Below are positions 1 through 64,000 of a stretch of DNA of 64,000 bases, in pieces. How positions within the stretch are numbered: the stretch's first letter is position 1; the number at the start of each line of letters is the position of its first letter. Under the pieces are notes generated by a model. The model was not told the origin of the DNA. It saw nothing but the letters and a program-made list of their open reading frames with translations, and ran no database searches. Origin of the DNA: Nitrospirota bacterium (lineage in GTDB: Bacteria; Nitrospirota; JACRHL01). The stretch is from the NCBI GenBank assembly GCA_029858285.1, contig JAOUFN010000006.1:1-64000 (forward strand), given 5' to 3'. Made by a program: the position numbers and the translations under genes.

Positions 1-226
1 CTCCGGCGGTTTGTGGGGTGATCGGGGGGCCGATACATCCGGATCCCCGGCGTCGGCGGGTGAAGCCTCCGGCGGTTTGTGGGGTGATCGGGGGTGCACC
101 GCGCCATTCACCGCGCCATCCACCGGTGAAGCCTCCGGCGGTTTGTGGGGTGATCGGGGGACGAAAGGACAGACGCGCCCAACTCTGACGGGTGAAGCGA
201 GTATTCAGAGGGCGGAGTTCACCTCC
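1..226. CRISPR. CRISPR-like array end, 36-bp repeats with 30-bp spacers
   Basis: Repeats at 59-94 and 125-160 are identical over all 36 bases (they begin GGTGAAGCC and end GATCGGGGG). A third copy is cut by the window edge and identical over its 28 visible bases (1-28). At 191 the next unit keeps only its first 8 bases, which looks like a decayed terminal repeat. The period is exactly 66 bp, and the three intervening segments (29-58, 95-124, 161-190) are each 30 bases and unrelated to one another. A 36/30 geometry is typical of type II and some type V arrays. No cas gene is in the window, so the array and its leader presumably continue to the left. The repeat lacks a strong internal dyad. The alternative is a coding 22-residue repeat, since the frame is open, but full identity at third positions beside fully divergent spacers argues against that. 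Confidence 0.72.
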
Positions 227-381
227 GACCCCCTTCCTCACAGCCGCCCGCACCGCCGCCCCCCAGCCGCCATTTCTTCGGGCTGATTTCCGGGCCAATT
301 TCCGGGCACGTATGCTCCGAACTCTGTGCTATATTGAGCGCTTGTGGCGGAATGCCGGATGTCTGCGGGGCGAGGAACTGC

Positions 382-690
382 ATGGTACTGGTGGAATTTT
401 CCATGACACCCCTCGACAAGGGAGAGAGCGTCAGCGAATACGTGGCCCGCTCCCTGGACATCATCGACAAGAGCGGCGTCGCGTACCGCCTCACCCCCAT
501 GGGCACCTGCCTGGAAGGGGAGTGGGACGAGGTGTTCGGCGTCATCCGCCAGTGCTTCGAGCGCATGGGCGCCGACTGCAACCGCATCACCACCTCCATC
601 AAGGTGGACTACCGCAAGGGCGCGGCCGGGCGGCTGGAGGGTAAAGTCGCCTCGGTGGAAAACCGGCTCGGCCGCAAACTGGCCACCTGA
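382..690 (+). CDS. MTH1187/YkoF-type thiamine-binding family protein (UPF0045)
   Basis: A 102-residue protein with the compact alpha/beta pattern of the MTH1187 family: an MVLVEFSM start, a GESVSEYVARSLDII segment and a basic strand with TSIKVDYRKG near residue 78. Family members are about 100 residues, form oligomers and in some cases bind thiamine-like ligands; the substrate here is unknown. The start at 382 gives the family length and has a GCGAGGA-like ribosome site about 9 bases upstream. An upstream in-frame ATG at 334 would add 16 residues with no family counterpart. It is followed 84 bases later by the cupin gene on the same strand. Confidence 0.8.
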   Translation: MVLVEFSMTPLDKGESVSEYVARSLDIIDKSGVAYRLTPMGTCLEGEWDEVFGVIRQCFERMGADCNRITTSIKVDYRKGAAGRLEGKVASVENRLGRKLAT

Positions 691-774
691 TCTGTTCCGA
701 ACCATTCTTCCGGCGCGGTGGTTCCGCGCCGGGTGTGTATCAACCACGTTTTACAGGATAAGGAAACCCGGCAC

Positions 775-1251
775 ATGGACATCAAAAAGCTCACCTCCCT
801 CGGCTCCTACTCCGCCGAGAAGATGAAGAAAATCAACGTGTTCTCCACCCCGCGGGTGATGACCGACCTCTACTGTCTGGAGCCGGGTCAGGCCCAGAAG
901 GCCCACGCCCACGAAGGCGAGGACAAGATTTACTTCATCGTCGAGGGCTCCGGCTCGGTACAGGTGGGGTCCGACACCCGCAACATCGGCAGCGGCGAGA
1001 TCGTCATCGCCCCCGCGGGCATCAACCACGGCATCACCAACGGCGACGGCGGCCGCATGCAGGTGCTGGTGTTCATGGCCCCCAACGCCCATTTTGAGGG
1101 TGGCCACGGTGGACACGCTCCCGACAAGGGCCACGACCACGGCCACAAGCACGGTGGCCACGGCCACGATCACGGCCCCGGCGGTCACCAGCACGGCGGC
1201 CACGGCCCCGACAAGGGTGGTCACAAGCACGGCGGCGGCTGCGGCTGCTGA
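775..1251 (+). CDS. Cupin with a histidine-rich metal-binding tail
   Basis: This 158-residue protein has a single cupin domain (about residues 30-105). Motif 1 is represented by HAHEGEDKIYFIVEG and motif 2 by PAGINHG, which supply the usual His/Glu metal ligands. From about residue 107 to the end it becomes a tail dominated by His and Gly with repeated HGGHG and KGHDHGH blocks, ending in GGCGC. Such tails commonly bind or store nickel, zinc or copper. Here the tail may load metal into the cupin or buffer it; that is inference. AAGGA lies just upstream of the ATG. It sits in a row with small putative metal/redox genes (MTH1187, PCP_red, zinc ribbon). Confidence 0.85.
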   Translation: MDIKKLTSLGSYSAEKMKKINVFSTPRVMTDLYCLEPGQAQKAHAHEGEDKIYFIVEGSGSVQVGSDTRNIGSGEIVIAPAGINHGITNGDGGRMQVLVFMAPNAHFEGGHGGHAPDKGHDHGHKHGGHGHDHGPGGHQHGGHGPDKGGHKHGGGCGC

Positions 1252-1357
1252 CCGGCTGCCCGCAGGGGCGGGAGGGAAGACGGGAAACCATCCGGCGGCG
1301 TCGGCCGCAAGCCCGCGCCGCCGGGACGAGCACACGCCAGGGAAGGGGAGGAGACAC

Positions 1358-1555
1358 ATGTCGGAACCGGTATGGACCCCGGAGGCCGAGGCGGCCATCG
1401 CCAAGGCGCCGTTCTTCGTGCGCCCCATGGCGCGCCGCGCGGTGGAAAAGGCCGCCCGCGCCGAAGGCGTGCAGCACATCGATCTGGACTACGTGACCCG
1501 GGTGCGCCAGAAGGTGAGTGGCGCCCCCGGCGGCACAGACGCCCCCCATGCGTGA
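1358..1555 (+). CDS. PCP_red-domain small protein
   Basis: A 65-residue protein consisting almost only of the domain found at the C-terminus of light-independent protochlorophyllide reductase ChlB/BchB (PCP_red). The hallmark reads WTPEAEAAIAKAPFFVRPMA followed by RRAVEKAARAEG and an I-x-LDYV segment. As a stand-alone protein it occurs in many non-photosynthetic bacteria, where its role is unknown. GGAAGGGGAGGAG provides a strong ribosome site. The stop codon overlaps the next gene's start region (1548), suggesting translational coupling to the zinc-ribbon protein. No other bch/chl gene is in the window. Confidence 0.82.
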   Translation: MSEPVWTPEAEAAIAKAPFFVRPMARRAVEKAARAEGVQHIDLDYVTRVRQKVSGAPGGTDAPHA

Positions 1556-1715
1556 AGAACGACAGCCGGAGGACACCGGTCTCAACCAGACCGTGACCTG
1601 TCCCGGGTGCGGCGCGGTGTACGACCGCCGCTACCTCACCGAATGCTGCCGCTACGAAGAGGGCACCGGCTACCGCTGCCCCGGATGTGACCACTTTCTG
1701 GAAACGGAGACCTGA
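1548..1715 (+). CDS. Small zinc-ribbon protein
   Basis: A 55-residue protein with two cysteine knuckles: CPGC near residue 16 and CPGC near residue 46, plus an additional Cys pair (ECC) between them. This is the layout of a treble-clef or zinc-ribbon fold. The ATG overlaps the last codons of the PCP_red gene in another frame, so the two are probably co-translated. The stop at 1713-1715 is followed at once by the TTG proposed as start of the PmbA gene. The function is unknown. The compact coupling with PCP_red and PmbA suggests one transcription unit. Confidence 0.65.
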   Translation: MREERQPEDTGLNQTVTCPGCGAVYDRRYLTECCRYEEGTGYRCPGCDHFLETET

Positions 1716-1716
1716 A

Positions 1717-3069
1717 TTGCCCGCCACCGCCCTGTCCCTGCTGAATCTGGCCGAATCCATGGTCGAACAGGCCATTGCCCTGGGGGCCACCCAGGCCGAC
1801 GCCCTGGCCGTGGAGTCGGACGCCTTTTCGGTGCAGGTGCGTCTGGGCGAGGTGGAACAGACCACCGGCGCCCGTGACCGGGGCATCAGCCTGCGGGTAT
1901 TCCACGGCCAGCGCTCCGCCGCATGCTCCACCTCCGACCTGTCCCCCGAGGCCGTGGAGCGGCTGGTGCGCGACACCTGCGAACTGGCACGCCTCACCGA
2001 GGCAGACCCCTGTGCCGGACTGCCCACCGGCAACGCCGCCCCCTCCACCATTGATCTGGAGATGGACGACGGCGGCGTGCCCCTGTCCATCGCCGAGCGC
2101 ATTGATCTGGCGCGCCGGGCGGAAGCCGCCGCACAGGGCGCCGATCCGCGCATCGTCAATTCCGAAGGCGCCAGCTTCGACAGCAGTCGGGGCGAAATGG
2201 CCTACGCCCGCTCCACCGGCTTTTCCGGCAGCTACCGCAGTTCCTCGTACAGCCTGAGCACGGTACCGGTGGCCGAGCACGGCGGCGGCATGCAGCGTGA
2301 CTACTGGTACAGCAGCGGTCGCCACTTTGCCGACCTGCTCACCCCGGAGGCGGTGGGGGCCGAGGCCGCGCGCCGCGTGCTGCGCCGTCTGGGGGGGCGC
2401 AAGATCGCCACTTGCCGGGTGCCGGTGGTGTTCGATCCGCTCACCGCCGCCAGCCTCATGGGCCACCTGGCGGGGGCGGTGTCCGGCGACAGCGTCTACA
2501 AGGGCACGTCGTTTCTGGCCAGCCGTCTGGGGCAGCCCATCGCCGCCCCCCACATCACGGTGATGGACGACGGCCTGCGCCCCCGAGGACTAGGCTCGCG
2601 CCCCTTTGACGGCGAGGGGGTGCCGGTGGGGCGCCGCGCCGTGGTGGAAAACGGCGAACTGCGCACCTTTCTGCTCGACACCTATTCGGCCAAAAAACTT
2701 GGCCACAGCAGCACCGGCAGCGCCAGTCGGGGGTTGGGGGGATCACCCTCTCCCGGCGCCGCCAATTTTTATCTCCAGCCGGGGAGCGCCACCCCCGATG
2801 AGATAATTCGTTCGGTCCGTTCCGGGCTGTACGTGTTCGAGTTGATCGGTTTCGGGGTCAATGGAGTGACCGGAGACTACTCCCGCGGCGCCAGCGGGAT
2901 CTGGATCGAAAACGGCGAGCTGACCTATCCGGTGGAGGAGGTGACCATTTCCGGCAACCTTCTCGAAATGTTCGCGCAAATGGAGATGATCGGAAACGAC
3001 CTGGACTTTTCCCGCCGGGTGATTTCCCCCACGGTCAAAATCGAACGCATGACCGTGGCCGGGAACTAG
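1717..3069 (+). CDS. pmbA: PmbA/TldE-family metallopeptidase partner
   Basis: The full length of about 450 residues equals E. coli PmbA (TldE). The C-terminal half shows typical family sequence: SGLYVFELIGFGVNGVTGDY, then SRGASGIWIENG and SGNLLEMF. TldE-type proteins lack the HExxxH zinc site and work with TldD to process small modified peptides such as microcin precursors or CcdA-type antitoxins. No HExxxH is present here, as expected. The start is taken as TTG 1717, directly after the zinc-ribbon stop, with ACGGAGA upstream; a GTG at 1687 would overlap the preceding gene. A separate tldD/tldE pair lies at 17.7-20.6 kb, so this one is an unpaired paralogue. Confidence 0.88.
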   Translation: MPATALSLLNLAESMVEQAIALGATQADALAVESDAFSVQVRLGEVEQTTGARDRGISLRVFHGQRSAACSTSDLSPEAVERLVRDTCELARLTEADPCAGLPTGNAAPSTIDLEMDDGGVPLSIAERIDLARRAEAAAQGADPRIVNSEGASFDSSRGEMAYARSTGFSGSYRSSSYSLSTVPVAEHGGGMQRDYWYSSGRHFADLLTPEAVGAEAARRVLRRLGGRKIATCRVPVVFDPLTAASLMGHLAGAVSGDSVYKGTSFLASRLGQPIAAPHITVMDDGLRPRGLGSRPFDGEGVPVGRRAVVENGELRTFLLDTYSAKKLGHSSTGSASRGLGGSPSPGAANFYLQPGSATPDEIIRSVRSGLYVFELIGFGVNGVTGDYSRGASGIWIENGELTYPVEEVTISGNLLEMFAQMEMIGNDLDFSRRVISPTVKIERMTVAGN

Positions 3070-3112
3070 CCTCGACGGGCGACATGGATGTCCAGCCGGC
3101 GGTCCACCCGCT

Positions 3113-4045
3113 ATGCTGCAGGTTGAAGCACTGACAAAGGTTTTTGGCGACTTTACCGCCCTCGACGGGGTGTCGTTTTCGGTTGCCGAAGGGGAGATCG
3201 TGGGCCTGCTCGGCGAGAACGGGGCGGGCAAGACGACCACCCTGCGCATCCTTGCGGGCGCCCTTTACCCCACCTCGGGGTGGGTGCGGATCGGCGGCTG
3301 CGATCTGCTCTCGAACCACCTGGCCGCCAAGCGCAAGGTGGGGTACCTGCCCGAGCGCCTGCCCCTTGACGACGCCATGCGCGTGCGCCCCTACCTGGAT
3401 TATGTGGCCCGCCTGCGCGGACTGGACAGCGACGAGCGCGCCGATTCCATCGACCGGGTGCTGGATGCCTGCCATCTGCGCGACATCGCCGAGCGCGGCA
3501 TCGGCGTGCTTTCCCGTGGCATGCGCATGCGCGTGGCGCTGGCCCAGGCACTGGTACACAACCCGGAACTTCTGCTGCTGGACGAACCTACCGCCGGCCT
3601 CGACCCGGAGCAGGTGATCAACATGCGCGAGTTGATCCGCTCCCTGGCTGGTCACCACACCATCCTGTTCTCCAGCCACAACCTCAACGAGGTGTCCGAA
3701 TGTTGCAGCCGCGTGGTGCTGCTGCGCGGCGGGCAGGTGGTGGCCGAGGATTCGGTGTCGGTGCTCACCGGGCTGGATGGCCGCGAAGAGACGGTTTTTT
3801 TGCGCCTGACCCGGCCCCCCGACGACCTGCACGACGCCCTGCTGGCCCTGGAAGGAGTGGTGGGCGTGGAGCCGGGTCCGCCGGAACTGGGCACCGTGGT
3901 GGTGCGCACCGTGGTCACGCCGGGCATCCGCGAGCGTCTGGTGGCCGAGGTGGTCTCCCGCGGGTGGGGCCTGTGCGAGGTGCGCCAGGTGTCCGACACC
4001 CTTGAAGACGTATTTCACCGGCACGCGGCGGGGAACGGCGAATGA
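3113..4045 (+). CDS. ABC transporter ATP-binding protein, GldA-like
   Basis: A 310-residue nucleotide-binding subunit. The Walker A motif GENGAGKT is at residues 34-41, the signature LSRGMRMRVALAQAL is near 130-145, Walker B reads LLLLDEPTAGLD, and the H-loop is SSHNLNEV. The C-terminal 80 residues form the DUF4162-like extension seen in CcmA/GldA/NatA subunits. It heads an operon in which its last codons overlap the permease start (ATGA at 4042). The set ATPase, permease, GldG-like protein and DUF4340 protein matches ABC systems related to gliding-motility GldA/GldF/GldG that are widespread in non-gliding Proteobacteria. Their substrate is not established. Confidence 0.9.
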   Translation: MLQVEALTKVFGDFTALDGVSFSVAEGEIVGLLGENGAGKTTTLRILAGALYPTSGWVRIGGCDLLSNHLAAKRKVGYLPERLPLDDAMRVRPYLDYVARLRGLDSDERADSIDRVLDACHLRDIAERGIGVLSRGMRMRVALAQALVHNPELLLLDEPTAGLDPEQVINMRELIRSLAGHHTILFSSHNLNEVSECCSRVVLLRGGQVVAEDSVSVLTGLDGREETVFLRLTRPPDDLHDALLALEGVVGVEPGPPELGTVVVRTVVTPGIRERLVAEVVSRGWGLCEVRQVSDTLEDVFHRHAAGNGE

Positions 4046-4806
4046 CCGGCGCCACCCTGGGAATGTTGCGCCGCGAGATGGGGCGCATGCTGTCGGGCAG
4101 CGGTATGATCCTGGCGTTGCCGGTGGGCATGGCCTGGATGGCCTGGCAGCGCTACTACTCCAGCGGCGACCTGGGGGCCGCCGACACCCTGGACGGGGTG
4201 TTCCGCGCCGCCGGGGTGGTGCTGGGGGTGCTGGCGGTGTGGCTGGCCTCTCCAAGCCTTTCGGCAGAGCGCGCCGAGGGCACCGCGTCCCTGTGGGCCA
4301 CCAGTCCGGTACGCCCCTCCCAGGTGGTCACCGGCAAGCTGCTGGCGGTGCTGCTGTTCCTGCTGGGCGCCGCGCTGTTGTTGCTGGCGCCGCCCCTGTG
4401 GCACATCTCCCTGGCCGAACCCCTCACCTGGGGACGGTTGCTGTCCGGCATGTTGGGACTGTTTTTATTGAGTTTGCTGGCCGCCTCGGTGACCCTGCTG
4501 GCCTCGGCGCTGGTGCGGCATTTTTCCACGGCGTTCTGCTGGGGTCTGGCGGCGCTGGTGGTGTGGATCTGGGGCGATCAGGTGCTGGTGCGGGTCACCG
4601 GCATCCTGTCCAGCCTGACCCCCGCGAGCTGGGGGGTGATCTCGCCGGAAATGGGCACCTCTGCCGGGTGGGGCGGCAAGGATCTTTTGTTGCCCATGTT
4701 CGTCGGCTGGGTGGACGCGGGCGCGGTTTGTATCATGCTGGTCGCGGCGGCCACGTTGCTGCTGGTGGCCCATCAGGTGGTGGCATCGGAACGATGGCGG
4801 AGTTAA
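4042..4806 (+). CDS. ABC-2 type permease, GldF-like
   Basis: This 254-residue integral membrane protein has six hydrophobic segments, the ABC-2 permease topology. The segments include LVVWIWGDQVLVRVTG and a final MLVAAATLLLVAHQV helix. A short charged stretch SPSLSAERAEGTASLWATSP after helix 2 is typical of GldF/NatB permeases. It starts inside the end of the ATPase gene (ATGA overlap) and its end overlaps the next start at 4794, so it is translationally coupled on both sides. It would form the membrane channel of the transporter. Confidence 0.87.
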   Translation: MTGATLGMLRREMGRMLSGSGMILALPVGMAWMAWQRYYSSGDLGAADTLDGVFRAAGVVLGVLAVWLASPSLSAERAEGTASLWATSPVRPSQVVTGKLLAVLLFLLGAALLLLAPPLWHISLAEPLTWGRLLSGMLGLFLLSLLAASVTLLASALVRHFSTAFCWGLAALVVWIWGDQVLVRVTGILSSLTPASWGVISPEMGTSAGWGGKDLLLPMFVGWVDAGAVCIMLVAAATLLLVAHQVVASERWRS

Positions 4807-5405
4807 CCCCCGGCGGGCGCAAATGGTGGTTCACCGGCCAGGCCGTGGCACTGGTGCTGGTGTGGCTGGTGCTGGCCCTGTGGGGCAGCCGCATCGCCGG
4901 CCACTACGGGCTGGTGTGGGACGGCTCCGGCATGGGGCTGGGTGAGGCCCGCGCCCTGGTGGCGGAACTGCCCGAGCGCACCCGCGTGGTGGTGATCGGC
5001 ATCGCCCCGGTGGAGCGGGTGCTGGTGCCGCTGGCGCGGGAGAGTGCCCGGCTGACCATCACCCACATGGACGCAGGTCTGCTGGCGGGGTTCCCCGAGG
5101 CCCGCGAGGCCGGGCTGCGCCCCGGCGACATTCAGGTGTCGTGGGGCGAATCGTGGATGCTGCTGCACGAGCCGGACCTGCGCACGGTGATGAACAGCTT
5201 ATCCCTGGTCACCTCGCCCAAACGGCCCATGCCCGGAGTGCCGGCCCCGGCGTCGTACCTGCCGCTGACCGAGGAACCGGTGCAGACGCGCTCCCTGTCG
5301 GTGGCGCGGGCCGAGGCGGTGGTGTGGGCGGTGTCCGGTTTGCTGCTGCCGGTGGCGCTGGCGGGGCTGGGCTTCACGTTGCGCGTATGGCGGAGGGGGC
5401 GTTGA
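4794..5405 (+). CDS. Short GldG-like protein with two membrane anchors
   Basis: A 203-residue protein with one hydrophobic helix near the N-terminus (about 16-36) and one near the C-terminus (about 172-195). Between them are about 135 extracytoplasmic residues beginning with an ALVAELPERTRVVVIG strand-helix unit. In related operons this position holds GldG, which is much longer (usually 450-700 residues) with the same end anchors, so this looks like a reduced version. It overlaps the permease upstream by 13 bases and the DUF4340 gene downstream by 19 bases. The function is not established beyond the operon link. Confidence 0.6.
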   Translation: MAELTPGGRKWWFTGQAVALVLVWLVLALWGSRIAGHYGLVWDGSGMGLGEARALVAELPERTRVVVIGIAPVERVLVPLARESARLTITHMDAGLLAGFPEAREAGLRPGDIQVSWGESWMLLHEPDLRTVMNSLSLVTSPKRPMPGVPAPASYLPLTEEPVQTRSLSVARAEAVVWAVSGLLLPVALAGLGFTLRVWRRGR

Positions 5406-6655
5406 GCTGCTTTCGCCCGTCATCCCGGAATTTTTTTCACCTGCCGCGTGGACCCGTGGCCGCTGCGGCGGGACGGGTTTCGGTGGTGACGATTACGGTT
5501 TTCACGTTCCTGTTCCTGTGCCTGTCGGGAGTCGCCCCCGCCATGGCCGCCGGAGTGGTGCTGTTCTCCCCGGAGCCACAGGCGCCGGTGAGCGTGCAGG
5601 ACGGCGCCACGCGCATGAACCTGGAGTTCCGTGAGGGACGCTGGTGGGTGACCACGGATGGCGGCCGCGAGCAACTGGCCGACCGGGCCCAGGTGCGGGA
5701 GTTGCTGGCGGTGCTGGTCTCGTTGGTTACCGAACGTACCCTCACCGAGCGGGGGCGCCCCCGCGAAGGAGCCTTCGACGCGCCCACCATCATCAACTGG
5801 GGCGAGCAGCGGGTGGAGATCGGCGGTGAAAGCCGCATTCCCGGTCTGGTCTACGCGCGATTGCCGGACGGCTCCCTGCACCTGATGGAGCGCCCCCAGT
5901 TACCCCTTCCCAGAGGCGGGGTGGTCAACCGCCATCTGTTCCCCGAAGACATGGACAAGGTGCGCGAGATCGACATCAGCGGCGCGGATCTGGCGCTGCA
6001 TGCAGTCCTGGCCGGGGACGCGTGGCGCCTGACCGCGCCTGCCGTTTCCCCCGCCGAGACCGACGCGGTGGCCGCATGGTTGCGCCTGCTGAACGCCCTC
6101 AGTGGCGACCCGGTAAGTGCCCCGGAGGGCAAACCGGCGTTCTTCGACGTGATCCTCACCGACGATGCCGGCAAGACCGAGAGTTTTGCCCTCTCCCGCG
6201 AGGGCTATGTGCGCACCGGCAAGCTGCTGTTCCGCACCGATCCGGTGCGGGGAAAACTGCTGCCCAGCCACATGGACTGGCTGCTGAAGCAGGTGGTGAG
6301 CATCAACGACAGCGACATTACCGGCTTCGAGGTCGAAAGCGGCGACTCCACCCGCGGCTTCCTGCGCCGCTCCGGCAACTGGACCGACCGGGACAGCGGC
6401 ACGGTGTACCGCCGCTGGGCGGAGGAAATGCTGCAAATGATCGCGCCCCTGAAGGCCATTTCGGCGCGCATGGGCGACACCGGCTCACTTGGCGAGTCGA
6501 TGATGGAAGTGCGCCTGTGGAAGGGCAAAAAAAACGTCACCAGCCTGGAGTTCTGGCTCGATGACGAGGGCCGCTGGTGGGTGCACGGCGGCGAAACCGA
6601 TCTGCTCTACGAGATCAAGCCCGACCTGCCCCTGCACCTGACCATCCTGTTCTGA
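5387..6655 (+). CDS. DUF4340-type extracytoplasmic protein of the Gld-like ABC operon
   Basis: A 422-residue protein with one N-terminal hydrophobic segment (about residues 30-55, ending in APAMAAG), probably a signal anchor. The rest is periplasmic with repeated short beta units, for example RLTAPAVSPAETDAVAAWL, which is the DUF4340 pattern of repeated modules. DUF4340 proteins regularly close operons of the GldA/F/G type. The ATG at 5387 overlaps the end of the preceding gene, the same coupling style as the other operon genes. No transcript terminator is obvious before the next gene at 6730. Confidence 0.75.
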   Translation: MAEGALSCFRPSSRNFFHLPRGPVAAAAGRVSVVTITVFTFLFLCLSGVAPAMAAGVVLFSPEPQAPVSVQDGATRMNLEFREGRWWVTTDGGREQLADRAQVRELLAVLVSLVTERTLTERGRPREGAFDAPTIINWGEQRVEIGGESRIPGLVYARLPDGSLHLMERPQLPLPRGGVVNRHLFPEDMDKVREIDISGADLALHAVLAGDAWRLTAPAVSPAETDAVAAWLRLLNALSGDPVSAPEGKPAFFDVILTDDAGKTESFALSREGYVRTGKLLFRTDPVRGKLLPSHMDWLLKQVVSINDSDITGFEVESGDSTRGFLRRSGNWTDRDSGTVYRRWAEEMLQMIAPLKAISARMGDTGSLGESMMEVRLWKGKKNVTSLEFWLDDEGRWWVHGGETDLLYEIKPDLPLHLTILF

Positions 6656-6729
6656 TCCCCCCGGTTTCTGCTTGTTCCCGGCCCCCGGATGGCCGAAAAG
6701 GGGACAGGGGCGGGGGCCGTACCAATTTC

Positions 6730-8007
6730 ATGCTATCCACTTTTACCGCCATTTCCACGCTGCTGCTCGCCATGGCGGTGCTGCTCATGGGCACCGGCCT
6801 GATGGGCACCGCCCTTGGTCTGCGAGCCGGGATCGAGCACTTTTCGCCCACCGTCACCGGTGTGGTGATGTCGGCCTATTTCATCGGCTATGTGGTCGGC
6901 ACCTATGTTTGCCCGCGTATGATCCGCCGCGTTGGACACATTCGCGCCTTCTCGGCCATGGCCGCCGTCGCCGCCGCCTCCATCCTGGCCCACGGGCTGC
7001 TGGTGCATCCCCTGGCGTGGATGGTGCTGCGCGTGATCAGCGGCCTGTGCATGGTGGGGCTGTACATGACCATGGAAAGCTGGCTTAACGTGCTGGCCAG
7101 CAACAGCAGCCGGGGCCGGCTGTTTGCGGTGTATCAGACCATCAACCTGCTGGCGCTGGCGGTGGGGCAGTTTCTGGTGCTGATCGGGGACGTGGCCGGC
7201 ATGGTTCCCTTCGCTCTGGCGGCGGTGCTTATTTCCCTGGCGCTGGTACCGGTGGCGCTGACCCCGGTGGAGCAGCCCGCGTCGGTACCCACGGTTCGCA
7301 TCGGTCTGGGGCACCTGTATGCCCTGTCGCCCACGGGGCTGGCCGGCTCGCTGGGATCCGGGCTGCTCAACGGCACCCTGTGGGGCATGGGGCCGGTGTT
7401 TGCCCACCTGGCCGGCTTGTCCAACGCCGGGGTGGCCACGTTCATGGCCGCCATCATCCTGGGCGGCGCGGTGCTGCAATGGCCGGTGGGGTGGTTGTCG
7501 GACCACCGCGATCGCCGCATCGTGCTGGCCGGAGTCGGTCTCTGCGGCGCCGGATTCGCGCTGCTGATGGGGCTGTTCAGCGGCCACGGGCTGGCCTGGA
7601 TGGCCGTCTCCGGGTTCTTTTATGGCGGCATGGCGTTTACCGTGTACGGCCTGTCCATGGCCCACCTCAACGACATGCTCAAACCCCACGAAGTGCTGGA
7701 GGCGGCGCGCGGCATGATGCTCATGCACGGCGTGGGGGCCATGCTGGGGCCGATGCTGGGGGGCGCGCTGATGCACCTGTTCGGCCCCGCCGTGCTGATG
7801 CTGTTCTTCGCCGCCGTGCTGCTGTTCGTAGGTGGGTTCGGCCTGCTGCGCAAGTCCATCAAGAGCCCGCCGCAGGGAGGCAGGCGTGGTGGCTTTGTGC
7901 CCATGCTGCGCACCAGTCAGGCGGCCATGGAGATGGACCCGCGCATCGCCTCGCAGGACGAGGCCGCCGCCGCGGCGCGCCAGCCCGTCGGCACCCCATC
8001 GCATTGA
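6730..8007 (+). CDS. Major facilitator superfamily transporter (YcaD-like)
   Basis: A 425-residue, 12-helix MFS permease. The N-half carries MSAYFIGYVVGTYVCPRMIR and the loop 2-3 motif, the middle has LSDHRDRRIVLAG, and helices alternate with short loops throughout. Members of the YcaD/MFS_1 group are exporters or permeases of undefined substrate. The final residues ARQPVGTPSH lie inside the first unit of a 37-bp tandem repeat, which also supplies the stop codon. The C-terminus is therefore set by the repeat, and repeat-number change would not alter the protein. Confidence 0.88.
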   Translation: MLSTFTAISTLLLAMAVLLMGTGLMGTALGLRAGIEHFSPTVTGVVMSAYFIGYVVGTYVCPRMIRRVGHIRAFSAMAAVAAASILAHGLLVHPLAWMVLRVISGLCMVGLYMTMESWLNVLASNSSRGRLFAVYQTINLLALAVGQFLVLIGDVAGMVPFALAAVLISLALVPVALTPVEQPASVPTVRIGLGHLYALSPTGLAGSLGSGLLNGTLWGMGPVFAHLAGLSNAGVATFMAAIILGGAVLQWPVGWLSDHRDRRIVLAGVGLCGAGFALLMGLFSGHGLAWMAVSGFFYGGMAFTVYGLSMAHLNDMLKPHEVLEAARGMMLMHGVGAMLGPMLGGALMHLFGPAVLMLFFAAVLLFVGGFGLLRKSIKSPPQGGRRGGFVPMLRTSQAAMEMDPRIASQDEAAAAARQPVGTPSH

Positions 8008-8111
8008 CGCGGCGCGCCAGCCCGTCGGCACCCCATCGCATTGACGCGGCGCGCCAGCCCGTCGGCACCCCATCGCATTGACGCGGCGCGCCAGCCCGTC
8101 GGCACCCCGTC
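7972..8111. repeat. 37-bp tandem repeat, about 3.8 copies
   Basis: Units at 7972-8008, 8009-8045 and 8046-8082 are identical; a fourth (8083-8111) diverges after about 26 bases. Each unit starts GCGGCGCGCCAGCCCG and ends CGCATTGAC. The first unit holds the end and stop codon of the MFS gene; the rest are intergenic before the Nudix gene. There is no spacer between units, so this is a minisatellite and not a CRISPR. Confidence 0.95.
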
Positions 8112-8176
8112 ATATTCCCCCGCCGCCGTCATACGGACGCGTCGCCCCGCCCCTCCGTCGCTGGTACACTGGCGGC

Positions 8177-8794
8177 ATGGACCGCCAATGGCTTCTCACC
8201 CGGCTCGAGCAATACCTCCCCGAAGATGCTGCCGACGCCACCCGCTGCGAGCAGATGGCGTGTTTCGTGCGCCAGCATCCGGACTGGGCGCGGCGCAGCC
8301 TGAGCCACGGGCATGTGGTGGCCTCGGCCTGGGTGGTCAGCCCGGACCACCGGCAAGTGCTGCTGCACCATCACAAAAAGCTCGACCGCTGGCTCCAGTT
8401 CGGCGGCCACATCGAAACCGGTGACGGAGCGGGGGGTCACGACGCCACATCAATGGACGCCCCGGTAGTGGATGCCACCGTCCTGGACGCCGCCCGCCGC
8501 GAACTGACGGAGGAGTCGGGGCTAAGCGCCGCGTCCCTGCTGTCGGAGGCCATTTTCGACCTGGACATCCACCCCATCCCCGCAACCCCTCGGGAGGGGC
8601 CGCACCTGCATCTGGACGTGCGTTTCCTGTTTGCCGCCGATCCGGCCCGGATGCCGGCGGCCCCGTCCGAAACCCGCCCCATGCGCTGGTTCCCCCTGGA
8701 CGCGGTGGCCACCGTGACGGTGGAAGAGTCGCTGCTGCGCATGGTGCGCAAAACCCATTTCCGCGCCACCGCACAGCGGGCCGCAGAGGCCTGA
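8177..8794 (+). CDS. Nudix hydrolase with an insertion in the Nudix box
   Basis: A 205-residue protein. The Nudix box is recognisable as GGHIETGD (residues 76-83) plus LDAARRELTEESGL (about 103-116). The segment between them has about 17 extra residues (GAGGHDATSMDAPVVD region), whereas the standard box is 23 residues long. The acidic metal ligands RELTEES are intact, so activity is plausible if the insert loops out. Sequence around the box (LLHHHKKLDRWLQFGGHIE) resembles ADP-ribose/NUDT-type bacterial hydrolases. The substrate is not determinable. The start ATG lies 66 bases after the last 37-bp repeat unit. Confidence 0.82.
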   Translation: MDRQWLLTRLEQYLPEDAADATRCEQMACFVRQHPDWARRSLSHGHVVASAWVVSPDHRQVLLHHHKKLDRWLQFGGHIETGDGAGGHDATSMDAPVVDATVLDAARRELTEESGLSAASLLSEAIFDLDIHPIPATPREGPHLHLDVRFLFAADPARMPAAPSETRPMRWFPLDAVATVTVEESLLRMVRKTHFRATAQRAAEA

Positions 8795-8822
8795 CAACCG
8801 TCCCTGCAGTCACCGGAGCATC

Positions 8823-9659
8823 ATGAAGTCTTCCACGCCTCCCGCCACGCCATCCACTCCCCAGGAGCCGGGGCACAGCTATCTGGATGTCTATTCCCCT
8901 GCCCAGATCGCCCGGCAGGTGCGCGACACCGGCGTGGCCAAGGCGCACCTGGGGGTGTTGCCCACCCTCACCCTGGGGCTGCTGGCCGGGGCCTTTATCG
9001 GACTGGGTGCGGCCTTTTATCTGGTGGTCGTCACCGGCGCCATGCTGGGTTTTGGTCCGGAGCGGCTGCTGGGCGGGGTGGCGTTTTCCCTCGGTCTGGT
9101 GCTGGTGGTGGTGGCCGGAGCCGAACTGTTCACCGGTAACAACCTGATTGTCATGGCCTGGGTGTCGCGGCGCGTGACCCTGGGAAAGCTGCTGCGCAAC
9201 TGGACCCTGGTCTACTTGGCCAATCTGGTGGGGGCGGTGGCCACCGCGTATCTGGTCCACGCCAGCGGCGTGCTGGAGATGGACGCCGGGCGAGTCGCCC
9301 GTACCGCCGTGGGGGTGGCCGACGCCAAGGTGGCCCTGCCGTGGACGCAGGCGCTGGTGCGCGGCGTCCTGTGCAACGCCCTGGTGTGTCTGGCGGTGTG
9401 GCTGTGCACGGCGGCGGGCAGCGTGGAGGGGAAGGTGCTGGCGGTGGTGTTCCCGGTTTCCGCCTTCGTGGCGCTGGGGTTTGAACACTCGGTGGCCAAC
9501 ATGTTCCTCATCCCCCTGGGGATGTTCAGCGGCGCGTCGTCCATCACCCCGGCGGATTTTTTGGGCAATCTGCTCCCCGTCACCCTGGGCAACATCATCG
9601 GCGGCAGCGGACTGGTGGCGCTGATCTACTGGGCCGTCTACCTGCGTGGCGTGAAGTAA
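8823..9659 (+). CDS. Formate/nitrite transporter family channel
   Basis: A 278-residue FNT-family pore, close to the usual length. It has six hydrophobic helices and the signature segments GAELFTGNNL (after helix 2), FEHSVANMFLIP and LLPVTLGNIIGG. FNT proteins are pentameric inner-membrane channels for formate, nitrite or hydrosulfide; which one is moved here cannot be read from sequence. An unusually Pro/Thr-rich N-terminal tail of about 20 residues precedes the first helix. Its stop overlaps the start of the MipA/OmpV gene (TAATG), so the two are coupled. Confidence 0.92.
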   Translation: MKSSTPPATPSTPQEPGHSYLDVYSPAQIARQVRDTGVAKAHLGVLPTLTLGLLAGAFIGLGAAFYLVVVTGAMLGFGPERLLGGVAFSLGLVLVVVAGAELFTGNNLIVMAWVSRRVTLGKLLRNWTLVYLANLVGAVATAYLVHASGVLEMDAGRVARTAVGVADAKVALPWTQALVRGVLCNALVCLAVWLCTAAGSVEGKVLAVVFPVSAFVALGFEHSVANMFLIPLGMFSGASSITPADFLGNLLPVTLGNIIGGSGLVALIYWAVYLRGVK

Positions 9660-10585
9660 TGCCGGACAGCCGCTCCGGCGGACGGCCTGTCTGGCGCAGC
9701 GTGGCGCTGTTGACCGTCGCCGCGCTGCTGGGTGGGACGGTTCCGGGCCTGGCGGCGCATCAGGAAGTGGGGCAGCGCCCCCTGTGGGAGGTGGGGATGG
9801 CCGCGGGCTGGTCCAAATTCGCCACCTACCCCGGCTCTGCCCGGCATCGCGTGGCGGCGGCCGGAGTGCCGTGGTTTGTCTACCGGGGCGAGCGGGTGCG
9901 CGCCTCGGGCCGTTCGGTGCGGCTGGTGCTGTTCGAAACCCCCCGCAGTTGGGCCGATGTGGCGGGGGGCGGGTGGATCCCGGTGAACTCCGCCACCGAG
10001 CCCCTGCGCCAGGGGATGCCGGATCTGGACGCGGTGTTTGAGCTGGGGCCGCGCCTCAATTACCGCCTGTTCCCCAACCGCCCGCTTTCCCGCACCCCCT
10101 CCGCCAGGCGCACCGACGTGGTGGCGCGGCTGGCGGTGGGCAGCGCCTGGAGCGCGGCGGCGTTGAACGACACCTCGCATCGGGGCTACGTGGTGGAGCC
10201 GTCCCTGCGGGTGACGTTTCATCCGGCGGGCCCTGCCGGGGCGACTCAGTGGGATGCCCGCCTGTACGCGGAGTGGGCCGACGCGGAACTGAACCGCTAT
10301 TACTACGGTGTGGCGCCGTCTTTTGCTGCGCCGGGGCGTCCGGCGTGGCGTGCTTCCGCCGGGTGGCGGCGGGCAGGGGTGCGCCTCTCCTTCGGCTGGC
10401 GCATCGGCCAGCGCTGGCGGGTGGGGGCGTTTGTCTCTCCCTCCGTGCTGCCGGACCCGGTGCGCCACAGCCCTCTGGTGGCGCGCAACTCCACCCTCAC
10501 CGTGGGTGCCGGATTGACCTGGGCCTTTGCCCGTTCCCGGCAAATGGCCAAGGGCCCGGCAGCGGACGACAACAGGGAGCCGTAA
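9659..10585 (+). CDS. MipA/OmpV-family outer-membrane protein
   Basis: A 308-residue protein with an N-terminal signal sequence (cleavage likely after VPGLAA, near residue 35). It then shows amphipathic beta strands typical of the MipA/OmpV family, including VPWFVYRGERVRASG near residue 75 and the closing TVGAGLTWAFARS. Family members are barrels that can scaffold peptidoglycan enzymes or act as porins. It starts within the FNT stop codon, suggesting a shared outer/inner membrane transport role. Downstream at 10620-10649 there is an imperfect hairpin. Confidence 0.78.
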   Translation: MPDSRSGGRPVWRSVALLTVAALLGGTVPGLAAHQEVGQRPLWEVGMAAGWSKFATYPGSARHRVAAAGVPWFVYRGERVRASGRSVRLVLFETPRSWADVAGGGWIPVNSATEPLRQGMPDLDAVFELGPRLNYRLFPNRPLSRTPSARRTDVVARLAVGSAWSAAALNDTSHRGYVVEPSLRVTFHPAGPAGATQWDARLYAEWADAELNRYYYGVAPSFAAPGRPAWRASAGWRRAGVRLSFGWRIGQRWRVGAFVSPSVLPDPVRHSPLVARNSTLTVGAGLTWAFARSRQMAKGPAADDNREP

Positions 10586-10652
10586 CCCGCATAAATTTTG
10601 TCACTTACTCCTGCACAGACCCCGCCCTTGGCATCCGCCCAAGGCGGGCTGC

Positions 10653-10669
10653 TGGCATTGGGCTTGCTC
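10653..10669 (+). promoter_or_regulatory. Sigma-54 (-24/-12) promoter
   Basis: The sequence TGGCAT-N5-TTGCTC has GG at 10654-10655 and GC at 10666-10667, exactly 10 bases apart, as required by RpoN. Transcription would begin near 10679, just ahead of the small gene at 10704. It lies just after an imperfect CCCGCC...GGCGGG hairpin. Confidence 0.7.
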
Positions 10670-10703
10670 CATTCCTTCCGAACCCATGGAAGAAACCCGG
10701 AAC

Positions 10704-10952
10704 ATGCACGAACACGATCTGGGACGAACTCCTGTCGCCATGGCCGACGACCCGGCAGGCGACCCGGTGGCCTTCAATGAACAGATTGCTCCCTTCGTGC
10801 GGGTGGCCTATGGCCCGATCATGCTCCACACGGGTGCCCAATCCCTGGCCTGGGGACTGGGCCAGGAAGATCCGCGCCAGAAGGACGGCTCCTGGCTGCT
10901 TGCGGCCCTGATGGTGGCCGTCCGGGCAGCGGGCGACGACTGCGAGCCATAA
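10704..10952 (+). CDS. Small hypothetical protein behind a sigma-54 promoter
   Basis: An 82-residue protein of unknown family, acidic at the N-terminus, with a hydrophobic WLLAALMVAVRAAG segment near the C-terminus. The start could also be ATG 10686 (88 residues); with a predicted transcript start near 10679, the 10704 start leaves a more usual leader. It lies between the MipA gene and the ECF sigma gene on the same strand, and both it and the sigma gene have their own sigma-54 promoter, which suggests co-regulation. No motif points to a function. Confidence 0.5.
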   Translation: MHEHDLGRTPVAMADDPAGDPVAFNEQIAPFVRVAYGPIMLHTGAQSLAWGLGQEDPRQKDGSWLLAALMVAVRAAGDDCEP

Positions 10953-11033
10953 TCCGGCCCCACCGGGACGGCCCTGCCTCGGGGAGCTTCTGCCATTTTT
11001 TTCCCGCGGCTGCCTTCGCCCCGTTCCTGGCGC

Positions 11034-11051
11034 TTGGCACAAGGCTTGCTA
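11034..11051 (+). promoter_or_regulatory. Sigma-54 (-24/-12) promoter of the ECF sigma gene
   Basis: TTGGCAC-N5-TTGCTA is nearly a perfect RpoN consensus, with GG at 11036-11037 and GC at 11048-11049 (10-base gap). The expected transcript start (about 11061) is only about 9 bases ahead of the ATG at 11070, so the message would be nearly leaderless, or translation uses the in-frame ATG at 11088. No upstream enhancer-binding site could be identified by eye. Confidence 0.8.
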
Positions 11052-11069
11052 CATTTATATGACTGTCGT

Positions 11070-11657
11070 ATGGAAATCACTCCAGACATGCGCGCCCGTG
11101 AGCGGGAATTGACCTGCGCCGCCGCCGCCGGTGATCCGCTGGCTTTCGAGGAACTGCTTTCCCCCTATATGCAGCGGGCCTACGCCTATGCCCTGCGCTA
11201 CACCGGCGATCCGACCCTGGCCGAGGACGTGTGCCAGGAGGCGTTTTTGAAGGCGTTCCGGGGCATCGGTGGTTTTGCCGGGAATTCGGCGTTCTCCACC
11301 TGGCTGTTCCGCATCATCTACACCACCTTTGTGGATCACACCCGGCGCCCCAAGCTGGTGTCCATGGAGCATCCGGAGGGGGCCGACGAGCCCCTGGAAA
11401 CCCAGGCCATGGCCCTGGACCGCTTCCTTGGCGAGTTGCGCCAGCAGGAACGTGACGAGTGGCTGCTGGCCGGGGTTTTTCAATTGCCCCCGGACCTGCG
11501 CACCGTAGTGGTGCTGCGCGACCTGCAGGGACTTTCCTACGAAGAGATCGCCGCCATCACCGGGGAGTTGGAGGGCACGGTCAAGAGCCGCCTGTCCCGC
11601 GCCCGGGAACGCCTGCGCCGCATCCTCACCGGCAGCCTGCAAACCGCCCCCCGCTGA
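11070..11657 (+). CDS. ECF-type RNA polymerase sigma factor (RpoE-like)
   Basis: A 195-residue sigma-70 family ECF factor. Region 2 is visible as DPTLAEDVCQEAFLKAFRG followed by STWLFRIIYTTFVDHTRR (DNA melting and -10 recognition). Region 4 is LPPDLRTVVVLRDLQGLSYE then EIAAITGELEGTVKSRLSR (the -35 helix-turn-helix). The region 2-4 linker is longer than average. A strong sigma-54 promoter lies just upstream. The zinc-finger protein at 11956 is a likely anti-sigma partner but is separated by about 300 bases and may have its own promoter. The start could also be ATG 11088. Confidence 0.92.
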   Translation: MEITPDMRARERELTCAAAAGDPLAFEELLSPYMQRAYAYALRYTGDPTLAEDVCQEAFLKAFRGIGGFAGNSAFSTWLFRIIYTTFVDHTRRPKLVSMEHPEGADEPLETQAMALDRFLGELRQQERDEWLLAGVFQLPPDLRTVVVLRDLQGLSYEEIAAITGELEGTVKSRLSRARERLRRILTGSLQTAPR

Positions 11658-11906
11658 TCCGTTCCCGCTGACCAGTTCCTGCTGATCAGTTTCCGCCGTA
11701 TCCTTCCGCCTGACTTCTCCCCCGCCCGTTGCCGGACTTCCGGCGTTTTCCAATTCCCCCCTTTCGGGGGGAGGTGTGAAAAAACTGCCCCAACCGCGCC
11801 GCAGCGGCGGCCAAATCCCGGCATCCCCCCCGTATTGTGCCGTCCTGCCACCGTGTACTTCCAGAGGGAGGAAAGGGGAGATCGTGTAAAAATTTTTTGG
11901 CACCCT

Positions 11907-11932
11907 GGAACTTTTTCCGGCACCATCACGTC
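11907..11932 (+). promoter_or_regulatory. Possible ECF-type promoter ahead of the anti-sigma-like gene
   Basis: GGAACTT at 11907-11913 followed 16 bases later by GTC (11930-11932) fits the -35 GGAAC / -10 GTC pattern of many ECF promoters. It lies 24 bases ahead of the ATG at 11956. It could let the sigma factor of the neighbouring gene drive its own putative regulator. This rests on pattern only. The rest of 11658-11955 holds short hairpins (near 11731 and 11753). Confidence 0.35.
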
Positions 11933-11955
11933 AAACAGGGCAGATAGGTGTCAAT

Positions 11956-12867
11956 ATGCGCACAGAATGTGAACAAATACAGGAACGCTTCGGGGAGTAC
12001 GCCGAAAACTCCCTGCCGCTTTTGGCCCGCGCCCGGGTGGAGGGGCATGTCGCCGGTTGCCGGAACTGTGCCGCCCTGCTGAAGGTCACCGCCAGTCTGG
12101 TGGATGCCCTGGGAGAGATCCCCGAGGCGTCCCTGCCCCGTGGCTTTGAGCAGCGCCTGCACGCCCGGTTGTTACTGGAGGCGGAGTCCCCTGTGGCCGC
12201 GCAAAACCGGCAGCGCTCCCTGCGCCGCCGCCGCTTTGCCGCCCTGTCGTCCAGATTGGTGCCCGACTTTTTACCGGGCCGCCGCGCCCTGGCCGGCGGG
12301 GGATTGGCCGCCGCCGCAGTGGTGGTGACGGCCTTGACCTTCACCCTTCACCCGGCACTTCAGTCCCCCCAGCCAAGCGGTGAGATCGCCACTCCGGGCG
12401 TTTCTGTGCAATACGCCTCGCTGCCGAGCGCAGCCCGGGCCGTTCCGGCGGCAACCACAGAGCCCGTTTCGGCCCCTGCCCCGGCACCCGTTTCGGCCAA
12501 TGCTCCGGTGGGTGCCCGCGCCATCCCGGTCGCCGTACCTGCCGTCTCCCGCCCCTCCGCCACCCCCCATGTGGAGCGGGTGGCCGTGGGGAAGGAAGCC
12601 GTGGTGCGCATCTGGTTCGAGGCCGACCGCTCACTGGATGCCGTGCGTTTCACACTCACCCTGCCCGAAGGGCTGCGCGCCGTCTCCGGCGGGCGTGTGC
12701 TGGAATCCGGCGTGCTCACCTGGGAGGGGAAGCTGGAGCAGGGCGTCAACCTGGTGCCGTTGCGGGTGCGCGGCGTGGCCGAGGGGGAATGGAAGGTGAA
12801 CGCCGCCATCGAACGCGGTGGCACCCGCCACGAACAGTCCATCGGTTTGCACGTGGACGGTGTGTGA
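11956..12867 (+). CDS. zf-HC2 anti-sigma-like membrane protein
   Basis: A 303-residue protein. The N-terminus carries a zf-HC2/ZAS zinc site: Cys5 and H31-x3-C35-x2-C38. One membrane helix lies at about residues 114-132 (GGGLAAAAVVVTALTFTL). A Pro/Ala-rich periplasmic linker follows, with a C-terminal beta-sandwich-like domain of about 95 residues (VVRIWFEADRSLDAVRFTLT to the end). The layout is that of a transmembrane anti-sigma factor with a periplasmic sensor, and it directly follows an ECF sigma gene on the same strand. The C-terminal domain is not a named sensor that I recognise. Confidence 0.72.
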   Translation: MRTECEQIQERFGEYAENSLPLLARARVEGHVAGCRNCAALLKVTASLVDALGEIPEASLPRGFEQRLHARLLLEAESPVAAQNRQRSLRRRRFAALSSRLVPDFLPGRRALAGGGLAAAAVVVTALTFTLHPALQSPQPSGEIATPGVSVQYASLPSAARAVPAATTEPVSAPAPAPVSANAPVGARAIPVAVPAVSRPSATPHVERVAVGKEAVVRIWFEADRSLDAVRFTLTLPEGLRAVSGGRVLESGVLTWEGKLEQGVNLVPLRVRGVAEGEWKVNAAIERGGTRHEQSIGLHVDGV

Positions 12868-12883
12868 CATGTCCGGTCTACAC

Positions 12884-12928
12884 ATCAGCCAACGAATCAG
12901 CCAACGAATCAGCCAACGAATCAGCCAG
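12884..12928. repeat. 12-bp tandem repeat, 3.7 copies
   Basis: The unit ATCAGCCAACGA occurs at 12884, 12896 and 12908, with a partial fourth at 12920. It is intergenic between the anti-sigma-like gene and the acidic repeat protein. Confidence 0.9.
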
Positions 12929-12962
12929 TAGATCAGTTTAGCCAACCCACAGGAGTCCCCCC

Positions 12963-13436
12963 ATGCGTATCCATCATTCCCTGATCCTTTCCGCCGCCAT
13001 CACCCTGGCCGCAGCGCTTCCGGCTTTCGCTCAGTCGCCCACCAGCCAGGTGCCCGACTCGGTGGACCTGCCGGTGAGCATGAGCATCGACATTGCCCAC
13101 GACGAGGACGGCGTGGACGGCTCCATCGACGTGACGGTCAGCCACGACGGCGAGGAGGTGCACACCGTTTCCATCGACGTCCCCAACGACCACAGCCAGG
13201 GGCATGACGATTCGGCGGACGACGAGCACGGTTCCGGGGATCACCACTCCGGGGACGACATGGATAACGACGGCGCGGATCACATGGACGCCGCCGATGC
13301 CGCTGCGGACCACATGGATGCCGCCGATGCCGCCGCCGACCACATGGACGCCGCCGATGCCGCCGCCGATGCCGTTGCAGAGGCCCACGCCGATGCCGCC
13401 GACAGTCACATGCCGGATATGGTCACGGGGCACTAG
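12963..13436 (+). CDS. Secreted acidic repeat protein
   Basis: A 157-residue protein with a clear Sec signal (ITLAAALPAFAQ, cleavage near residue 23). It has a Val/Asp-rich middle and an Asp/His-rich tail containing three tandem 10-residue units DHMDAADAAA (about residues 103-132). The high Asp and His content suggests binding of divalent cations in the periplasm; that is inference. A strong intrinsic terminator follows at 13485. Its position directly after the sigma/anti-sigma pair makes it a candidate target or sensor partner of that regulator. I know no homologous family. Confidence 0.68.
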   Translation: MRIHHSLILSAAITLAAALPAFAQSPTSQVPDSVDLPVSMSIDIAHDEDGVDGSIDVTVSHDGEEVHTVSIDVPNDHSQGHDDSADDEHGSGDHHSGDDMDNDGADHMDAADAAADHMDAADAAADHMDAADAAADAVAEAHADAADSHMPDMVTGH

Positions 13437-13484
13437 TCGCGGCTGAAAAACTTGCGAATTCCCCGGCTGACGGGGAACAATCCA

Positions 13485-13528
13485 CGGGGGAGTGGGGTGT
13501 TACAGGACACCCTGCTCCCCCGTTTTTT
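13485..13528 (+). terminator. Rho-independent terminator
   Basis: An almost perfect 16-base stem (CGGGGGAG..GGGTGT pairing with ACACCC..CTCCCCCG) is followed by TTTTTTG. It ends the transcript of the acidic repeat protein (stop at 13436). Confidence 0.92.
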
Positions 13529-13568
13529 GTCAGCCGGTGGCCATGCCACCCCGGGATGGAGTTGCAGG

Positions 13569-15059
13569 ATGCGTGTTTCCGACGGACGCTGGCTGGTGGC
13601 GTGGGGCCTGCTGGTCCTGTTGTCGCCAATCTCCCCGCTGTCGCCCCTGTCGGCCTTCATGCCGATGGTGGCCCGGGCCGACACACTGGGTGACGCCCAA
13701 CTGCTGGTGGACGACCAGCGCTACGCGGAAGCCGTGGCGTTGCTGGAAAAAACCAGCGCGGCACACCCGGATAACCCCCGTGTCTGGTTCCTGCTGGGGG
13801 TGGCCTACACCGAAACCGGCCGTCCCGAGGACGCCGCCAGGGTGTTCCGCACCGCGCTGGAGCGCGACCCGGCCCACACCATGGCGCGCTACAACCTGGC
13901 CGCCCTCGACTTTCAGGCCGGGCGTTGGGACGAAGCGGCCAGCGGCTTTTTACAGGTTGGACGCGAAACCCCCAAACTGGCGGCGGCCACCGCCCTGAAC
14001 GCGGGGCTGGCCCGCTACCGGCAGGGACGGACGGACGAGGCGCGCCAGTTGTTCCAGCTCGCCCTGTCGCGTAACCCCGGTGACAACGTGGCCAAACAGG
14101 CGCGCCTGATGCTGGCGGTGCTGGACGGCACCGTCACCGCCGCCAGGGCGCCCCGGCAGCCCGCTTCCCGTGGTCGGGGAGGGGACTGGAACAGCAAGCT
14201 GGCACTGGGGCGGGAGTTCGATAGCAACGTACTGGCCACCCCCGACGACCAGGTCAGCAGCAACGTGGCGGACCAGCGCCTGGCGGTGAACGCCGAAGTA
14301 ACCCGCGCAACCCGGGGGCACAGCCGCCGCAACGAGGCCCGCTACGCCCTGTCCGGCTACTGGTACGACGACCAGAGCCACTACAACCTGGCTTCCCACT
14401 CCCTGCGCCTGCGCACCGAGAACCGCGTCAGCACCCTGCGCACCCGACTGGAATACGGCTACAACTACACCACATTGGGGAACAGCGCCTATCTGGCCAA
14501 TCACACTCTGGGGGGGCGTTGGACGCTGTCCCGTTCCCGCAGTTCCAGCCTGTTCCTGTCCGCAGCGCTGCGCCGTTATCAGGCGCCGACCCGCTACGAC
14601 TACCTGTCCGGCAACGAGGCGCGGCTGGGGCTGGCGCACTCCCGGCGGGTGGGGGAGGGCAACCTGTACGGCGCCCTGACCCTGCGCTGGCTGGACCGCG
14701 CCGACCGCCGCACCGCCAGCAGCTTCGTATCCTATTCCTACCGCTCGGTGGAGCCGTATGTGGCCCTGGCGCGGCCCCTTGCGTGGGGATTCAAGCTGGA
14801 TCTTTCCCTGCGCTACCAGTACCGGGTGTACAACGCCCCCGACACCTGGACGCTCCCGGCGGCGGGTCGTCTGCAACGCCGCGACCAGCGGCTGGACAGC
14901 GAGGTGGCGATCTCTCACCCACTGGGCGAGAGCGTGGACCTCCAGATCAACTGGCAGCGGGAGCAACGCCTGTCCAACCTGGGCAACCGCCCCACCGATT
15001 ATGTGAATCGGGACTACCGGCGCAGCGTCTACGGGGTGACCGTCAGCGGGTCTTTTTGA
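13569..15059 (+). CDS. TPR plus outer-membrane beta-barrel protein (Slam/DUF560-like)
   Basis: A 496-residue protein. It has an N-terminal signal peptide (cleavage near MVARA, residue about 37) and three to four TPR units at about 45-180, for example AVALLEKTSAAHPDNPRVWF and DAARVFRTALERDPAHTMAR. About 300 residues of alternating beta strands follow, ending in aromatic VTVSGSF with the terminal Phe typical of outer-membrane barrels. The order TPR then barrel is that of surface lipoprotein assembly modifiers (Slam) and related export or assembly proteins. The start is chosen by the signal peptide and GGATGGAG upstream. Confidence 0.75.
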   Translation: MRVSDGRWLVAWGLLVLLSPISPLSPLSAFMPMVARADTLGDAQLLVDDQRYAEAVALLEKTSAAHPDNPRVWFLLGVAYTETGRPEDAARVFRTALERDPAHTMARYNLAALDFQAGRWDEAASGFLQVGRETPKLAAATALNAGLARYRQGRTDEARQLFQLALSRNPGDNVAKQARLMLAVLDGTVTAARAPRQPASRGRGGDWNSKLALGREFDSNVLATPDDQVSSNVADQRLAVNAEVTRATRGHSRRNEARYALSGYWYDDQSHYNLASHSLRLRTENRVSTLRTRLEYGYNYTTLGNSAYLANHTLGGRWTLSRSRSSSLFLSAALRRYQAPTRYDYLSGNEARLGLAHSRRVGEGNLYGALTLRWLDRADRRTASSFVSYSYRSVEPYVALARPLAWGFKLDLSLRYQYRVYNAPDTWTLPAAGRLQRRDQRLDSEVAISHPLGESVDLQINWQREQRLSNLGNRPTDYVNRDYRRSVYGVTVSGSF

Positions 15060-15162
15060 GGGGAAAGCTCAATGCAGTGACGTGAGTCTGGCGGGGGGAC
15101 GGCGGATGTCCTTCGACAGGCTCCGATCCGGATCGCCGACCGTTTCCGCTCATGTGGCCCGC

Positions 15163-15185
15163 TTCGCGATGAATCTGGCCGCGCC
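15163..15185 (+). repeat. Dispersed repeat, copy 1
   Basis: TTCGCGATGAATCTGGCCG and 4 further bases match 29429-29451 at 22 of 23 positions. The similarity continues weakly for about 25 bases on the right. Both copies lie between genes, which suggests a small dispersed (REP-like) element. Confidence 0.55.
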
Positions 15186-15221
15186 ACAGGTTTACGCGAA
15201 CACCGGTGCGGGCCGTGCCCG

Positions 15222-16436
15222 CTAGGCGAACAGGCGTACCGGCACCATGCTGCCGGGCATCAGGGGGCCGCTGAGGTCTTCCGCCAGATCCATCAAGCCG
15301 TCCGCCAGCGCCATGGAGGTGAGCACTCCGGAGCCCTGATCGCCGGTGGTGCGGCAGGTGTAGCCCCCGGCGGCGTCCGGGGTGACGACGGTGCGCAAAA
15401 AGAAGCGCCGCCCCGGCTTCTTGCCGACCTTTTCGGTGAGCTTGCACATCACCACCGGGCGCTCGATGTGCTGGTGCCCCATCCACTTGCGGATGAAGGG
15501 GCGCACGAACACCTCGAAGGAAACCATGGACGACACCGGGTTGCCGGGCAGTCCGAATGTGGGCACCCCCGCCACCGGACCGAAGGCCAGGGGGCGCGCC
15601 GGTTTCATACGCACCTTCCAGAAGGTGAGGCCGCCACCCAGTTCGCTCATCACGTCGCGCACAAAATCGAAATCGCCCATGGACACACCCCCGGAGATCA
15701 GCAGAATGTCGCAGTTGAGCCCCTCGCGGATGCCGTCGCGCACTGCGTCCTTGGTATCGCGGGCGATGCCCAGCATCACCGGAACGGCCCCCACGTCGCG
15801 TACCTGAGCGGCCAGGGCGTGGGAATTGACGTTCAAAATCTTGTCGATGCCGGGGTCTTTGTCGATCTCTACCAGTTCGTCGCCGGTGGACAGAATGCCC
15901 ACCACCGGCCGCCGCGTGGTGCGCAACTGGGAGCGCCCCAATGAGGCCAGCATGCCGATGTGGCCGGGGCGCAGCACGGTGCCGGAGGGTACCACCACCT
16001 GTCCTTTACGCACATCCTCGCCCTTCAGGCGCACATTCTCGCCCTGATCCACGCGGCAGGTGATGCGGGTAAGATCGTTCCGCACCGCCACGGAATCCTC
16101 CACCATCACCACGGCGTCGGCGCCTTCCGGCATGGGGGCGCCGGTCATGATGCGGGTGGCCGCGCCCTGATCCACGCGCTGGGTGGGCATGGCTCCGGCG
16201 GCGATGGTCTCCAGCACGCTCAGTTCAATGGGGCGCTCCGGGGTGGCGGCGGTGGTGTCGATGGCGCGTACCGCAAAACCGTCCACCGCGCTGTTGTTCC
16301 ACGGCGGCAGGTCGCGGGGGGCGGTAATCTCCTCGGCCAGTACCCGGCCCAGGGCGTCGTGCAGCATCACCTGCTCGAAGCGCGGCTGCGGGGCGATTTT
16401 GAGTACCTGCTCCAGCGCCTCTTCGAACGGAATCAT
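15222..16436 (-). CDS. moeA: Molybdopterin molybdenumtransferase MoeA
   Basis: A 404-residue protein, normal MoeA length. Recognisable features are LPPWNNSAVDGFAVRA near the N-terminus, RIMTGAPMPEGADAVVMVED, SLGRSQLRTTRRPVVGILST, the catalytic segment ISGGVSMGDFDFV and LPGNPVSSMVSFEVFV. MoeA inserts molybdenum into adenylylated molybdopterin. The gene starts with ATG 16436, overlapping the mobA stop by 4 bases (ATGA), so the pair is an operon for Mo-cofactor assembly. Its presence implies molybdoenzymes elsewhere in the genome. Confidence 0.95.
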   Translation of the reverse strand: MIPFEEALEQVLKIAPQPRFEQVMLHDALGRVLAEEITAPRDLPPWNNSAVDGFAVRAIDTTAATPERPIELSVLETIAAGAMPTQRVDQGAATRIMTGAPMPEGADAVVMVEDSVAVRNDLTRITCRVDQGENVRLKGEDVRKGQVVVPSGTVLRPGHIGMLASLGRSQLRTTRRPVVGILSTGDELVEIDKDPGIDKILNVNSHALAAQVRDVGAVPVMLGIARDTKDAVRDGIREGLNCDILLISGGVSMGDFDFVRDVMSELGGGLTFWKVRMKPARPLAFGPVAGVPTFGLPGNPVSSMVSFEVFVRPFIRKWMGHQHIERPVVMCKLTEKVGKKPGRRFFLRTVVTPDAAGGYTCRTTGDQGSGVLTSMALADGLMDLAEDLSGPLMPGSMVPVRLFA

Positions 16437-17107
16437 GCCTGCTCCTTTCGCCGGGCGGCCAGACGGCTGCGGGCCGCCTCGAGCTGTTCCGGTGTGTTGA
16501 CGTTGACCAGCCCGCCCAGTTCCGGATCCCAGGTGGACAGGGTGGACTCCGCCACCCGCACCCCCAGGTCCCGGGCCAGGGCCTGCACCCGCAGTTCCCC
16601 CGCCTCGATGCGGCGGGCGATTTCCGGCGCAAGGCTGCGATGATACACCGCCATCAGGGGGTGGGCCACCTCGCCGGTCCACGGCACCACCAGACGCGGG
16701 GTCGGAAGCGTCTTCAGTGCGGTGCGAATCAACCCCTCTGCCAGGTGTGGCGACGGGAACGCCAGATCGGTGGCCATCACCAGCAACCACGGGTGGCGGG
16801 CCGCCGTCAGGGCGGCGTGAATGCCGGACAGGGCGCACACCGGCCAGTCGGGGCGGTCGTGCACCGTGCGTACCGGCTCCGGCCAGAGCATGTCGTGCCG
16901 CTGGCCGGGGCGTTCCACCGCCAGCACCTCGCCGCACAGTTGCGCCAGCACCGCCAGCACTCGTCCCCCCAGGGTGCCGCCATCGAAGGGCAGTGTGGCC
17001 TTGTCGGCGCCCATGCGCCGCCCGTGCCCCCCGGCCAGCAGCGCGCCACTGACCTCGGGAAAAAAGTGTGCCGCGCCCCCGTCCGTCACGGCTGCCACAC
17101 CGGGCAA
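16433..17107 (-). CDS. mobA: Molybdenum cofactor guanylyltransferase MobA
   Basis: A 224-residue nucleotidyltransferase. The signature GALLAGGHGRRMGADK is at residues 21-36. It is followed by an LPFDGGTLGGRVLAVL helix and the metal-binding VMATDLAFPSP segment (the common MobA form is DMPF; here TDLAF). It attaches GMP to molybdopterin to make the MGD/bis-MGD cofactor of DMSO-reductase-family enzymes. It is translationally coupled to moeA. The start is ATG 17107; the first 19 residues before the Rossmann strand are longer than usual, so a later start is possible. Confidence 0.88.
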   Translation of the reverse strand: MPGVAAVTDGGAAHFFPEVSGALLAGGHGRRMGADKATLPFDGGTLGGRVLAVLAQLCGEVLAVERPGQRHDMLWPEPVRTVHDRPDWPVCALSGIHAALTAARHPWLLVMATDLAFPSPHLAEGLIRTALKTLPTPRLVVPWTGEVAHPLMAVYHRSLAPEIARRIEAGELRVQALARDLGVRVAESTLSTWDPELGGLVNVNTPEQLEAARSRLAARRKEQA

Positions 17108-17276
17108 AATCCTCCGAAAGATAACCGGGTGGCAAAATTTTGGCTAATGGGTGTCACCAACGCTTCCTAAAACCGACGGTTTGTGTGCAGTTGTTGACCT
17201 TGTACAAATTTGAACCAGAACTAACGATTTAAATAAAAATAATAAGTTATGTGTAATTTTAGGCTGGTTTTCCGGG

Positions 17277-17294
17277 TTGGCAAGGCTCTTGCTG
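17277..17294 (+). promoter_or_regulatory. Sigma-54 (-24/-12) promoter
   Basis: TTGGCAA-N5-TTGCTG has GG at 17279-17280 and GC at 17291-17292, exactly 10 bases apart. Transcription would start near 17304, giving a 39-base leader to the small zinc-ribbon gene at 17343. The upstream region 17160-17270 is unusually AT-rich and is a suitable place for an enhancer-binding protein and DNA bending. Confidence 0.78.
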
Positions 17295-17342
17295 TCTTTC
17301 TCTGTGAGTTTTTTATTGGCCCTTCCCAGCGAGGACCCACAA

Positions 17343-17528
17343 ATGGACAAAACAGCCACCTGCCCCAAGTGCCGCGGATACATGTACACCGAGCGGTTTG
17401 CCGACTTTTCGCTGACCTTCTTCGCGTGGAAGTGTCTGAATTGCGGCACAGTGATGGATGCGGGCATCATCGAAAACAAGTCCGGCCTGCACGTGAACCA
17501 CATGAAAGTGGAAGTGGCGGCCAAGTAG
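17343..17528 (+). CDS. Small zinc-ribbon protein under sigma-54 control
   Basis: A 61-residue protein with CPKC near residue 7 and CLNC near residue 32, a zinc-ribbon arrangement. The intervening segment is aromatic (MYTERFADFSLTFFAWK). It has its own sigma-54 promoter and its own terminator (17581), so it is a monocistronic unit. The function is unknown. Small two-knuckle proteins of this type can bind RNA, DNA or another protein. AT-rich upstream DNA and the isolated position suggest dedicated regulation. Confidence 0.8.
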   Translation: MDKTATCPKCRGYMYTERFADFSLTFFAWKCLNCGTVMDAGIIENKSGLHVNHMKVEVAAK

Positions 17529-17580
17529 GTCGGATGCATCAGTCTGATCTGCCGACCTGATCGGTGGTCAGCAGCATGTC

Positions 17581-17627
17581 GGGGTGGCGGTGGCGCGTTC
17601 GTGGTGCCCTCGCCACCCCGTTTTTGT
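17581..17627 (+). terminator. Rho-independent terminator
   Basis: GGGGTGGCG (17581-17589) pairs with CGCCACCCC (17611-17619) and is followed by GTTTTTG. It closes the zinc-ribbon transcript ahead of the convergent tldE gene. Confidence 0.85.
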
Positions 17628-17706
17628 GTCCCTCCGACGTGCCGCAGAGATGCTGTGTCATCCGCAGCGGCTCTGCCTGTGGATGGACCCATGCCGGTGA
17701 ACGCCG

Positions 17707-19215
17707 TTATTGCCCGGGGGGGCTCCCCCCCGCGCCTCCCGCCACCGTAACCCCCTCCAGCCGCACACCGGCGGGGCCGCGATAGGCGGCGCGCACCGCC
17801 GTCTCGGTGGAAAAGTGCGCGTCGGCGAAGGCGGTCCATACGTTGCCCGACACACTGCCCCCCACCACCGGCTGTACCGAACCGTCCTTCCCCACCAGAT
17901 AGGCGGTGCGCAGTTCGCCGGAAAACGATCCGGTGATGGCGTTGGGGTGAAAGGTGGAAAAACGCAGGGCGTGCAGCACCGGGCCGTCCGCCAGCAGGTC
18001 GGCCAGGGGAGTGCCGCCGGTGGCGACCACCGTGTTGCCCCCCGAACCTGTGGCCGGGATGCCCAGATAGTCGGCAAAGCGCCTGGACGCGGTGCGGCGC
18101 ACAAAGCGCCCTCGCTCCACCACGGTAACCGGGGTGCAGGGCTGGCCGTCGGCGTCGAAGGGGTGGCTGCCGTGCATCCACGGCATGAGCGGGTCCACCC
18201 CCAGGGTCAGGGGGTCTCCCTTGATCTGGAGGTCGTCGCCCGCGTTCCCGAGGTTGCCGCCCAACAGGGATTTCCCTTCCGTCAGTCGTGACCACCCTTC
18301 GTAGCGGGAGCGGGCTCCGGCGTGGGACAGAAAGGCGTCGAACAGGGTGTCCAGCGCCTCTTCACCGAACACCACGGGCAGAGTGGCGGTGGCGGGCAGG
18401 GTGGCGCGCAGGCGGTCGGCCACCCAGCGCGCGTGGCGCTCCACCGTGCCCCCCAGGTCCAGCTCTTCCGGGCGGCGCGCGCGGCGAATGCCCAGGCATT
18501 CCACCGACTCACTGCCGGAACCCGCCAGCAGCACGAACTCGGCGAACAGGTCGGTGGCCCGGTAGCTGGCCTCGAATCCCTCCGAAGTGCACACCGTGAC
18601 GCGGTGCCGCTCGGCAAACAACTCGCTGGCGCACAACGGAGAATGGGAGGCCGAACGGGATGAGGAACCCCCTGCGGCGCGGTCCATCTCCACCGTAAGG
18701 TCGGCGATGACCGCGCGGGGGTCGGCGGCGATGCGCGGGTCTTCCAGTTCCAGTGCCGCCACGCTGGCGGCGCCGGGCAGGGTCCAGGGTGGATTCGCCA
18801 CCAGCCCGGCGCGCTCCACGGCGCGGGCAATGTGGGCCGGGGTGATGCGCGGATCGGGCCCGGTGACGGTAAACCCCGCCTCCCCCTGCACCTCCTTGCC
18901 GTCGCGCATGGTGCGGGTATGCACCGTGATCTGCACGCTGCGGGTGCGGGAGGCGCGCATCGCCTGGATGCCCCGGAACACCCGGTAGAGTTGGTGGCTG
19001 TCCACGCTGTGTGCCTGCACCACCCAGCCGGACACCCCCGGCGCCTGGCGCAGGGCGCGGGTGATCCGCTCCAGATTGATGTCGGCGGTGGCGTCGCTGT
19101 CGGCGTGTGCCGTCCCCGCGACGGCTGTTTTTCCATCCGGCTGCTGCACGTCCGGTTTCTCCCTTTGCTTGCGCCCTTCCGGCTGCCCCGGATCCCGATG
19201 TTCCCGGTCGCTCAC
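17707..19215 (-). CDS. tldE: TldE/PmbA-family protein paired with TldD
   Basis: A 502-residue protein of the TldD/PmbA superfamily without a HExxxH motif, hence the non-catalytic TldE-type partner. Family-like segments are LLADGPVLHALRFSTFHPNA, ITGSFSGELRTAYLVG and VQPVVGGSVSGN. It begins with GTG at 19215, which overlaps the TldD stop (GTGA). The first 45 residues are polar and repetitive and look like a non-conserved extension, so the true start could be further in. Together with TldD it should form the heterodimeric protease that trims small modified peptides. It is diverged from the PmbA at 1717. Confidence 0.82.
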   Translation of the reverse strand: MSDREHRDPGQPEGRKQREKPDVQQPDGKTAVAGTAHADSDATADINLERITRALRQAPGVSGWVVQAHSVDSHQLYRVFRGIQAMRASRTRSVQITVHTRTMRDGKEVQGEAGFTVTGPDPRITPAHIARAVERAGLVANPPWTLPGAASVAALELEDPRIAADPRAVIADLTVEMDRAAGGSSSRSASHSPLCASELFAERHRVTVCTSEGFEASYRATDLFAEFVLLAGSGSESVECLGIRRARRPEELDLGGTVERHARWVADRLRATLPATATLPVVFGEEALDTLFDAFLSHAGARSRYEGWSRLTEGKSLLGGNLGNAGDDLQIKGDPLTLGVDPLMPWMHGSHPFDADGQPCTPVTVVERGRFVRRTASRRFADYLGIPATGSGGNTVVATGGTPLADLLADGPVLHALRFSTFHPNAITGSFSGELRTAYLVGKDGSVQPVVGGSVSGNVWTAFADAHFSTETAVRAAYRGPAGVRLEGVTVAGGAGGSPPGQ

Positions 19216-20618
19216 GCCAGCCGTGCCTTCAGGCGCAGGTGGGGGCCGCCGTCGGTGACCTTGACCCACTCCTTGTAACCCTTGCCGCACATACCCAGCC
19301 CGGTGATGTCCACGCCCTTGCCCACCATGGTGATGGAGCGCAGCAGTTCCGGTACGTAGCCGGTGACGATGACCGGTGAGAACACCCGCCCGGTGAGCTT
19401 GCCGTCCACGATTTCCGAGGCCATATACCCCTCGAGTTGGATGCCCCAGCTCTTGGGGTCCTCCATACCGTTGGAGGGGCGCTCCAGATAGTAGCCGTGG
19501 CGGATGTCCGCCAGCATGTCGGCAAAATCGTCGTCACCGGGGCCGAAGAAGGTGTTGGTCATGCGCGTATACGCCTTGCGCGCAAAGGACTCGCGCCGCC
19601 CGTTGGCGGTACGCGGCAGTTTGAGTGCGTGGGCGGTGTGCAGGTCGGTGAGGGGGCGTACCAGCGTGCCCCGGTCGATGATCTGGGTACGGGTGGCGGT
19701 CTGCCCCTCGTGGTCGAAATAGAAACTGGCGGAGGCGCCGGGCAGGGACGGGTCGTCGTACATGTCCACCTTGGGGGTGGCCACGTTCTGCCCCAGAAAC
19801 TCCTCGCCCCGGGCGCGTTTTTTGGGGAACATGTCGCCCTCGGTGCCGTGTCCGAACGCCTCGTGGGCGAAGATGCCGGAAAACTCCGGCGAGAAGATGC
19901 AGTCGTAGTAACCGGCCTCCAGACGCGGGGCGCCGGTGATGCGCAGGCAGTCGGCCACCAGCGTATCCACCAGTCCGTCCGGCAGATGGGTGGCTTCCCA
20001 CCCCCCGCGGCGGCCGCGCCCGTCGTGCAGCGCGGCCTGGGCGGCGCCATCGCTGGTGGTCACCCCGAGCACCGCCTGGGTGCGCGCCAAATCCTGAAAC
20101 AGGTGGCGGGTGCGGTTGACGAACAACTCCCGGCTGCGGGTGTGGGACACCATGCCGAAGGCGTTGACCACGCGCGCATCGGTACCGCGGGCGCTGTCGC
20201 GCAGGGTACGGGTGTGGGCCACTCGGTCGGACAGGGGGATTGAATCCCAGGGGATCTCCTGGCGGGTTTCGAAGCGTGCCCGGGTTTCGGGTCCGGGGTC
20301 CACGGGCCGCGCCGTGCGGTCGACACCCGCCGCCACGGCCGCCTCGACGGTGGCGCGGGCGGCCTCCTCCAGCGACTCCGGGGACAGGTCGTCGGTGGCG
20401 GTCTCCACCAGAAAATGGCCGGTATGCACGGTGAACACCGCGCCCCGCGACGGGGTGGGCTGCATCACCCGCTCTTCGGTGCTGGCCATGCGCACCATCT
20501 CGCTGGCTTCGTCGGTGACCAGCACGGCGGCGTAGGGGACACGGGTTTCCATCCGGCGCACCAGATCGGTGAGCTGGGCACCGAGGGTTTCGATGTCGGT
20601 GTCCACGGCTGCGGTCAT
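19212..20618 (-). CDS. tldD: TldD metallopeptidase
   Basis: A 468-residue protein, the usual TldD length. The zinc-binding motif HEAFGHGTEGD is at residues 252-262 (HExxxH with H252, E253 and H257), followed by the family segment VDMYDDPSLPG and, near the end, GKGVDITGLGMCGKG with a conserved Cys. TldD/TldE degrades unfolded or modified peptides, matures microcin B17 and processes RiPP precursors. tldE starts in the last codon. No RiPP precursor gene was recognised beside it. The start at 20618 is the only ATG compatible with family length. Confidence 0.93.
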   Translation of the reverse strand: MTAAVDTDIETLGAQLTDLVRRMETRVPYAAVLVTDEASEMVRMASTEERVMQPTPSRGAVFTVHTGHFLVETATDDLSPESLEEAARATVEAAVAAGVDRTARPVDPGPETRARFETRQEIPWDSIPLSDRVAHTRTLRDSARGTDARVVNAFGMVSHTRSRELFVNRTRHLFQDLARTQAVLGVTTSDGAAQAALHDGRGRRGGWEATHLPDGLVDTLVADCLRITGAPRLEAGYYDCIFSPEFSGIFAHEAFGHGTEGDMFPKKRARGEEFLGQNVATPKVDMYDDPSLPGASASFYFDHEGQTATRTQIIDRGTLVRPLTDLHTAHALKLPRTANGRRESFARKAYTRMTNTFFGPGDDDFADMLADIRHGYYLERPSNGMEDPKSWGIQLEGYMASEIVDGKLTGRVFSPVIVTGYVPELLRSITMVGKGVDITGLGMCGKGYKEWVKVTDGGPHLRLKARLA

Positions 20619-20708
20619 GATGGGTCCTCTGGCGTGGGGCTCGAAAAAAGGGAATGGGGACAGGTTAACAGGGGGGCACGGGGGGCGTAAAGCGGCGGTG
20701 TTTCCGTT

Positions 20709-22073
20709 TTACGGAGATTCTGGAACCGATGCGGGAGAGACCGGCAACGCCGGAGGCGGGGTGGTGGTGTCGGTTCCCGGACCGCTCACGGTGCCGTCCG
20801 GCGCGAAGCTCAGGCGGGCCTCCGGAAAATCCTCTCCAGTGAGTTCCGCCACCAGGCGCGTGGCCACCTGTTGCGGGTCCAGGCGCGGAATGCCCCAATC
20901 CACCTGCACGACGCTGTGCACGCGCACCTTCACCAGATTGCCGGTGGGGGAGAGCTCTGCCTCCAGCACCGGAGCCACGCCGTTGGGTCCCCTCAGGTTA
21001 AAACGTCCCCAGGTCCAGAAATTCCCCAGGCTGTAGGCGATCAGCCGTCCCTTGTAGATTTCCACCCCACGCGGCACGTGGGGGCCGTGGCCGATCACCA
21101 TGTGGGCGCCAGCGTCGATCATGTGGTGGGCAAAGGCGTACACGTCACCCCGCCCCTCACCCGCATAGAGTTCCTCGGTCCGCGGCACATGCATTTGGGC
21201 GGCGCCCTCGGCCCCGGAGTGCACCGACACCAGCACGATGTGGTTTTGCCGGGCCAGTTCCGTCACCGAGGCCGCCGCCGCGTCCAGGTCGTAGAGACTG
21301 ACCGTCCCCTTGTTGGGGGCAAAGGCCGCCAGCCCCACCCGGGTGCCGTCCACCAGCGACAGGGACGCGGTGCGGGCGTCGGGAAAGACCGGGACCGCCG
21401 CGGGTGCCCCCGGAATCCCCCCGGCCCCCATCGCCGTACCGCCCTCCGGGATTGCGTCATCCGGGATCGTTTCGGCCTCCGGCACGGTCCCGTCGGCTGC
21501 CGGATCGGAGGTCATGCTGTCCACGCCCGCATAAGCGATGCTGTTGTCCTCCAGCGCCAGCATGGTGGACAGGCGCCCGGTCTCCAGAAAATCGCCGCCG
21601 TGGTTGTTGGCCAGGGACATCATGTTGAAACCGGTGTCGGCCAGCAGACGGGCATACCAGGTCGGGCTGCGGAAGGCGTAGCAGCGCTCCGGGTTGGCGC
21701 ACGGCTTGGTGGGGCCGTCGCCGTCGTACAGTGTGCCCTCCAGGTTGCCGAACACCACGTCGCCGCCACCCAGCAGGGCCGCCAGTTCCGGCCCCAGCAG
21801 GTCGGCCGGGGTGGCCTCTGGAGTGATGGCCGGATTGAGGTATTCGGGGCCGGGAAAGGCGGTGCCGATCATCACGTCACCCACTGCGATCACGCGCACG
21901 TTGCCGTGGGCAATGTGCATGGACATGAGCATGGGCGGCATCGCGCCGCGGCCCCCGGCGCAACCCGCCAGCAGCAGGAGGGTCAGCGGCAGGAGGGGCA
22001 GCGGCAGGAGGGGCAGCGGCAGAAGAGCCAGCCGGGCACTCGGCGCGGGGTAACGGTTTTTTTTCAGCGGCAT
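20709..22073 (-). CDS. CapA/PgsA-like poly-gamma-glutamate-synthesis-type lipoprotein
   Basis: A 454-residue protein. It has an N-terminal lipoprotein signal with very repetitive Leu/Pro (a 12-bp DNA repeat at about 21980-22022) and lipobox LLAGC. The PGA_cap domain of the calcineurin-like phosphoesterase superfamily shows GDVMIG, GNLEGTLYD, SLANNHGGDF, VSVHSGAE and a long IGHGPHVPRGVEIYKG block ending in AYSLGNFWTWG. A 60-residue Pro/Gly/Asp-rich insert (about 190-235) splits the domain. Such proteins are linked to capsule polyglutamate but are also common enzymes of unknown substrate. No capB or capC lies nearby. Confidence 0.82.
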   Translation of the reverse strand: MPLKKNRYPAPSARLALLPLPLLPLPLLPLTLLLLAGCAGGRGAMPPMLMSMHIAHGNVRVIAVGDVMIGTAFPGPEYLNPAITPEATPADLLGPELAALLGGGDVVFGNLEGTLYDGDGPTKPCANPERCYAFRSPTWYARLLADTGFNMMSLANNHGGDFLETGRLSTMLALEDNSIAYAGVDSMTSDPAADGTVPEAETIPDDAIPEGGTAMGAGGIPGAPAAVPVFPDARTASLSLVDGTRVGLAAFAPNKGTVSLYDLDAAAASVTELARQNHIVLVSVHSGAEGAAQMHVPRTEELYAGEGRGDVYAFAHHMIDAGAHMVIGHGPHVPRGVEIYKGRLIAYSLGNFWTWGRFNLRGPNGVAPVLEAELSPTGNLVKVRVHSVVQVDWGIPRLDPQQVATRLVAELTGEDFPEARLSFAPDGTVSGPGTDTTTPPPALPVSPASVPESP

Positions 22074-22446
22074 GGTCCCCCGGTGCGGGCCACTCCGGCC
22101 CGGTCGGCTGGAACGGCAATGGCGTTCGCCCTTGCCAGACTAGCAGCCGATCCCGAACGGGTCCAGCGTGCCGGTACGCCGCCATCGCCGCTCCCCCGCA
22201 ATGCCGGAATTGGGCATGCGATTGCCGAAATTCGGCCTCCCGCGCCCGAACCGGGTTCGCCTCCGGGCCAGAAATCGGCATGCAAGTTGTTGATAAACAA
22301 ATAATACAATGTGGTTCGCGGGGGTGTGGAAATTTCAGCACGGATCCTGCATATCCTTTGGTCCGGACTTTTCCCCCCGGCGGCCGCCCTTCCTCCCGAA
22401 TACGGGAGGGGGGAATCGCTATGTGTTCCCGCGTTCGTGGAGTTGC
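22074..22446. other. Divergent intergenic region
   Basis: This lies between the minus-strand CapA-like gene and the plus-strand 985-residue lipoprotein. A 32-base AT-rich patch at 22280-22312 (TTGTTGATAAACAAATAATA core) is the likely promoter area. No coding sequence with a convincing start is seen. Confidence 0.5.
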
Positions 22447-25404
22447 ATGTCCACCGCTTGCACCAATATGGGCCTCCGACCCGGCCGACCCGGCCGACCC
22501 GGCGGGGCCTGGCTCGTTCTGTGCGCACTGCTGTCCGCCTGCGGTGGCTCAACCGGTCCGGCGGCCCCCATTCTGGACGATGTCCAGAGCGGTCCCATCT
22601 ATTCCGGCCCGCCATCCCCACAGATGCGCCTGAGTACCCCGGTGGGGGAACTGGAGCGGGGCCTGCCGCGGGTGGCGGTGGATGACCTCGGTAATGCCCT
22701 GGCCGTATGGCCGCTGTTCCGACCCCAGGCGGGCGAGGACGGCACCGACCGGCACCCGCTGCGCTTTGCGGTAAAGGATGGGCAGAGTGACCAGTGGGGC
22801 ATGGAACAACTGGTGCCTGGGACCGACGCCAGCATCCTGCCCAACCTGAATTTCACCTCTGCCCAGACGACTGCGGAGCGCCTGCTGGCGGGGAACGGCA
22901 CATTCCTGCTGGCCTTCAGTGAGGGTTCCTCGACCGGTCCGCATAACCTTCGGCTGATGGTCTATTCGATGGCGACGGGGGGAGCGGCGCCCGGCTGGAC
23001 GGCCGACACCACGGTTTTGCTGGATGCCAACGAAACGATTCTGGATGCAGTGGCGGACGGCCCCGGTTTCGTGGTGCTCACCGGCATCCTGAACACCAAC
23101 GGGCGCACCTGGGTGCGCCGCACGCGCCACAACGGCACCTCCTGGCTGCCAGCCGAAATGGTCGCCGAGGAGCCGGACAGCAACGTGGCCGTGGTTGCCG
23201 CCGCCGCTCAATCGGGCGACAGGACGGCGGTGTTGCTGCGGAGGTTTTTCGGTGGAGTGGAGCAGCTTCCCGTCCATTTCATCGGGGCGGCGCTGCCCCC
23301 TGCGCTGCCCACGGATCCGGTGACGTACGACACCCTGACCTACACCATACCGGTCAGCCAGCTTCCCGGGATTGAGCAGCCCCGGATCAGCCGCTGTGGG
23401 GCGGGGGTGGCGATAGTGGGGAAATTACGGTCGTCCAACACGGGCCAGTACGGCGTGGTGGCGGTGACCGCCTCCCCGGCCATCGGGCTGGGCACGGTGA
23501 CCCAGGTGGGCCCCAACAATCCCCAGGACATATTAGGGCTCTGGTCCGGGGGCTCCACCCCGCTGGGCTGCGTGGTGACCTGGCAACGCAAGGGGTTCTC
23601 TGCATCCGATCGCCGCCAGCAGGCTGCGGTGAACGTGAATGGTGTCTGGAGCGGGATGAAGGATTTCGGAACGGTTTATGGTGCTGCCCAACCGCTCTTC
23701 GCCGGCGGTCCCGGCGGTTTTGCCATCCTTTACGGGTCCACCAACCTTGGTTACCTTAGGCCTGGGGTCTACGCCGCCGCGGTGCTCAATCTTGCCACTG
23801 GCACATGGAACCTGAGCGGGGGAATGGTCTGGGCCATCCCCCTGAACAACGAAGCCGCCAGTCCGGCCCCGATGCCGGTGCTGGCTGCGGTGGGCAACTC
23901 CGGTTACGTTGTGCTGTGGGTGGATGGCCGGAACGTTCAGCAAAAGGGTCTGTATTATAATTATACCGGCTCCACCTGGACCGCCTGGTCCCCGCCCGGC
24001 CTGGGCAGCCCCGTGCTGCTGGGGGGAGCGGCGGGAGGCGGCAAGGCGGTGGCCGTCTGGAGCACTCCCCCGGATTCCACCGGGGTGACCCTGTCCTCGG
24101 CGCCGGAAGGCGGGGCGTGGGCCACGACGCCTCTGGGGCGGCTGCCAGCACCCCCGGCGAACGTGGCCCCGCAACTGGTTGCCAACCCGTTTGGAGATGC
24201 TGTCGCCGCGTGGCGCGATGCCCAGAACGGCGGCACATATTCCCGGCTTTACCAGAACGGCGAATGGTCCCCCACCCCCCCGACGGTGCCGGACTCCACC
24301 CAACAGGGTGAGGCCATCTACCTGCGCAACGACAGCCATTCCTCCGTGGTGCAGTGGTCCCGCCAGTCGGTCAAGGTGCTCGATCTGCCCGGCGGCTCGT
24401 GGCGCGATCTGTCTCCCGCGGCCATGTTCAACATCTCCGGCGCGCAGGCGGAGAGCCGTGGAAACATGCAGGGGGTGGCGTGGACCAATCCGGGCGGGGT
24501 ATATGCCTGTGTGCGCGAAGCCGACCCCTGGCAGTGCAGCGGCACCGCACTGTTCGATTCCTGGTTCCCCGGGCGCGAGTCCCTGATCCCCGGGCCGGGC
24601 GGGTTTGCCCTGATCGGTACCGGTTCAGCCGGTCCTTACGCAGGGCGGACTCTGGTGCGCATCTACCAGCAGGGCGCGGGTTGGCAGCCCCAGGCCGAAC
24701 TCGACCTGGCCGCCGACTGGTCCATGGCCGGGGGGTACAGCAGCTACATGGCCGCCGGTGCCCGGAGCGACAAGCTGGACCTCCGGCTGTATGCCAACGG
24801 CACATGGAGTTTTCCCACCCTCATGGGACCGTTTCCCGAGGGAGTGGGGGGAGGCACCGTCCGCAACATCCGGGTGCTGGCCCGCGTCGGCGGCGGCTTC
24901 GCGGTTCTGTGGGAGGTAGAGGCCAACGGCACCACCAGCGCGAATGCGGCGCTTTATCGGGATGGCAAGTGGGAGCGGGAAATGGTCATCGGTGATGGGC
25001 GTATAACCGGTGCCGCAGCTCGTCCCGAGGGGTTCATGGCGATCCTCCGCACCCCGGCGCCGGGTGGCGGCTGGATTGCGGCGCTCAGTCACCAGCACGC
25101 CGGGAAATGGATCACCCTGCCGCCGCTGGCCGACGGCACGCCACTGCGTCCGCTCTCGGTTGCCGCCGGTCGCAACGACTATGGACTGGTGGCCATGGGG
25201 GGAAACGCCCTGTATGGGATGCGCTACACTCCGGGAACCGGTGGCGACTGGGGCTGGACCACGCCCCAGCGGCTGGACACAGACACCGGTATGCTGCCCC
25301 TGAACATCCACATGACCGTCTCCGGGGCCAATTACCTGGCTGTCTGGACCCAGGCGGAGGTTTTGGACCCCCTGGCTCCGCAGGCGTGGACCGCCGGTTT
25401 CTGA
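22447..25404 (+). CDS. Large surface lipoprotein with repeated propeller-like modules
   Basis: A 985-residue lipoprotein: signal segment WLVLCALLSACGG with lipobox LSAC at about residue 32. A GRPGRPG stretch from a 9-bp DNA repeat lies just before it. The mature protein is built of about 60-residue beta-rich units, each with a Gly-Asn/Gly-Asp-x-Ala-x-x-Trp turn (for example GNALAVW, GDAVAAWRD, NYLAVWTQ) and Trp-rich strands. This is the look of a multi-bladed beta-propeller or sialidase-like fold. No catalytic motif was recognised. The tiny HExxH lipoprotein at 25570 follows on the same strand. GTGGAG lies upstream of the chosen ATG. Confidence 0.7.
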   Translation: MSTACTNMGLRPGRPGRPGGAWLVLCALLSACGGSTGPAAPILDDVQSGPIYSGPPSPQMRLSTPVGELERGLPRVAVDDLGNALAVWPLFRPQAGEDGTDRHPLRFAVKDGQSDQWGMEQLVPGTDASILPNLNFTSAQTTAERLLAGNGTFLLAFSEGSSTGPHNLRLMVYSMATGGAAPGWTADTTVLLDANETILDAVADGPGFVVLTGILNTNGRTWVRRTRHNGTSWLPAEMVAEEPDSNVAVVAAAAQSGDRTAVLLRRFFGGVEQLPVHFIGAALPPALPTDPVTYDTLTYTIPVSQLPGIEQPRISRCGAGVAIVGKLRSSNTGQYGVVAVTASPAIGLGTVTQVGPNNPQDILGLWSGGSTPLGCVVTWQRKGFSASDRRQQAAVNVNGVWSGMKDFGTVYGAAQPLFAGGPGGFAILYGSTNLGYLRPGVYAAAVLNLATGTWNLSGGMVWAIPLNNEAASPAPMPVLAAVGNSGYVVLWVDGRNVQQKGLYYNYTGSTWTAWSPPGLGSPVLLGGAAGGGKAVAVWSTPPDSTGVTLSSAPEGGAWATTPLGRLPAPPANVAPQLVANPFGDAVAAWRDAQNGGTYSRLYQNGEWSPTPPTVPDSTQQGEAIYLRNDSHSSVVQWSRQSVKVLDLPGGSWRDLSPAAMFNISGAQAESRGNMQGVAWTNPGGVYACVREADPWQCSGTALFDSWFPGRESLIPGPGGFALIGTGSAGPYAGRTLVRIYQQGAGWQPQAELDLAADWSMAGGYSSYMAAGARSDKLDLRLYANGTWSFPTLMGPFPEGVGGGTVRNIRVLARVGGGFAVLWEVEANGTTSANAALYRDGKWEREMVIGDGRITGAAARPEGFMAILRTPAPGGGWIAALSHQHAGKWITLPPLADGTPLRPLSVAAGRNDYGLVAMGGNALYGMRYTPGTGGDWGWTTPQRLDTDTGMLPLNIHMTVSGANYLAVWTQAEVLDPLAPQAWTAGF

Positions 25405-25569
25405 CTCCCCGATCCGGTCGTCCCGCGACCCCACCCCCGCAGCGGTTTCTGGCAGAGGAGCCGCGGCAAACAGAAATCCCTCAACCCGCGTGTTTTTCCA
25501 TCCGAGAAAGCACTTGGGGGCGTCCGTCCGGGCGCCCGTGCGGCCGGGTGCCGACCGAGGGAGAGGGTC

Positions 25570-25983
25570 ATGGGAAATTTGTGGAGAGCGTGGGCGGCCT
25601 TGCTGCTTGTGGCGGGTTCCCTGTCGGCGGCGGGGTGCCTGCCACAGGAGGCGTTGGGCGACGGTACCCACAAGGTGAATCCGGTGGGGGTTTATACTGA
25701 CGCCACACTGGTGGATTTTCTGCAGATGGCGTTTGCCGATGTGCAGGCCTGTTCCAACCTGTCGGCGGGCAGTTTTGACGACCTGTCGGTGGTGATGATG
25801 GAGCCGCTGTTCCCGTGCCCCTGGTACGAAACCGGCTGCACCGGGGAATTTGTGATTCCCAACACCGTCAAGCTCGGTTCGCCCCTGGTGTGGAAGCACG
25901 AAATTCTGCACTTCCTGCTCTACGTCAACACCGGCAATCCCGACTCCACCCACGACAGTCTGCTGTTCCAGGACTGTACCTGA
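25570..25983 (+). CDS. Miniature lipoprotein with HExxH metalloprotease-like site
   Basis: A 137-residue predicted lipoprotein: a 22-residue signal, then lipobox Cys23 (SAAGC). Near the C-terminus is WKHEILHFLLY with H110-E111-x-x-H114, followed by GNPDSTH with His128. This could be a zinc site of HExxH-x13-H type. Four further cysteines (61, 83, 90, 136) could form disulfides. A HEILHFLLY core followed by a GNPD..H element is a known look of short bacterial metalloprotease-like proteins, but no family is certain. GAGAGG precedes the ATG by 8 bases. It lies 165 bases after the large lipoprotein, suggesting a functional pair. Confidence 0.72.
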   Translation: MGNLWRAWAALLLVAGSLSAAGCLPQEALGDGTHKVNPVGVYTDATLVDFLQMAFADVQACSNLSAGSFDDLSVVMMEPLFPCPWYETGCTGEFVIPNTVKLGSPLVWKHEILHFLLYVNTGNPDSTHDSLLFQDCT

Positions 25984-26064
25984 CGGGGCGCGTCCGATCC
26001 CTCCCCTCGTCCCCCTCGGGGCGTACTGCATGGGCGGGGCTGACGAAAAATCTTCGGGCAAATT

Positions 26065-26685
26065 TTACGGCACCTGCGGCGGAGGGTAGCGGCGCACCTC
26101 CGAGCGACGCATCAGCCGATCCATGTAACGGTCCAGACGGGAAATGGTCTCCTGTTCCGCCAGTTCCGTGCGAACCCGTTCGCGGGCTTGAGCCGTGATT
26201 TCCCCGGGGTGTGGCCCCCCCTGCACCGCCAGCACGTCGTCCACGGCGGCATCGCGGATCATCACAAAGGCGCGGATGCGGGCGTCGATGAACGCCGCAG
26301 TCCATAGTTCGGCCTCCACCTGACGGGCGAGTGTGGCGTCGTCCATTCCGGCGCCGGGGTTGTCGGGGCGTGCCCGCAGTTCCGCCATCACCTCCGCCAC
26401 GCGGGCGGCGTCCGGGCGGGCGATGCCAAAGCGTATTGCCTCGTCCAGCAGCAGACGTTGGCGGATCAGGGCATCCAAGGCGGCCTCGCGCTCCTGGGCA
26501 GGCATTTCCAGGTAACCGGCGCCGTTGCCGAACAGACGTTCACGGGAGGTCACGTCACTGGCCAGCAGGGGAGAATCTCCCACCCGCGCCAGCAGCGCGT
26601 CGAACCACTCGGCGGCGGCAGGAGCGACCGCCAAAAGCAGCACCAGGGGCAGCCAGCGGAGCGCGCCCGACATCGCACTGCTCAT
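26065..26685 (-). CDS. SurA-like periplasmic chaperone N-domain protein
   Basis: A 206-residue protein with a signal peptide (LPLVLLLAVAPAAA, cleavage near residue 25). It is followed by a helical domain resembling the SurA/PpiC N-terminal chaperone domain: ALLARVGDSPLLASDVTSRE, then ALDALIRQRLLLDEAIRFGI. There is no rotamase (parvulin) domain, since the protein ends where that would begin. It starts within the RDD gene's stop (ATGA overlap at 26682-26685), so the two are coupled. A role in envelope protein folding is inferred. An alternative start lies 12 bases further in. Confidence 0.7.
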   Translation of the reverse strand: MSSAMSGALRWLPLVLLLAVAPAAAEWFDALLARVGDSPLLASDVTSRERLFGNGAGYLEMPAQEREAALDALIRQRLLLDEAIRFGIARPDAARVAEVMAELRARPDNPGAGMDDATLARQVEAELWTAAFIDARIRAFVMIRDAAVDDVLAVQGGPHPGEITAQARERVRTELAEQETISRLDRYMDRLMRRSEVRRYPPPQVP

Positions 26686-27323
26686 CGCGTCGGCCGATAA
26701 ACCACGCGGGTGCCCGCCATGCGGTCCTGCACGGCCTTGCCCCCCGGAACCAGCGCCGCGAGGAATCCGGTGCCCAGGGTCAGCACCACCAGCGGGAAGC
26801 ACAGGGTCCGCCCCAGTGCCCGGCGCCAACCCGGCGGGTCGCCCGCGTCGGTCTCCACCTCCAGCCGGAACACCATCTGGCCCGGTGTTCGACCGCCATG
26901 GGCGGTGAAAAAGACAAAATAGGCCAGCCATACCGGCAGCAGGGCAGCGGTGTAAAACTCCAGCGACAGGGCGTCGGCATATTCCCAGGCGTCCGGGTGG
27001 GCCGAGGCCAGGGCCATGCCGGAGGACGCCATGTTCCCCAGAATGCCGCTCAGCAGATCACAGACCAGCAGGTCGAACACGAACCCGACCACCCGCCGCC
27101 AGATTGGCGCGATCACCGCCTCTCCGGCGGGATGGTACACGGGCGGGGCGGGGACCGCCGCGCCCCATATGCCGGTTCCCGGCATGCGCCCGCCCTCGTA
27201 CCCCATGGGCACACGCAGCGGCGACAGGTGCGGTCCCCCCTCCTGCCCCAGCAGGGGGTGATCATACAACCCGCCCGGCGGGCGATAAGGCAGGGGGGGA
27301 ATGTTGTGTGTGGGCTGTTCCAT
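26682..27323 (-). CDS. RDD family membrane protein
   Basis: A 213-residue protein with an N-terminal polar, Pro-rich cytoplasmic stretch of about 70 residues. The RDD domain follows: the Arg/Asp start IWRRVVGFVFDLLVCDLL, then membrane helices near 78-100, 125-145 and 175-195 and the motif GRTPGQMVFRLEV. RDD proteins are small membrane proteins, in some cases Na+/H+ antiporters. The gene is immediately upstream of, and overlaps, the SurA-like gene. The start ATG 27323 was chosen because the upstream ATG at 27371 lies in poor context. Confidence 0.8.
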   Translation of the reverse strand: MEQPTHNIPPLPYRPPGGLYDHPLLGQEGGPHLSPLRVPMGYEGGRMPGTGIWGAAVPAPPVYHPAGEAVIAPIWRRVVGFVFDLLVCDLLSGILGNMASSGMALASAHPDAWEYADALSLEFYTAALLPVWLAYFVFFTAHGGRTPGQMVFRLEVETDAGDPPGWRRALGRTLCFPLVVLTLGTGFLAALVPGGKAVQDRMAGTRVVYRPTR

Positions 27324-27416
27324 GCGGGTTACCGTGGCCCCATTATCCGCCAAACGGTGGCCAAACCGCACCCCCCGGTTGCAGGGGAAGGGGGGAGCAG
27401 GGGCGGTATGGGGACA

Positions 27417-27453
27417 AAAAAAGGGCGCCTCCGTGTGGAGACGCCCTTTTCGA
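27417..27453 (-). terminator. Rho-independent terminator
   Basis: Read on the minus strand, GAAAAGGGCGTCTCC pairs with GGAGGCGCCC and is followed by a run of eight T. It lies 14 bases beyond the stop of the small lipoprotein gene and separates it from the RDD operon. Confidence 0.93.
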
Positions 27454-27466
27454 CCCGTCCTGAAAT

Positions 27467-27694
27467 CTAGCGCACGGCGGAGAGGCGGATGCCCTTGCCG
27501 GTCACGATCGAGCCGTCGGCCTTCAGCACGAAGGTGTTGGCGACCGGACTATGGGCTGGATAGGGGCTGCTCATGGCCACCGGAGCCGCAGAAAGTCCCG
27601 GCGTGGCGACCTGGCTGGTTTTCACCAGGCCGTCACAGCCGGCAAGGGCCATCCCTGCGATCAGGCACGCCGCCATCAACCACGCACCGCGCAT
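27467..27694 (-). CDS. Small lipoprotein of unknown function
   Basis: A 75-residue predicted lipoprotein: MRGAWLMAACLIAGMALAGC with lipobox LAGC at residues 17-20, then a 55-residue mature part ending ADGSIVTGKGIRLSAVR. The tail is a short beta-hairpin-like sequence. The start is chosen for a standard signal length; in-frame ATGs at 27745 and 27766 would give a much longer n-region. It has its own terminator and is divergent from the MBL-fold lipoprotein, with an AT-rich region between them (27780-27900). Confidence 0.68.
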   Translation of the reverse strand: MRGAWLMAACLIAGMALAGCDGLVKTSQVATPGLSAAPVAMSSPYPAHSPVANTFVLKADGSIVTGKGIRLSAVR

Positions 27695-28076
27695 GCTCTT
27701 CGCTTCACCTGTGGACGCCGACCCTTTTACAATATCCGTATTCATGCTGGAACAAATCCTCTTCATGACGTACCGTTTCAACCACCGTCGACCGCTGCGA
27801 CACACACACCGCGCATTGGCCGTTCGTGATTAATATGTGAGCAATTAACGGGCCAACTGCCCGGGGCTCCGGAAAATCCCATTGAATATCAATCTGTTGT
27901 GTTTCGTAATGAGTGGCCCGACCGGGGCCGGACAGCCCCCGTGCGGGGAGGCATGTGACCCCCCCCGGGGGGGCACAATGGGGAATCGTTTTCACACGCA
28001 GGGTAGAATGGACGGCGAAATGCCCCGAAAGAGGGGGGTGGGGGAGCGGGCGGCACGGGCGGAGGAGGCGGGTCCG
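27695..28076. other. Divergent intergenic region
   Basis: It contains an AT-rich stretch (27820-27905) suited to divergent promoters for the small lipoprotein and the MBL-fold gene. The open frame of the MBL gene extends back to 27882, but the strong GGAGGAGG ribosome site at 28062-28069 supports the start at 28077. Confidence 0.45.
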
Positions 28077-29315
28077 ATGGGCAGGGGGGCTACACGGGTG
28101 CGGCGCCGACCGCAATGGGTGTCCACGATGGTCGCTCCGTTGACGTTCATGGCGTTGACCGCCTGCTCGGGACCGTCCGCCACTCCCTTTAATCCGGCCT
28201 TGCCCCACCACCGGGGTGACGGCACGTTCATCAACGTGCTGGAGCCGGACCCGGACCACGGACCGGGTGACCTGTTGCGTTGGCGCTGGGAGGCCATCGG
28301 CAAGGCGGTTCCCGGTGCCGATGCCTACGCCTTTCCGGTGGCGCGCGCCGCCGCCGCCACCCTTGCAGACACCCGCCCCGGCAGTTTTACCGTCACCTGG
28401 ATTGGCCACGCCACGGTGCTGGTGCGGATGGGTGGTCTCAACATCCTCACCGACCCCCAGTTCAGCGAGCGCGCCTCGCCGGTATCGTGGATGGGACCGC
28501 GCCGGGTGGTGCCGCCGGTACCCGGTCTCGACCAGTTGCCGCCGATCCACGCCGTGGTCATCTCCCACGACCATTACGATTCCCTGGACGTGAACACTGT
28601 GCGCCGACTGCGGGCGAGGCCGGGAGGGGCGAACACGGTGTTCTTCACCCCCCTGGGGTACCGCAAGTGGTTTGCCGAGCTGGGGGTGACCAACGTGGTG
28701 GAGCGGGACTGGTGGGAGTCCTCCGAACTGGGAGGGGTCACCTTCACGGCAGTGCCGGTGCGGCACTGGTGCAAGCGCACCCCCTGGGACCACAACCGCC
28801 GTCTGTGGTCCGGCTGGGCCATGGCGGGGGCGGGCAAAAAGGTGCTGTTTGCGGGGGATTCGGGCTACACCCGGCACTTTGCCGAAATCGGCCAGCGTCT
28901 GGGGCCGTTCGATCTGGCCCTGATCCCCATCGGCGCCTACGAGCCGCGCTGGTTCATGGCGCCGTACCACATGAACCCGGAGGAGGCGGTGCGGGTGCAT
29001 CAGGACGTGCGGGCGGTGCGCTCCGTGGCGATCCACTGGGGGACCTTCATCCTTACCGATGAGCCCCTTACCGAGCCGCCGGTGGAACTGGCGGCGGCGC
29101 TTCTGGCGGCGGACATCCGGCCCTCGGCGTTCAAGGTGCTGATGCACGGCCAGACCCTGCGTCTGGGGGGGGCGCCTTCGCCTCCCGTGGCCGATGCCAC
29201 CCCCGGCGCGGCCCACGGAGGTGTTCCGGAGGGGACCTCGACGGTCACCCCGACGGTCACCCCGGAAGCCACCCCGCCGCCTCCGGTACGCCACGGGCGG
29301 GGCAGCGGGGTGTGA
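28077..29315 (+). CDS. Metallo-beta-lactamase-fold lipoprotein, NAPE-PLD-like
   Basis: A 412-residue protein. A basic n-region (RVRRRPQ) and VAPLTFMALTACSG form a lipoprotein signal with lipobox LTAC. The MBL domain has WIGHATVLVR, then the metal site SHDHYDSLD (H164, D165, H166, D168), HW near 233, FAGDSGYTRHF and the last ligand region IHWGTF. This order is that of NAPE-PLD/UlaG-like phosphodiesterases, which act on lipid or phosphoester substrates. The last 50 residues are Pro/Thr-rich with a VTPTVTPEATPPPP repeat, a likely disordered tail. GGAGGAGG upstream decides the start. Confidence 0.88.
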   Translation: MGRGATRVRRRPQWVSTMVAPLTFMALTACSGPSATPFNPALPHHRGDGTFINVLEPDPDHGPGDLLRWRWEAIGKAVPGADAYAFPVARAAAATLADTRPGSFTVTWIGHATVLVRMGGLNILTDPQFSERASPVSWMGPRRVVPPVPGLDQLPPIHAVVISHDHYDSLDVNTVRRLRARPGGANTVFFTPLGYRKWFAELGVTNVVERDWWESSELGGVTFTAVPVRHWCKRTPWDHNRRLWSGWAMAGAGKKVLFAGDSGYTRHFAEIGQRLGPFDLALIPIGAYEPRWFMAPYHMNPEEAVRVHQDVRAVRSVAIHWGTFILTDEPLTEPPVELAAALLAADIRPSAFKVLMHGQTLRLGGAPSPPVADATPGAAHGGVPEGTSTVTPTVTPEATPPPPVRHGRGSGV

Positions 29316-29340
29316 GATCGGCGCGCCGCCTCCCCCCGGC

Positions 29341-29475
29341 TGGATTCCCGCCTGCAGGGGAATGACACCAATGACATCAATGTCATCAGGGGGGTGGCAA
29401 AAGTGGCCTTCAAAACGGTGTGGCCGATTTCGCGATGAACCTGGCCGCGCCGTGTGTTTTCCGCGAATGTCGCCG
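29341..29475 (+). repeat. Dispersed repeat, copy 2, with a dyad
   Basis: This intergenic segment starts with GATTCCCGCCTGCAGGGG..ATGAC, like repeats dispersed in many proteobacterial genomes. It carries a perfect dyad ATGACAT-CA-ATGTCAT (29371-29386) and includes 29429-29451, which matches 15163-15185 at 22 of 23 positions. No open frame in 29316-29572 looks coding. Confidence 0.55.
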
Positions 29476-29572
29476 GGGGGTGCCCCCCCGCCCCCCGAAT
29501 GGGGGGAGGGCTTTGACACTTTTCCGGGGAAAAAACTAGAATTGGGCAATCGCCACCCAAAGTGGAGCGCCC

Positions 29573-30775
29573 ATGAAATTTTTGCAGGTGTTTTCCGGCT
29601 TGAAGCCGACCGCTCCCGTTCGTCCCGAGGTGGCGCTGATCGCCGCTGCGGGATTTCGCGAGGACAAGGAATCCCGCCTTCCCAAGGCGCGGCTGTGTGA
29701 ATCGCTGCGTCGCCAGCTCAACCTGGTGCCGGGCAGCCTGCTCAAGGTGGCCCACGGGGAGCGTGTGATCAATTGCCGGGTGGGAGTGTCGTCACGCAAC
29801 GACGAGGGCAAAAACCTCATCCGCCTGAATCCCCGCGCCCGCACCCTGTTGGGGGTGGAACTGGGCATGACGGTGCGGGGGCTGGTCAACACCACCCCCA
29901 TCAGTTCCAGCGCCGTGCCCCTTGAAGTCGCCGCCACTCACCCGGATGACGCCGACAGCGTCGTGGACGCGGAACCGGTGCTGCGCCTGACCGGTTCCCT
30001 GCGCAACCGCCTGGGTTTGAGCCGGGGCGACTTTGTGAATGTGAAGAGTGGCGACATACTGGTGCCCGCCCGGGTGGAACAGGGCAGCGCGGGGGACGAC
30101 CACGCGGCGCGCCTGAACCCCATGTTGCTGGGCATGTTGCAGGTGGAAGCGGGCGATCTGGTGGAGGTGGTCCCCTACGAAACACTGGTGCTGCTGATCG
30201 ACGCCTCCGGCAGCATGGACGAGCCCCTGGGAATGTTCACCAGCAAGATGAAGGCAACCCGCGAGGCCATCCGCCGCCTGCTGCGGAGCAAGGCCCACGC
30301 CCGGGAACACGACCTGGTGGGGTTGGTTTCCTTTGGCGAGGAGTGCGAACTGCTGAGCGCGCCGAGCCCCGATTTCCTTGGCCTGGAGGCACACGCCACC
30401 GCCATCAACGCCTGCGGTCGTACCGCCATGTTCGAGGGGCTGGAGTACACCCTCGAAACCCTGTCCACCGCCGGGGGGCTGAAGCGGGTGATCCTGCTGT
30501 CGGACGGCTGCCCCACCTCCACCGGTTCCGACCTGGTGCTGGAACTGGCGTTCCGCGCCAAGCTGGCAGGGGTGGTGATTGACACCGTCGGCGTTGGCCG
30601 CCGCGAGAGCAAAAAAAGCCGTATCAGCTACGACGAAGCCCTGCTGCGCCGCATCGCCGACATTACCGGCGGCAAATTTGCCACCGTGCACGAGGTAAAG
30701 GCGCTCGAGAGCGAATTTGCCCGCCTCTCGGAATGCAAAAAAATCCCCCTTCTGACTGCGGGCAACGCCTCGTGA
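29573..30775 (+). CDS. VWA protein with two Cdc48-N-like double-psi-barrel domains
   Basis: A 400-residue protein. Residues 37-105 and 135-200 look like an internal duplication. Each ends with an RLNP...LLG.....G..V pattern (IRLNPRARTLLGVELGMTV, and ARLNPMLLGMLQVEAGDLVE). Each also starts with a SLR..L.L..G...V strand pair. This resembles the double-psi barrel at the N-terminus of Cdc48/p97/VAT, including the DEGKN-IRL segment. A von Willebrand A domain follows at about 203-380 with MIDAS DASGSMD (210-216), a Thr in GRTAMFEG and Asp in LLSDGCPTSTGSD. There is no AAA ATPase domain and no signal peptide, so it is probably cytoplasmic. The next gene encodes a J-domain protein, suggesting a chaperone link (inference). 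Confidence 0.78.
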   Translation: MKFLQVFSGLKPTAPVRPEVALIAAAGFREDKESRLPKARLCESLRRQLNLVPGSLLKVAHGERVINCRVGVSSRNDEGKNLIRLNPRARTLLGVELGMTVRGLVNTTPISSSAVPLEVAATHPDDADSVVDAEPVLRLTGSLRNRLGLSRGDFVNVKSGDILVPARVEQGSAGDDHAARLNPMLLGMLQVEAGDLVEVVPYETLVLLIDASGSMDEPLGMFTSKMKATREAIRRLLRSKAHAREHDLVGLVSFGEECELLSAPSPDFLGLEAHATAINACGRTAMFEGLEYTLETLSTAGGLKRVILLSDGCPTSTGSDLVLELAFRAKLAGVVIDTVGVGRRESKKSRISYDEALLRRIADITGGKFATVHEVKALESEFARLSECKKIPLLTAGNAS

Positions 30776-30841
30776 CCGAGGCCGCCCGGCATCGGCAAAA
30801 ACTGCTGCCCCCCACGTCGGCGCTCGCGCTCCGGGTCTGAC

Positions 30842-31288
30842 ATGGGGAACATTTCCTATCAGGCCGGGGCGGACCATTACGCCCTTTTGGGGGTGTCTCC
30901 GGCGGCCACCGCCGAAGAGATCAGCCGCGCCCACCGACGGCTGGCCAAGGAGTGCCACCCGGACGTGCATCCGGACAAGGTGTGGGCCACCGAACGCTTC
31001 AAGCAGATCAACCAGGCCTACGCGGTACTTTCCAACCCTGCTGACAAGGGCGAATACGACCGCCTGCGCTGGGCCGAAATCGGCGCCGCCAGCGTGGCCG
31101 AAAGCCGCACCTCCCGTCCGCAGAAGCCGGTCCCGGTCAAAAAGCCCAAGGGGAGCGGCAGGGCGGCCGCCCGGAGTTACCATCAGGACCGTATCATGAG
31201 CTACTTCATCCTCGGGATCGAGGTGGTGGTGATGGCCATGTTCCTGTTCCTGGGCATTTACGCCGCACTCAAAAAATTGAACGGTTGA
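30842..31288 (+). CDS. Membrane-anchored J-domain protein
   Basis: A 148-residue protein. The N-terminal J domain spans about residues 11-77 with HYALLGVSPAATAEEISRAH, the invariant HPD (HPDVHPDK) near residue 39 and FKQINQAYAVLSNP. A basic linker (KPVPVKKPKGSGR) is followed by one C-terminal membrane helix (YFILGIEVVVMAMFLFLGIY). J-proteins stimulate DnaK ATPase, and this one would recruit DnaK to the inner membrane. It lacks the G/F and zinc domains, so it is a class C type. It lies 66 bases downstream of the VWA gene on the same strand. Confidence 0.88.
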   Translation: MGNISYQAGADHYALLGVSPAATAEEISRAHRRLAKECHPDVHPDKVWATERFKQINQAYAVLSNPADKGEYDRLRWAEIGAASVAESRTSRPQKPVPVKKPKGSGRAAARSYHQDRIMSYFILGIEVVVMAMFLFLGIYAALKKLNG

Positions 31289-31438
31289 GGCGCCTCTTCG
31301 GCCATTGATGCCGTGCCGGTTTCAACCGATACGGAGGGACGGAAATTTTCGGCCCGTGGATGGCCACTGCCAGTTATGGCCGGGCTGACCGTGATTCGAA
31401 GCGGGTCGTGCCCGCCGCATCAGGGAGGATGCGCACGC

Positions 31439-32794
31439 GTGGGGTGGAACAGCACAAAACCAAACGGTATCGCCGCATTGCTGGCGCTTGCCCTGACGTT
31501 GCTGGCCACCGCCTGTGCCCATGGACCGGCACAGGGGAGAGGGGGCCCGGTGCCCCCGTCCACCCCTTCCGTTACCTCGGCCACCCATCCGGCCGCCGCC
31601 CCCAAACCCCGGCTGGCTACTCCAGGCATCATCCTTGCGCCCCCTGGGGACACCGAAGGTGATACCACCACGTCCGGGACACGCAAACCCGCTCCGTCCG
31701 AGCCTCCCCTGGGAGGTGAGTCCGCAGTCGCCCACCGCGAGCAAATGGCCCGCGCGTCCCGATCGCAAGAGGCGCTGCAAGCCGGTGCTTCGCCAGCCGG
31801 AACGGCGGGAACCGCCACCCCCACGGAGGCCGGGGTTTCGGCGCCATCCGGGTTGCCGGGAGGGTCGTTGACCGCCGGCACTCGCAGCCAGACGAGCCGT
31901 GTGGGGACCGCGCTGGAAGAAGTGCCGCTGGGCGGATGGGAAGCCGAGCGGCTGCGCATCGAAATGGCCCGCCGCGCCGCCGGGCTGGTTGCTCCGGGAG
32001 AAGAGTCGTTCGGCACGCCTGCGGATTCTGCCGCCTCACGGGACAACCGTTTTGTTTCCGGGGAGACCGCAGAAAATGCCTTCGCTCTGCTGGATCGCGG
32101 CCCTGCATCGGCGGCGCCCGTCGCCACCACGCTGCCACTGGTGGCCCAGGACGACTGGATCCAGATTGTCACCCGTGGCACGGCAGACACGAACACCCCC
32201 CCCCACAATCGGCCCGCAGACAAGCCGTTTGCCCCCGGCGAGGTGATGATCCCGGACTCCTCCTTCGCCTCCGAGGTGCGCATGGGCCGAATGGGCAGGG
32301 TCAGCTATCTGTATTGGGCCGATCGCCACAATGCGGTGGTGGCCAGCGGCCCGGACAAGGCCTTCAACCGCCTCTCCTTCAAGGCGGGGGACTGGCAGAT
32401 CTGGTGCGCCGGAGCAGTCGGTGTGGCCCGCTGTCGCGTGGGGGTTTCCCTTGTGGACAGGGAAAGCCGCAGGCGCGAAGCGGTTTTGACGGTGTTTTTC
32501 GATGCCGCCCGCAATGTCCATACGGTGTGCGCGGGGCGGACGGAAGACGGCGGGAGCGTGACCCTGAAGGTAGACCGGAACCGCACCTACCGAGTGGCAA
32601 ACGGCACCTGCCTCCTGCGCGAGGAGTCGCGGGCGCTGCTGGGCGATCTGGAGGCGGGCGCCAGTGTGGTGGCCACCCACACCCGCCCCGGCGCGGCCAC
32701 CAGTAGCGGTGAACTGAATCCCTACGGCCTGGGGGAGGCGCTGAAGCTGATGTCCTTCATGGGGGGGAGAGGGGGGCGCACGCCCGTGCGTTGA
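31439..32794 (+). CDS. Lipoprotein with IalB-like C-terminal domain
   Basis: A 451-residue protein starting at GTG 31439 (AGGGAGGA 10 bases upstream). The signal IAALLALALTLLATAC ends in lipobox LATAC. Residues 28-260 are low-complexity Pro/Ala/Thr/Gly, probably a flexible tether. The C-terminal domain (about 280-440) has paired cysteines around W-IWC-x8-C (DWQIWCAGAVGVARCRVGV), then REAVLTVFFDAARNVHTVC and RTYRVANGTCL. This resembles the invasion-associated-locus-B (IalB) pattern of two disulfides. IalB domains are periplasmic or outer-membrane-associated with poorly defined function. It converges with the phage portal gene 35 bases downstream. Confidence 0.62.
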   Translation: MGWNSTKPNGIAALLALALTLLATACAHGPAQGRGGPVPPSTPSVTSATHPAAAPKPRLATPGIILAPPGDTEGDTTTSGTRKPAPSEPPLGGESAVAHREQMARASRSQEALQAGASPAGTAGTATPTEAGVSAPSGLPGGSLTAGTRSQTSRVGTALEEVPLGGWEAERLRIEMARRAAGLVAPGEESFGTPADSAASRDNRFVSGETAENAFALLDRGPASAAPVATTLPLVAQDDWIQIVTRGTADTNTPPHNRPADKPFAPGEVMIPDSSFASEVRMGRMGRVSYLYWADRHNAVVASGPDKAFNRLSFKAGDWQIWCAGAVGVARCRVGVSLVDRESRRREAVLTVFFDAARNVHTVCAGRTEDGGSVTLKVDRNRTYRVANGTCLLREESRALLGDLEAGASVVATHTRPGAATSSGELNPYGLGEALKLMSFMGGRGGRTPVR

Positions 32795-32828
32795 GCCGGA
32801 TGTCAGGCCGAGCGCCTGGCCCCGGACT

Positions 32829-34514
32829 TCACGCCGACGGTGGACTGCCCCTCAGGGCCCGCAGAATTGCCTCCTTGCCGCGCAGGCCGCTGGCCTCGAT
32901 CAGGGCCGCCGGGGGGATGGGCACGCCGCTGGCGGCCAGATTGGCCAGGGTGCGGAACTCTTCCTGCCGCACTGCCACGGTGTCGGGGAACTCGGCCACC
33001 ACAATGTCCACATCCAACGCCGCCAGGTGGTTTTCGGTGCGGACAATCTCCCCCAGACGCGGATCATCCTCCAACTCGGGGGGGATGGCGCCGGTCTCCC
33101 GCAGGATTTCCTCACGCAGGGTAACGGGCCGGTTCAGGCCGATCCACGCCGGGGCTTGCGGATCGTCGGTCACGGTCACCCAGCGGGCGGCGGTCCAGAA
33201 CTGGCGGATGCGGCCCCACGCCTTGCGGTACAGACGCTGCTGCCAGCCGCGCAGGGTGTCGAACAGCGGTCCCAGTTCCACCTGTCCCCCCTGCTGGCGC
33301 ATTTGCAAGGCCCGCCCGGAGGCGGCATCGAACTCCCGCCCGGAGAGGGCGGCGGTACCGCCCACGGCGTCGATCTCGCCTTTGGCCTCGGCCAGTAACT
33401 GAAACTGGGCGGCGGCCATGTCGCCGGTGGGCAGCAGTTCAAACTGCATGCCGGGAGTAGTCTCCACCCAGCCGTCGGGACGCGCCAGCTCCCGGCGGGC
33501 GGCGGCCACGTCCTCCACCGCGCCGCGCTCCGAGCGCACCTGGCGCACCGACAGCAGGTGCAGGGCCTTGGAGCGGCGCTTGTTGATCTCGTCCTGAATG
33601 CCGATAAGCTGGCGCACCGCGCCGTAACGTTCGCCGTCGCGGCTGATGAACGCGGCGCACAGCACATAGGGGTCTTCCGGATTGCCCTCGTCGTCGCGAT
33701 AGGGACTGTCCACGGGCCCGCGCAGCAGACCACCCCGACAGAACACCGCCTGCCGCATCTGGCCGTCCTCCCGGTACCAGATTTCCACCACCCGCACCCG
33801 GCGGCGGCCGCTGTCGGCCCAGCGGGAAGGGGTATCGGCAAAGGCGCCGCCGACAGCCTCGGCGCCACCGTGCAGGGACGCTTCCAGCTCCGCGTGGCGA
33901 TCGGGAAACTTGGCCTGGGCCTCGTCCTGGTCCATCCAGATCACTTGGCCCCGGTAACGGGCGTCCTCCAGGTCCCGGCGGCGGGCGTAGGGATCGACAA
34001 AAAAACGTTCCCAGTGGATGGGGTTCAGGGTGACGCGGGTGCCATCCCGGGGGGACGTTTCGACCACCACCTCGGCGCAACCGGTCCCCTCGATGAGCAG
34101 GTTTTCAAACACCTCGGAGCGGATGTCGTCGAAGCGGTTGCTGTCCAGCACGTAGCGCAGGGCATCCCCGGCCGCGCGGGCGGCGGCTTCGTCGGCAGGG
34201 TTGCGCGGCACGCAGCGGGCGGCGGTGCGCATCTGCCGCTCCAGCCCCAGCAGGTGGTCCATCTTCGGCTTGATGCGGTTGACCACGATCGGGGCCTGAC
34301 CGCGCGCCTGCAACTCCGCCGCCTCGGCGGCGCTCCACTGCTTGCCATCGTAGTAATCACGGTCGCGGCAGGCGCGTTCGCGGGCGGATTCGGCAGCGCT
34401 GGCGGCGGCCTCGAACCACCCCACCAGCCGGGTGAGCAGGGGCGGGGGCGGGGATTGGCGGCGGGGGGTGGATCTGGCAGAGCGTCTGGCAGGGCGGCGG
34501 GTGACGTCGGACAT
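32829..34514 (-). CDS. Phage portal protein, P22-like
   Basis: A 561-residue protein with typical P22-type portal features: ACRDRDYYDGKQWSAAEAAE at the N-terminus, then LDSNRFDDIRSEVFENLLIE followed by GTGCAEV. The sequence around IHWERFFVDPYARRRDLEDA is a hallmark, and the C-terminal half carries DEINKRRSKALHLLSVRQV. The portal is the dodecameric ring through which DNA enters the capsid. CAGGAG lies 6 bases before the ATG. It is last in a minus-strand packaging operon; the next genes that normally follow (scaffold, capsid) are absent, and a chromosomal lipoprotein lies there instead. Confidence 0.9.
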   Translation of the reverse strand: MSDVTRRPARRSARSTPRRQSPPPPLLTRLVGWFEAAASAAESARERACRDRDYYDGKQWSAAEAAELQARGQAPIVVNRIKPKMDHLLGLERQMRTAARCVPRNPADEAAARAAGDALRYVLDSNRFDDIRSEVFENLLIEGTGCAEVVVETSPRDGTRVTLNPIHWERFFVDPYARRRDLEDARYRGQVIWMDQDEAQAKFPDRHAELEASLHGGAEAVGGAFADTPSRWADSGRRRVRVVEIWYREDGQMRQAVFCRGGLLRGPVDSPYRDDEGNPEDPYVLCAAFISRDGERYGAVRQLIGIQDEINKRRSKALHLLSVRQVRSERGAVEDVAAARRELARPDGWVETTPGMQFELLPTGDMAAAQFQLLAEAKGEIDAVGGTAALSGREFDAASGRALQMRQQGGQVELGPLFDTLRGWQQRLYRKAWGRIRQFWTAARWVTVTDDPQAPAWIGLNRPVTLREEILRETGAIPPELEDDPRLGEIVRTENHLAALDVDIVVAEFPDTVAVRQEEFRTLANLAASGVPIPPAALIEASGLRGKEAILRALRGSPPSA

Positions 34515-34624
34515 GAGTTCTCCTGAAGACGGTGACGCGGGTCTCGGGGGCGCGGGGCAGGCCAGCGGGGGGGACGCCGGAATGCCAGAGTTATATCCCC
34601 CTGCCCCTGCCGCCGGGTTGCGTT

Positions 34625-34675
34625 CGGGGTGGATGTGGCGAATGGTGCGGATGTGGCGGATCGGGCGGATCGGGC
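34625..34675. repeat. Degenerate 9-bp tandem repeat between TerL and portal
   Basis: Units such as GATGTGGCG, GGTGCGGAT, GTGGCGGAT and GGGCGGATC follow one another. Similar short repeats lie ahead of TerL (36165-36215) and ahead of the operon (38480-38560). They may be polymorphic spacers; no function can be assigned. Confidence 0.5.
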
Positions 34676-34681
34676 TGCCGA

Positions 34682-36100
34682 CTACGACAGTCGCCAGCCG
34701 GGGTGGGGTTGGTCCCCGAAAAGTCTTTCCCAGCGGTCTCCCCGTGCGCCGCGACCGGCGGAACTGGTCCACGGGCGGCTCATGCAGGCATAGCGGGCCT
34801 CGTCGTAGGCGTGGTCCTCCTGGGTGGTGTCCACGTCCTCCGGGTCGTGGGGGCACAGCACCAGGTCGGGCACGGTGCGCAAAAAGCCGTTGCGGCAGGT
34901 GGAAAACGCCAGCAGCATGGGCCGTCCGTCCAGCCCGGTGAGGCGCGAGCGCATCTCCTGAAACCCGGCTTTACGATCGTTGGTGGCGCGGCGCAGGATC
35001 ACCCCGTGTTCAGCCATGCGTTCGGCCACGGTGGGGCCGTCGTGGCGGCCAAACACAGCCGGGTCCGCCACCGAATAGGCGATGCGTTCGTCGTCGGCCT
35101 CCCGTTCGCGAATGCCCCGCGCCACCTGCTCGCTGGTCAGGCGCAGGCCGTGGTCGGGCTTGCCGTCCCAGCCGTACCACTCCCGGTAGCGCACCAGCGC
35201 CCCTGCCAGGATGCCGTCCACCGCGCCGTCCGACACCGCCCACCAGCCCACGGAAAACGGTTTTGAACTGCCCCAGTCCAGGGCGCGAAAGCGAGTCCAG
35301 CGCGGGGGCACGGCGAAGGGTTCGATGACGTGGCGATCGGCCCGCCACATTTCGAAGGCTTGTCCGGCCACCACGTCCCAATCGCCGTCGCGCAGGGCAC
35401 GCACCAGTTCTGCGGTGCCCAGGCCGGAGAGACGGTCCAGATACTCGGGGTCGCGTTCCAGCAGCGTCGGGTTGTCCCGGGCGCGGGCGGGGATGTACTG
35501 GCGGCGCATGCCGCCTTCGGGCTTGGGGGTGCGCCAGATTTTCAGAGGCTCCGCCGGGGTGACGAACGCCGCCTTTACCCACTGGTGTCCCACCGATCCG
35601 GGGTTGCTGGCGCACTCGATGCGCGGCAGGCGGTGGGCCAGGGCGGCGGCCACCTGAAGCCCTCCCAGGCGCACGCGGGCGCGCAGAAAACGGTACTGGT
35701 GGGAACTGAAATGGGTCAGTTCATCCATCAGCAACACATGAATTTCGGCTCCTTGATACTTGCTCAGATCGCCGTCGTGTTGCAGGTGACAGAGGCGCAG
35801 GGTGGAGCCGTTCCAGAAGCGGAACTCCCCGGATTGCTGGACCAGACTCACGCGCCGGGCGGCAGTAAGGGGGCCGAGCAGTTCCAGCAGGCTGCCGGGA
35901 CCGCGCAGGTGGTTGGATTTGAGCTCCGGCAGGGAGCGGCGGAACAAAAACACCTGGCAACCGGGTACCGCCAGGCACCAGCGGATGGCCGAGACGCGCA
36001 GCAAAAAACTCTTTCCTCCCCCGGCGGCGCCGCCATAGAGGAGTTCGGTGGCCGGGCTGCCGAACGCAAGGGCCTGTTTGGGGTGTAACGCCACGCGCAT
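34682..36100 (-). CDS. Phage terminase large subunit (TerL)
   Basis: A 472-residue packaging motor. The ATPase domain has Walker A GGAAGGGKS at residues 23-31 and Walker B VLLMDE at 122-127. The nuclease (RNase H-fold) domain begins at ALDWG with Asp275 and a second acidic residue Asp346 in YSVADPAVFG. It is similar in layout to Terminase_6 proteins of Sf6/P22-type phages. It lies between a 55-residue membrane protein gene and the portal gene. The start ATG 36100 gives the standard distance to Walker A; an upstream extension of the frame is not conserved-looking. Confidence 0.92.
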   Translation of the reverse strand: MRVALHPKQALAFGSPATELLYGGAAGGGKSFLLRVSAIRWCLAVPGCQVFLFRRSLPELKSNHLRGPGSLLELLGPLTAARRVSLVQQSGEFRFWNGSTLRLCHLQHDGDLSKYQGAEIHVLLMDELTHFSSHQYRFLRARVRLGGLQVAAALAHRLPRIECASNPGSVGHQWVKAAFVTPAEPLKIWRTPKPEGGMRRQYIPARARDNPTLLERDPEYLDRLSGLGTAELVRALRDGDWDVVAGQAFEMWRADRHVIEPFAVPPRWTRFRALDWGSSKPFSVGWWAVSDGAVDGILAGALVRYREWYGWDGKPDHGLRLTSEQVARGIREREADDERIAYSVADPAVFGRHDGPTVAERMAEHGVILRRATNDRKAGFQEMRSRLTGLDGRPMLLAFSTCRNGFLRTVPDLVLCPHDPEDVDTTQEDHAYDEARYACMSRPWTSSAGRGARGDRWERLFGDQPHPGWRLS

Positions 36101-36270
36101 GATGGGGCCTCGCCCCCGCGGTATTGCGGGGCAGGGCCAGTTGTACGGGGGAACGCTCCGGGGCGTCTTGCGGGTGTGGCGGAACTGGCGGGTGTGGCGG
36201 AACTGGCAACGTTGCGGACAGGAGCGGAGGGCGGGAGGCAGCGGATGGAAGTGGGCGAAAAGGCAAATGC

Positions 36271-36300
36271 GGGGCGACCCTCCCCGACAGGGGTCGCCCC
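36271..36300 (-). terminator. Strong hairpin after the 55-residue membrane protein gene
   Basis: A perfect 10-bp stem, GGGGCGACCC pairing with GGGTCGCCCC, with a 10-base loop. On the minus strand it is followed by GCATTTGCCTTTT. It may attenuate transcription before TerL. Confidence 0.7.
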
Positions 36301-36324
36301 ACCTGGCAGGAGTTACGGCACCGC

Positions 36325-36492
36325 TCAGGTGCCGGTTTTGGCCAGCCGCCGGGCGTCCCCGGGGGGTACGGCCCCCTCGCGGAAGTCCGGCGACGGAGCG
36401 GTCATGCCCCGGTAGGCCATCCAGCAGGCCACTGCCATCAATACAGTGAACGACCCCAGGAACAGCCAGCCAATGGCAGTCATCTGCGACAT
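36325..36492 (-). CDS. Small single-pass membrane protein in the phage packaging operon
   Basis: A 55-residue protein with one membrane helix (about residues 6-28, IGWLFLGSFTVLMAVACWMA) and a short polar tail with PDFREG and an Arg-Leu-Ala-Lys end. AAGGAGGG precedes the ATG, a very strong ribosome site. It lies between terS and terL, where no conserved phage gene is expected. It resembles the 65-residue protein at 44516 (helix, then RG, then P.FREG). A role in lysis or membrane exclusion is possible but unsupported. Confidence 0.72.
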   Translation of the reverse strand: MSQMTAIGWLFLGSFTVLMAVACWMAYRGMTAPSPDFREGAVPPGDARRLAKTGT

Positions 36493-36875
36493 GGCGCACC
36501 CTCCTTGTGGTGAACGGAAAGGGCGGGCGGCAATGCTGGTGCCTCCCTGGCGCACTGCCGCCCGGCCCTCTCCGAAGGAACAGCGGCCCACCCCCTCTGG
36601 AGTAGTCGCCGCCAGTTGCGGGAAGCGCATTCCCCTACGCCCCCCGACTGCTAACAGTTAGCGTATGGAGGGGCAGGTAGACAATGCTAAACACTGACGG
36701 GGGGAATCCCCACGGGCGTTTTTGCGCAAAATCACCCGGCCCGGTGACCGCTTTGGCGCTCGCCGCGGATCGTGCCCGCCCCCCCCGCAACGGCACACAT
36801 AAAAAAGGCGCGCTGCGGGAAAGGGAAAACCGCAGCGCGCCAGTTCAATTCGGTTGGCCGGTTCAGGCGACCGGT

Positions 36876-37301
36876 TCAGTCGGCCCTTTCGGCATCGTTC
36901 TCCGGGGTCGGCGGGGACAAGTCCACATGGAACAGCCATGCGGAATTTTCCGGCCCCTCGGGGGGCGCCACCGGGGACAGACCATACTGCCCCGGATGCA
37001 GCCGCCCGGCGACCCACATCAGCCCCCGGCAGCGGGCCTGCTTGTCGGCGGCGGACAGTTCACCGTTGCGCAGCACTCCAAGCACTTCGTCAGCCAGGGC
37101 GTGGGCTTGCAGGGTGCGGGCTCGCCGCAGTTGACGGCTGAACCCCGGGTGACGCTCCTGCCATCGCATTACCGTGGCAAAGGCGGGCATGTCGTCCCCG
37201 GCGCAGATCCCGCTAAGTGCCTCCCCGGCGATCAGTCGCTCGCAGATATGGTCCGCAAGGATCTGGTCGTACTCCTCGGGGCGGCATTTCGGGGTATTCA
37301 T
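36876..37301 (-). CDS. Phage terminase small subunit (TerS), Sf6 gp1-like
   Basis: A 141-residue protein. The N-terminal DNA-binding region ICERLIAGEALSGICAGDDM followed by PAFATVMRWQERHPGF and the helix RRARTLQAHALADEVLGVL match the Sf6-type small terminase pattern. TerS recognises the packaging site and regulates TerL. The start overlaps the stop of the preceding gene (37298-37301). A gap of about 380 bases and a small membrane protein separate it from TerL. Confidence 0.85.
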   Translation of the reverse strand: MNTPKCRPEEYDQILADHICERLIAGEALSGICAGDDMPAFATVMRWQERHPGFSRQLRRARTLQAHALADEVLGVLRNGELSAADKQARCRGLMWVAGRLHPGQYGLSPVAPPEGPENSAWLFHVDLSPPTPENDAERAD

Positions 37302-37594
37302 TCCGCCTGCGCGCGGCTGCCCAGGCCGGCGCGATGAAACTGGCTCTCGAAATAGCGGTCCAGTTTGATGTTCAGGCGTTCGAGTTCTTCCTTGATCTCC
37401 TGTCGCATGCGTTGCATGTCGGTATCCTGGCGAGAGTCCAGGATGGTTTGTCTGTTGGCGGTTTCCTCCACCAGGGCAATGCGGGTTTCAAGCCGTGCCC
37501 CCCACATGATCATGGCCACCAGGAACGTCACGGTGGTGATCACGTGCCCCACCGATATTTTTCGGTCCAGTTGCCAGTTGCCACTTGCCTGCAT
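37298..37594 (-). CDS. Phage membrane/coiled-coil protein
   Basis: A 98-residue protein with one membrane helix (about 17-34, GHVITTVTFLVAMIMWG) followed by a charged helical stretch likely to form a coiled coil (residues 40-85, rich in Glu, Arg and Gln). This is the shape of phage lysis-accessory (holin-associated or spanin-like) proteins. GAAAGGAG lies upstream of the ATG. Its stop overlaps the terS start, so it belongs to the same operon as holin and terminase genes. Confidence 0.75.
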   Translation of the reverse strand: MQASGNWQLDRKISVGHVITTVTFLVAMIMWGARLETRIALVEETANRQTILDSRQDTDMQRMRQEIKEELERLNIKLDRYFESQFHRAGLGSRAQAE

Positions 37595-37696
37595 GGGTGT
37601 GACTCCTTTCGAAACAGGAGCCTGACGGCAGGTACGGGCCGGGTTCCAGGCGGATAAATGGCCCGCCGGACGCTGGGTGGACGTGGGCGGACGGGT

Positions 37697-38125
37697 TCAG
37701 GCGGTGCGGGGACGCAGCAGTTCCGGGGCGACCTTTTCCACCGAGCGGCCCACCACGTATCCCCCCATGCTGATCTGCAGCAGTGTCCAGGCGCTATCGC
37801 TCAAGCGGGTTGGCAGCCAGCCGAAGGTGTCGCACACCACCAGAATCAGAAAGGTGAGCATGCTCACGGGGCGCCAGGAGTGCCGCATCCACCCGCTGGT
37901 GGCGGGTGGCAGGGCGGCGCGCAGTCGCTCGCTCTCCAACAGCCGCGCAAACAGGATCGACTGCATCTCCAGCAGGCGGCGGCGCGCCTCCAGACGCTCC
38001 GCCTCCGGGGCCTGGGAGGCTTCGATCATGCGCATCAGCGGTTCAGCGGCACGGGTGAGTGTGGCCACCGGGTCGTGGTGCATGTCCCCCGGAACACTGG
38101 CGTCGCGGGCGTCGGTATCATGCAT
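37697..38125 (-). CDS. Phage holin, 3TM-type
   Basis: A 142-residue protein. The C-terminal half carries MRHSWRPVSMLTFLILVVCD and a second helix LLQISMGGYVVGRSVEKVAP, the signature of the Holin_3TM family. The N-terminal half is a charged amphipathic helix (EAERLEARRRLLEMQS). Holins make inner-membrane lesions at the end of phage growth. GGGGAGG lies 10 bases before the ATG. No endolysin gene is recognised next to it. Confidence 0.82.
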   Translation of the reverse strand: MHDTDARDASVPGDMHHDPVATLTRAAEPLMRMIEASQAPEAERLEARRRLLEMQSILFARLLESERLRAALPPATSGWMRHSWRPVSMLTFLILVVCDTFGWLPTRLSDSAWTLLQISMGGYVVGRSVEKVAPELLRPRTA

Positions 38126-38178
38126 GGCAGTGTCCTCCCCGTTGTCGCGGGTGGCGCGGCGGGGTGTGCATGTCCCGC

Positions 38179-38337
38179 TCAGCGCGCCCCACGGGTCTGC
38201 TCCAGGTACTGGGCCAGGGCACGGGCGTGGGCTTCCCGGTCGCCCCGCAGCCGCGCGCAGCTGGCGCAGTCGCAGTGTTCGCCGTCCTCGGTTCCCTCGC
38301 GGCTGGATTGCATCCTCCGCAGTTGGAATTCCCCCAT
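38179..38337 (-). CDS. Small Cys-cluster protein at the head of the phage operon
   Basis: A 52-residue protein with a tight cysteine cluster CDCASC near residue 23 and a helical C-terminus. AAGGAG lies 9 bases upstream of the ATG and its stop is 54 bases from the holin start, which supports translation. It is the first gene of the minus-strand module. The family is unknown. The cluster may hold zinc or form disulfides. Confidence 0.6.
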   Translation of the reverse strand: MGEFQLRRMQSSREGTEDGEHCDCASCARLRGDREAHARALAQYLEQTRGAR

Positions 38338-38367
38338 CGTCAGGGCTCCTTATGATGTCGGATCCGG

Positions 38368-38433
38368 GGTCGCAGATTTGCGACCGCCGGCCGGATGGTT
38401 GAGACAGATGGGGTGGGATCAGTTGGTGATCCC
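38368..38433. promoter_or_regulatory. Two dyads ahead of the phage packaging operon
   Basis: GGTCGCA-N4-TGCGACC (38368-38385) and GGGATCA-N5-TGATCCC (38415-38433) are perfect 7-bp inverted repeats just upstream of the first gene (start 38337). They may be operators or leader hairpins. The rest of 38338-38683 holds a degenerate short repeat (38480-38560) and the leader of the TPR gene, but no other gene. Confidence 0.5.
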
Positions 38434-38683
38434 GACCCATCACGGTCCCAGTTGTAAACCCGCGCCACCTCCGGCGCCTTGCGTATCCGGCGTTCGTGGC
38501 TTGTCTGGTGTTTGTGGCGGGTTTGGCGCCTCTGGCGCATGTGGTGTATCTGGTTTGTGTGGGGCGATTCCCCCGGCAGGGCTTTAGTTGCCCAATAAAA
38601 AGTCCGATACGTCCACAAACAACTGGATGAAAACGCCGTAGCCACCGGCCCGGCGTGTTTTTCGCGGATGGAGGGACGGACAG

Positions 38684-39985
38684 ATGTTTCGATACATCAC
38701 AGTACTGATCATGGCCCTTGCCACCATTGCCCTGACCGGGACCGTGGCGGGAGCCGATTGGGGGGATGAGGACGAGGCCGGACCGGAGACCGCAACGGCG
38801 ACGGCGGCGACACCAGCGACAGCGGGGAAGGTGAACTGTGGCCAGTTGTCCACCTTGTCCCAGAAAACCGAGATGTGGGTCCAGCAGGCCGAGGAAAAAC
38901 TCGAAATGAACGACCTGCGCGGGGGCATGTGCGACCTGCAACAGGCCCTGGTGGCGGGAAAGCGCGACAACGACATTTACGGCCTGGCGGTTGCCACCTA
39001 CAGCATGGGCAACCTTCTGCGCCGCACAGGCGACATCCCGCGCGCCACGGACACCTACAAGCGGGCAATGGCACTGTTCGAAGCGCTGGGCAACCGCGCG
39101 GGGCTGGCCAACACCGCCAGCACCCTGGCGGCCATACACGCAGGTCGCAAGGAATACCCCGAGGCCCTCACCCTGTACAAACGCGCCCTGAACGAGTACG
39201 CCTCGCTGAATCACCCCGGCAACCAGGCGGTGGCGTTGGACAACATCAGCGGCATCTACATGCAGTTGAATCAGTATTCCGATGCAGAAATGGCCCTGGA
39301 GCGGGCCGTGTCCCTGCACGAGCGGGCCGTCAACCGGCAAGCGGCCGCGGACGATTACCGGCGGCTGGGCGAGGCGCGGGAGGCGCGGGGTGATTTGGCC
39401 ATTGCCGACATCGCTTACAACAAGGCAGTGGAAATCAACGACAGCCTGTCCAACCTGCTCGGCAAGGCGCAGGTATACGCCAGCGTGGGCAGGGCTGCCG
39501 CCGCCCGCAAGGACGTGAAACGGGCCCAGGATTATTACACCAGGGCCGCCGCCATCGACGAGGCGCTCGGGCACCATGACCTGGCCGGGATGGCCAGCAA
39601 GGATCTGGCGGGGCTGCTGCGCTCCACGGGCGATCTGGACGGAGCGGTGGCGATGTACCTGAAGGCGCAGGAGCATTTCGAGGCCGCCAACCGTGCCGAT
39701 GCCGTGGCCTCGGTGATGACCGCGATTGGTAACATTTATTCCGGACAGGGCAATCTGGCGGGTGCCGAGGAAATGTACCTCAAGGCCCTGGTCACGTATC
39801 AGACGCAGAACGACAAGCGCCACAGCGCCGCCCTGCTGCACAGCCTGGCCAGTGTGCAGGCGCGCAGTGGCGATCCGGACGGGGCGCGAACCTCGGCCCG
39901 GCAGGCCCTGGAACTGTATCAGGCAACGGGGAACCGCAAAGGGGTGTCCCAGGTGCAGGAAACCCTGGCGAAACTGGGCGGCTGA
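38684..39985 (+). CDS. Secreted TPR protein
   Basis: A 433-residue protein with a signal peptide (VLIMALATIALTGTVAGA, cleavage near residue 24). It has a low-complexity acidic/Thr-Ala segment to about 48 and then about eight consecutive TPR units of the 40-residue Clu/NPHP3-like type, for example ATYSMGNLLRRTGDIPRATD and GNIYSGQGNLAGAEEMYLKA. Such arrays bind proteins. GGAGGGACGG lies upstream of the ATG. It is the first of three same-strand TPR genes (40060 and 40907 follow within 1 kb). Confidence 0.88.
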   Translation: MFRYITVLIMALATIALTGTVAGADWGDEDEAGPETATATAATPATAGKVNCGQLSTLSQKTEMWVQQAEEKLEMNDLRGGMCDLQQALVAGKRDNDIYGLAVATYSMGNLLRRTGDIPRATDTYKRAMALFEALGNRAGLANTASTLAAIHAGRKEYPEALTLYKRALNEYASLNHPGNQAVALDNISGIYMQLNQYSDAEMALERAVSLHERAVNRQAAADDYRRLGEAREARGDLAIADIAYNKAVEINDSLSNLLGKAQVYASVGRAAAARKDVKRAQDYYTRAAAIDEALGHHDLAGMASKDLAGLLRSTGDLDGAVAMYLKAQEHFEAANRADAVASVMTAIGNIYSGQGNLAGAEEMYLKALVTYQTQNDKRHSAALLHSLASVQARSGDPDGARTSARQALELYQATGNRKGVSQVQETLAKLGG

Positions 39986-40059
39986 CCCGGTCGGGGGAGC
40001 CCACTCCCTGCAACCCCATCAGGCAACCTCACCAGACAAGCCCACCAAGAAACACACGA

Positions 40060-40716
40060 ATGCCGAATCACACCCGTTTCGCCGCCCGCAAATTGGCCAC
40101 CGCCGTCCTCACCCTGGCGATCGGCACGGGGTTATATCTGGTCCATGTGTCGATGCAGCCCACCCTGCTCAAGCGCACCACCCCATTGGAGCCGCTGGTG
40201 GAACTGGAGCAGCGCGGCACCGCCATGCTGGCCGAGGGCGACGTGGACGGTGCCATCCACACATTTGGCAAGGCCCTGATCTACGCCAAGAAAACCGACC
40301 ATCAGGAATCCATCGCCCGGGTGATCCGTCACCTGGCAGACGCCTACGCCAAGCAGGGCGACATGGTACTGGCCACCGCCGAATTGCAGAAGGCGGTGGC
40401 CATCAGCACCACGCTGGGCGACCGCTCCGGCCTGTTGGAAGGATATCGCCGCATGTCCTGGATTTACCTGCAGCAGGAGGATTTTGACGCCGCCGAACGG
40501 TCGTTACGCCTGGTGCTGGGTATTGCGGAACAGATCGGGGAACCGACTGCCATCGCCGAGGCCTGCGTCGATCTGGCCGAGGTGCTGGAACTGCTGGGTC
40601 AGATGGAGGAGGCCGAAACGCTGTACCGGCGGGCTTCCGAACTTCAAGGACCGGCCGCCGAAGCCGCCGGACGCCTGTTGCGGCTGCGTCTGCACCGGCC
40701 GGTGCGGGGGGTTTGA
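40060..40716 (+). CDS. Membrane-anchored TPR protein
   Basis: A 218-residue protein. The N-terminal hydrophobic segment LATAVLTLAIGTGLYLVHVS (about 11-31) is a likely uncleaved signal anchor. About four TPR units follow, such as AIHTFGKALIYAKKTDHQES and AEVLELLGQMEEAETLYRRA. It lies 74 bases downstream of the previous TPR gene. It would present its repeats in the periplasm. The repeat consensus resembles that of both neighbours, suggesting duplication. Confidence 0.85.
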   Translation: MPNHTRFAARKLATAVLTLAIGTGLYLVHVSMQPTLLKRTTPLEPLVELEQRGTAMLAEGDVDGAIHTFGKALIYAKKTDHQESIARVIRHLADAYAKQGDMVLATAELQKAVAISTTLGDRSGLLEGYRRMSWIYLQQEDFDAAERSLRLVLGIAEQIGEPTAIAEACVDLAEVLELLGQMEEAETLYRRASELQGPAAEAAGRLLRLRLHRPVRGV

Positions 40717-40906
40717 CCTGCCGGGACCTTCTTCCATCTCCGATTCGCTGGTTCCAATCCCGCCGTCGTGTGCCGACGGGCATTTTCCACCAACCTCCGC
40801 TGCCGGGCGCCCGCTCAAGTGAACCCCGGTTTGCGCCGAAGGGAGTGCCAGCCAGGCCTCTCCGTCCCCCCGGGAGCGGGTCTTGAACCGACGAGAGGCG
40901 CGCGCC

Positions 40907-42274
40907 ATGCCCGAACCCCGCGGCCCGGATTACGGGCCGTTTCCCGCATCTGATCCCTCCCTTCCACTTCCAGCCGGTCCCCCGGCCGGAAGCGGCGACG
41001 CCGTATCGGTACGCGCCGAGATGGACCGCCTGCGGAGGCAGGCCGAGCAGCACCCGGATGACCTGGAGGTGTGGAGCGTTCTGGGCACCACCATGGCCCG
41101 TTACGGGGCGCTGAGGGAGGCCACCGACGTGTTTCAGGTGGTGTGCCGGATCGCCACCGACGCCGGTAACTGGCTGGGCCTGGCCCAGGCCAACGGCGGG
41201 TTGGCCTGGGTGGAACACATGCGCATGAATCTGGACTCCGCCGAAGCCTACTACCTGGGGGCAATCCGCATCTGCTCCGAACACGGACTGGATGCCGGGA
41301 TGCACTCCCAGTGGTACGGGCGGCTGGGCTACCTTTACGAATCCCTGGGAGAGCTGGAACGCGCCGAGACGGTCTACCGGCAGGCTCTGGAACTGGCCGA
41401 GAACGCCGGTTTGCCGGAGCAGGTAGTACGCACACTGGGGGACCTGGCCGACGTGTATCGTGGCCAGGGGGTGCCGGAAAAAGCCGAAGAGGCAGGTTTG
41501 CGTGCCCTGGAAATCGCCGCCTCACTGACCGGGGAAAACGACAAGGAAACCGACGATACCGAGGTCCGGGTCCTGGCCGATATGGCCCTGTGCGAGGCGC
41601 TCGGGCACCGCGAAAAACTCGGTTTCGACTATTTCAGCTACGGCGTGATGTATGAGCTGGAGGGAGAAATCCAGCGCGCCGAGGACATGTATCTGGAGGC
41701 GCTGGCGGTGTTTTCCACCGCGGGAAACCGACACGGCATGGCCGAGTTGTACTCCCACATCGGCGCCCACGCCTTTGTGCGTGGAGACTGGGAACGGGCG
41801 GCGGACATGTACGGTCAGGCCCTGGAACTGGAAACCGGGCTGGGCCGTGATTGGGGGGTGGCTCGGGCGTGCCGGGGACTGGGCATGGTCTGCCAGCGCA
41901 CCCGGCAGTGGCAGCAGGCCCGGGATCTTTACGAGCGCTCCCTGCTGCTGGTGGGGACGGACGGCCCCCGTGCCAAGGTGGCCGCCTTGTGCGGCGATCT
42001 GGGGGTGGTGCTCAAGGAGGTGGGGGAAATCCAGCGGGCGGAGGGCATGTACCGCAACGCCATGGAGTTGGGGGAGGGGGCCGGTGCCTGGGAGGTGGCG
42101 GCCCGCGCCGCAGCGGGGTTGGGCATTCTGTATCTGGAAACCCGGCCATCTGCAGAGGCGGAGGCGCGCCCATTACTGGAACGCAGCCTGGCCATGTACC
42201 GCCGCCTGGAGGACGAGGCCATGTCCACACGTCTGGAACAATTGCTGGAATTGCTCGACAAGCCCACCGAATAA
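40907..42274 (+). CDS. TPR protein, probably cytoplasmic
   Basis: A 455-residue protein without a signal peptide. A Pro-rich N-terminus of about 35 residues precedes about ten TPR units, including YLYESLGELERAETVYRQAL, YELEGEIQRAEDMYLEALAV and GVVLKEVGEIQRAEGMYRNA. The consensus is close to that of its two upstream neighbours, which are exported, so this may be the cytoplasmic member of the set. GAGAGG lies 8 bases before ATG 40907; a TTG at 40883 in the same frame is an alternative start. It converges with the minus-strand gene at 42329. Confidence 0.85.
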   Translation: MPEPRGPDYGPFPASDPSLPLPAGPPAGSGDAVSVRAEMDRLRRQAEQHPDDLEVWSVLGTTMARYGALREATDVFQVVCRIATDAGNWLGLAQANGGLAWVEHMRMNLDSAEAYYLGAIRICSEHGLDAGMHSQWYGRLGYLYESLGELERAETVYRQALELAENAGLPEQVVRTLGDLADVYRGQGVPEKAEEAGLRALEIAASLTGENDKETDDTEVRVLADMALCEALGHREKLGFDYFSYGVMYELEGEIQRAEDMYLEALAVFSTAGNRHGMAELYSHIGAHAFVRGDWERAADMYGQALELETGLGRDWGVARACRGLGMVCQRTRQWQQARDLYERSLLLVGTDGPRAKVAALCGDLGVVLKEVGEIQRAEGMYRNAMELGEGAGAWEVAARAAAGLGILYLETRPSAEAEARPLLERSLAMYRRLEDEAMSTRLEQLLELLDKPTE

Positions 42275-42328
42275 CGCATCGGGCCCCTCGGCCCTTCCGG
42301 TGCGCCTTCCTGCGGGGCCTTGCATCCC

Positions 42329-43351
42329 CTAGGGCATGTGGTATTTTTCCCGTAACCAGTCGCGCAATTGCCTGGCGCGTTCCGTTTCGCCCGCCGCCTC
42401 GAACAGGGCAATGGCCTGCTGATAGGTGGCGACGGCACGGGCCGGATCGCCAAAGCGCTCATGGAAGCGGGCGATGATCTCCCACTGCTGCCCGACTGCC
42501 TGGCGGTCCCGGGTGGTTTCCAACACCTGGGCGGCGCGGTAATACATGCCCTGGGCGAGGGTTTTTTCCAGCACATCGGCATAAATTTTTGCCAGATCGT
42601 TCATGCGGGCAGCCAGTTCGTAGGGATTATCTCCGTCGCCTTTTTCCTGGTGCGCCTTGAGTGCCCTGGCGCGCTGCTCCAGCAACTGGAGCAGGGGCAC
42701 CAGCGCGGTGTAGCGGGCTTCACCGTCGCCGCTGGTCCGACGCAGGACGTACTGCCAGGCATTCTCCGCGGCCGCCAGATCCCCTTGCTGCACCAGCACC
42801 CGGGCCAGTTCGCCGAAATCGGCCAGATTGTCCGGGGCGTGCCGGGTGGCGGCCTCGGCGGCACGCCGCTCCAGAGGGGCGTCTTCCGTCAGGCGCGCCA
42901 GTTGCAGCAACACCCGCGCTGCCTGGGCGCCTTCCGGATTCTCGTGCTTGCGGGCACGGGTGTCCAACTCGCCAGTGAGAAGGTCAATCGCCGCTCGGGG
43001 GTCGCCCTGTCGCAGTGTGTGCAACACACCGGACCCCGAGGGGGCGCCGGGATTGGTCCGCAACGCCTCGGCCACCGCCAATACGCGGGACTGGACCACT
43101 CTGGCTGGTGGTGCCTCCCCGGTGGCCCGGGCGGCATTCAGAACGGCGGCGGACAGGCGGTCCATGTCACCCTGCGAAAGGGTGTTGTCGGCCAGCGCCG
43201 GCACCACAAACGTCAGGATCAGCACGGACAGGAACAGGGCAGAAGGGATGCCGGACAGGCCTCGCCGAAGCGAGGCAAACATCACGGGAATTTTCGCTGG
43301 AATTTTCGCGCGAAAAAGCCACGGGACCGTTGGGAAAAACCTTTGAATCAT
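42329..43351 (-). CDS. Exported helical-repeat (TPR-like) protein
   Basis: A 340-residue protein. The hydrophobic export segment is SALFLSVLILTFVVPALADN (cleavage near residue 55 with this start). The mature part is all-helical and TPR-like, with a clear last repeat FGDPARAVATYQQAIALFEA. The start at 43351 has GGAG properly placed (CTGGAGATTCC); a shorter start at 43282 would give a more standard signal peptide but lacks a ribosome site. It is divergent from the ClpP-like gene, with 78 bases between them. Confidence 0.7.
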   Translation of the reverse strand: MIQRFFPTVPWLFRAKIPAKIPVMFASLRRGLSGIPSALFLSVLILTFVVPALADNTLSQGDMDRLSAAVLNAARATGEAPPARVVQSRVLAVAEALRTNPGAPSGSGVLHTLRQGDPRAAIDLLTGELDTRARKHENPEGAQAARVLLQLARLTEDAPLERRAAEAATRHAPDNLADFGELARVLVQQGDLAAAENAWQYVLRRTSGDGEARYTALVPLLQLLEQRARALKAHQEKGDGDNPYELAARMNDLAKIYADVLEKTLAQGMYYRAAQVLETTRDRQAVGQQWEIIARFHERFGDPARAVATYQQAIALFEAAGETERARQLRDWLREKYHMP

Positions 43352-43429
43352 GGAATCTCCAGCATCGCTGTCCGCCCATCCGAGGACGGCAAAGATAGCA
43401 CAGCGCCCCACGGTTGCCGATAAGAAGGG

Positions 43430-44413
43430 ATGCCACCTCCGTTTTTTCCCCATCCTTCGGACCATCCGGTGTCCGGCCCCACGTCGTCCTCCGGGGCCGT
43501 GCCTGCACCACCGGAGCCTTCCCGGCGCTGGTCGCCGGGCCGCTGGATAGGCAGCCATTGGCGCGGGGAGATCGGGGTGCGCCGGGCGCTGTGGATCAAC
43601 CTGGTAGGGGTGAACATGGTGGCCGGGCTGGTGGCAGGTCTGCTGTTACTGCCCGAACTGTACCGCTTCGATACCCTCTGGCAGATCCGTCTGATGGTGC
43701 TGGGGATGCCTTTATTGGTGGCATTGTGGGTGTGGCAGATGGTGGGGATGTGGCGGGGGGCGGGGCTGGAGCCGCTGCCGTCGGGCCGGGGCAACCTGAT
43801 CCGCGCCGCCGTGGGAACAGCGGCCGCCTGCCTGGCGCTATCGGTGGCCAGCGGCGCCGGTGCGGTGGCGGACATGGCCAGCGCGGCATTGGGGCGAGAC
43901 ACGCTGGGACATTACGCGCTGACCGCCCGCGCCGACGGCACACTGGTGGTGCAGGGCGACATCGGTTTTGGCCTGGCGGCGCGGGTACGTACCGCCCTGC
44001 GCGAGTCGCCTTCACTCACCCGGGTGCAACTCGACAGCCCGGGTGGTCGGGGCGGAGAGGGGGCGCTGCTGGCGCGGGTAATCCGCGAGGCCGATGCAGA
44101 CACGGTGGTGCACCAGGGGTGTTTCAGCGCCTGTGCGTTTGCATTTTTAGGCGGTCACCGGCGCAGCCTTGCGCCAGGGGCACAACTGGGGTTTCACTGG
44201 CGCAGGAGGGCGCTCGACTGGTCGGAACTGGAACTGCGCTCACAGGTACGCCGGGCATTCCGGGACGCCGGGGTGGACAACGAATTCACCGCCCACGCCC
44301 TTGCGGTACCCATCGAAGATTTATGGATCCCGTCCAGGCGGGAGTTGTGGGCCGCCGGGGTGATTACCAGCCCGGACTTTGATGCCTACCCCATCCCGCA
44401 TTTTCGCGGGTGA
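43430..44413 (+). CDS. Membrane-anchored ClpP-like serine protease
   Basis: A 327-residue protein with membrane helices at about residues 58-76, 87-105 and 125-145. A C-terminal ClpP/crotonase-fold domain follows: the oxyanion motif LDSPGGRGGEG (201-211), the nucleophile segment QGCFSACAFAF with Ser233, and a downstream GFH with His256. This matches periplasmic ClpP-like proteins of Proteobacteria (C.SACT..F..G..R type), whose substrates are unknown. It is located inside the TPR/SEL1 gene cluster, so it may act on or be guided by those proteins; that link is inference. Confidence 0.83.
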   Translation: MPPPFFPHPSDHPVSGPTSSSGAVPAPPEPSRRWSPGRWIGSHWRGEIGVRRALWINLVGVNMVAGLVAGLLLLPELYRFDTLWQIRLMVLGMPLLVALWVWQMVGMWRGAGLEPLPSGRGNLIRAAVGTAAACLALSVASGAGAVADMASAALGRDTLGHYALTARADGTLVVQGDIGFGLAARVRTALRESPSLTRVQLDSPGGRGGEGALLARVIREADADTVVHQGCFSACAFAFLGGHRRSLAPGAQLGFHWRRRALDWSELELRSQVRRAFRDAGVDNEFTAHALAVPIEDLWIPSRRELWAAGVITSPDFDAYPIPHFRG

Positions 44414-44515
44414 ACGCCGCAACCGTCCCCTGCGGTCCCCATGCCGCGCCGACCGCGCCGCCCGCACGGGCGCGGTCCCGACCCCACGCCCGCTTCAAAA
44501 TGGTCAAAACGGCAG

Positions 44516-44713
44516 CTAGGCCGCCTTGCGGGCCCTCATGCCCCCCTCGGTAAACAGGGGATCGAAGGTGCCCTCCTTGCCCCAGGCGTGGCCGCCCTCA
44601 CGGAACGGCGGTGCCTCGGCGAGAACGCCCCGCAGGCCCATGTAGAGTCCCCACAGGAACAGAACGCCCGTAATGGCAACCGCCAGGGTTGCACCGATGG
44701 TCATGCCGAACAT
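44516..44713 (-). CDS. Small single-pass membrane protein, relative of the one at 36325
   Basis: A 65-residue protein with one membrane helix (about residues 5-27, TIGATLAVAITGVLFLWGLY) and a polar tail containing APPFREGGHAWG. The tail motif P.FREG at the same distance after the helix is shared with the protein at 36325. GGAAGGAGG precedes the ATG. It may form a transcript with the upstream SEL1 gene (44851), or use the weak TACAAT box near 44880. The function is unknown. Confidence 0.72.
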   Translation of the reverse strand: MFGMTIGATLAVAITGVLFLWGLYMGLRGVLAEAPPFREGGHAWGKEGTFDPLFTEGGMRARKAA

Positions 44714-44850
44714 GGCGTGTCCTCCTTCCAGAAGAGGCCGGGCGCGGCCCCCGGGACCGACATCCCCCACCGGGATGCCCCCGGCCGTCGCCCAAGGGGG
44801 ACTCGCTCCGCCCTCACCCCCATCACGGGACGCGCGGGCACCCACTGCTT

Positions 44851-45717
44851 TCATTGTAGCTGTGGGATGGTCCCTGCGCGAGCCACGCCCTGCTCGGAGC
44901 TCACGTGCTGCTGGAGCTTGCGGGTCAGGCGACTGGAATGGTCGATGGCCTGCATGGCAGAGAGGATGTCGTCCTCTGCCTTCTGGTAGTCAACAGGGGC
45001 GATGCCGTAGCGGATGCCACCTGTGTGGTACGCCATGGCGGCATCGAAATACAGGGCCAGCGCAGCCTTGGGGTCGGCCTTGGTGCCGATACCGATTTCG
45101 GTGGCGTAAGCCAGGGCCCTCCGTGCCGGAGGATAGTTGCCTTCGGTGGCGGCCTGATGCCACAGACTGTAGGCGCGTTCCGGGTTATATAGTGACAGGT
45201 TGGGGTTGGCGTACAGGGCAGCCAGTTGGGACACCGCCTCCCAGCGCACCTTGGGGTCTTCGGGGGCCTCGGGGTTGCCGTTCACCCGTTCGTACCAGAC
45301 CGCTGCCCGGCCCGGATTGGCGGGCACCAGTTTGCCGTTCCGGTACAGGTCGCCCACGATGGCCTGGGCCATGGGATCGCCGAGTTTGGCGGCACGTTCG
45401 TACCAGCCCACGGCAAGCTGCGGATTACGGGGCACTACCTTACCCTCCAGCAGCAGGGAACCGGCAAAACGGGCGGCCGGGGCAAACCCGGCGCGGGCGG
45501 CGGCGGCAATGTCGGCGAGCCCTTCCTGAAGCCTGGCCTGGTCGCCGGAATTGGAGGCCTCGATCAACTGGTAGCGGCCGGTCATGAACAGGGTCATCGG
45601 ATCGCCCTCGCGGGCGCTTTCGGCGATGGAAATCGGCAAATATTCCTGGGCTGTGGCCGCCGTGGCGGCGACCGGGGTGAGGATCAGCCAAAGACCAATG
45701 AAGACGTGACGGTGCAT
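44851..45717 (-). CDS. Exported SEL1-repeat protein
   Basis: A 288-residue protein with a signal peptide (FIGLWLILTPVAATAATA, cleavage near residue 24). It has at least four SEL1-like repeats of about 36 residues: LAVGWYERAAKLGDPMAQAI, RAAVWYERVNG, RAYSLWHQAATEGNYPPARR and KAALALYFDAAMAYHTGG. SEL1 repeats are TPR relatives that bind proteins and often sit at the cell envelope. The start is chosen for the signal peptide, and no ideal ribosome site is visible. It belongs to the envelope TPR/SEL1 island. Confidence 0.83.
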   Translation of the reverse strand: MHRHVFIGLWLILTPVAATAATAQEYLPISIAESAREGDPMTLFMTGRYQLIEASNSGDQARLQEGLADIAAAARAGFAPAARFAGSLLLEGKVVPRNPQLAVGWYERAAKLGDPMAQAIVGDLYRNGKLVPANPGRAAVWYERVNGNPEAPEDPKVRWEAVSQLAALYANPNLSLYNPERAYSLWHQAATEGNYPPARRALAYATEIGIGTKADPKAALALYFDAAMAYHTGGIRYGIAPVDYQKAEDDILSAMQAIDHSSRLTRKLQQHVSSEQGVARAGTIPQLQ

Positions 45718-45798
45718 CGTAAGGTATCGCTCCGTTAAGGATATTGCGGGTGTTTCTGGACCCCGTAGTGCGGGCCGGAGCACGCACTCCCATCTGTG

Positions 45799-45882
45799 GC
45801 CCCGGGAGGGCCGGATAATGTATCCAGCCCCGGAGGGCCGGATATCAAATCGAAGCCCCGGAGGGCCGGATATCAAATTGAC
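45799..45882. repeat. 28-bp tandem repeat, three copies, no spacer
   Basis: Units are at 45799-45826, 45827-45854 and 45855-45882. Each starts GCCCCGG(G)AGGGCCGGAT, and the last two share GGCCGGATATCAAAT. It is intergenic, upstream of the SEL1 gene on the minus strand and of the large fusion gene on the plus strand. The GATATC core and repetition would fit iterated protein-binding sites. Beyond it, 45883-46231 holds an inverted repeat of 10 bp with a long loop (46002-46067) and an A-run, and no gene. Confidence 0.85.
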
Positions 45883-46231
45883 GACTGGCTGCGGTGTAGC
45901 ACAAGCCGCAGATTGGGGGAACCGGGATTGATAGCGACCCGCGCCAACACCCGCAACCAGCCGTCAAACCAAAAAACACCGCCACAGGCGGCATTCGAAA
46001 ACCCGGCGGGATCGTCCCGCTCCTGTTCTCAGACGCAAACATCCCCCCAAAGGTTCCCGCCGGGTCAAAAAAAAATGGCAAGGCCGGACGGGCGGGACGA
46101 CAAAACGGCAAAAAAAGGGAGGAAAAAAGGACAGGTAAAGAGTCCCGCCCCGATTGCCGAAAGGGGGAGTGTGAGGATTCCGCGGCCGAGGTATGGCCGC
46201 ATCCCACGGCGCAAAGCGAGGGAAACGTTAC

Positions 46232-49200
46232 ATGGGTAAGGCAATCGGCTATTTCCGCGTGCCGGCAACAGGTACGGGCACTCCCGCACCGACTCCGGCG
46301 GAAGCGGCAATCCGAACCTGGTGTGGCAACCACGGCCATCAGGTGGTGGCATTGATGAGTGACGCCGATCGCGCCAGCGACGGCCTCACCATGGCTCTTG
46401 AGGCTGCGGTAAAAGCCTCGATGCTGGTGGTGGACAGTCTCGACAGCCTGAGCCAGGGTGGCATCGCTCCGGCGCAGGTGCTGGAAAAATTGCTGACCGC
46501 CGGTGCGCAGTTGGTTTCACTGCACGAGCGGCTGGACAGTTCCGCCATGGGACCGGACGCAGCTCGCCAGGCGGTGGGCGGGAGCAAACCGTCCACGGCG
46601 GCAGGGGACGTGCGCATCACCTTCACTCCGGCGGACCCGGTCTCCGCCGCATCCCGACCGTCCGCCGCCGGCGGTTACGACCTGCCGGAAGTCACGGCCG
46701 AGCCGGTTGCGGATGAATATGCGGTTCCCTCCATCACCCTGGAAGACGTGGACCCGAACGAGGCGGCCACCCTTGCCCCCCCCCCCATGTACGGGGCGGA
46801 GGAGGACGCAGGCGTCGTTCCCGGCGAGGACGGGGAAACTGTCTCTACCTGGTCGCTGGATGAAGGCGACGCGGACGCCCCTGCAGATGAGCCAATCGGG
46901 CCGGTGGTGACCGCCGATCAGGACGACATCGACGCCATGGTCATGGCGCGGCAGGACAGCGTCGCTTCGGCGGCAGCGGCTGGCACTGCTCCGGCTGGAC
47001 AGTCGGACATTGATTTTCTGTTTTCCATGCAGGCGGCACGCAAACCCAAAGAGGCCGCCCAAACGCCCCAGGAACCATCCACCCCCGAACCGCAGACTCC
47101 GTCTGCCTCGTCCAGCGATGACGGGATGGCGGGAATGCTGGAACTGGGCGGTCCGGGGAGCGAGCCGGCGGGGGAAATTACCCTGGACCCCGTGCCACCG
47201 GTTCAATCCGGCAGCAGCGGTGAATCGGGCGGTGAATCCGGAGAGGGGATCACCCTGGACGGCATGCCTGACACGGATGCCGACGAGTTGGACACGCCAC
47301 AAATATTCGCGGACACGGGAGAGGCCCAGTCCCCGGCGGAAGGGCAGACCAGTGTGGATTTCATGCTGGCCATGAAAGCCGCGAAACCGGCCGGCAGTTC
47401 CGCATCGTCGACCGGTACGTCCGGTGACGATTTGGCGGACGTCGGCACGAATTCCGACATGGATTTCGGCACGGATGCCGACGCGTCCGACACACCCCGG
47501 ATATTTGCGGACACCGGAGAGGCCCAGTCCCCGGCGGAAGGACAGACCAGCGTGGATTTCATGCTGGCCATGAAGGCCACGAAATCTGCAAAATCAGCCA
47601 GCAGCAACCCGGAGTCGCCCGGGGGGGACGATTTTGGCCTCGACGACGATATGTTCGGCAGCGATGCGGACTTGGAAGAGGTCACCCCGCAAGGCTTTAC
47701 CGACAGCGGCGAGTCGGTCACCCCCGCCGAAAATCAAGCCGACGTGGACTTTTTGCTGGCGACGAAAAAATTGCGCCAGCCGGGGCCCCCGGTTCCGGGC
47801 ACGATGCCACCCCCGGCGGCGCAATCGATGGATGCATTGCCGGGGCTGTCCGGCAACGACACACCGGACATCGCGGTCCCTCAGCCCCCGGCGCAGCAGG
47901 CATCCGCCTCACAGGCGGGCCGCACGCCCGATAGCATGACAGCCAAAGATCGTGAGGGCATTGAGCGTTACCTGGCCGAGATGCCCCCCGAGGATGGTCT
48001 GGGCTACAAAGTTCCGCCCCGGGGCTCTTCGCGGGCGTCGAAGTCTGCCGCCGAGGAAGTCTCTGCCGCAGCCCCCGATGGCGACGACGACCCCGGTGCG
48101 GCCAATCCGTTCGAGGATCTGGCGCGGGAAATGGCCGGTGAAGCCGCCCGCGAGATGGCCCAGGAACTGACCCGCGGGATCGTTCCAAGGTCCGGCGTGG
48201 CCCCATCCGGCGAGGGCCAGGACGGAGCCCGATTGACCCCTCTGGCGCAGGGCGGTTCGCGGCAGGTTCATGGTGAGATCGAGGACACCCCCAAGACTTT
48301 TACTCCCGTGGCCCAGACGGGCAAGGCTGTACGCGAGGACCCGCACGGCATCAAGGTGCCGCCGCCTCCGGCCGGGGTTCCCCTGAAAACGATGGATCGG
48401 CGGTCGAGCCCGCTGGAACAGCTTTTACTGCGGGAGGCTCCCAAATCCTATTCGCCCCTGGCCAACGTTCCGGGTATGACGCAGGAGGGCGATACGCCGC
48501 CCGACTCGCCGGAGGCGGGTGTGACGGGCGTGGGGGGCGACGCGCCATCCACCCGGTCGGCCAATTCAACGGCCGGCACCGACGACAGTTCCGACGGGGG
48601 AGATGGCCTGCTGTCATTGAAGCCGCTGCAGACCGGTGCCAGCCACATGGTGCATGGCGAAATCGATCTGGAAGTAAAGAGTTTCACCCCCATGGCGCCG
48701 CTGGCCAAAGCGGTGCGGGGGGACGACCCGCCCACCCGGCCGACACAGGAGGCAGCCCCGGAACCACAGGAGCCGTTGCAGGAAAAGGTTGCGCAGGCTG
48801 CTGAGGAGACCGTTTCGCCCCCGCCGCCCTATCAGGGCATTCCTCAGGGGGCGCGAATGGGGGGGGGAGAGATGGATTCCCATCTGGTGGACGTGTCCTC
48901 CATCATTGCCCGTGCCCGCGCGGAGGTGCAGGCCGACATGGGGATCAAATCGCACCCGGTGAGTTCCCCGCCTCTTTCTCCAGCCCACGCGGCGGCGGAT
49001 TGGGTGGCCCCCACGGCCACCCCTGTGGGCGGTCCCGGCTGGACCCCGACCGAGACGGCCGACTGGGATCGCCGTTCGCGTGCGAGGGGCACCCGGTCCG
49101 CGCAGATGTCGGAAGATTCCGGGGGGGCGATGATGCGGCGCCACTCCGATTACACGCCGGTGGCTGATGCGGCCGCCCGTCACGTGGCGCAGGGACATTT

Positions 49201-49906
49201 CAAGAAGGCCATTGCCACCTGGGAGGGGTTCCTGTCCGGCGCCGACGGCCACAACCTGGGCATGGCGATGAACGCCATCGGCGACATTCATGTGCGCCAG
49301 GGCAACGTCACCGAGGCTGCGGACCAATTCCAGAAGGCGGTGGAGGCGTTCGAGAAGGCCGGGTATTACACCAAGGCAGTGGCGACTCTCAAGAAGATCC
49401 ACAAGATCACCCCGCAAAACAAAAAAATTCACCTGCGCACGGGTGAACTGGCAGCCCGCTGCGGACGGTTGGGGGATGCGGTGGAGGCCTATCTGCGGTA
49501 TGCCCGCTGCATGGTGGACCGGGGCGACATCTTTGCCGCGCAGAATATTTTCAACCGCATCCGCATCCTGGACCCCCTCAACGCCCGGCACCGCCTGCAA
49601 TTGGCGGCGGAGTTGCGCGACTTCGGTTTTCTGGATGAATCCGTAGCGGAGATTCTGAACGCCACCGACATCCTGATGGCCGAGGGGCGGCACGACGAGG
49701 CGCAGCGGCATCTGCTGCGCATGATCGACGTCATGCCCACGCATCTGGCCCTGCAGACTGCGCTGGAGCGGGTGGCGAAGGGCGACGCCGCGCCGGTGCC
49801 GGAAGCGCCGGTGGAAGGCGGTATGGCCTGTGCGGATCTCGATCTGGAGACTGACGACGGCAGCATGTGGCACCGGCCCATCGACTCCGACGGCAAAATT
49901 GTCTGA
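46232..49906 (+). CDS. Inactive serine-recombinase domain fused to a repetitive linker and TPR domain
   Basis: A 1224-residue protein. Residues 3-105 look like a resolvase/invertase N-domain: AIGYFRV start, D and R spacing in SDADRASDGLTMAL, LVVDSLDSLSQ and LLTAGAQLVSLHERLDSS. The catalytic Ser position after RV reads Pro (RVPAT) and the DRLSR arginine is lost, so it should be catalytically dead, and no recombinase DNA-binding domain follows. Residues about 110-980 are low-complexity and acidic, with repeated short motifs. One is Q-x-x-(V/I)DF-x-LA-x-K. A second recurring block reads VHGEI...FTP.A...KAVR. The C-terminus (about 985-1205) has five or six TPR units (GDIHVRQGNVTEAADQFQKA). There is no signal peptide, so it is probably a cytoplasmic scaffold. 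Confidence 0.8.
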   Translation: MGKAIGYFRVPATGTGTPAPTPAEAAIRTWCGNHGHQVVALMSDADRASDGLTMALEAAVKASMLVVDSLDSLSQGGIAPAQVLEKLLTAGAQLVSLHERLDSSAMGPDAARQAVGGSKPSTAAGDVRITFTPADPVSAASRPSAAGGYDLPEVTAEPVADEYAVPSITLEDVDPNEAATLAPPPMYGAEEDAGVVPGEDGETVSTWSLDEGDADAPADEPIGPVVTADQDDIDAMVMARQDSVASAAAAGTAPAGQSDIDFLFSMQAARKPKEAAQTPQEPSTPEPQTPSASSSDDGMAGMLELGGPGSEPAGEITLDPVPPVQSGSSGESGGESGEGITLDGMPDTDADELDTPQIFADTGEAQSPAEGQTSVDFMLAMKAAKPAGSSASSTGTSGDDLADVGTNSDMDFGTDADASDTPRIFADTGEAQSPAEGQTSVDFMLAMKATKSAKSASSNPESPGGDDFGLDDDMFGSDADLEEVTPQGFTDSGESVTPAENQADVDFLLATKKLRQPGPPVPGTMPPPAAQSMDALPGLSGNDTPDIAVPQPPAQQASASQAGRTPDSMTAKDREGIERYLAEMPPEDGLGYKVPPRGSSRASKSAAEEVSAAAPDGDDDPGAANPFEDLAREMAGEAAREMAQELTRGIVPRSGVAPSGEGQDGARLTPLAQGGSRQVHGEIEDTPKTFTPVAQTGKAVREDPHGIKVPPPPAGVPLKTMDRRSSPLEQLLLREAPKSYSPLANVPGMTQEGDTPPDSPEAGVTGVGGDAPSTRSANSTAGTDDSSDGGDGLLSLKPLQTGASHMVHGEIDLEVKSFTPMAPLAKAVRGDDPPTRPTQEAAPEPQEPLQEKVAQAAEETVSPPPPYQGIPQGARMGGGEMDSHLVDVSSIIARARAEVQADMGIKSHPVSSPPLSPAHAAADWVAPTATPVGGPGWTPTETADWDRRSRARGTRSAQMSEDSGGAMMRRHSDYTPVADAAARHVAQGHFKKAIATWEGFLSGADGHNLGMAMNAIGDIHVRQGNVTEAADQFQKAVEAFEKAGYYTKAVATLKKIHKITPQNKKIHLRTGELAARCGRLGDAVEAYLRYARCMVDRGDIFAAQNIFNRIRILDPLNARHRLQLAAELRDFGFLDESVAEILNATDILMAEGRHDEAQRHLLRMIDVMPTHLALQTALERVAKGDAAPVPEAPVEGGMACADLDLETDDGSMWHRPIDSDGKIV

Positions 49907-50045
49907 CCCGATCGCCTCCCCGGACTTGCTGACTCCCAATCTCCTGACTCTCGTCACCTCACTTACCACATCGGCTGTCAAATGATTGCCGTGGTGATAC
50001 AGTCAGGGTAGGGGGCTGTCACGGAATGGGGGGAGGGGTGTGGGA

Positions 50046-50831
50046 ATGTTCTTCCATTCATTTCAGGTATCTCCAGGTATCCAGCCGGTCACGCCGACTC
50101 GGGTGCTCGCCCTGGCCCTTGCTGTGGCCATCGCGTTGACACTGTCTGTTGGGGCCGGGCCGGCACGGGCACAGGCTGGCACGTGGGTGCGCCCGGTGAC
50201 GCCGGAGGACGTTGCCCACGCCTTCCAGTGGATCGAATTTTCCGCCCGGCAGGGGATGTCGTGGGCCCAGTACATGCTGGGCACCCTGTACGAAACCGGT
50301 CGCGGCACGCCCGCCGACATGGCGCAGGCTGCCGAGTGGTACCGCAAGGCCGCCGTACAAGGGGAGGCGTCTTCCCAGTATCGGTTGGGCCTGCTGTATT
50401 TCCGGGGTGCGGGGGTGGAGCAGAGCGACGCACTGGCGGTGGAGTGGTTCCAACGGGCGGCGGAGGCCCAGCAACCCGAAGCGCTGGCGGCCATGGGGGA
50501 TTTGAGCGCCACCGGGCGCGGGGTGGTGGTGGATTTGGCGGGTGCGGTCAAAATGTGGAGTGCCGCCGCCGACGCTGGTATTCCAGATGCCCAGTTCAAT
50601 CTGGGCATGGCCCTGGCGCATGGTTCCGGCATCCCCGGTGACCCGGATCGGGCCGCCGACTGGCTGCACCGGGCCGGGCACGGTTTTTTGCAGGCGGGCC
50701 GGGGGGCGGAAGCCATCCGCACCGCCGAAGCAATGCAGTCCCTGTTTCCCGATCACACCCTGACCAGTGATTTTCAGCTTGCCGTGGAGCAGGCGAAATT
50801 CCCTGTGACCAACGGCGGCAAACTGCCGTAA
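50046..50831 (+). CDS. Exported SEL1-repeat protein
   Basis: A 261-residue protein. The signal peptide contains VLALALAVAIALTLSVGAGP and is cleaved near ARAQA (residue 43). Four to five SEL1 repeats follow, such as YMLGTLYETGRGTPADMAQA, YRLGLLYFRGAGVEQSDALA and FNLGMALAHGSGIPGDPDRA. GGGAGGGG precedes the ATG; a GTG six bases upstream is equally in frame. It is the last member of the TPR/SEL1 run on this strand and is followed by a long non-coding stretch. Confidence 0.88.
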   Translation: MFFHSFQVSPGIQPVTPTRVLALALAVAIALTLSVGAGPARAQAGTWVRPVTPEDVAHAFQWIEFSARQGMSWAQYMLGTLYETGRGTPADMAQAAEWYRKAAVQGEASSQYRLGLLYFRGAGVEQSDALAVEWFQRAAEAQQPEALAAMGDLSATGRGVVVDLAGAVKMWSAAADAGIPDAQFNLGMALAHGSGIPGDPDRAADWLHRAGHGFLQAGRGAEAIRTAEAMQSLFPDHTLTSDFQLAVEQAKFPVTNGGKLP

Positions 50832-50911
50832 CCGCCCAAGGGCGCTTCCGGGGCGGGAGGGGCTTTGAAAACGACAGAGTCGGGTTGGCGCGGGCCGAGC
50901 CGCCCCCTAAA

Positions 50912-50944
50912 ACGGGCTCCCCCGGAGAGGGTGGGGGAGCCCGT
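50912..50944. terminator. Perfect 12-bp hairpin after the SEL1 gene
   Basis: ACGGGCTCCCCC pairs with GGGGGAGCCCGT around a 9-base loop, 80 bases after the SEL1 stop. It lacks a T-tract, so it may be an RNA-stabilising or Rho-assisted hairpin. Confidence 0.6.
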
Positions 50945-52315
50945 TGGGGTTGGGGCGTTTGCACGTACGGAGACGGGCCCGTACCACCAACGCAGGCACC
51001 CCTCCGGGGAAGGGAGAGCGGGACGGGGGAGGGGGATGTCCGAACTGACGACGCTCCCAGAATCCGGCGCGCACCATGCCCGTCTCCATCCCCATATGGA
51101 GGGCGCGCCGCACCAATCGCCCCCTCCCATTTCGGAGGGGCGGGTTGCATCATCAGGGACTTGCCTCGTCCCGCCGACCCCAAAGGTCGGCCAAGCCACA
51201 CAGCACACGTCGGTGGATTCCCCCTGTTACGCAATATCGATGCCGGGACGGCCGATGCGGTTTAATTGGGAGTATGTACATTTAAAAAACAGTATGTTGC
51301 GTGAAATTTGTGGATTTCCTGGCGTATTTTCCAGGAATCCAGGTAAGAAAACGGTTACCCATGCGGAGCGTTTCTTTTCTCTGGCCCGGCATATTGCGGA
51401 CCGGTATTTATGCGCAAAAAGCAGCTTGAAACCGCGTTAGGAAAACGGTAAAGTGTGAACACCAGCGGCGCAGGTGTTGGTCGCAGCAGGGTCTTTTGTG
51501 GCGATCCAGTCACAGTACGAGAGTGGGGGTGGCCGCAGCGGTTACCTCCTTCGCATGTGCGGCGGCGGACCGGGGCAGTTGCGCGATACCCCCCCACCCA
51601 CCTCGCGGGCGGCCACCGGCCGTCGCCGCACTCTTCCACACCCTGCTATCCGGCGAGCGGCCCTTGGGTTCACTCCGGGGGAGCGACGCCCCGTCCCTCC
51701 TGTTCTCCGTGAAATGATTGCGTGAAATGATTGGTTGTGGGCGCTCTGGCCCTTGGCAAGCTGCGGTTGCCCGCCGCCGTGGGAGCACCCCCACCCCCTC
51801 GCGATGCACCGGGCCGTGCCACGGGTTTTCGGCGAATACGCCAGCGAGAATTCCCCCACCCCAATGCGAAAAGGGAGCGGACCGGCGTGTGATGGCCGGT
51901 CTCGCTCCCTTCGCTTCCCCTCGCTGACCCCCCCTTTTTTTTCGCTCCCCCGCCGGGACCGATACCCCTCTCCAGAGGTGTGATGCGCGGCGGTGGCTGG
52001 ACCCTGATCCCCGCTGGCGGGTGGGGGGGGGGAAGCGTTTGGGGATCGGATGACCCTTGCGGGTCTGTCCGGACCACCGCCGACGCTCACAACGACTTTT
52101 TCGGCCGTTTTTTCGGGAGCTTGAATAAAATCTTACAAACGGTGGGGATATTTTCATGTATCACCATGGGGGTATCGCAGCGACGCGCCATTCCGGGTAC
52201 CTTACCCGCGTGGAGGAACTACGCCGTCCGACCGATCGACCGTTCGGCTCCACGCCGTGGACCAGGGCGCGGGTCAGGGGCCACGGGCCGAGAGGGATGG
52301 GCCAGGCGAATGGAG
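50945..52315. other. Gene-poor region
   Basis: I see no convincing protein gene in 1.4 kb. A 66-codon frame at 51240-51440 (start ATGCCGGG, aromatic and basic, ends LKPR) lies in locally AT-richer DNA but has no ribosome site and no recognisable family. The rest has irregular GC-rich frames in all six phases, several C- and G-runs, and an AT-rich patch at 52095-52160 that may carry the promoter of the membrane protein at 52434. It may be decayed DNA or hold an unrecognised RNA. Confidence 0.4.
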
Positions 52316-52419
52316 CCGAAGGATGGGGCCGAAGGGTGGGGCCGAAGGGTGGGGCCGAAGGGTGGGGCCGAAGGGTGGGGCCGAAGGATGGGGCCGAAGG
52401 ATGGGGCCGAAGGATGGGA
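52316..52419. repeat. 13-bp tandem repeat, eight copies
   Basis: The unit CCGAAGG(A/G)TGGGG repeats eight times without spacing, just upstream of the membrane protein start at 52434. Since 13 is not a multiple of 3 it is unlikely to be coding. Copy-number change would alter the distance between promoter and gene. Confidence 0.93.
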
Positions 52420-52433
52420 TTGACCGTGGCCGC

Positions 52434-53660
52434 ATGACAGGAACACAACGCCATAACCGGAAGGGGCGCAAGCGCGGCGCGGCACGAGCCCTGCCCAGTC
52501 TGCTTGCGTCTGTAACCGGGTGGGCAGGGGTATGGTGGCTGGCGCCGGTGCTGGGGGCGGGTTTTTCTGCGTCCGGCAGGGCGGCGGGCGGAGTCCCCGC
52601 GTGGATGATGTTCGTGGGGGGAATTTGTCTGAGCGTGGCCCTGTGTGGGCTGGTGCTGTCGTGGCGGCTGATGCGCCAGCGAGGGGAGGTGTGGCGACAG
52701 GCCTTGAGTGTGGATGGCTGGTCCCAGTGGGTGTTCGGGCTGTCCGGGGTGGCCATTGCGGCGGGCGTGCTGGGGGGGGAGTGGGCGGCGTCGGCGGGGG
52801 TGGTGCCCGCCCTGGTTCCGGGCATGATGGGGCTGTTTCACCAATTGGGCAGGGAAAAAACCCGCGAACGCCATAAACCCGAGGCGCGGACCCCCGCCGC
52901 GGGTCGGCCCTGGGTGCGTTGCAGTCGCGGTCGCGTGGCGCTGGTGGCGCTGGTGGACATGGGGCTGCTGCTGGCGGGATTGAGCCTGGTGGACTCGGTG
53001 ACCGCGACCCTGCGCATCGGGGTGGGGGATCCCCAATGGGGAATTGCCGCCCTGTCGGTGCTCACCGTGGTGGTATTTGCCTCCCCCGGCGGTTGGTTGC
53101 TGGCGGCGATGCGCGACCCGGATGCCCCCGGCAAGTATTTGGTGGAACGCCGGGTGTTGGGGAGGGAAACAGCCTATACGCTGGTGCTGGGGCTGGTGGT
53201 GCTGGCGGCAGGTGTGGTGTGGCTGACGCTGTGGCCCCACTGGGTGCGGTCCGGCAGCCTGCTGGGCATACGCCTGTGGCCGTCCGCGTTCCTGATCTGG
53301 AACCTGTCCTGGGCGGCCGGGCTGGTTGTTGCGGGATGCGGCCTGTGCCGCACCTGGACCTGGTCCCCGCTGCTGGCAGCGGTGGTCACCGGCGCCGGAA
53401 GCGTGGTGGTGCTGGGTAACCGGGATCTGTGGCTGGTGGGCCTGCCACGGGTGATTGGAAACCACGGTCTGGCCGAACTGCTGACCACCCTGCTGGCGCT
53501 GGCCTTGCTGGTGATGCTGGGGGGAATATGGGCGGCCTTCTGGTTTGCCTGGTTGCGGCTGCTGGGGGAGCCTGATGGCCTCTCCGTTTCCCCGACTTTG
53601 CCGGGACCGGATGTGCCGTCAAAAAAGACGGCTGCGGACCCTCCGTACGGGGAACACTGA
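52434..53660 (+). CDS. Polytopic membrane protein of unknown function
   Basis: A 408-residue protein with a basic N-terminus (RHNRKGRKRG) and about ten hydrophobic helices, for example SVALCGLVLSWRLM, FGLSGVAIAAGVLG, LVALVDMGLLLAGLSLV and LTTLLALALLVMLGGIWAAF. A charged central loop (REKTRERHKPEARTPA) sits near residue 145. I recognise no transporter family signature. The ATG is 14 bases after the 13-bp repeat array and has no strong ribosome site, so its expression may depend on the repeat region. It ends at a hairpin shared with the convergent TPR gene. Confidence 0.68.
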   Translation: MTGTQRHNRKGRKRGAARALPSLLASVTGWAGVWWLAPVLGAGFSASGRAAGGVPAWMMFVGGICLSVALCGLVLSWRLMRQRGEVWRQALSVDGWSQWVFGLSGVAIAAGVLGGEWAASAGVVPALVPGMMGLFHQLGREKTRERHKPEARTPAAGRPWVRCSRGRVALVALVDMGLLLAGLSLVDSVTATLRIGVGDPQWGIAALSVLTVVVFASPGGWLLAAMRDPDAPGKYLVERRVLGRETAYTLVLGLVVLAAGVVWLTLWPHWVRSGSLLGIRLWPSAFLIWNLSWAAGLVVAGCGLCRTWTWSPLLAAVVTGAGSVVVLGNRDLWLVGLPRVIGNHGLAELLTTLLALALLVMLGGIWAAFWFAWLRLLGEPDGLSVSPTLPGPDVPSKKTAADPPYGEH

Positions 53661-53677
53661 GGGGGGGCGAAACAGCA

Positions 53678-53712
53678 CAGCCCGCCCGGACCTGACGGTC
53701 CATGGCGGGCTG
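53678..53712. terminator. Hairpin between convergent genes
   Basis: CAGCCCGCC pairs with GGCGGGCTG, with an inner GGACC/GGTCC stem in the loop. It lies between the membrane protein (ends 53660) and the TPR gene (ends 53829) and may serve both. Confidence 0.6.
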
Positions 53713-53828
53713 TGGAGGTCGGACGGCAGGGAGAGGGGAGGGCTGCCGGGCCGACCGTTGGTGGACGCGGGGGTGATATCCCCGCGCCGCTGACTCGTCA
53801 TCAGCTGCTGTGCATCAGGCGCCCCGCA

Positions 53829-54488
53829 TCAATTGCTTTGGCTGAGTGCCGCGACGCGGGCCTTCTCGGTTTCCCGCTGCAACTGGGCAAGCTGCCGGGT
53901 AAGGCGCTTGGCACCGCGGGCGTTGCCTGTGCGCTCCTGGATGTCGATCATCCGCCGCAGGGCGTACTCGCTGTCGCCCACCAGCGAGCGATAGTGCTCA
54001 AACTGCTGCAGACTGCTCTTGTAGTCGCCGTTGAAATAGTGCAATTCCGCGAGGCGCGCCAGAGGTTCCGGAGCTGCCGGATAGCGGCTGATCCAGTGAC
54101 CATAGATCGCCTCGGCGTCGGCGTAGCGCTGCTGGCTTTCATAGGCACGGGCCAGCCGCTCCATGGCCGGAGCGTAGAGCGGGGCCACCCGGTGTACCGA
54201 CTCCAGAACGGCGACGTCGTTCTGGTAGCGGGGCAGGTCGAGGAAGCCGCTCAGATAGGTGTGGCGCACCATGTTCTCGGGGGCCATGGCCACCGACGCG
54301 GCCATGTACTGCAGGCCCAGTTCGCCATAATTTCCGAGCACCACGGCCACGCCGCGGACGAAGTATTCACCTCCGGTGCCGCCCCCGCCGTCCTTGACCA
54401 TGTCCAACGCCAGTGCGGGAGCGGTTGCGGTCATCGCCCACAGGGCGGCTGCGGCGGTTATGGTCTTGAGCGTCTTCTGCGTGTTCAT
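53829..54488 (-). CDS. Exported TPR protein
   Basis: A 219-residue protein with a signal peptide (TITAAAALWAMTATAPALAL, cleavage near residue 28). A Gly-rich GGGGTGGEYFVRG segment precedes helical TPR-like repeats such as RLARAYESQQRYADAEAIYG and RLAELHYFNGDYKSSLQQFE. It ends in a charged helix. GGGAGAG lies upstream of the ATG. It is the eighth TPR/SEL1-type gene in 16 kb and belongs to the same envelope-directed group. Confidence 0.82.
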   Translation of the reverse strand: MNTQKTLKTITAAAALWAMTATAPALALDMVKDGGGGTGGEYFVRGVAVVLGNYGELGLQYMAASVAMAPENMVRHTYLSGFLDLPRYQNDVAVLESVHRVAPLYAPAMERLARAYESQQRYADAEAIYGHWISRYPAAPEPLARLAELHYFNGDYKSSLQQFEHYRSLVGDSEYALRRMIDIQERTGNARGAKRLTRQLAQLQRETEKARVAALSQSN

Positions 54489-55770
54489 CGGCTGGCTCTC
54501 CCGTCGTGTGTGATTTGCCGCCCCGGACGGGAAATTCCGGTCCCGGGCATCCTTCCCTCCGGCTTGCGGCCAGGCCCGACCGCCCCTTCATGGGGGCGGC
54601 CGGGCAGGCCTGTTGTGCCAAAGGTGAAGGTGTGGCCTTTTCCTTAGGGGCACGAACTGCCGGTGATGTCGTCTGGCGATAAGATCCCCGTAACTTCCCC
54701 TCACCAGCCGGTCCGGTGCCCGCCACCCCGCGAGGGGTTGGGGTGGCGGGCCGCCCAAATGGCCGGCGTCTCGGGTGGTGGGAAGGCCGGACGCAAACGG
54801 TGCGGTGTTCGCGTCCGGGGACGGGGATGGCCGGCTATCGGGCGTTACCGGTCTTGGCCATCGCCAGGTGTTACGGTGGTCCCTCCCCGGGGGGGATGGC
54901 CCGCCGTCTTGAAAATTTCCACGCCCCTGCCAGAGTGGCGGTGCGGGTATGAGGCTCTCCCGGCCGGGGCTGTGCCTCGGCCTGGTCCGGGTGCAATTGG
55001 TTCCGGGGGCGGAACGCGGCCTCCACATCAGCGGAAAGACCGGCCAGCTCCGGAGAACGGCCCAAGCGGCCCGGCGTCGGGACGTAGCGCGGCACACCCG
55101 CAGGGGGGATCGCCGACGATGGCAGTACGTCACCACCGGGCACCTTCCGGTCCAGTTGGGAGAGCAAGGATTTGCGGGACAACAGTCCGCCGTTGACCGA
55201 ACCGCCACGGCAGCCGTCTGTGGCGGTCGCCACCCGATTTGTTTCCGGCACCTGCACGTTCGGTCCTCGCTCCCGTCCATCGAACTGACGCCCCTCGGTT
55301 CCGCCCGATGCGGAGCGCGGTGGCGCACGGCAGGGAGAATCAACTTTGGTGCCAAAATGTATAATTTATGAATAATTATTAGATATCAGCGAGTTCGGAT
55401 TGAGTAGCGCTCCGTGGGGTCTTGGCGCAGGGCGGGGTGCGGCACGTTTCTGTGCAGGAATACCGTTCAAAAATGTGCCGGAATGGAACCGCACGCACTG
55501 GCGGGGCAGGGCCGAAAGGATGGGGAAAGGCGGCCCGGAGCAGGAAAGGGGATTTCTGCATTTCCGGGCCGCCCGGGGTGCTTGCCGCGCCAGGTGGGTG
55601 TGCGTCAGGTGCGCGGCATGGCGAGTGAGAAACCCCGGGTCGGTGTGTGGTACGTCAGGAGCCCGGGGTCTTTCGTTGCCTTGGACGACCACAGGTGATG
55701 GGAAGTTCCCGGCGGGAAAAGTTTTTATGGGCTGGATGGGGAAAGGCCGGAGGTGTCAGCAGCGGGGGAA
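54489..55770. other. Gene-poor region
   Basis: No confident gene is seen in 1.3 kb. A hairpin (GCCCGACCGCCCC with GGGGGCGGCCGGGC) lies at 54572-54604. A minus-strand frame at 54871-55257 (GTG start with GAGGA 7 bases upstream, 128 residues, Pro/Arg-rich, no family) is the best candidate. An AT-rich promoter-like patch at 55345-55385 reads toward it. Frames on the plus strand here are Arg/Gly-rich and look like chance. Confidence 0.4.
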
Positions 55771-55806
55771 GGGCGACCGCCCTGTCCCGACTGGGGGCGG
55801 TCGTCC
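55771..55806 (-). terminator. Hairpin after the 57-residue membrane protein gene
   Basis: GGGCGACCGCCC pairs with GGGCGGTCGTCC (one G-T pair) around a 12-base loop, 25 bases past the stop on the minus strand. Its sequence resembles the hairpin after the small membrane protein at 36325. Confidence 0.65.
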
Positions 55807-55830
55807 ATTCCGGGGTGTTGGCTCGAGGGG

Positions 55831-56004
55831 CTAGCCGATCAGCCAGAGCACGCCGATCACTCCCATCCAGATGGCCACGCCCAGCACCAGGGTGCTGACG
55901 TTCGTGGGCGGGAGCTGTTCGGCATCCAGCCGCGCCTTCTTGTAAAGGTACATCTCGGCCAGATCGAGTCGACTTGAGTTTCCGGGCGTTGCGTTCGGAT
56001 TCAT
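55831..56004 (-). CDS. Small membrane protein with its own promoter and terminator
   Basis: A 57-residue protein with a polar N-terminal half (RLDLAEMYLYKKARLDAEQL) and one C-terminal membrane helix STLVLGVAIWMGVIGVLWLI ending at Gly. A clear sigma-70 promoter lies at 56077-56105 and a hairpin follows at 55771, so it is a complete monocistronic unit. GGGGGAT precedes the ATG by about 9 bases. The family is unknown. An inner-membrane tail-anchored topology with the N-terminus in the cytoplasm is likely. Confidence 0.75.
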   Translation of the reverse strand: MNPNATPGNSSRLDLAEMYLYKKARLDAEQLPPTNVSTLVLGVAIWMGVIGVLWLIG

Positions 56005-56076
56005 GGACGTATCCCCCGCTTAACCGACGCTGACGCCAACGCGCCAGCATATCCCGCCGGTTGTGTTGTTGGCTTG

Positions 56077-56105
56077 GTTATAGCGCAGCCAGAGCGGCAT
56101 CTCAA
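56077..56105 (-). promoter_or_regulatory. Sigma-70 promoter for the 57-residue membrane protein
   Basis: On the minus strand TTGAGA (56105-56100) and TATAAC (56082-56077) are 17 bases apart. The predicted transcript starts near 56070, giving a 66-base leader. Confidence 0.75.
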
Positions 56106-56692
56106 GCACAAAAAATGATTATAAAATATTCATTTATGAAAAACCATTTTGGCTTCAACAGGTTGTCGGCGAGAAAAAAATTTTTGGGGTGGTGGGGGCA
56201 GACGGAAAGTCGATCGTCGAACAACGGACGGGGGGGCGATCCTCCTGCCTGAGGGGATGGAATGAAGGGCGAAACTGGATGCGGGCCCCGCCACCACGGC
56301 GGGAGCCGCCGGGTCAATGGGGGGTAGGAGTCACGTCGCAACGGCATTCCCACCGGGTGGCAACGGGCCCGCATCCATATTCTTGCCCGGAACTGCGCCG
56401 CTTCTGGAGGTCGGCACACTTCCGATCCACCCCGGCGCGATCCGGAGTTCCCGGGCACGCGACGGAATGTCATCCACACACACCCGCGCGGGAACAGCCC
56501 GGTGGGGGGGAAGCGGGCCACCGGAACGGGGGATAGGGGAGGCCCTGCCCGGTCACAACCGCTGCCGGGGGAGATTTTCAATGAGGGACGGGTGTGGGCC
56601 GATGACATTGGTCCCCCATCCATATGATGTTTGTCATCCGGGGGGCCGGGGCGGGCCTTGGTGAATCCCGGGGTGGCCGCCGGGGCACCCGC
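56106..56692. other. Gene-poor region
   Basis: It begins with an AT-rich stretch (56106-56190) next to the promoter of the 57-residue membrane protein. The rest is GC-rich with chance frames in several phases and no recognisable domain or ribosome site. I see no convincing gene. Confidence 0.4.
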
Positions 56693-57016
56693 TTACTCCA
56701 TCTCCCGCCGGTACGCGGTATTTGCCGTAAGCCAATCCACCAGTGCACGGTAGGGAATGCGGTGTTTTCTGCCCAGTTTCATGGCAAACAGGCCGGTGGG
56801 GTGGCGCCCCGAAACGCTGGGCGGTTCCCAGCGCATCACCATCTGTCGCACGGTCTCGCGGGATATCCCCAGAATGCGTGCGACCTCGCCGGTAGTGTAA
56901 TCGTGCTGGGGGGGGATATTGGCAGATCGCAAGCGTGCCGCCATGTCGGCCCGGGCGTCCAGCTCCGGCGATGGCGGGGGGGGTGGAGGTGTGGCGGAGG
57001 GGTGTTGCGGATTCAC
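56693..57016 (-). CDS. HTH DNA-binding protein, MerR/excisionase type
   Basis: A 107-residue protein starting with GTG; GGAGG lies 10 bases upstream and decides the start. After a Pro-rich N-terminus (PPPPPPSPELDA) the helix-turn-helix reads YTTGEVARILGISRETVRQM (about residues 40-59). It is followed by a wing with RKHRIPYRALVDWL, the usual end of HTH_17/excisionase-like domains. Such proteins act as excisionases or small regulators in phages. It is the last gene of a minus-strand early operon with the replication-type and Cro-like genes. Confidence 0.8.
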   Translation of the reverse strand: MNPQHPSATPPPPPPSPELDARADMAARLRSANIPPQHDYTTGEVARILGISRETVRQMVMRWEPPSVSGRHPTGLFAMKLGRKHRIPYRALVDWLTANTAYRREME

Positions 57017-57085
57017 AGGTGGGGCTCCTCCGGGGGCTCGGGTTCAGTGGTGGGGGATTGGATGCGGACCGGGACCGGATACAGG

Positions 57086-57532
57086 TCAGGAGGAAGAGCC
57101 GGCAGTTGTTGCGGCCAGAGGATCGAGATGAAACACCTGTCGATAGCGCTCGGTGAAGCGCACGGCAAAGGGATTCTGCGGCATGCGCGCCAAGGTGCGG
57201 CGGATGCCGGTGACCCGTTTGTCACGGGGCGACAGCCACTCGCCGTATTGCCAGGCGGCCATTTCCGGTATCCATACAAATGAAGAGTCGGCGTCGTAGC
57301 TGGCGAATCCGGCCTGGTCCAGCGCTGCCAATGCACGCAGTGCCTGATCCCGGTCCATCCCAGTGTCGTGGCAGAGGTAGGGTACCGGCAGATAATACAG
57401 CCCCAGTGCGTTGGCGTGCGGCCCGGTAATCAGGTACAGGGCGGTGACCTGGGCGGCTGCGCCCATCTGCCGTAACCTGCGGCCGGTGGGCCCGGTCCAG
57501 AATCGTGGGCAAACGCGGGCGGAATCTGTCAT
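57086..57532 (-). CDS. Phage replication-initiation-type protein
   Basis: A 148-residue protein. The segment FWTGPTGRRLRQMGAAAQVT with LITGPHANALGLYYLPVPYL, then an ALRALAALDQAGFASYDADS winged-helix-like part and VWIPEMAAWQYGE, match phage proteins that lie next to replication genes and probably carry a winged-helix DNA-binding domain. The exact role is unproven. CCCGGAG lies upstream of the ATG. It starts 5 bases after the Cro-like gene stop. It is shorter than full replication proteins, so it may be a regulatory version. Confidence 0.7.
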   Translation of the reverse strand: MTDSARVCPRFWTGPTGRRLRQMGAAAQVTALYLITGPHANALGLYYLPVPYLCHDTGMDRDQALRALAALDQAGFASYDADSSFVWIPEMAAWQYGEWLSPRDKRVTGIRRTLARMPQNPFAVRFTERYRQVFHLDPLAATTAGSSS

Positions 57533-57536
57533 CTGA

Positions 57537-57869
57537 TCATCTCCGGGTGTGGTGGCCGGGTACGGCCGCCAGGGGGCTGGTGGTATCAAAGGGCACCTCA
57601 TGGCGCCGGACGTCGCTAATTCGGCTGCCCCCGTCGTGACGGTGTGCGGCAGAACCCAGACACTCGTCGGGGGGGAACAGATCGGGGCGCAGGTTGCAGC
57701 GGCAGACGGCGCCAGAGGTGGCCCGTTCCAGGCGCAGCGCCAGACTCACCCCCACGCGGCGGTGACCGCCAGCCACTTGATACAGGTAACCGACGGTGGT
57801 GCCGCATTCGCGGGCAAGGCGATCCCGTTCCCGGGGGGTGGTGATTTTCATGTAATGCGCCAAAAACAT
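57537..57869 (-). CDS. YdaS/Cro-like DNA-binding protein
   Basis: A 110-residue protein. The N-terminal 60 residues show the YdaS-type HTH pattern: PRERDRLARECGTTVGYLYQ followed by VAGGHRRVGVSLALRLERAT and a conserved Cys-Arg. This family supplies Cro-like repressors in lambdoid prophages. The tail (about 70-110) is unstructured. The gene is divergent from the S24 repressor across a 600-base region with dyads, which is the classical layout of a phage switch. The start at 57869 has only a weak ribosome site; 57851 is an alternative. Confidence 0.8.
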   Translation of the reverse strand: MFLAHYMKITTPRERDRLARECGTTVGYLYQVAGGHRRVGVSLALRLERATSGAVCRCNLRPDLFPPDECLGSAAHRHDGGSRISDVRRHEVPFDTTSPLAAVPGHHTRR

Positions 57870-58465
57870 GTCCAGAACGTAGCAACCAGCTAAATGAGTG
57901 TCAAGGTTCTCTGCGACACTTATCGGTTGTTTTATATCTTGTTGCTAAATGCATATTTTTTGGGCATCACGCGCCGCACGACACCCTTGCAAAATCAAAA
58001 AATCGTAGAAATCCGCATATATGACTTATATGTCAAACACATCTTGTGTGGGGGAAATCCGGACTGGCCTGGACCGAAGTGGGAGCCACGCCGTTTCGCA
58101 AGCAGGTAAGAGGAAACATTGATGAAGAAGGTGCATCCCCATGCAAGTGACCTCCCAGGCGAGGGGACAAGGAAAATTGCTCAAACCGGGTTTCAAGGGA
58201 GAAGGTCGGCGTGATGTGGAGGAGAGGGCGGGTGGGGTGGCCATCGTCTCCAGGGGGGCGGTTTGGCCGTTAGAGCGCTTATACAGTGTGCATTGCACAT
58301 GAGTGGTGGCCGAGCGGGGAGGGTTGAGTCATGGATTTTCGGCGAGCAGGTGACCTGTAATGGTTTCGTAAAGTGTGGTTTGGACAAAGGAAACTGGAAA
58401 TGGGGGCAAAATCTGTAAAAATTCATGTGTTCGGGGATTTATCTTGGCGCAAATTGCGTGGTCTA
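57870..58465. promoter_or_regulatory. Divergent phage switch region with operator-like dyads
   Basis: This AT-rich region lies between the Cro-like and S24 repressor genes. It holds TGAGTGTC-N12-GACACTTA (57895-57922) with flanking GCTAAATG repeats at 57889 and 57943, and a palindrome TGTGCA-T-TGCACA at 58287-58299. A 30-codon frame at 58122-58214 follows AGAGGA and could be a leader peptide. Which site binds CI or Cro cannot be told by eye. Confidence 0.6.
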
Positions 58466-59164
58466 ATGGTGCGCATGGATGCCAAATCGATCCGTCGTCA
58501 AAATTTGTTGCACCTGATCGCCGAGGCGGGGGGGCAGAAAAAACTGGCGGGCCGCACCGCTGTCAACCCGGCCTACCTCAGTCAGATATTGAGTGACAAA
58601 ACCCCCCGTACCATGGGGGATGATGTTGCCCGCCGTCTGGAGCGGGGCATGGACAAGCCGCACGGCTGGATGGACGTCACTCACGCCGAAATGGACATGG
58701 TCGCCAGCGGTTCCTGGGCCCGGGAGGCACGCAGCCGCTACGGGCAGGGGCGCCCCGCCCCGCTCCCGCCGATGGCGACACGCGTGCCATTGATCAGTTG
58801 GTCCACTGCCGGTCGCTGGCCAGAGGTAGTGTCTGCCCCCGGACCGGGAGACGTCACCGACTGGGTGGACACCGCACGGCGGGTAGGCCGCAACGCATTT
58901 GCCGTGCGGGTGCATGGGGACAGCATGGAGCCCAAGTGCCCGGATGGGGCCATCATCATGGTGGATCCGGGGGTGGAAGCCACCAACGGTTCGCTGGTGG
59001 TGGTGCGACTGGGGGGGGATGGCGAGGCCACCTTCAAGAAACTGGTCATCGAGGGGGGGCGGCGTTACCTGGCCCCCCTCAATCCCCGTTACCCGGTACT
59101 CGAAATTACCTCCCCTGCCACCATCTGCGGGGTGGTGCGCCAGATTATCATCGACCTCGACTAA
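58466..59164 (+). CDS. Phage CI-type repressor with S24 autoprotease domain
   Basis: A 232-residue protein. The N-terminal HTH is QKKLAGRTAVNPAYLSQILS (about 24-43). The linker holds the cleavage site Ala115-Gly116 (WSTAGRWPE). The S24/LexA-like domain follows with the nucleophile in VHGDSMEPKCPDG (Ser153) and the general base Lys at 191/192 (ATFKKLV). Such repressors keep prophages silent and are cleaved during the SOS response. The start at ATG 58466 is chosen to include the full HTH; ATG 58475 is possible. It is divergent from the Cro-like gene. Confidence 0.92.
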   Translation: MVRMDAKSIRRQNLLHLIAEAGGQKKLAGRTAVNPAYLSQILSDKTPRTMGDDVARRLERGMDKPHGWMDVTHAEMDMVASGSWAREARSRYGQGRPAPLPPMATRVPLISWSTAGRWPEVVSAPGPGDVTDWVDTARRVGRNAFAVRVHGDSMEPKCPDGAIIMVDPGVEATNGSLVVVRLGGDGEATFKKLVIEGGRRYLAPLNPRYPVLEITSPATICGVVRQIIIDLD

Positions 59165-59592
59165 AGTTGGTTTCAACCGGACAACGCCCGCCGGACAACG
59201 CCCGCGTAGTCAGCGGCCCACAGGCTGCGGGAACGATGTTCCCGACAGGGGAACATCCAGAATAAAGTGAAACTTCCGTAGCGGAGAGCTATTGTCTCGG
59301 CGGAACGGATTGGGCTATGTTGGGGGCGGTGTCGCCCTGCGGTTCCGACCGCGAGACCGGGCGGACGCCCTGATTCTCCGACGTACCGGGTCAGCCGTGC
59401 CCCACGGGCAAGGACTGCACACCCCGGCGCAGGTCAGGCGTCCGTGACAGCAATGCACCGCCCGGTGTCGGCTGTCATCCGGCAGAAGGGGGCCAGCCGG
59501 AGCCGCAGGGTGGCACCACCCCTGTCCCGTTCGCAGGGGGATTTTTTGTTCCCCGGCAGTCCCCATTAAAAACACTCTTCACCCCGATCCTT
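59165..59592. other. Intergenic region with dyads after the repressor gene
   Basis: It contains a 14-base direct repeat (CCGGACAACGCCCG, 59178-59206) and overlapping dyads GGGAAC-GAT-GTTCCC (59229-59243) and GATGTTCCC-N5-GGGAACATC (59235-59257). These could be a terminator-like structure or operators (spacing differs from the LexA consensus). No convincing gene is present. Confidence 0.45.
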
Positions 59593-60324
59593 TCAGGTGG
59601 AATCGTCCCCCGATCCGCCCGGAGCACCGGGAAGGGGTGGTGTCGCCAGCAGGCTCAGGGCCGACAGCGGTCCCTGGAGCAGCACAGGGCGCAGTGCCGG
59701 GTCGAGCCAGGCAAGCACCTCCTGCATTCCCTCCGGGTTCATGGCCGTGCATCCGGCGGTCGAATCTCCCGCAGCCCGCCACACATGCATGAAGATGGCG
59801 CTACCGGCACCGGGACGAACCGGACCCAGGTTGTAATGCACCACCAGACCCATTGAATATTGGGCGTCGTCCCGGCGCATCCGTTCCCAGCAACGCCAGC
59901 GGGTGGCGGGATCCTCTCCCGCAGGCAGAGTGACCCAGCGGTTGTACTCCGGAGCCTCCGGGGCGTCCACCCAAAAGTCCCGATCCGTGGCCTGCCGATA
60001 AGGCAGGCGGCAACCGGCGGGCGGTCCGGAGGCATACCCAAAAGCCGGGCCCAAACCAAAAATCCCCACTGGTGAACAGCCATCCCCCTCGGTCTTTACC
60101 GGATCGGCACGCCTGCCCCCTGGCCGCCGGGAGCCCCATGCAAAGCCGCCGCGCCCGAAGCTGACCCCAATGGTATCGCCCTCCCGCGGCCGCCATCCCG
60201 TGTCATTCCGCGACAGGAGTTGCAGCTCTCCCCGGGTGTCACGCCAGTCCGTGGCGGTGGCCAACAGCACCTGTCGGTGCCTTGTGGGCAGGCTTTCCAG
60301 AATTGTGCTGACGGCGGCATCCAT
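59593..60324 (-). CDS. L,D-transpeptidase (YkuD) family protein
   Basis: A 243-residue protein. The sequence fits the YkuD-like family with a QVLLATATDWRDTRGELQLL strand pair, VKTEGDGCSPVGIFGLGPAF, and the catalytic block SAIFMHVWRAAGDSTAGCTA with His before and Cys at the GC. These enzymes form 3-3 crosslinks or attach proteins to peptidoglycan. No signal peptide is visible with the only possible start (ATG 60324), which is odd for a periplasmic enzyme. It may be cytoplasmic or the export signal may be lost. A perfect dyad lies 120 bases upstream. Confidence 0.82.
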   Translation of the reverse strand: MDAAVSTILESLPTRHRQVLLATATDWRDTRGELQLLSRNDTGWRPREGDTIGVSFGRGGFAWGSRRPGGRRADPVKTEGDGCSPVGIFGLGPAFGYASGPPAGCRLPYRQATDRDFWVDAPEAPEYNRWVTLPAGEDPATRWRCWERMRRDDAQYSMGLVVHYNLGPVRPGAGSAIFMHVWRAAGDSTAGCTAMNPEGMQEVLAWLDPALRPVLLQGPLSALSLLATPPLPGAPGGSGDDST

Positions 60325-60445
60325 GACAGCAGGAATTAGACCGCGTGACCCGCGCGGGACGCAAGGTGACGCGGTGGGAGGGAGGTCGGGGACTCCGGAC
60401 GGATCCGGCGGGACGATTCCTCAAGCGTGTTCGGGAGCGTACCGA

Positions 60446-60474
60446 TGTACAAAATGGGGGAGGGATTTTGTACA
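60446..60474. promoter_or_regulatory. Perfect 10-bp inverted repeat upstream of the YkuD-like gene
   Basis: TGTACAAAAT-N9-ATTTTGTACA. It lies about 120 bases upstream of the L,D-transpeptidase start (minus) and about 210 bases upstream of the 26-residue peptide gene (plus), so it could be an operator for either. Confidence 0.65.
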
Positions 60475-60558
60475 CGGCCTCCGAAAAATATACGCAGCCC
60501 AACCGAATTCCGGCATCGCCTGGGGGTGGACGGATTTCTGTTGAGTTAAAATAACTTG

Positions 60559-60587
60559 TTGAAAATAAAAAGATAAGGTGCTAGCCT
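60559..60587 (+). promoter_or_regulatory. Possible sigma-70 promoter for the 26-residue peptide
   Basis: TTGAAA and TAGCCT are separated by 17 bases in a strongly AT-rich stretch (60535-60590). The -10 match is weak. An inverted TAGCC/GGCTA follows at once. Confidence 0.4.
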
Positions 60588-60685
60588 GACGCCGGCTAGG
60601 CCCTATCACTATGAAATGGTCTGCTCCTTGCAGACACTTCCGCGTCAGACCTTGATAAAGGGGGGGACCCCCGAGGAATCGCGCT

Positions 60686-60766
60686 ATGCCAGTTTTCGCC
60701 CAAATATTTTGCATCACCTGTTTTGCCGCAGCCGCCATGGGGTGGTTGATGCTGCTGGCGGGATAG
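60686..60766 (+). CDS. 26-residue predicted membrane peptide
   Basis: ATG 60686 encodes 26 residues, nearly all hydrophobic (MPVFAQIF..., AAAAMGWLMLLAG), ending at TAG 60766. GAGGA lies 9 bases before the start. Upstream is an AT-rich promoter-like region. Peptides of this size often bind a larger membrane complex. It is similar in size and hydrophobicity to the peptide at 63872. The evidence is only ribosome site, length and hydrophobicity. The flanks 60767-60991 hold no other gene. Confidence 0.45.
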   Translation: MPVFAQIFCITCFAAAAMGWLMLLAG

Positions 60767-60991
60767 ACCGGGCCAAACCAGGATAGAACGGGACGGTCCG
60801 CCATCCCGCCGAGCGTCGGGCAGGCCGTGGGACGTCGGCTCATCCTCCGCCAATCTCCGAATCAGATATTTTTATTCCCTGGCCTGTAGTGGGCTCTGTG
60901 TCCCGTAGCGGAATGGACACACCGGGCCGGAACCTGGTCTCCCGGTGGCACCCGCACCGATCCGCAGACCGATCACCCCATCCACATAAAC

Positions 60992-62707
60992 TCAGTTTGG
61001 TTTGTCTTTTTTTCCGGGCTTCGTGCTGGCCGTCTCGGCGCGCCGGGAATCCTTGGTCTGAGATTTGGACTTAACCCCCTTGGCCGGGGTTTTCTTGCCT
61101 CCGGCGAGCGGGGGGACGGGGGCGGAATCTCCGGCCAGCACCACCCGGTTTCGGCCACCGTTCTTGGCCTGATACAGCGCCCGGTCGGCGGCCTCCAGCA
61201 ATTGTTGCGGGGTGATCGCCGAGGTCATTTGTGGTGAGGCCACGCCGATGGACAAGGTGGTGGAAACGGCTTGCCCGCCCGCGTCCACGGCCATCTGCTC
61301 CGCCTGTTCCCGCAGCCGTTCGGCCAGGGCGAGGGCGTGCTCTCCGGTGGTTTGCGGCAGGATGATGGCCAGTTCCTCGCCACCGTACCGTGCCGCCAGA
61401 TCCACCTTACGGGTGTGCCGGATGACCAGCTTGGCCAATTCGATCAAATATTGATCACCCACCTGATGGCCATGGGTATCGTTGACGCGTTTGAAATGAT
61501 CCACGTCGATCAGCAGCAGGGACAGGGGCAGATCGTAATAGGTCACAGCACGCTGAAATTCCTCTTCCAGGCGGCGATCGAACTGGGAGCGGTTGTAGAG
61601 GCCCGTCAAGCCGTCAAACAGGGCCATCTGTTCCAGCTTGCCCTCGAATTCCTTGCGTTCGGTGATGTCGCGGAAATTCAGTACCATGCCCGCCAGTTCC
61701 CCCTCATGGCCCAGCAATGGAGAGGCGGTCAACTCAACAGGACAACGGCTGCCGTCGCTGGCCAGCACGCTCAGATCCTTCATGGTGAGGGAAGTCTCTT
61801 CCGCCACCACTTCGTACAGGATATGGCGGGACGAGGGGTGTTCCCGGGTGCCGTCCAGGCGCAGCACCTCCTCAATGGAGCGATGCATGGCCTCGTCCCG
61901 GGGGATACCGGTGAGGTGTTCGGCGGACGGATTGATGACCGTGACCGTGCCCTTGCGGTCGGTGGCGATCACCCCCTCGCCCACGCTGCGCAGTACGGTG
62001 AAGATCAACTGTTTGTCGTTTTCACGGGCACGCAGGTTGGCGTCCAGCAGCGCCGATGTCTGGCGAGAGCGCAGCCACTCGAAGCGGAAGAACAGGGCCG
62101 CTGTCAGCAACCCCAGAAGGGTGCAGGTGAAGATCAGCGCCACCTGGGTGCGCACAAAGGAACGAAATTTGTTGTCGATGGCTCGGCGCAGGGCGGCATC
62201 GGTGCGCTGCATGGACAGATTGAACGAGGTCCAGGCACCCTCGAAAGCGGAGTTGGCGTTACCCCCGTGATCTGCTACCTCCCGGTTTATGGCAGAAAGG
62301 TACAGGCGGCGTTTGGCGGCGTCCTGAAACTCGTCCAGGCGTGCCAGGGTGCGGCGCAATTGGCGGTTGACCTCGGGATCGTCGATGGGGGTGATGTGCC
62401 AGTCTCCGTCGTGTCCCCCCTCCAGCAAGGCGGTGGTGAGCCACTCCGACTGCCCCAGATGGGCACGCACCTCCTCGAAGCGGCTCTTGGGATCTCCGGC
62501 CAGAATTTCGTCCAGCACCAGGTGGGCGCGCACCACCTGCACCTCAATTTCAGCCGCGGCGCGCAGTTGTGGCAGGTTGACCTCCTGGATGCGGGAACCG
62601 GTGTACAGGACGTACCCCATCCCTGCCAGCACAAACAGTGTCAGCACTAGGGAAATCACCGGACTGCGCCCGGTAACGGCCACGTTTCTGAATTCGAGGC
62701 CCTTCAT
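60992..62707 (-). CDS. Diguanylate cyclase with periplasmic sensor, PAS and GGDEF domains
   Basis: A 571-residue protein. Membrane helix 1 lies at about 15-35 (ISLVLTLFVLAGMGYVLYTG), then a periplasmic helical domain to about 180, and helix 2 near 190-210 (LIFTCTLLGLLTAALFF). A PAS domain occupies about 230-355 (VGEGVIATDRKGTVTVINPS) and the GGDEF domain about 365-530. The active site is GGEEL at 442-446, and an intact inhibitory I-site RKVD lies at 433-436. It makes cyclic di-GMP and is feedback-inhibited. A Lys-rich tail (GKKTPAKGVKSKSQTKD) ends it. GCGGAG upstream supports the start at 62707. Confidence 0.93.
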   Translation of the reverse strand: MKGLEFRNVAVTGRSPVISLVLTLFVLAGMGYVLYTGSRIQEVNLPQLRAAAEIEVQVVRAHLVLDEILAGDPKSRFEEVRAHLGQSEWLTTALLEGGHDGDWHITPIDDPEVNRQLRRTLARLDEFQDAAKRRLYLSAINREVADHGGNANSAFEGAWTSFNLSMQRTDAALRRAIDNKFRSFVRTQVALIFTCTLLGLLTAALFFRFEWLRSRQTSALLDANLRARENDKQLIFTVLRSVGEGVIATDRKGTVTVINPSAEHLTGIPRDEAMHRSIEEVLRLDGTREHPSSRHILYEVVAEETSLTMKDLSVLASDGSRCPVELTASPLLGHEGELAGMVLNFRDITERKEFEGKLEQMALFDGLTGLYNRSQFDRRLEEEFQRAVTYYDLPLSLLLIDVDHFKRVNDTHGHQVGDQYLIELAKLVIRHTRKVDLAARYGGEELAIILPQTTGEHALALAERLREQAEQMAVDAGGQAVSTTLSIGVASPQMTSAITPQQLLEAADRALYQAKNGGRNRVVLAGDSAPVPPLAGGKKTPAKGVKSKSQTKDSRRAETASTKPGKKDKPN

Positions 62708-62997
62708 CAGGGTCTCCGCGCGTCTCCTTTCCCGCCGCATGCCCAGGGCACACGACGCCTTCCCCATGACCACAGGTGGTGCGCCATCCGGTCGTCCACC
62801 TGCCCGGACGGGCCGGAGGGCAACGCGGATCGGGCGCTACAACTCGCAGGTCTTATCGGAAAATACCCGGCGAACATGCAGGAATGGCACTGAAAAATCG
62901 CATTTTTTTCGGCACTGGAGCAGGATTTTGAGTGGCGCGGCGGATCGGGAGCGGATCGGATATGATGTCGGTGCGTTTACCTCACTCTGACGGCGGG

Positions 62998-63615
62998 ATG
63001 GGCATGCACACTGGGCACAGGGCAACAACCCGGGGATTGGCACGTTGCGCGGCCCGTACAATCGGTGCCCTGGCCTTGCTGGCGGCCATGATGTGTGCGG
63101 GCTGCGCGCTCTCCGGCCATAACACCGTGGAGCCGGGCGCCGCCCGGGTGGTCGTCGCCGATCGTCAGGATGCCGTGGCGCATTTTCTGAGCGGCCGGGA
63201 ACTGCAACCGCTGGAGGGGGTGTGGGTGTGGTGGGACGACTCCTTCGAGGTGGCGATCATCCCCAACCGTACCGGGACATTTCCTGAACACGAATTTGTG
63301 GCGGTGGTCACCGCCTCTCAGGTTTCCGGCTGGCAGCGGCCGGGGCGAGTGCAGATGTTCATCCGTGCCACCGCCTGCGATCCGGTGTACACGGTGCGCA
63401 TCGGCTATCCGGATTTCCGCACCGGCGGCGGCCGCTTGACCCGAATGAGCCCCGACCGCCTGAAACTGCAATTCACCTTGGGTGATCAGGTGGGGGAAGC
63501 GGAACTATACCGCGTCCAACCCTCAGGCTCCCTCGCACCCTCCGGAACCGGGACTGCCGGAACCTCCACCACCACTGCGGGGGAATGTCTTCCGGGCGGG
63601 CCGGAAAAAGGGTAA
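62998..63615 (+). CDS. Lipoprotein of unknown function
   Basis: A 205-residue predicted lipoprotein: signal TIGALALLAAMMCAGC with lipobox CAGC near residue 36. The mature part is beta-rich (LEGVWVWWDDSFEVAIIPNR) with a FTLGDQVGEAELYRVQ strand pair and a Ser/Gly/Thr-rich tail. The start is uncertain: ATGs at 62962 and 63004 are also in frame, and none has a strong ribosome site. The gene is divergent from the GGDEF gene. Confidence 0.65.
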   Translation: MGMHTGHRATTRGLARCAARTIGALALLAAMMCAGCALSGHNTVEPGAARVVVADRQDAVAHFLSGRELQPLEGVWVWWDDSFEVAIIPNRTGTFPEHEFVAVVTASQVSGWQRPGRVQMFIRATACDPVYTVRIGYPDFRTGGGRLTRMSPDRLKLQFTLGDQVGEAELYRVQPSGSLAPSGTGTAGTSTTTAGECLPGGPEKG

Positions 63616-63754
63616 AAAGGGAAGCCGATTTCCCAGCAAACACCCCGTGGAAGGCCGCCCGTGCCTCGTGAACCAGCCGGAGAACTGCCCTGCCGTCTGC
63701 GGCGGGACAGGTAAAAACAGTATAAAAACATGGCTGTTTGAGAGGGGGTAGGGA

Positions 63755-63773
63755 GGCGCCATCCGATGGCGCC
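63755..63773. promoter_or_regulatory. Perfect 8-bp dyad in the leader of the second small peptide
   Basis: GGCGCCAT-CCG-ATGGCGCC. It lies between a TATAAA box (near 63722) and the peptide start at 63872 and could be an operator or RNA hairpin. Confidence 0.45.
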
Positions 63774-63871
63774 AGGCGATGGTCCGGGACTTGCTGCTGG
63801 TTCTGTGAGCCGGGCCATTCCGGCGCTGTCGGCGGATGTGTTTCCGCCCTCCACCCGACGAGGTCAGGGCC

Positions 63872-63952
63872 ATGTTGAATGTGTTTCCGTTCGCCTGCAC
63901 CGTTTCCATCCTGCTGTTGGCCATGGTGTGGGCCGAGCTTTACGTCGACTGA
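63872..63952 (+). CDS. 26-residue predicted membrane peptide
   Basis: ATG 63872 encodes MLNVFPFACT followed by VSILLLAMVWAELYVD and stops at TGA 63952. It is a single hydrophobic helix with an acidic C-terminus. GAGG lies 11-14 bases before the start. It matches the length of the peptide at 60686 exactly (26 residues), though the sequences are not clearly related. The gene is supported only by these signals. Confidence 0.42.
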   Translation: MLNVFPFACTVSILLLAMVWAELYVD

Positions 63953-64000
63953 TCCGCATCCGCAGATTGTTCCCGCAGTCATGACGGGCCCCCGCGTCTT

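Follow-up and report, generated by a model that had tools for sequence, protein, structure and literature searches.

A non-catalytic serine recombinase domain fused to an SgmX-like TPR module in a deep-branching Nitrospirota class

We find that a Nitrospirota genome (G000) encodes a protein in which the catalytic domain of a small serine recombinase, deprived of its active site, sits at the N-terminus of a TPR protein. The gene lies in a 64,000-nucleotide stretch of contig JAOUFN010000006.1, which was analysed as a whole and is called the window below (Table 1). Our computational analysis established the recombinase ancestry of this N-terminal domain (N-domain), the loss of its active site, of helix E (truncated or absent) and of the DNA-binding domain, the conservation of the fusion in all four known class genomes, one common origin for the fused TPR modules, and a specific likeness of these modules to SgmX. 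That a recombinase-type domain is joined to TPRs and is inactive can, as a joint claim, be regarded as practically certain. A first-pass annotation, made from the sequence of the window, had proposed a non-catalytic recombinase fold on a TPR protein, and profile, fold, active-site, and orthologue evidence all support it.

Table 1. Features of the fused gene and its downstream neighbour (positions in the window)
Feature	Position	Strand	Basis or remarks
Whole gene	46232..49906	+	1224 aa: pseudo-recombinase domain, linker, TPR module; orthologues in 4/4 class genomes
Inactive serine-recombinase catalytic domain	46232..46585	+	Residues 1-118; PF00239, AF2, Foldseek PDB
RVPAT, Pro11 at catalytic Ser position	46256..46270	+	Alignment with 18 intact relatives
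LDSLSQ, Ser72 and Gln75 at both catalytic Arg positions	46439..46456	+	Alignment with 18 intact relatives
Linker, residues 106-970	46547..49141	+	A/P/G/D/S-rich, repeated short motifs
Linker motif A, first copy (AAAAGTAPAGQSDIDFLFSMQAAR)	46958..47056	+	Sequence; two copies also in G003 orthologue
Linker motif A, more copies, approximate	near 47290-47390, 47485-47590, 47680-47780	+	
Linker motif B, copy 1 (LTPLAQGGSRQVHGE...FTPVAQTGKAVRED)	48230..48340	+	E = 1.1e-6 to copy 2
Linker motif B, copy 2 (LSLKPLQTGASHMVHGE...FTPMAPLAKAVRGDD)	48599..48733	+	Two copies in G003 orthologue
TPR module, residues 971-1200	49142..49831	+	Resembles N-terminal TPR region of SgmX; NF052243 match
Downstream Sel1-repeat gene	50040..50831	+	Syntenic in G003

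Results

The fusion is conserved in four genera

The open reading frame is real: The start at 46232 is common to all orthologues, whose N-termini read MGKAIGYFRVP, MGKAIGYFRVP, MSKAIGYIRVP, and MLRVLAYIWSVS, and the same start and open frames in four genomes rule out a recent pseudogene or an assembly artefact. The small, deep-branching class to which G000 belongs comprises four genomes in four genera, and each of them holds an orthologue, with lengths of 1265 aa in JAOUMB01 (G003), 601 aa in JALWRU01 (G002), and 403 aa in JACRHL01 (G001), all Nitrospirota MAGs. When a profile of the N-domain was run against 396 Nitrospirota genomes, matches with E below 1e-50 came only from the four class genomes; the remaining ones were much weaker and lay in frames with lengths typical for small or large recombinases. 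No fusion outside the class was seen among the best 20 loci, which were retrieved, and those outside the class that we read encoded intact recombinases. The closest free relatives among the matches listed were intact small Nitrospirota recombinases, at E about 1e-19. As judged by eye, the G000 protein has neither a signal peptide nor a transmembrane segment and looks cytoplasmic.

The N-domain is a serine recombinase by profile and by fold

The first 105 residues had been read as following the resolvase pattern, and both profile searches and structure prediction bear this out. The Pfam Resolvase model PF00239 matched residues 4-104 with 24.7 bits in a whole-protein scan and with 29.2 bits in a genome search, above its curated cut-off of 23.3 bits, and the three orthologues matched it independently (E = 4e-9, 2.5e-6, and 0.04). 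Against solved structures, a profile built from the N-domains of all four orthologues retrieved the Gin, Tn3, and gamma-delta recombinases at E about 1e-4; a phmmer search of the PDB with the single N-domain had instead yielded designed Pizza proteins, which we rejected as repeat-inflated. Among plasmids, the N-domain retrieved two recombinases only, both as weak matches.

The AlphaFold2 model of the N-domain, built from four orthologous sequences with no templates, was confident (mean pLDDT of 81.7), and at E<=0.001 all eight of its Foldseek matches in the PDB were serine recombinases, the best being the TP901-1 integrase catalytic domain (E 4e-5, TM 0.71) and IS607-type TnpA. Receiver domains, which are the other obvious candidate for a fold of this topology, did not occur among the 50 Foldseek matches listed. 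In a second AlphaFold model, of the 403-aa G001 protein, the TPRs were good and the N-domain, modelled without aligned relatives, was poor. Since the N-domain of the short orthologues is misplaced when whole proteins are aligned, each domain was aligned separately. Like the small serine recombinases (gamma-delta/Tn3 resolvase and Gin/Hin invertases), whose fold it shares, the N-domain contains the GY.RV and LVV strands. Taken as a group, these domains thus score and fold as serine recombinases, and none of the outcomes that had been named as speaking against this assignment (no resolvase score, a different fold, or homologues with an intact Ser) came true for the group.

Active site, helix E, and DNA-binding domain have been lost

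Two alterations had been described at the outset, namely RVPAT at the nucleophilic Ser and LDSLSQ at the arginine motif, and both are as stated. Ser, Arg, and Arg are invariant in all 18 intact recombinases from the same phylum at the three aligned catalytic columns, which we take to be Ser10, Arg68, and Arg71 in gamma-delta numbering. The four fused proteins display P, P, P, and S at the Ser column, S, S, F, and a gap at the first Arg column, and Q, A, P, and A at the second; compared to small serine recombinases, they thus have the Ser replaced in three cases and both Arg lost in all four. Homologues with an intact Ser had been named as a possible objection: Three of the four proteins have Pro, while G002 has a Ser close to this position (YIWSVST); in the alignment, this protein shows Ser where Arg8 is expected, and both of its catalytic Arg are missing. 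To judge from the aligned letters, G002 may keep the catalytic Ser through a one-residue insertion, without the arginines.

As first annotated, no recombinase DNA-binding domain follows the N-domain in the whole-protein profile scan. The end of helix E, with its ERT motif, is lost in all four fused proteins, and the first half of this helix is retained in G001 and G002 and absent in G000 and G003. Serine recombinases generally have a long oligomerisation helix after the catalytic domain (PMC4513852), and the dimer interface of Sin consists mostly of helix E, which also connects the catalytic and DNA-binding domains (PMC2428073). Because helix E is mostly absent, the usual dimer via this helix is unlikely, which weakens the earlier idea of a dimerising module. 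A core dimer through helices B and D, the different arrangement described for IS607 TnpA (PMC6188088), is possible.

The retained fold and the Ser near the catalytic position in G002 would also fit a domain that still acts on DNA, e.g., by pairing with an active recombinase subunit or by serving as a DNA-tethering module. We consider this highly improbable, given that both catalytic Arg are gone throughout, that neither a DNA-binding domain nor the end of helix E is left, and that the 2.56-Mb G000 genome contains no PF00239 match at E<=0.001 other than the N-domain. A protein-binding role, rather than one on DNA, is what we would expect with good confidence.

The linker varies widely and the N-domain evolves fast

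The about 870 low-complexity residues described after the N-domain are largely as reported, with ~865 residues rich in A/P/G/D/S in G000; they do contain repeated motifs, some of them conserved in the nearest orthologue. These motifs, shared by G000 and G003, read TP..Q.DIDFL.AM.A.R (motif A) and LKPLQ.G...MVHGE...K..TP....KAVR.DD (motif B); they look like putative binding motifs, and motif B was not found elsewhere in the G000 genome. Linker lengths range from ~30 residues in G001 via ~200 in G002 to 865 in G000. Since ~30 residues suffice in G001, a long linker is not essential, and the term "large scaffold" used earlier suits the G000 protein with its long linker and not the compact G001 form.

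Between G000 and G003, where synonymous sites are near saturation and dN/dS ratios are hence rough, the N-domain is 49.5% identical with a dN/dS of 0.45, nearly the rate of the linker, while the TPR part is 66% identical with a dN/dS of 0.27. The constraint on the N-domain accordingly appears modest, because it evolves nearly as fast as the linker. Its rate, together with the progressive loss of helix E in G000 and G003, is what one would see if, after a single fusion, the TPR part alone mattered and the recombinase domain were a decaying passenger that drifts toward loss. We think this improbable, as the domain is in frame and N-terminal with its core fold retained in four genera, is predicted to fold with confidence, and displays a dN/dS below 1, and as the compact G001 form keeps it while the linker there was lost or never present.

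The TPR module resembles the N-terminal TPRs of SgmX

The TPR domain reported after the linker was recovered; its likeness to SgmX, which is the top NCBIfam match in all four fused proteins, had gone unnoticed. In G000, the module matches positions 6-205 of SgmX (model NF052243) with 48.7-52.5 bits. Scores of 48.7-61.4 bits across G000, G003, and G001 and of 41.2 bits in G002 are far below the SgmX equivalog cut-off of 1800 bits, and only one TPR module is covered. TPRs can moreover converge, which counts against the SgmX reading. The model matched none of six further window proteins with TPR or Sel1 repeats and, at 1e-8, none of 14 control genomes; in the four class genomes, it retrieved the fused protein and a two-module paralogue, with two weaker matches besides.

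In G000, this paralogue (G000:C2:4205-6592) has a TPR module at either end and a low-complexity stretch between them, the same layout as described for SgmX (PMC7519303). It has no recombinase domain, and its TPR module is ~40% identical to the fused one. In a tree, the four fused TPR modules are monophyletic (support 100/99) and joined to the class's own two-module paralogue, a topology from which we consider a duplication of the paralogue's N-terminal module, followed by one fusion, to be the likely origin.

In Myxococcus, SgmX activates T4aP through its N-terminal TPRs, binds FrzS with its middle part, and binds MglA via its last three TPRs (PMC11580455); once these last three are removed, its polar location no longer depends on MglA (PMC7668184). 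The fused TPR module resembles the N-terminal region of Myxococcus xanthus SgmX (positions 2-205) within its pilus-activating part. Unlike SgmX, the fused protein has a single TPR module, placed C-terminally, and an N-terminal pseudo-recombinase; a C-terminal module of the MglA-binding type is absent from the fused proteins and present in the paralogue.

Pilus and polarity genes are present in the class and distant from the fused gene

PilB was found above cut-off in all four class genomes. MglA is likewise present in all four, with 83-100% identity over the matched part. The G000 MglA matches Myxococcus MglA structures at E = 1e-95; its gene (G000:C16:52213-52806; L085:1462-2058, - strand) adjoins an MglB-like Roadblock gene and a TPR gene. 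Weak Arf matches were first suspected to be EngB, a candidate dropped after reading of the ORF gave MglA, as confirmed against solved MglA structures; the Arf match in G002 is HflX-like by sequence. Of 41 Nitrospirota genomes sampled, 30 have MglA. Across these 41, an SgmX-like protein and MglA occur together in 28, neither occurs in 6, and one only in 7 (2/5, the five having an SgmX-like protein without MglA); this co-occurrence yields a Fisher p = 0.002, or 0.003 among more complete genomes, in statistics that ignore kinship.

No pilus or mgl genes lie beside the fused gene, whose conserved neighbours encode Sel1/TPR proteins and, as judged by eye, a ClpP-like membrane protein. That these neighbours do not point to pili is the main weakness of the pilus reading. 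The same architecture could serve another pathway, as a generic envelope or exopolysaccharide adaptor working with its Sel1/TPR neighbours, the likeness to SgmX then reflecting shared ancestry. The TPR and Sel1 genes on either side are syntenic in G000 and G003, no pilus genes lie nearby, and the SgmX match is confined to about 200 positions, all of which is consistent with such an adaptor. We nonetheless hold it to be rather unlikely: The Sel1 neighbours look exported, with N-terminal signal-like sequences (by eye), while the fused protein, again by eye, has no signal peptide or transmembrane segment, and SgmX is the best family match in every orthologue.

The window also holds a TPR-repeat gene cluster at 38684-43282 (38684-39985, 41021-42274, and 42329-43282), syntenic with G003 from 41021. 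About 10 kb upstream of the fused gene, genes for a P22-like portal protein and a terminase large subunit (32829-36100, - strand) mark a prophage or its remnant. A 28-bp unit is repeated in 2.9 tandem copies at 45799-45878 (GCCCCGGAGGGCCGGATAACAAATCGAA), about 350 bp upstream of the fused gene, and a 13-bp unit in 8.4 tandem copies (96% matches) at 52310-52418; the latter lies within the 5' part of ORF 52257-53660, a gene that probably starts further downstream. A PAS-GGDEF diguanylate cyclase is encoded at 60992-62707 (- strand).

Discussion

As the best explanation of these data, to which we give slightly less than an even chance, we propose that the exapted pseudo-recombinase provides input or docking for a cytoplasmic adaptor that is derived from SgmX and has no MglA-binding module. 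The dead catalytic core of a small serine recombinase, fused to a duplicate of the SgmX-like N-terminal TPR module, would make up this adaptor. Its TPR module would dock on the target of the SgmX N-terminal TPRs, i.e., the pilus base or PilB recruitment; lacking the C-terminal TPRs that bind MglA, the adaptor would act without MglA-GTP. The pseudo-recombinase would bind another protein and thereby place or tune the adaptor, and the linker, when long, may contribute extra docking motifs.

Such binding would parallel FrzS, which binds SgmX through a receiver domain without phosphorylation residues (PMC11580455) and likewise provides a degenerate, non-catalytic docking part in the SgmX pathway. 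The parallel is one of analogy only: FrzS has a receiver fold and a coiled coil, whereas the fused protein has a recombinase fold and TPRs. A role in pilus or polarity control is, from the sequence evidence, a tentative assignment that we put somewhat below an even chance. More doubtful still is the full chain, in which the fold of a site-specific recombinase, no longer catalytic, has taken on signalling or docking and supplies an SgmX-type pilus/polarity adaptor of Nitrospirota with input that does not depend on MglA.

In our search, which was confined to open-access literature, no TPR protein with a non-catalytic serine recombinase domain came up. The passages on serine recombinases in a review of exapted mobile elements present these enzymes only in catalytically working roles, in flagellin switching and excision (PMC8987985). 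Likewise, no report of an MglA-SgmX-like axis in Nitrospirota was found in the literature searched, and our data suggest such a pilus/polarity axis there. The pair of fused protein and two-module paralogue makes the role of each module testable. In the fused protein, what was once a DNA enzyme apparently serves as an ordinary protein component; if this is true, a dead recombinase domain that is kept vertically as part of a protein widens the possible fates of mobile-element enzymes.
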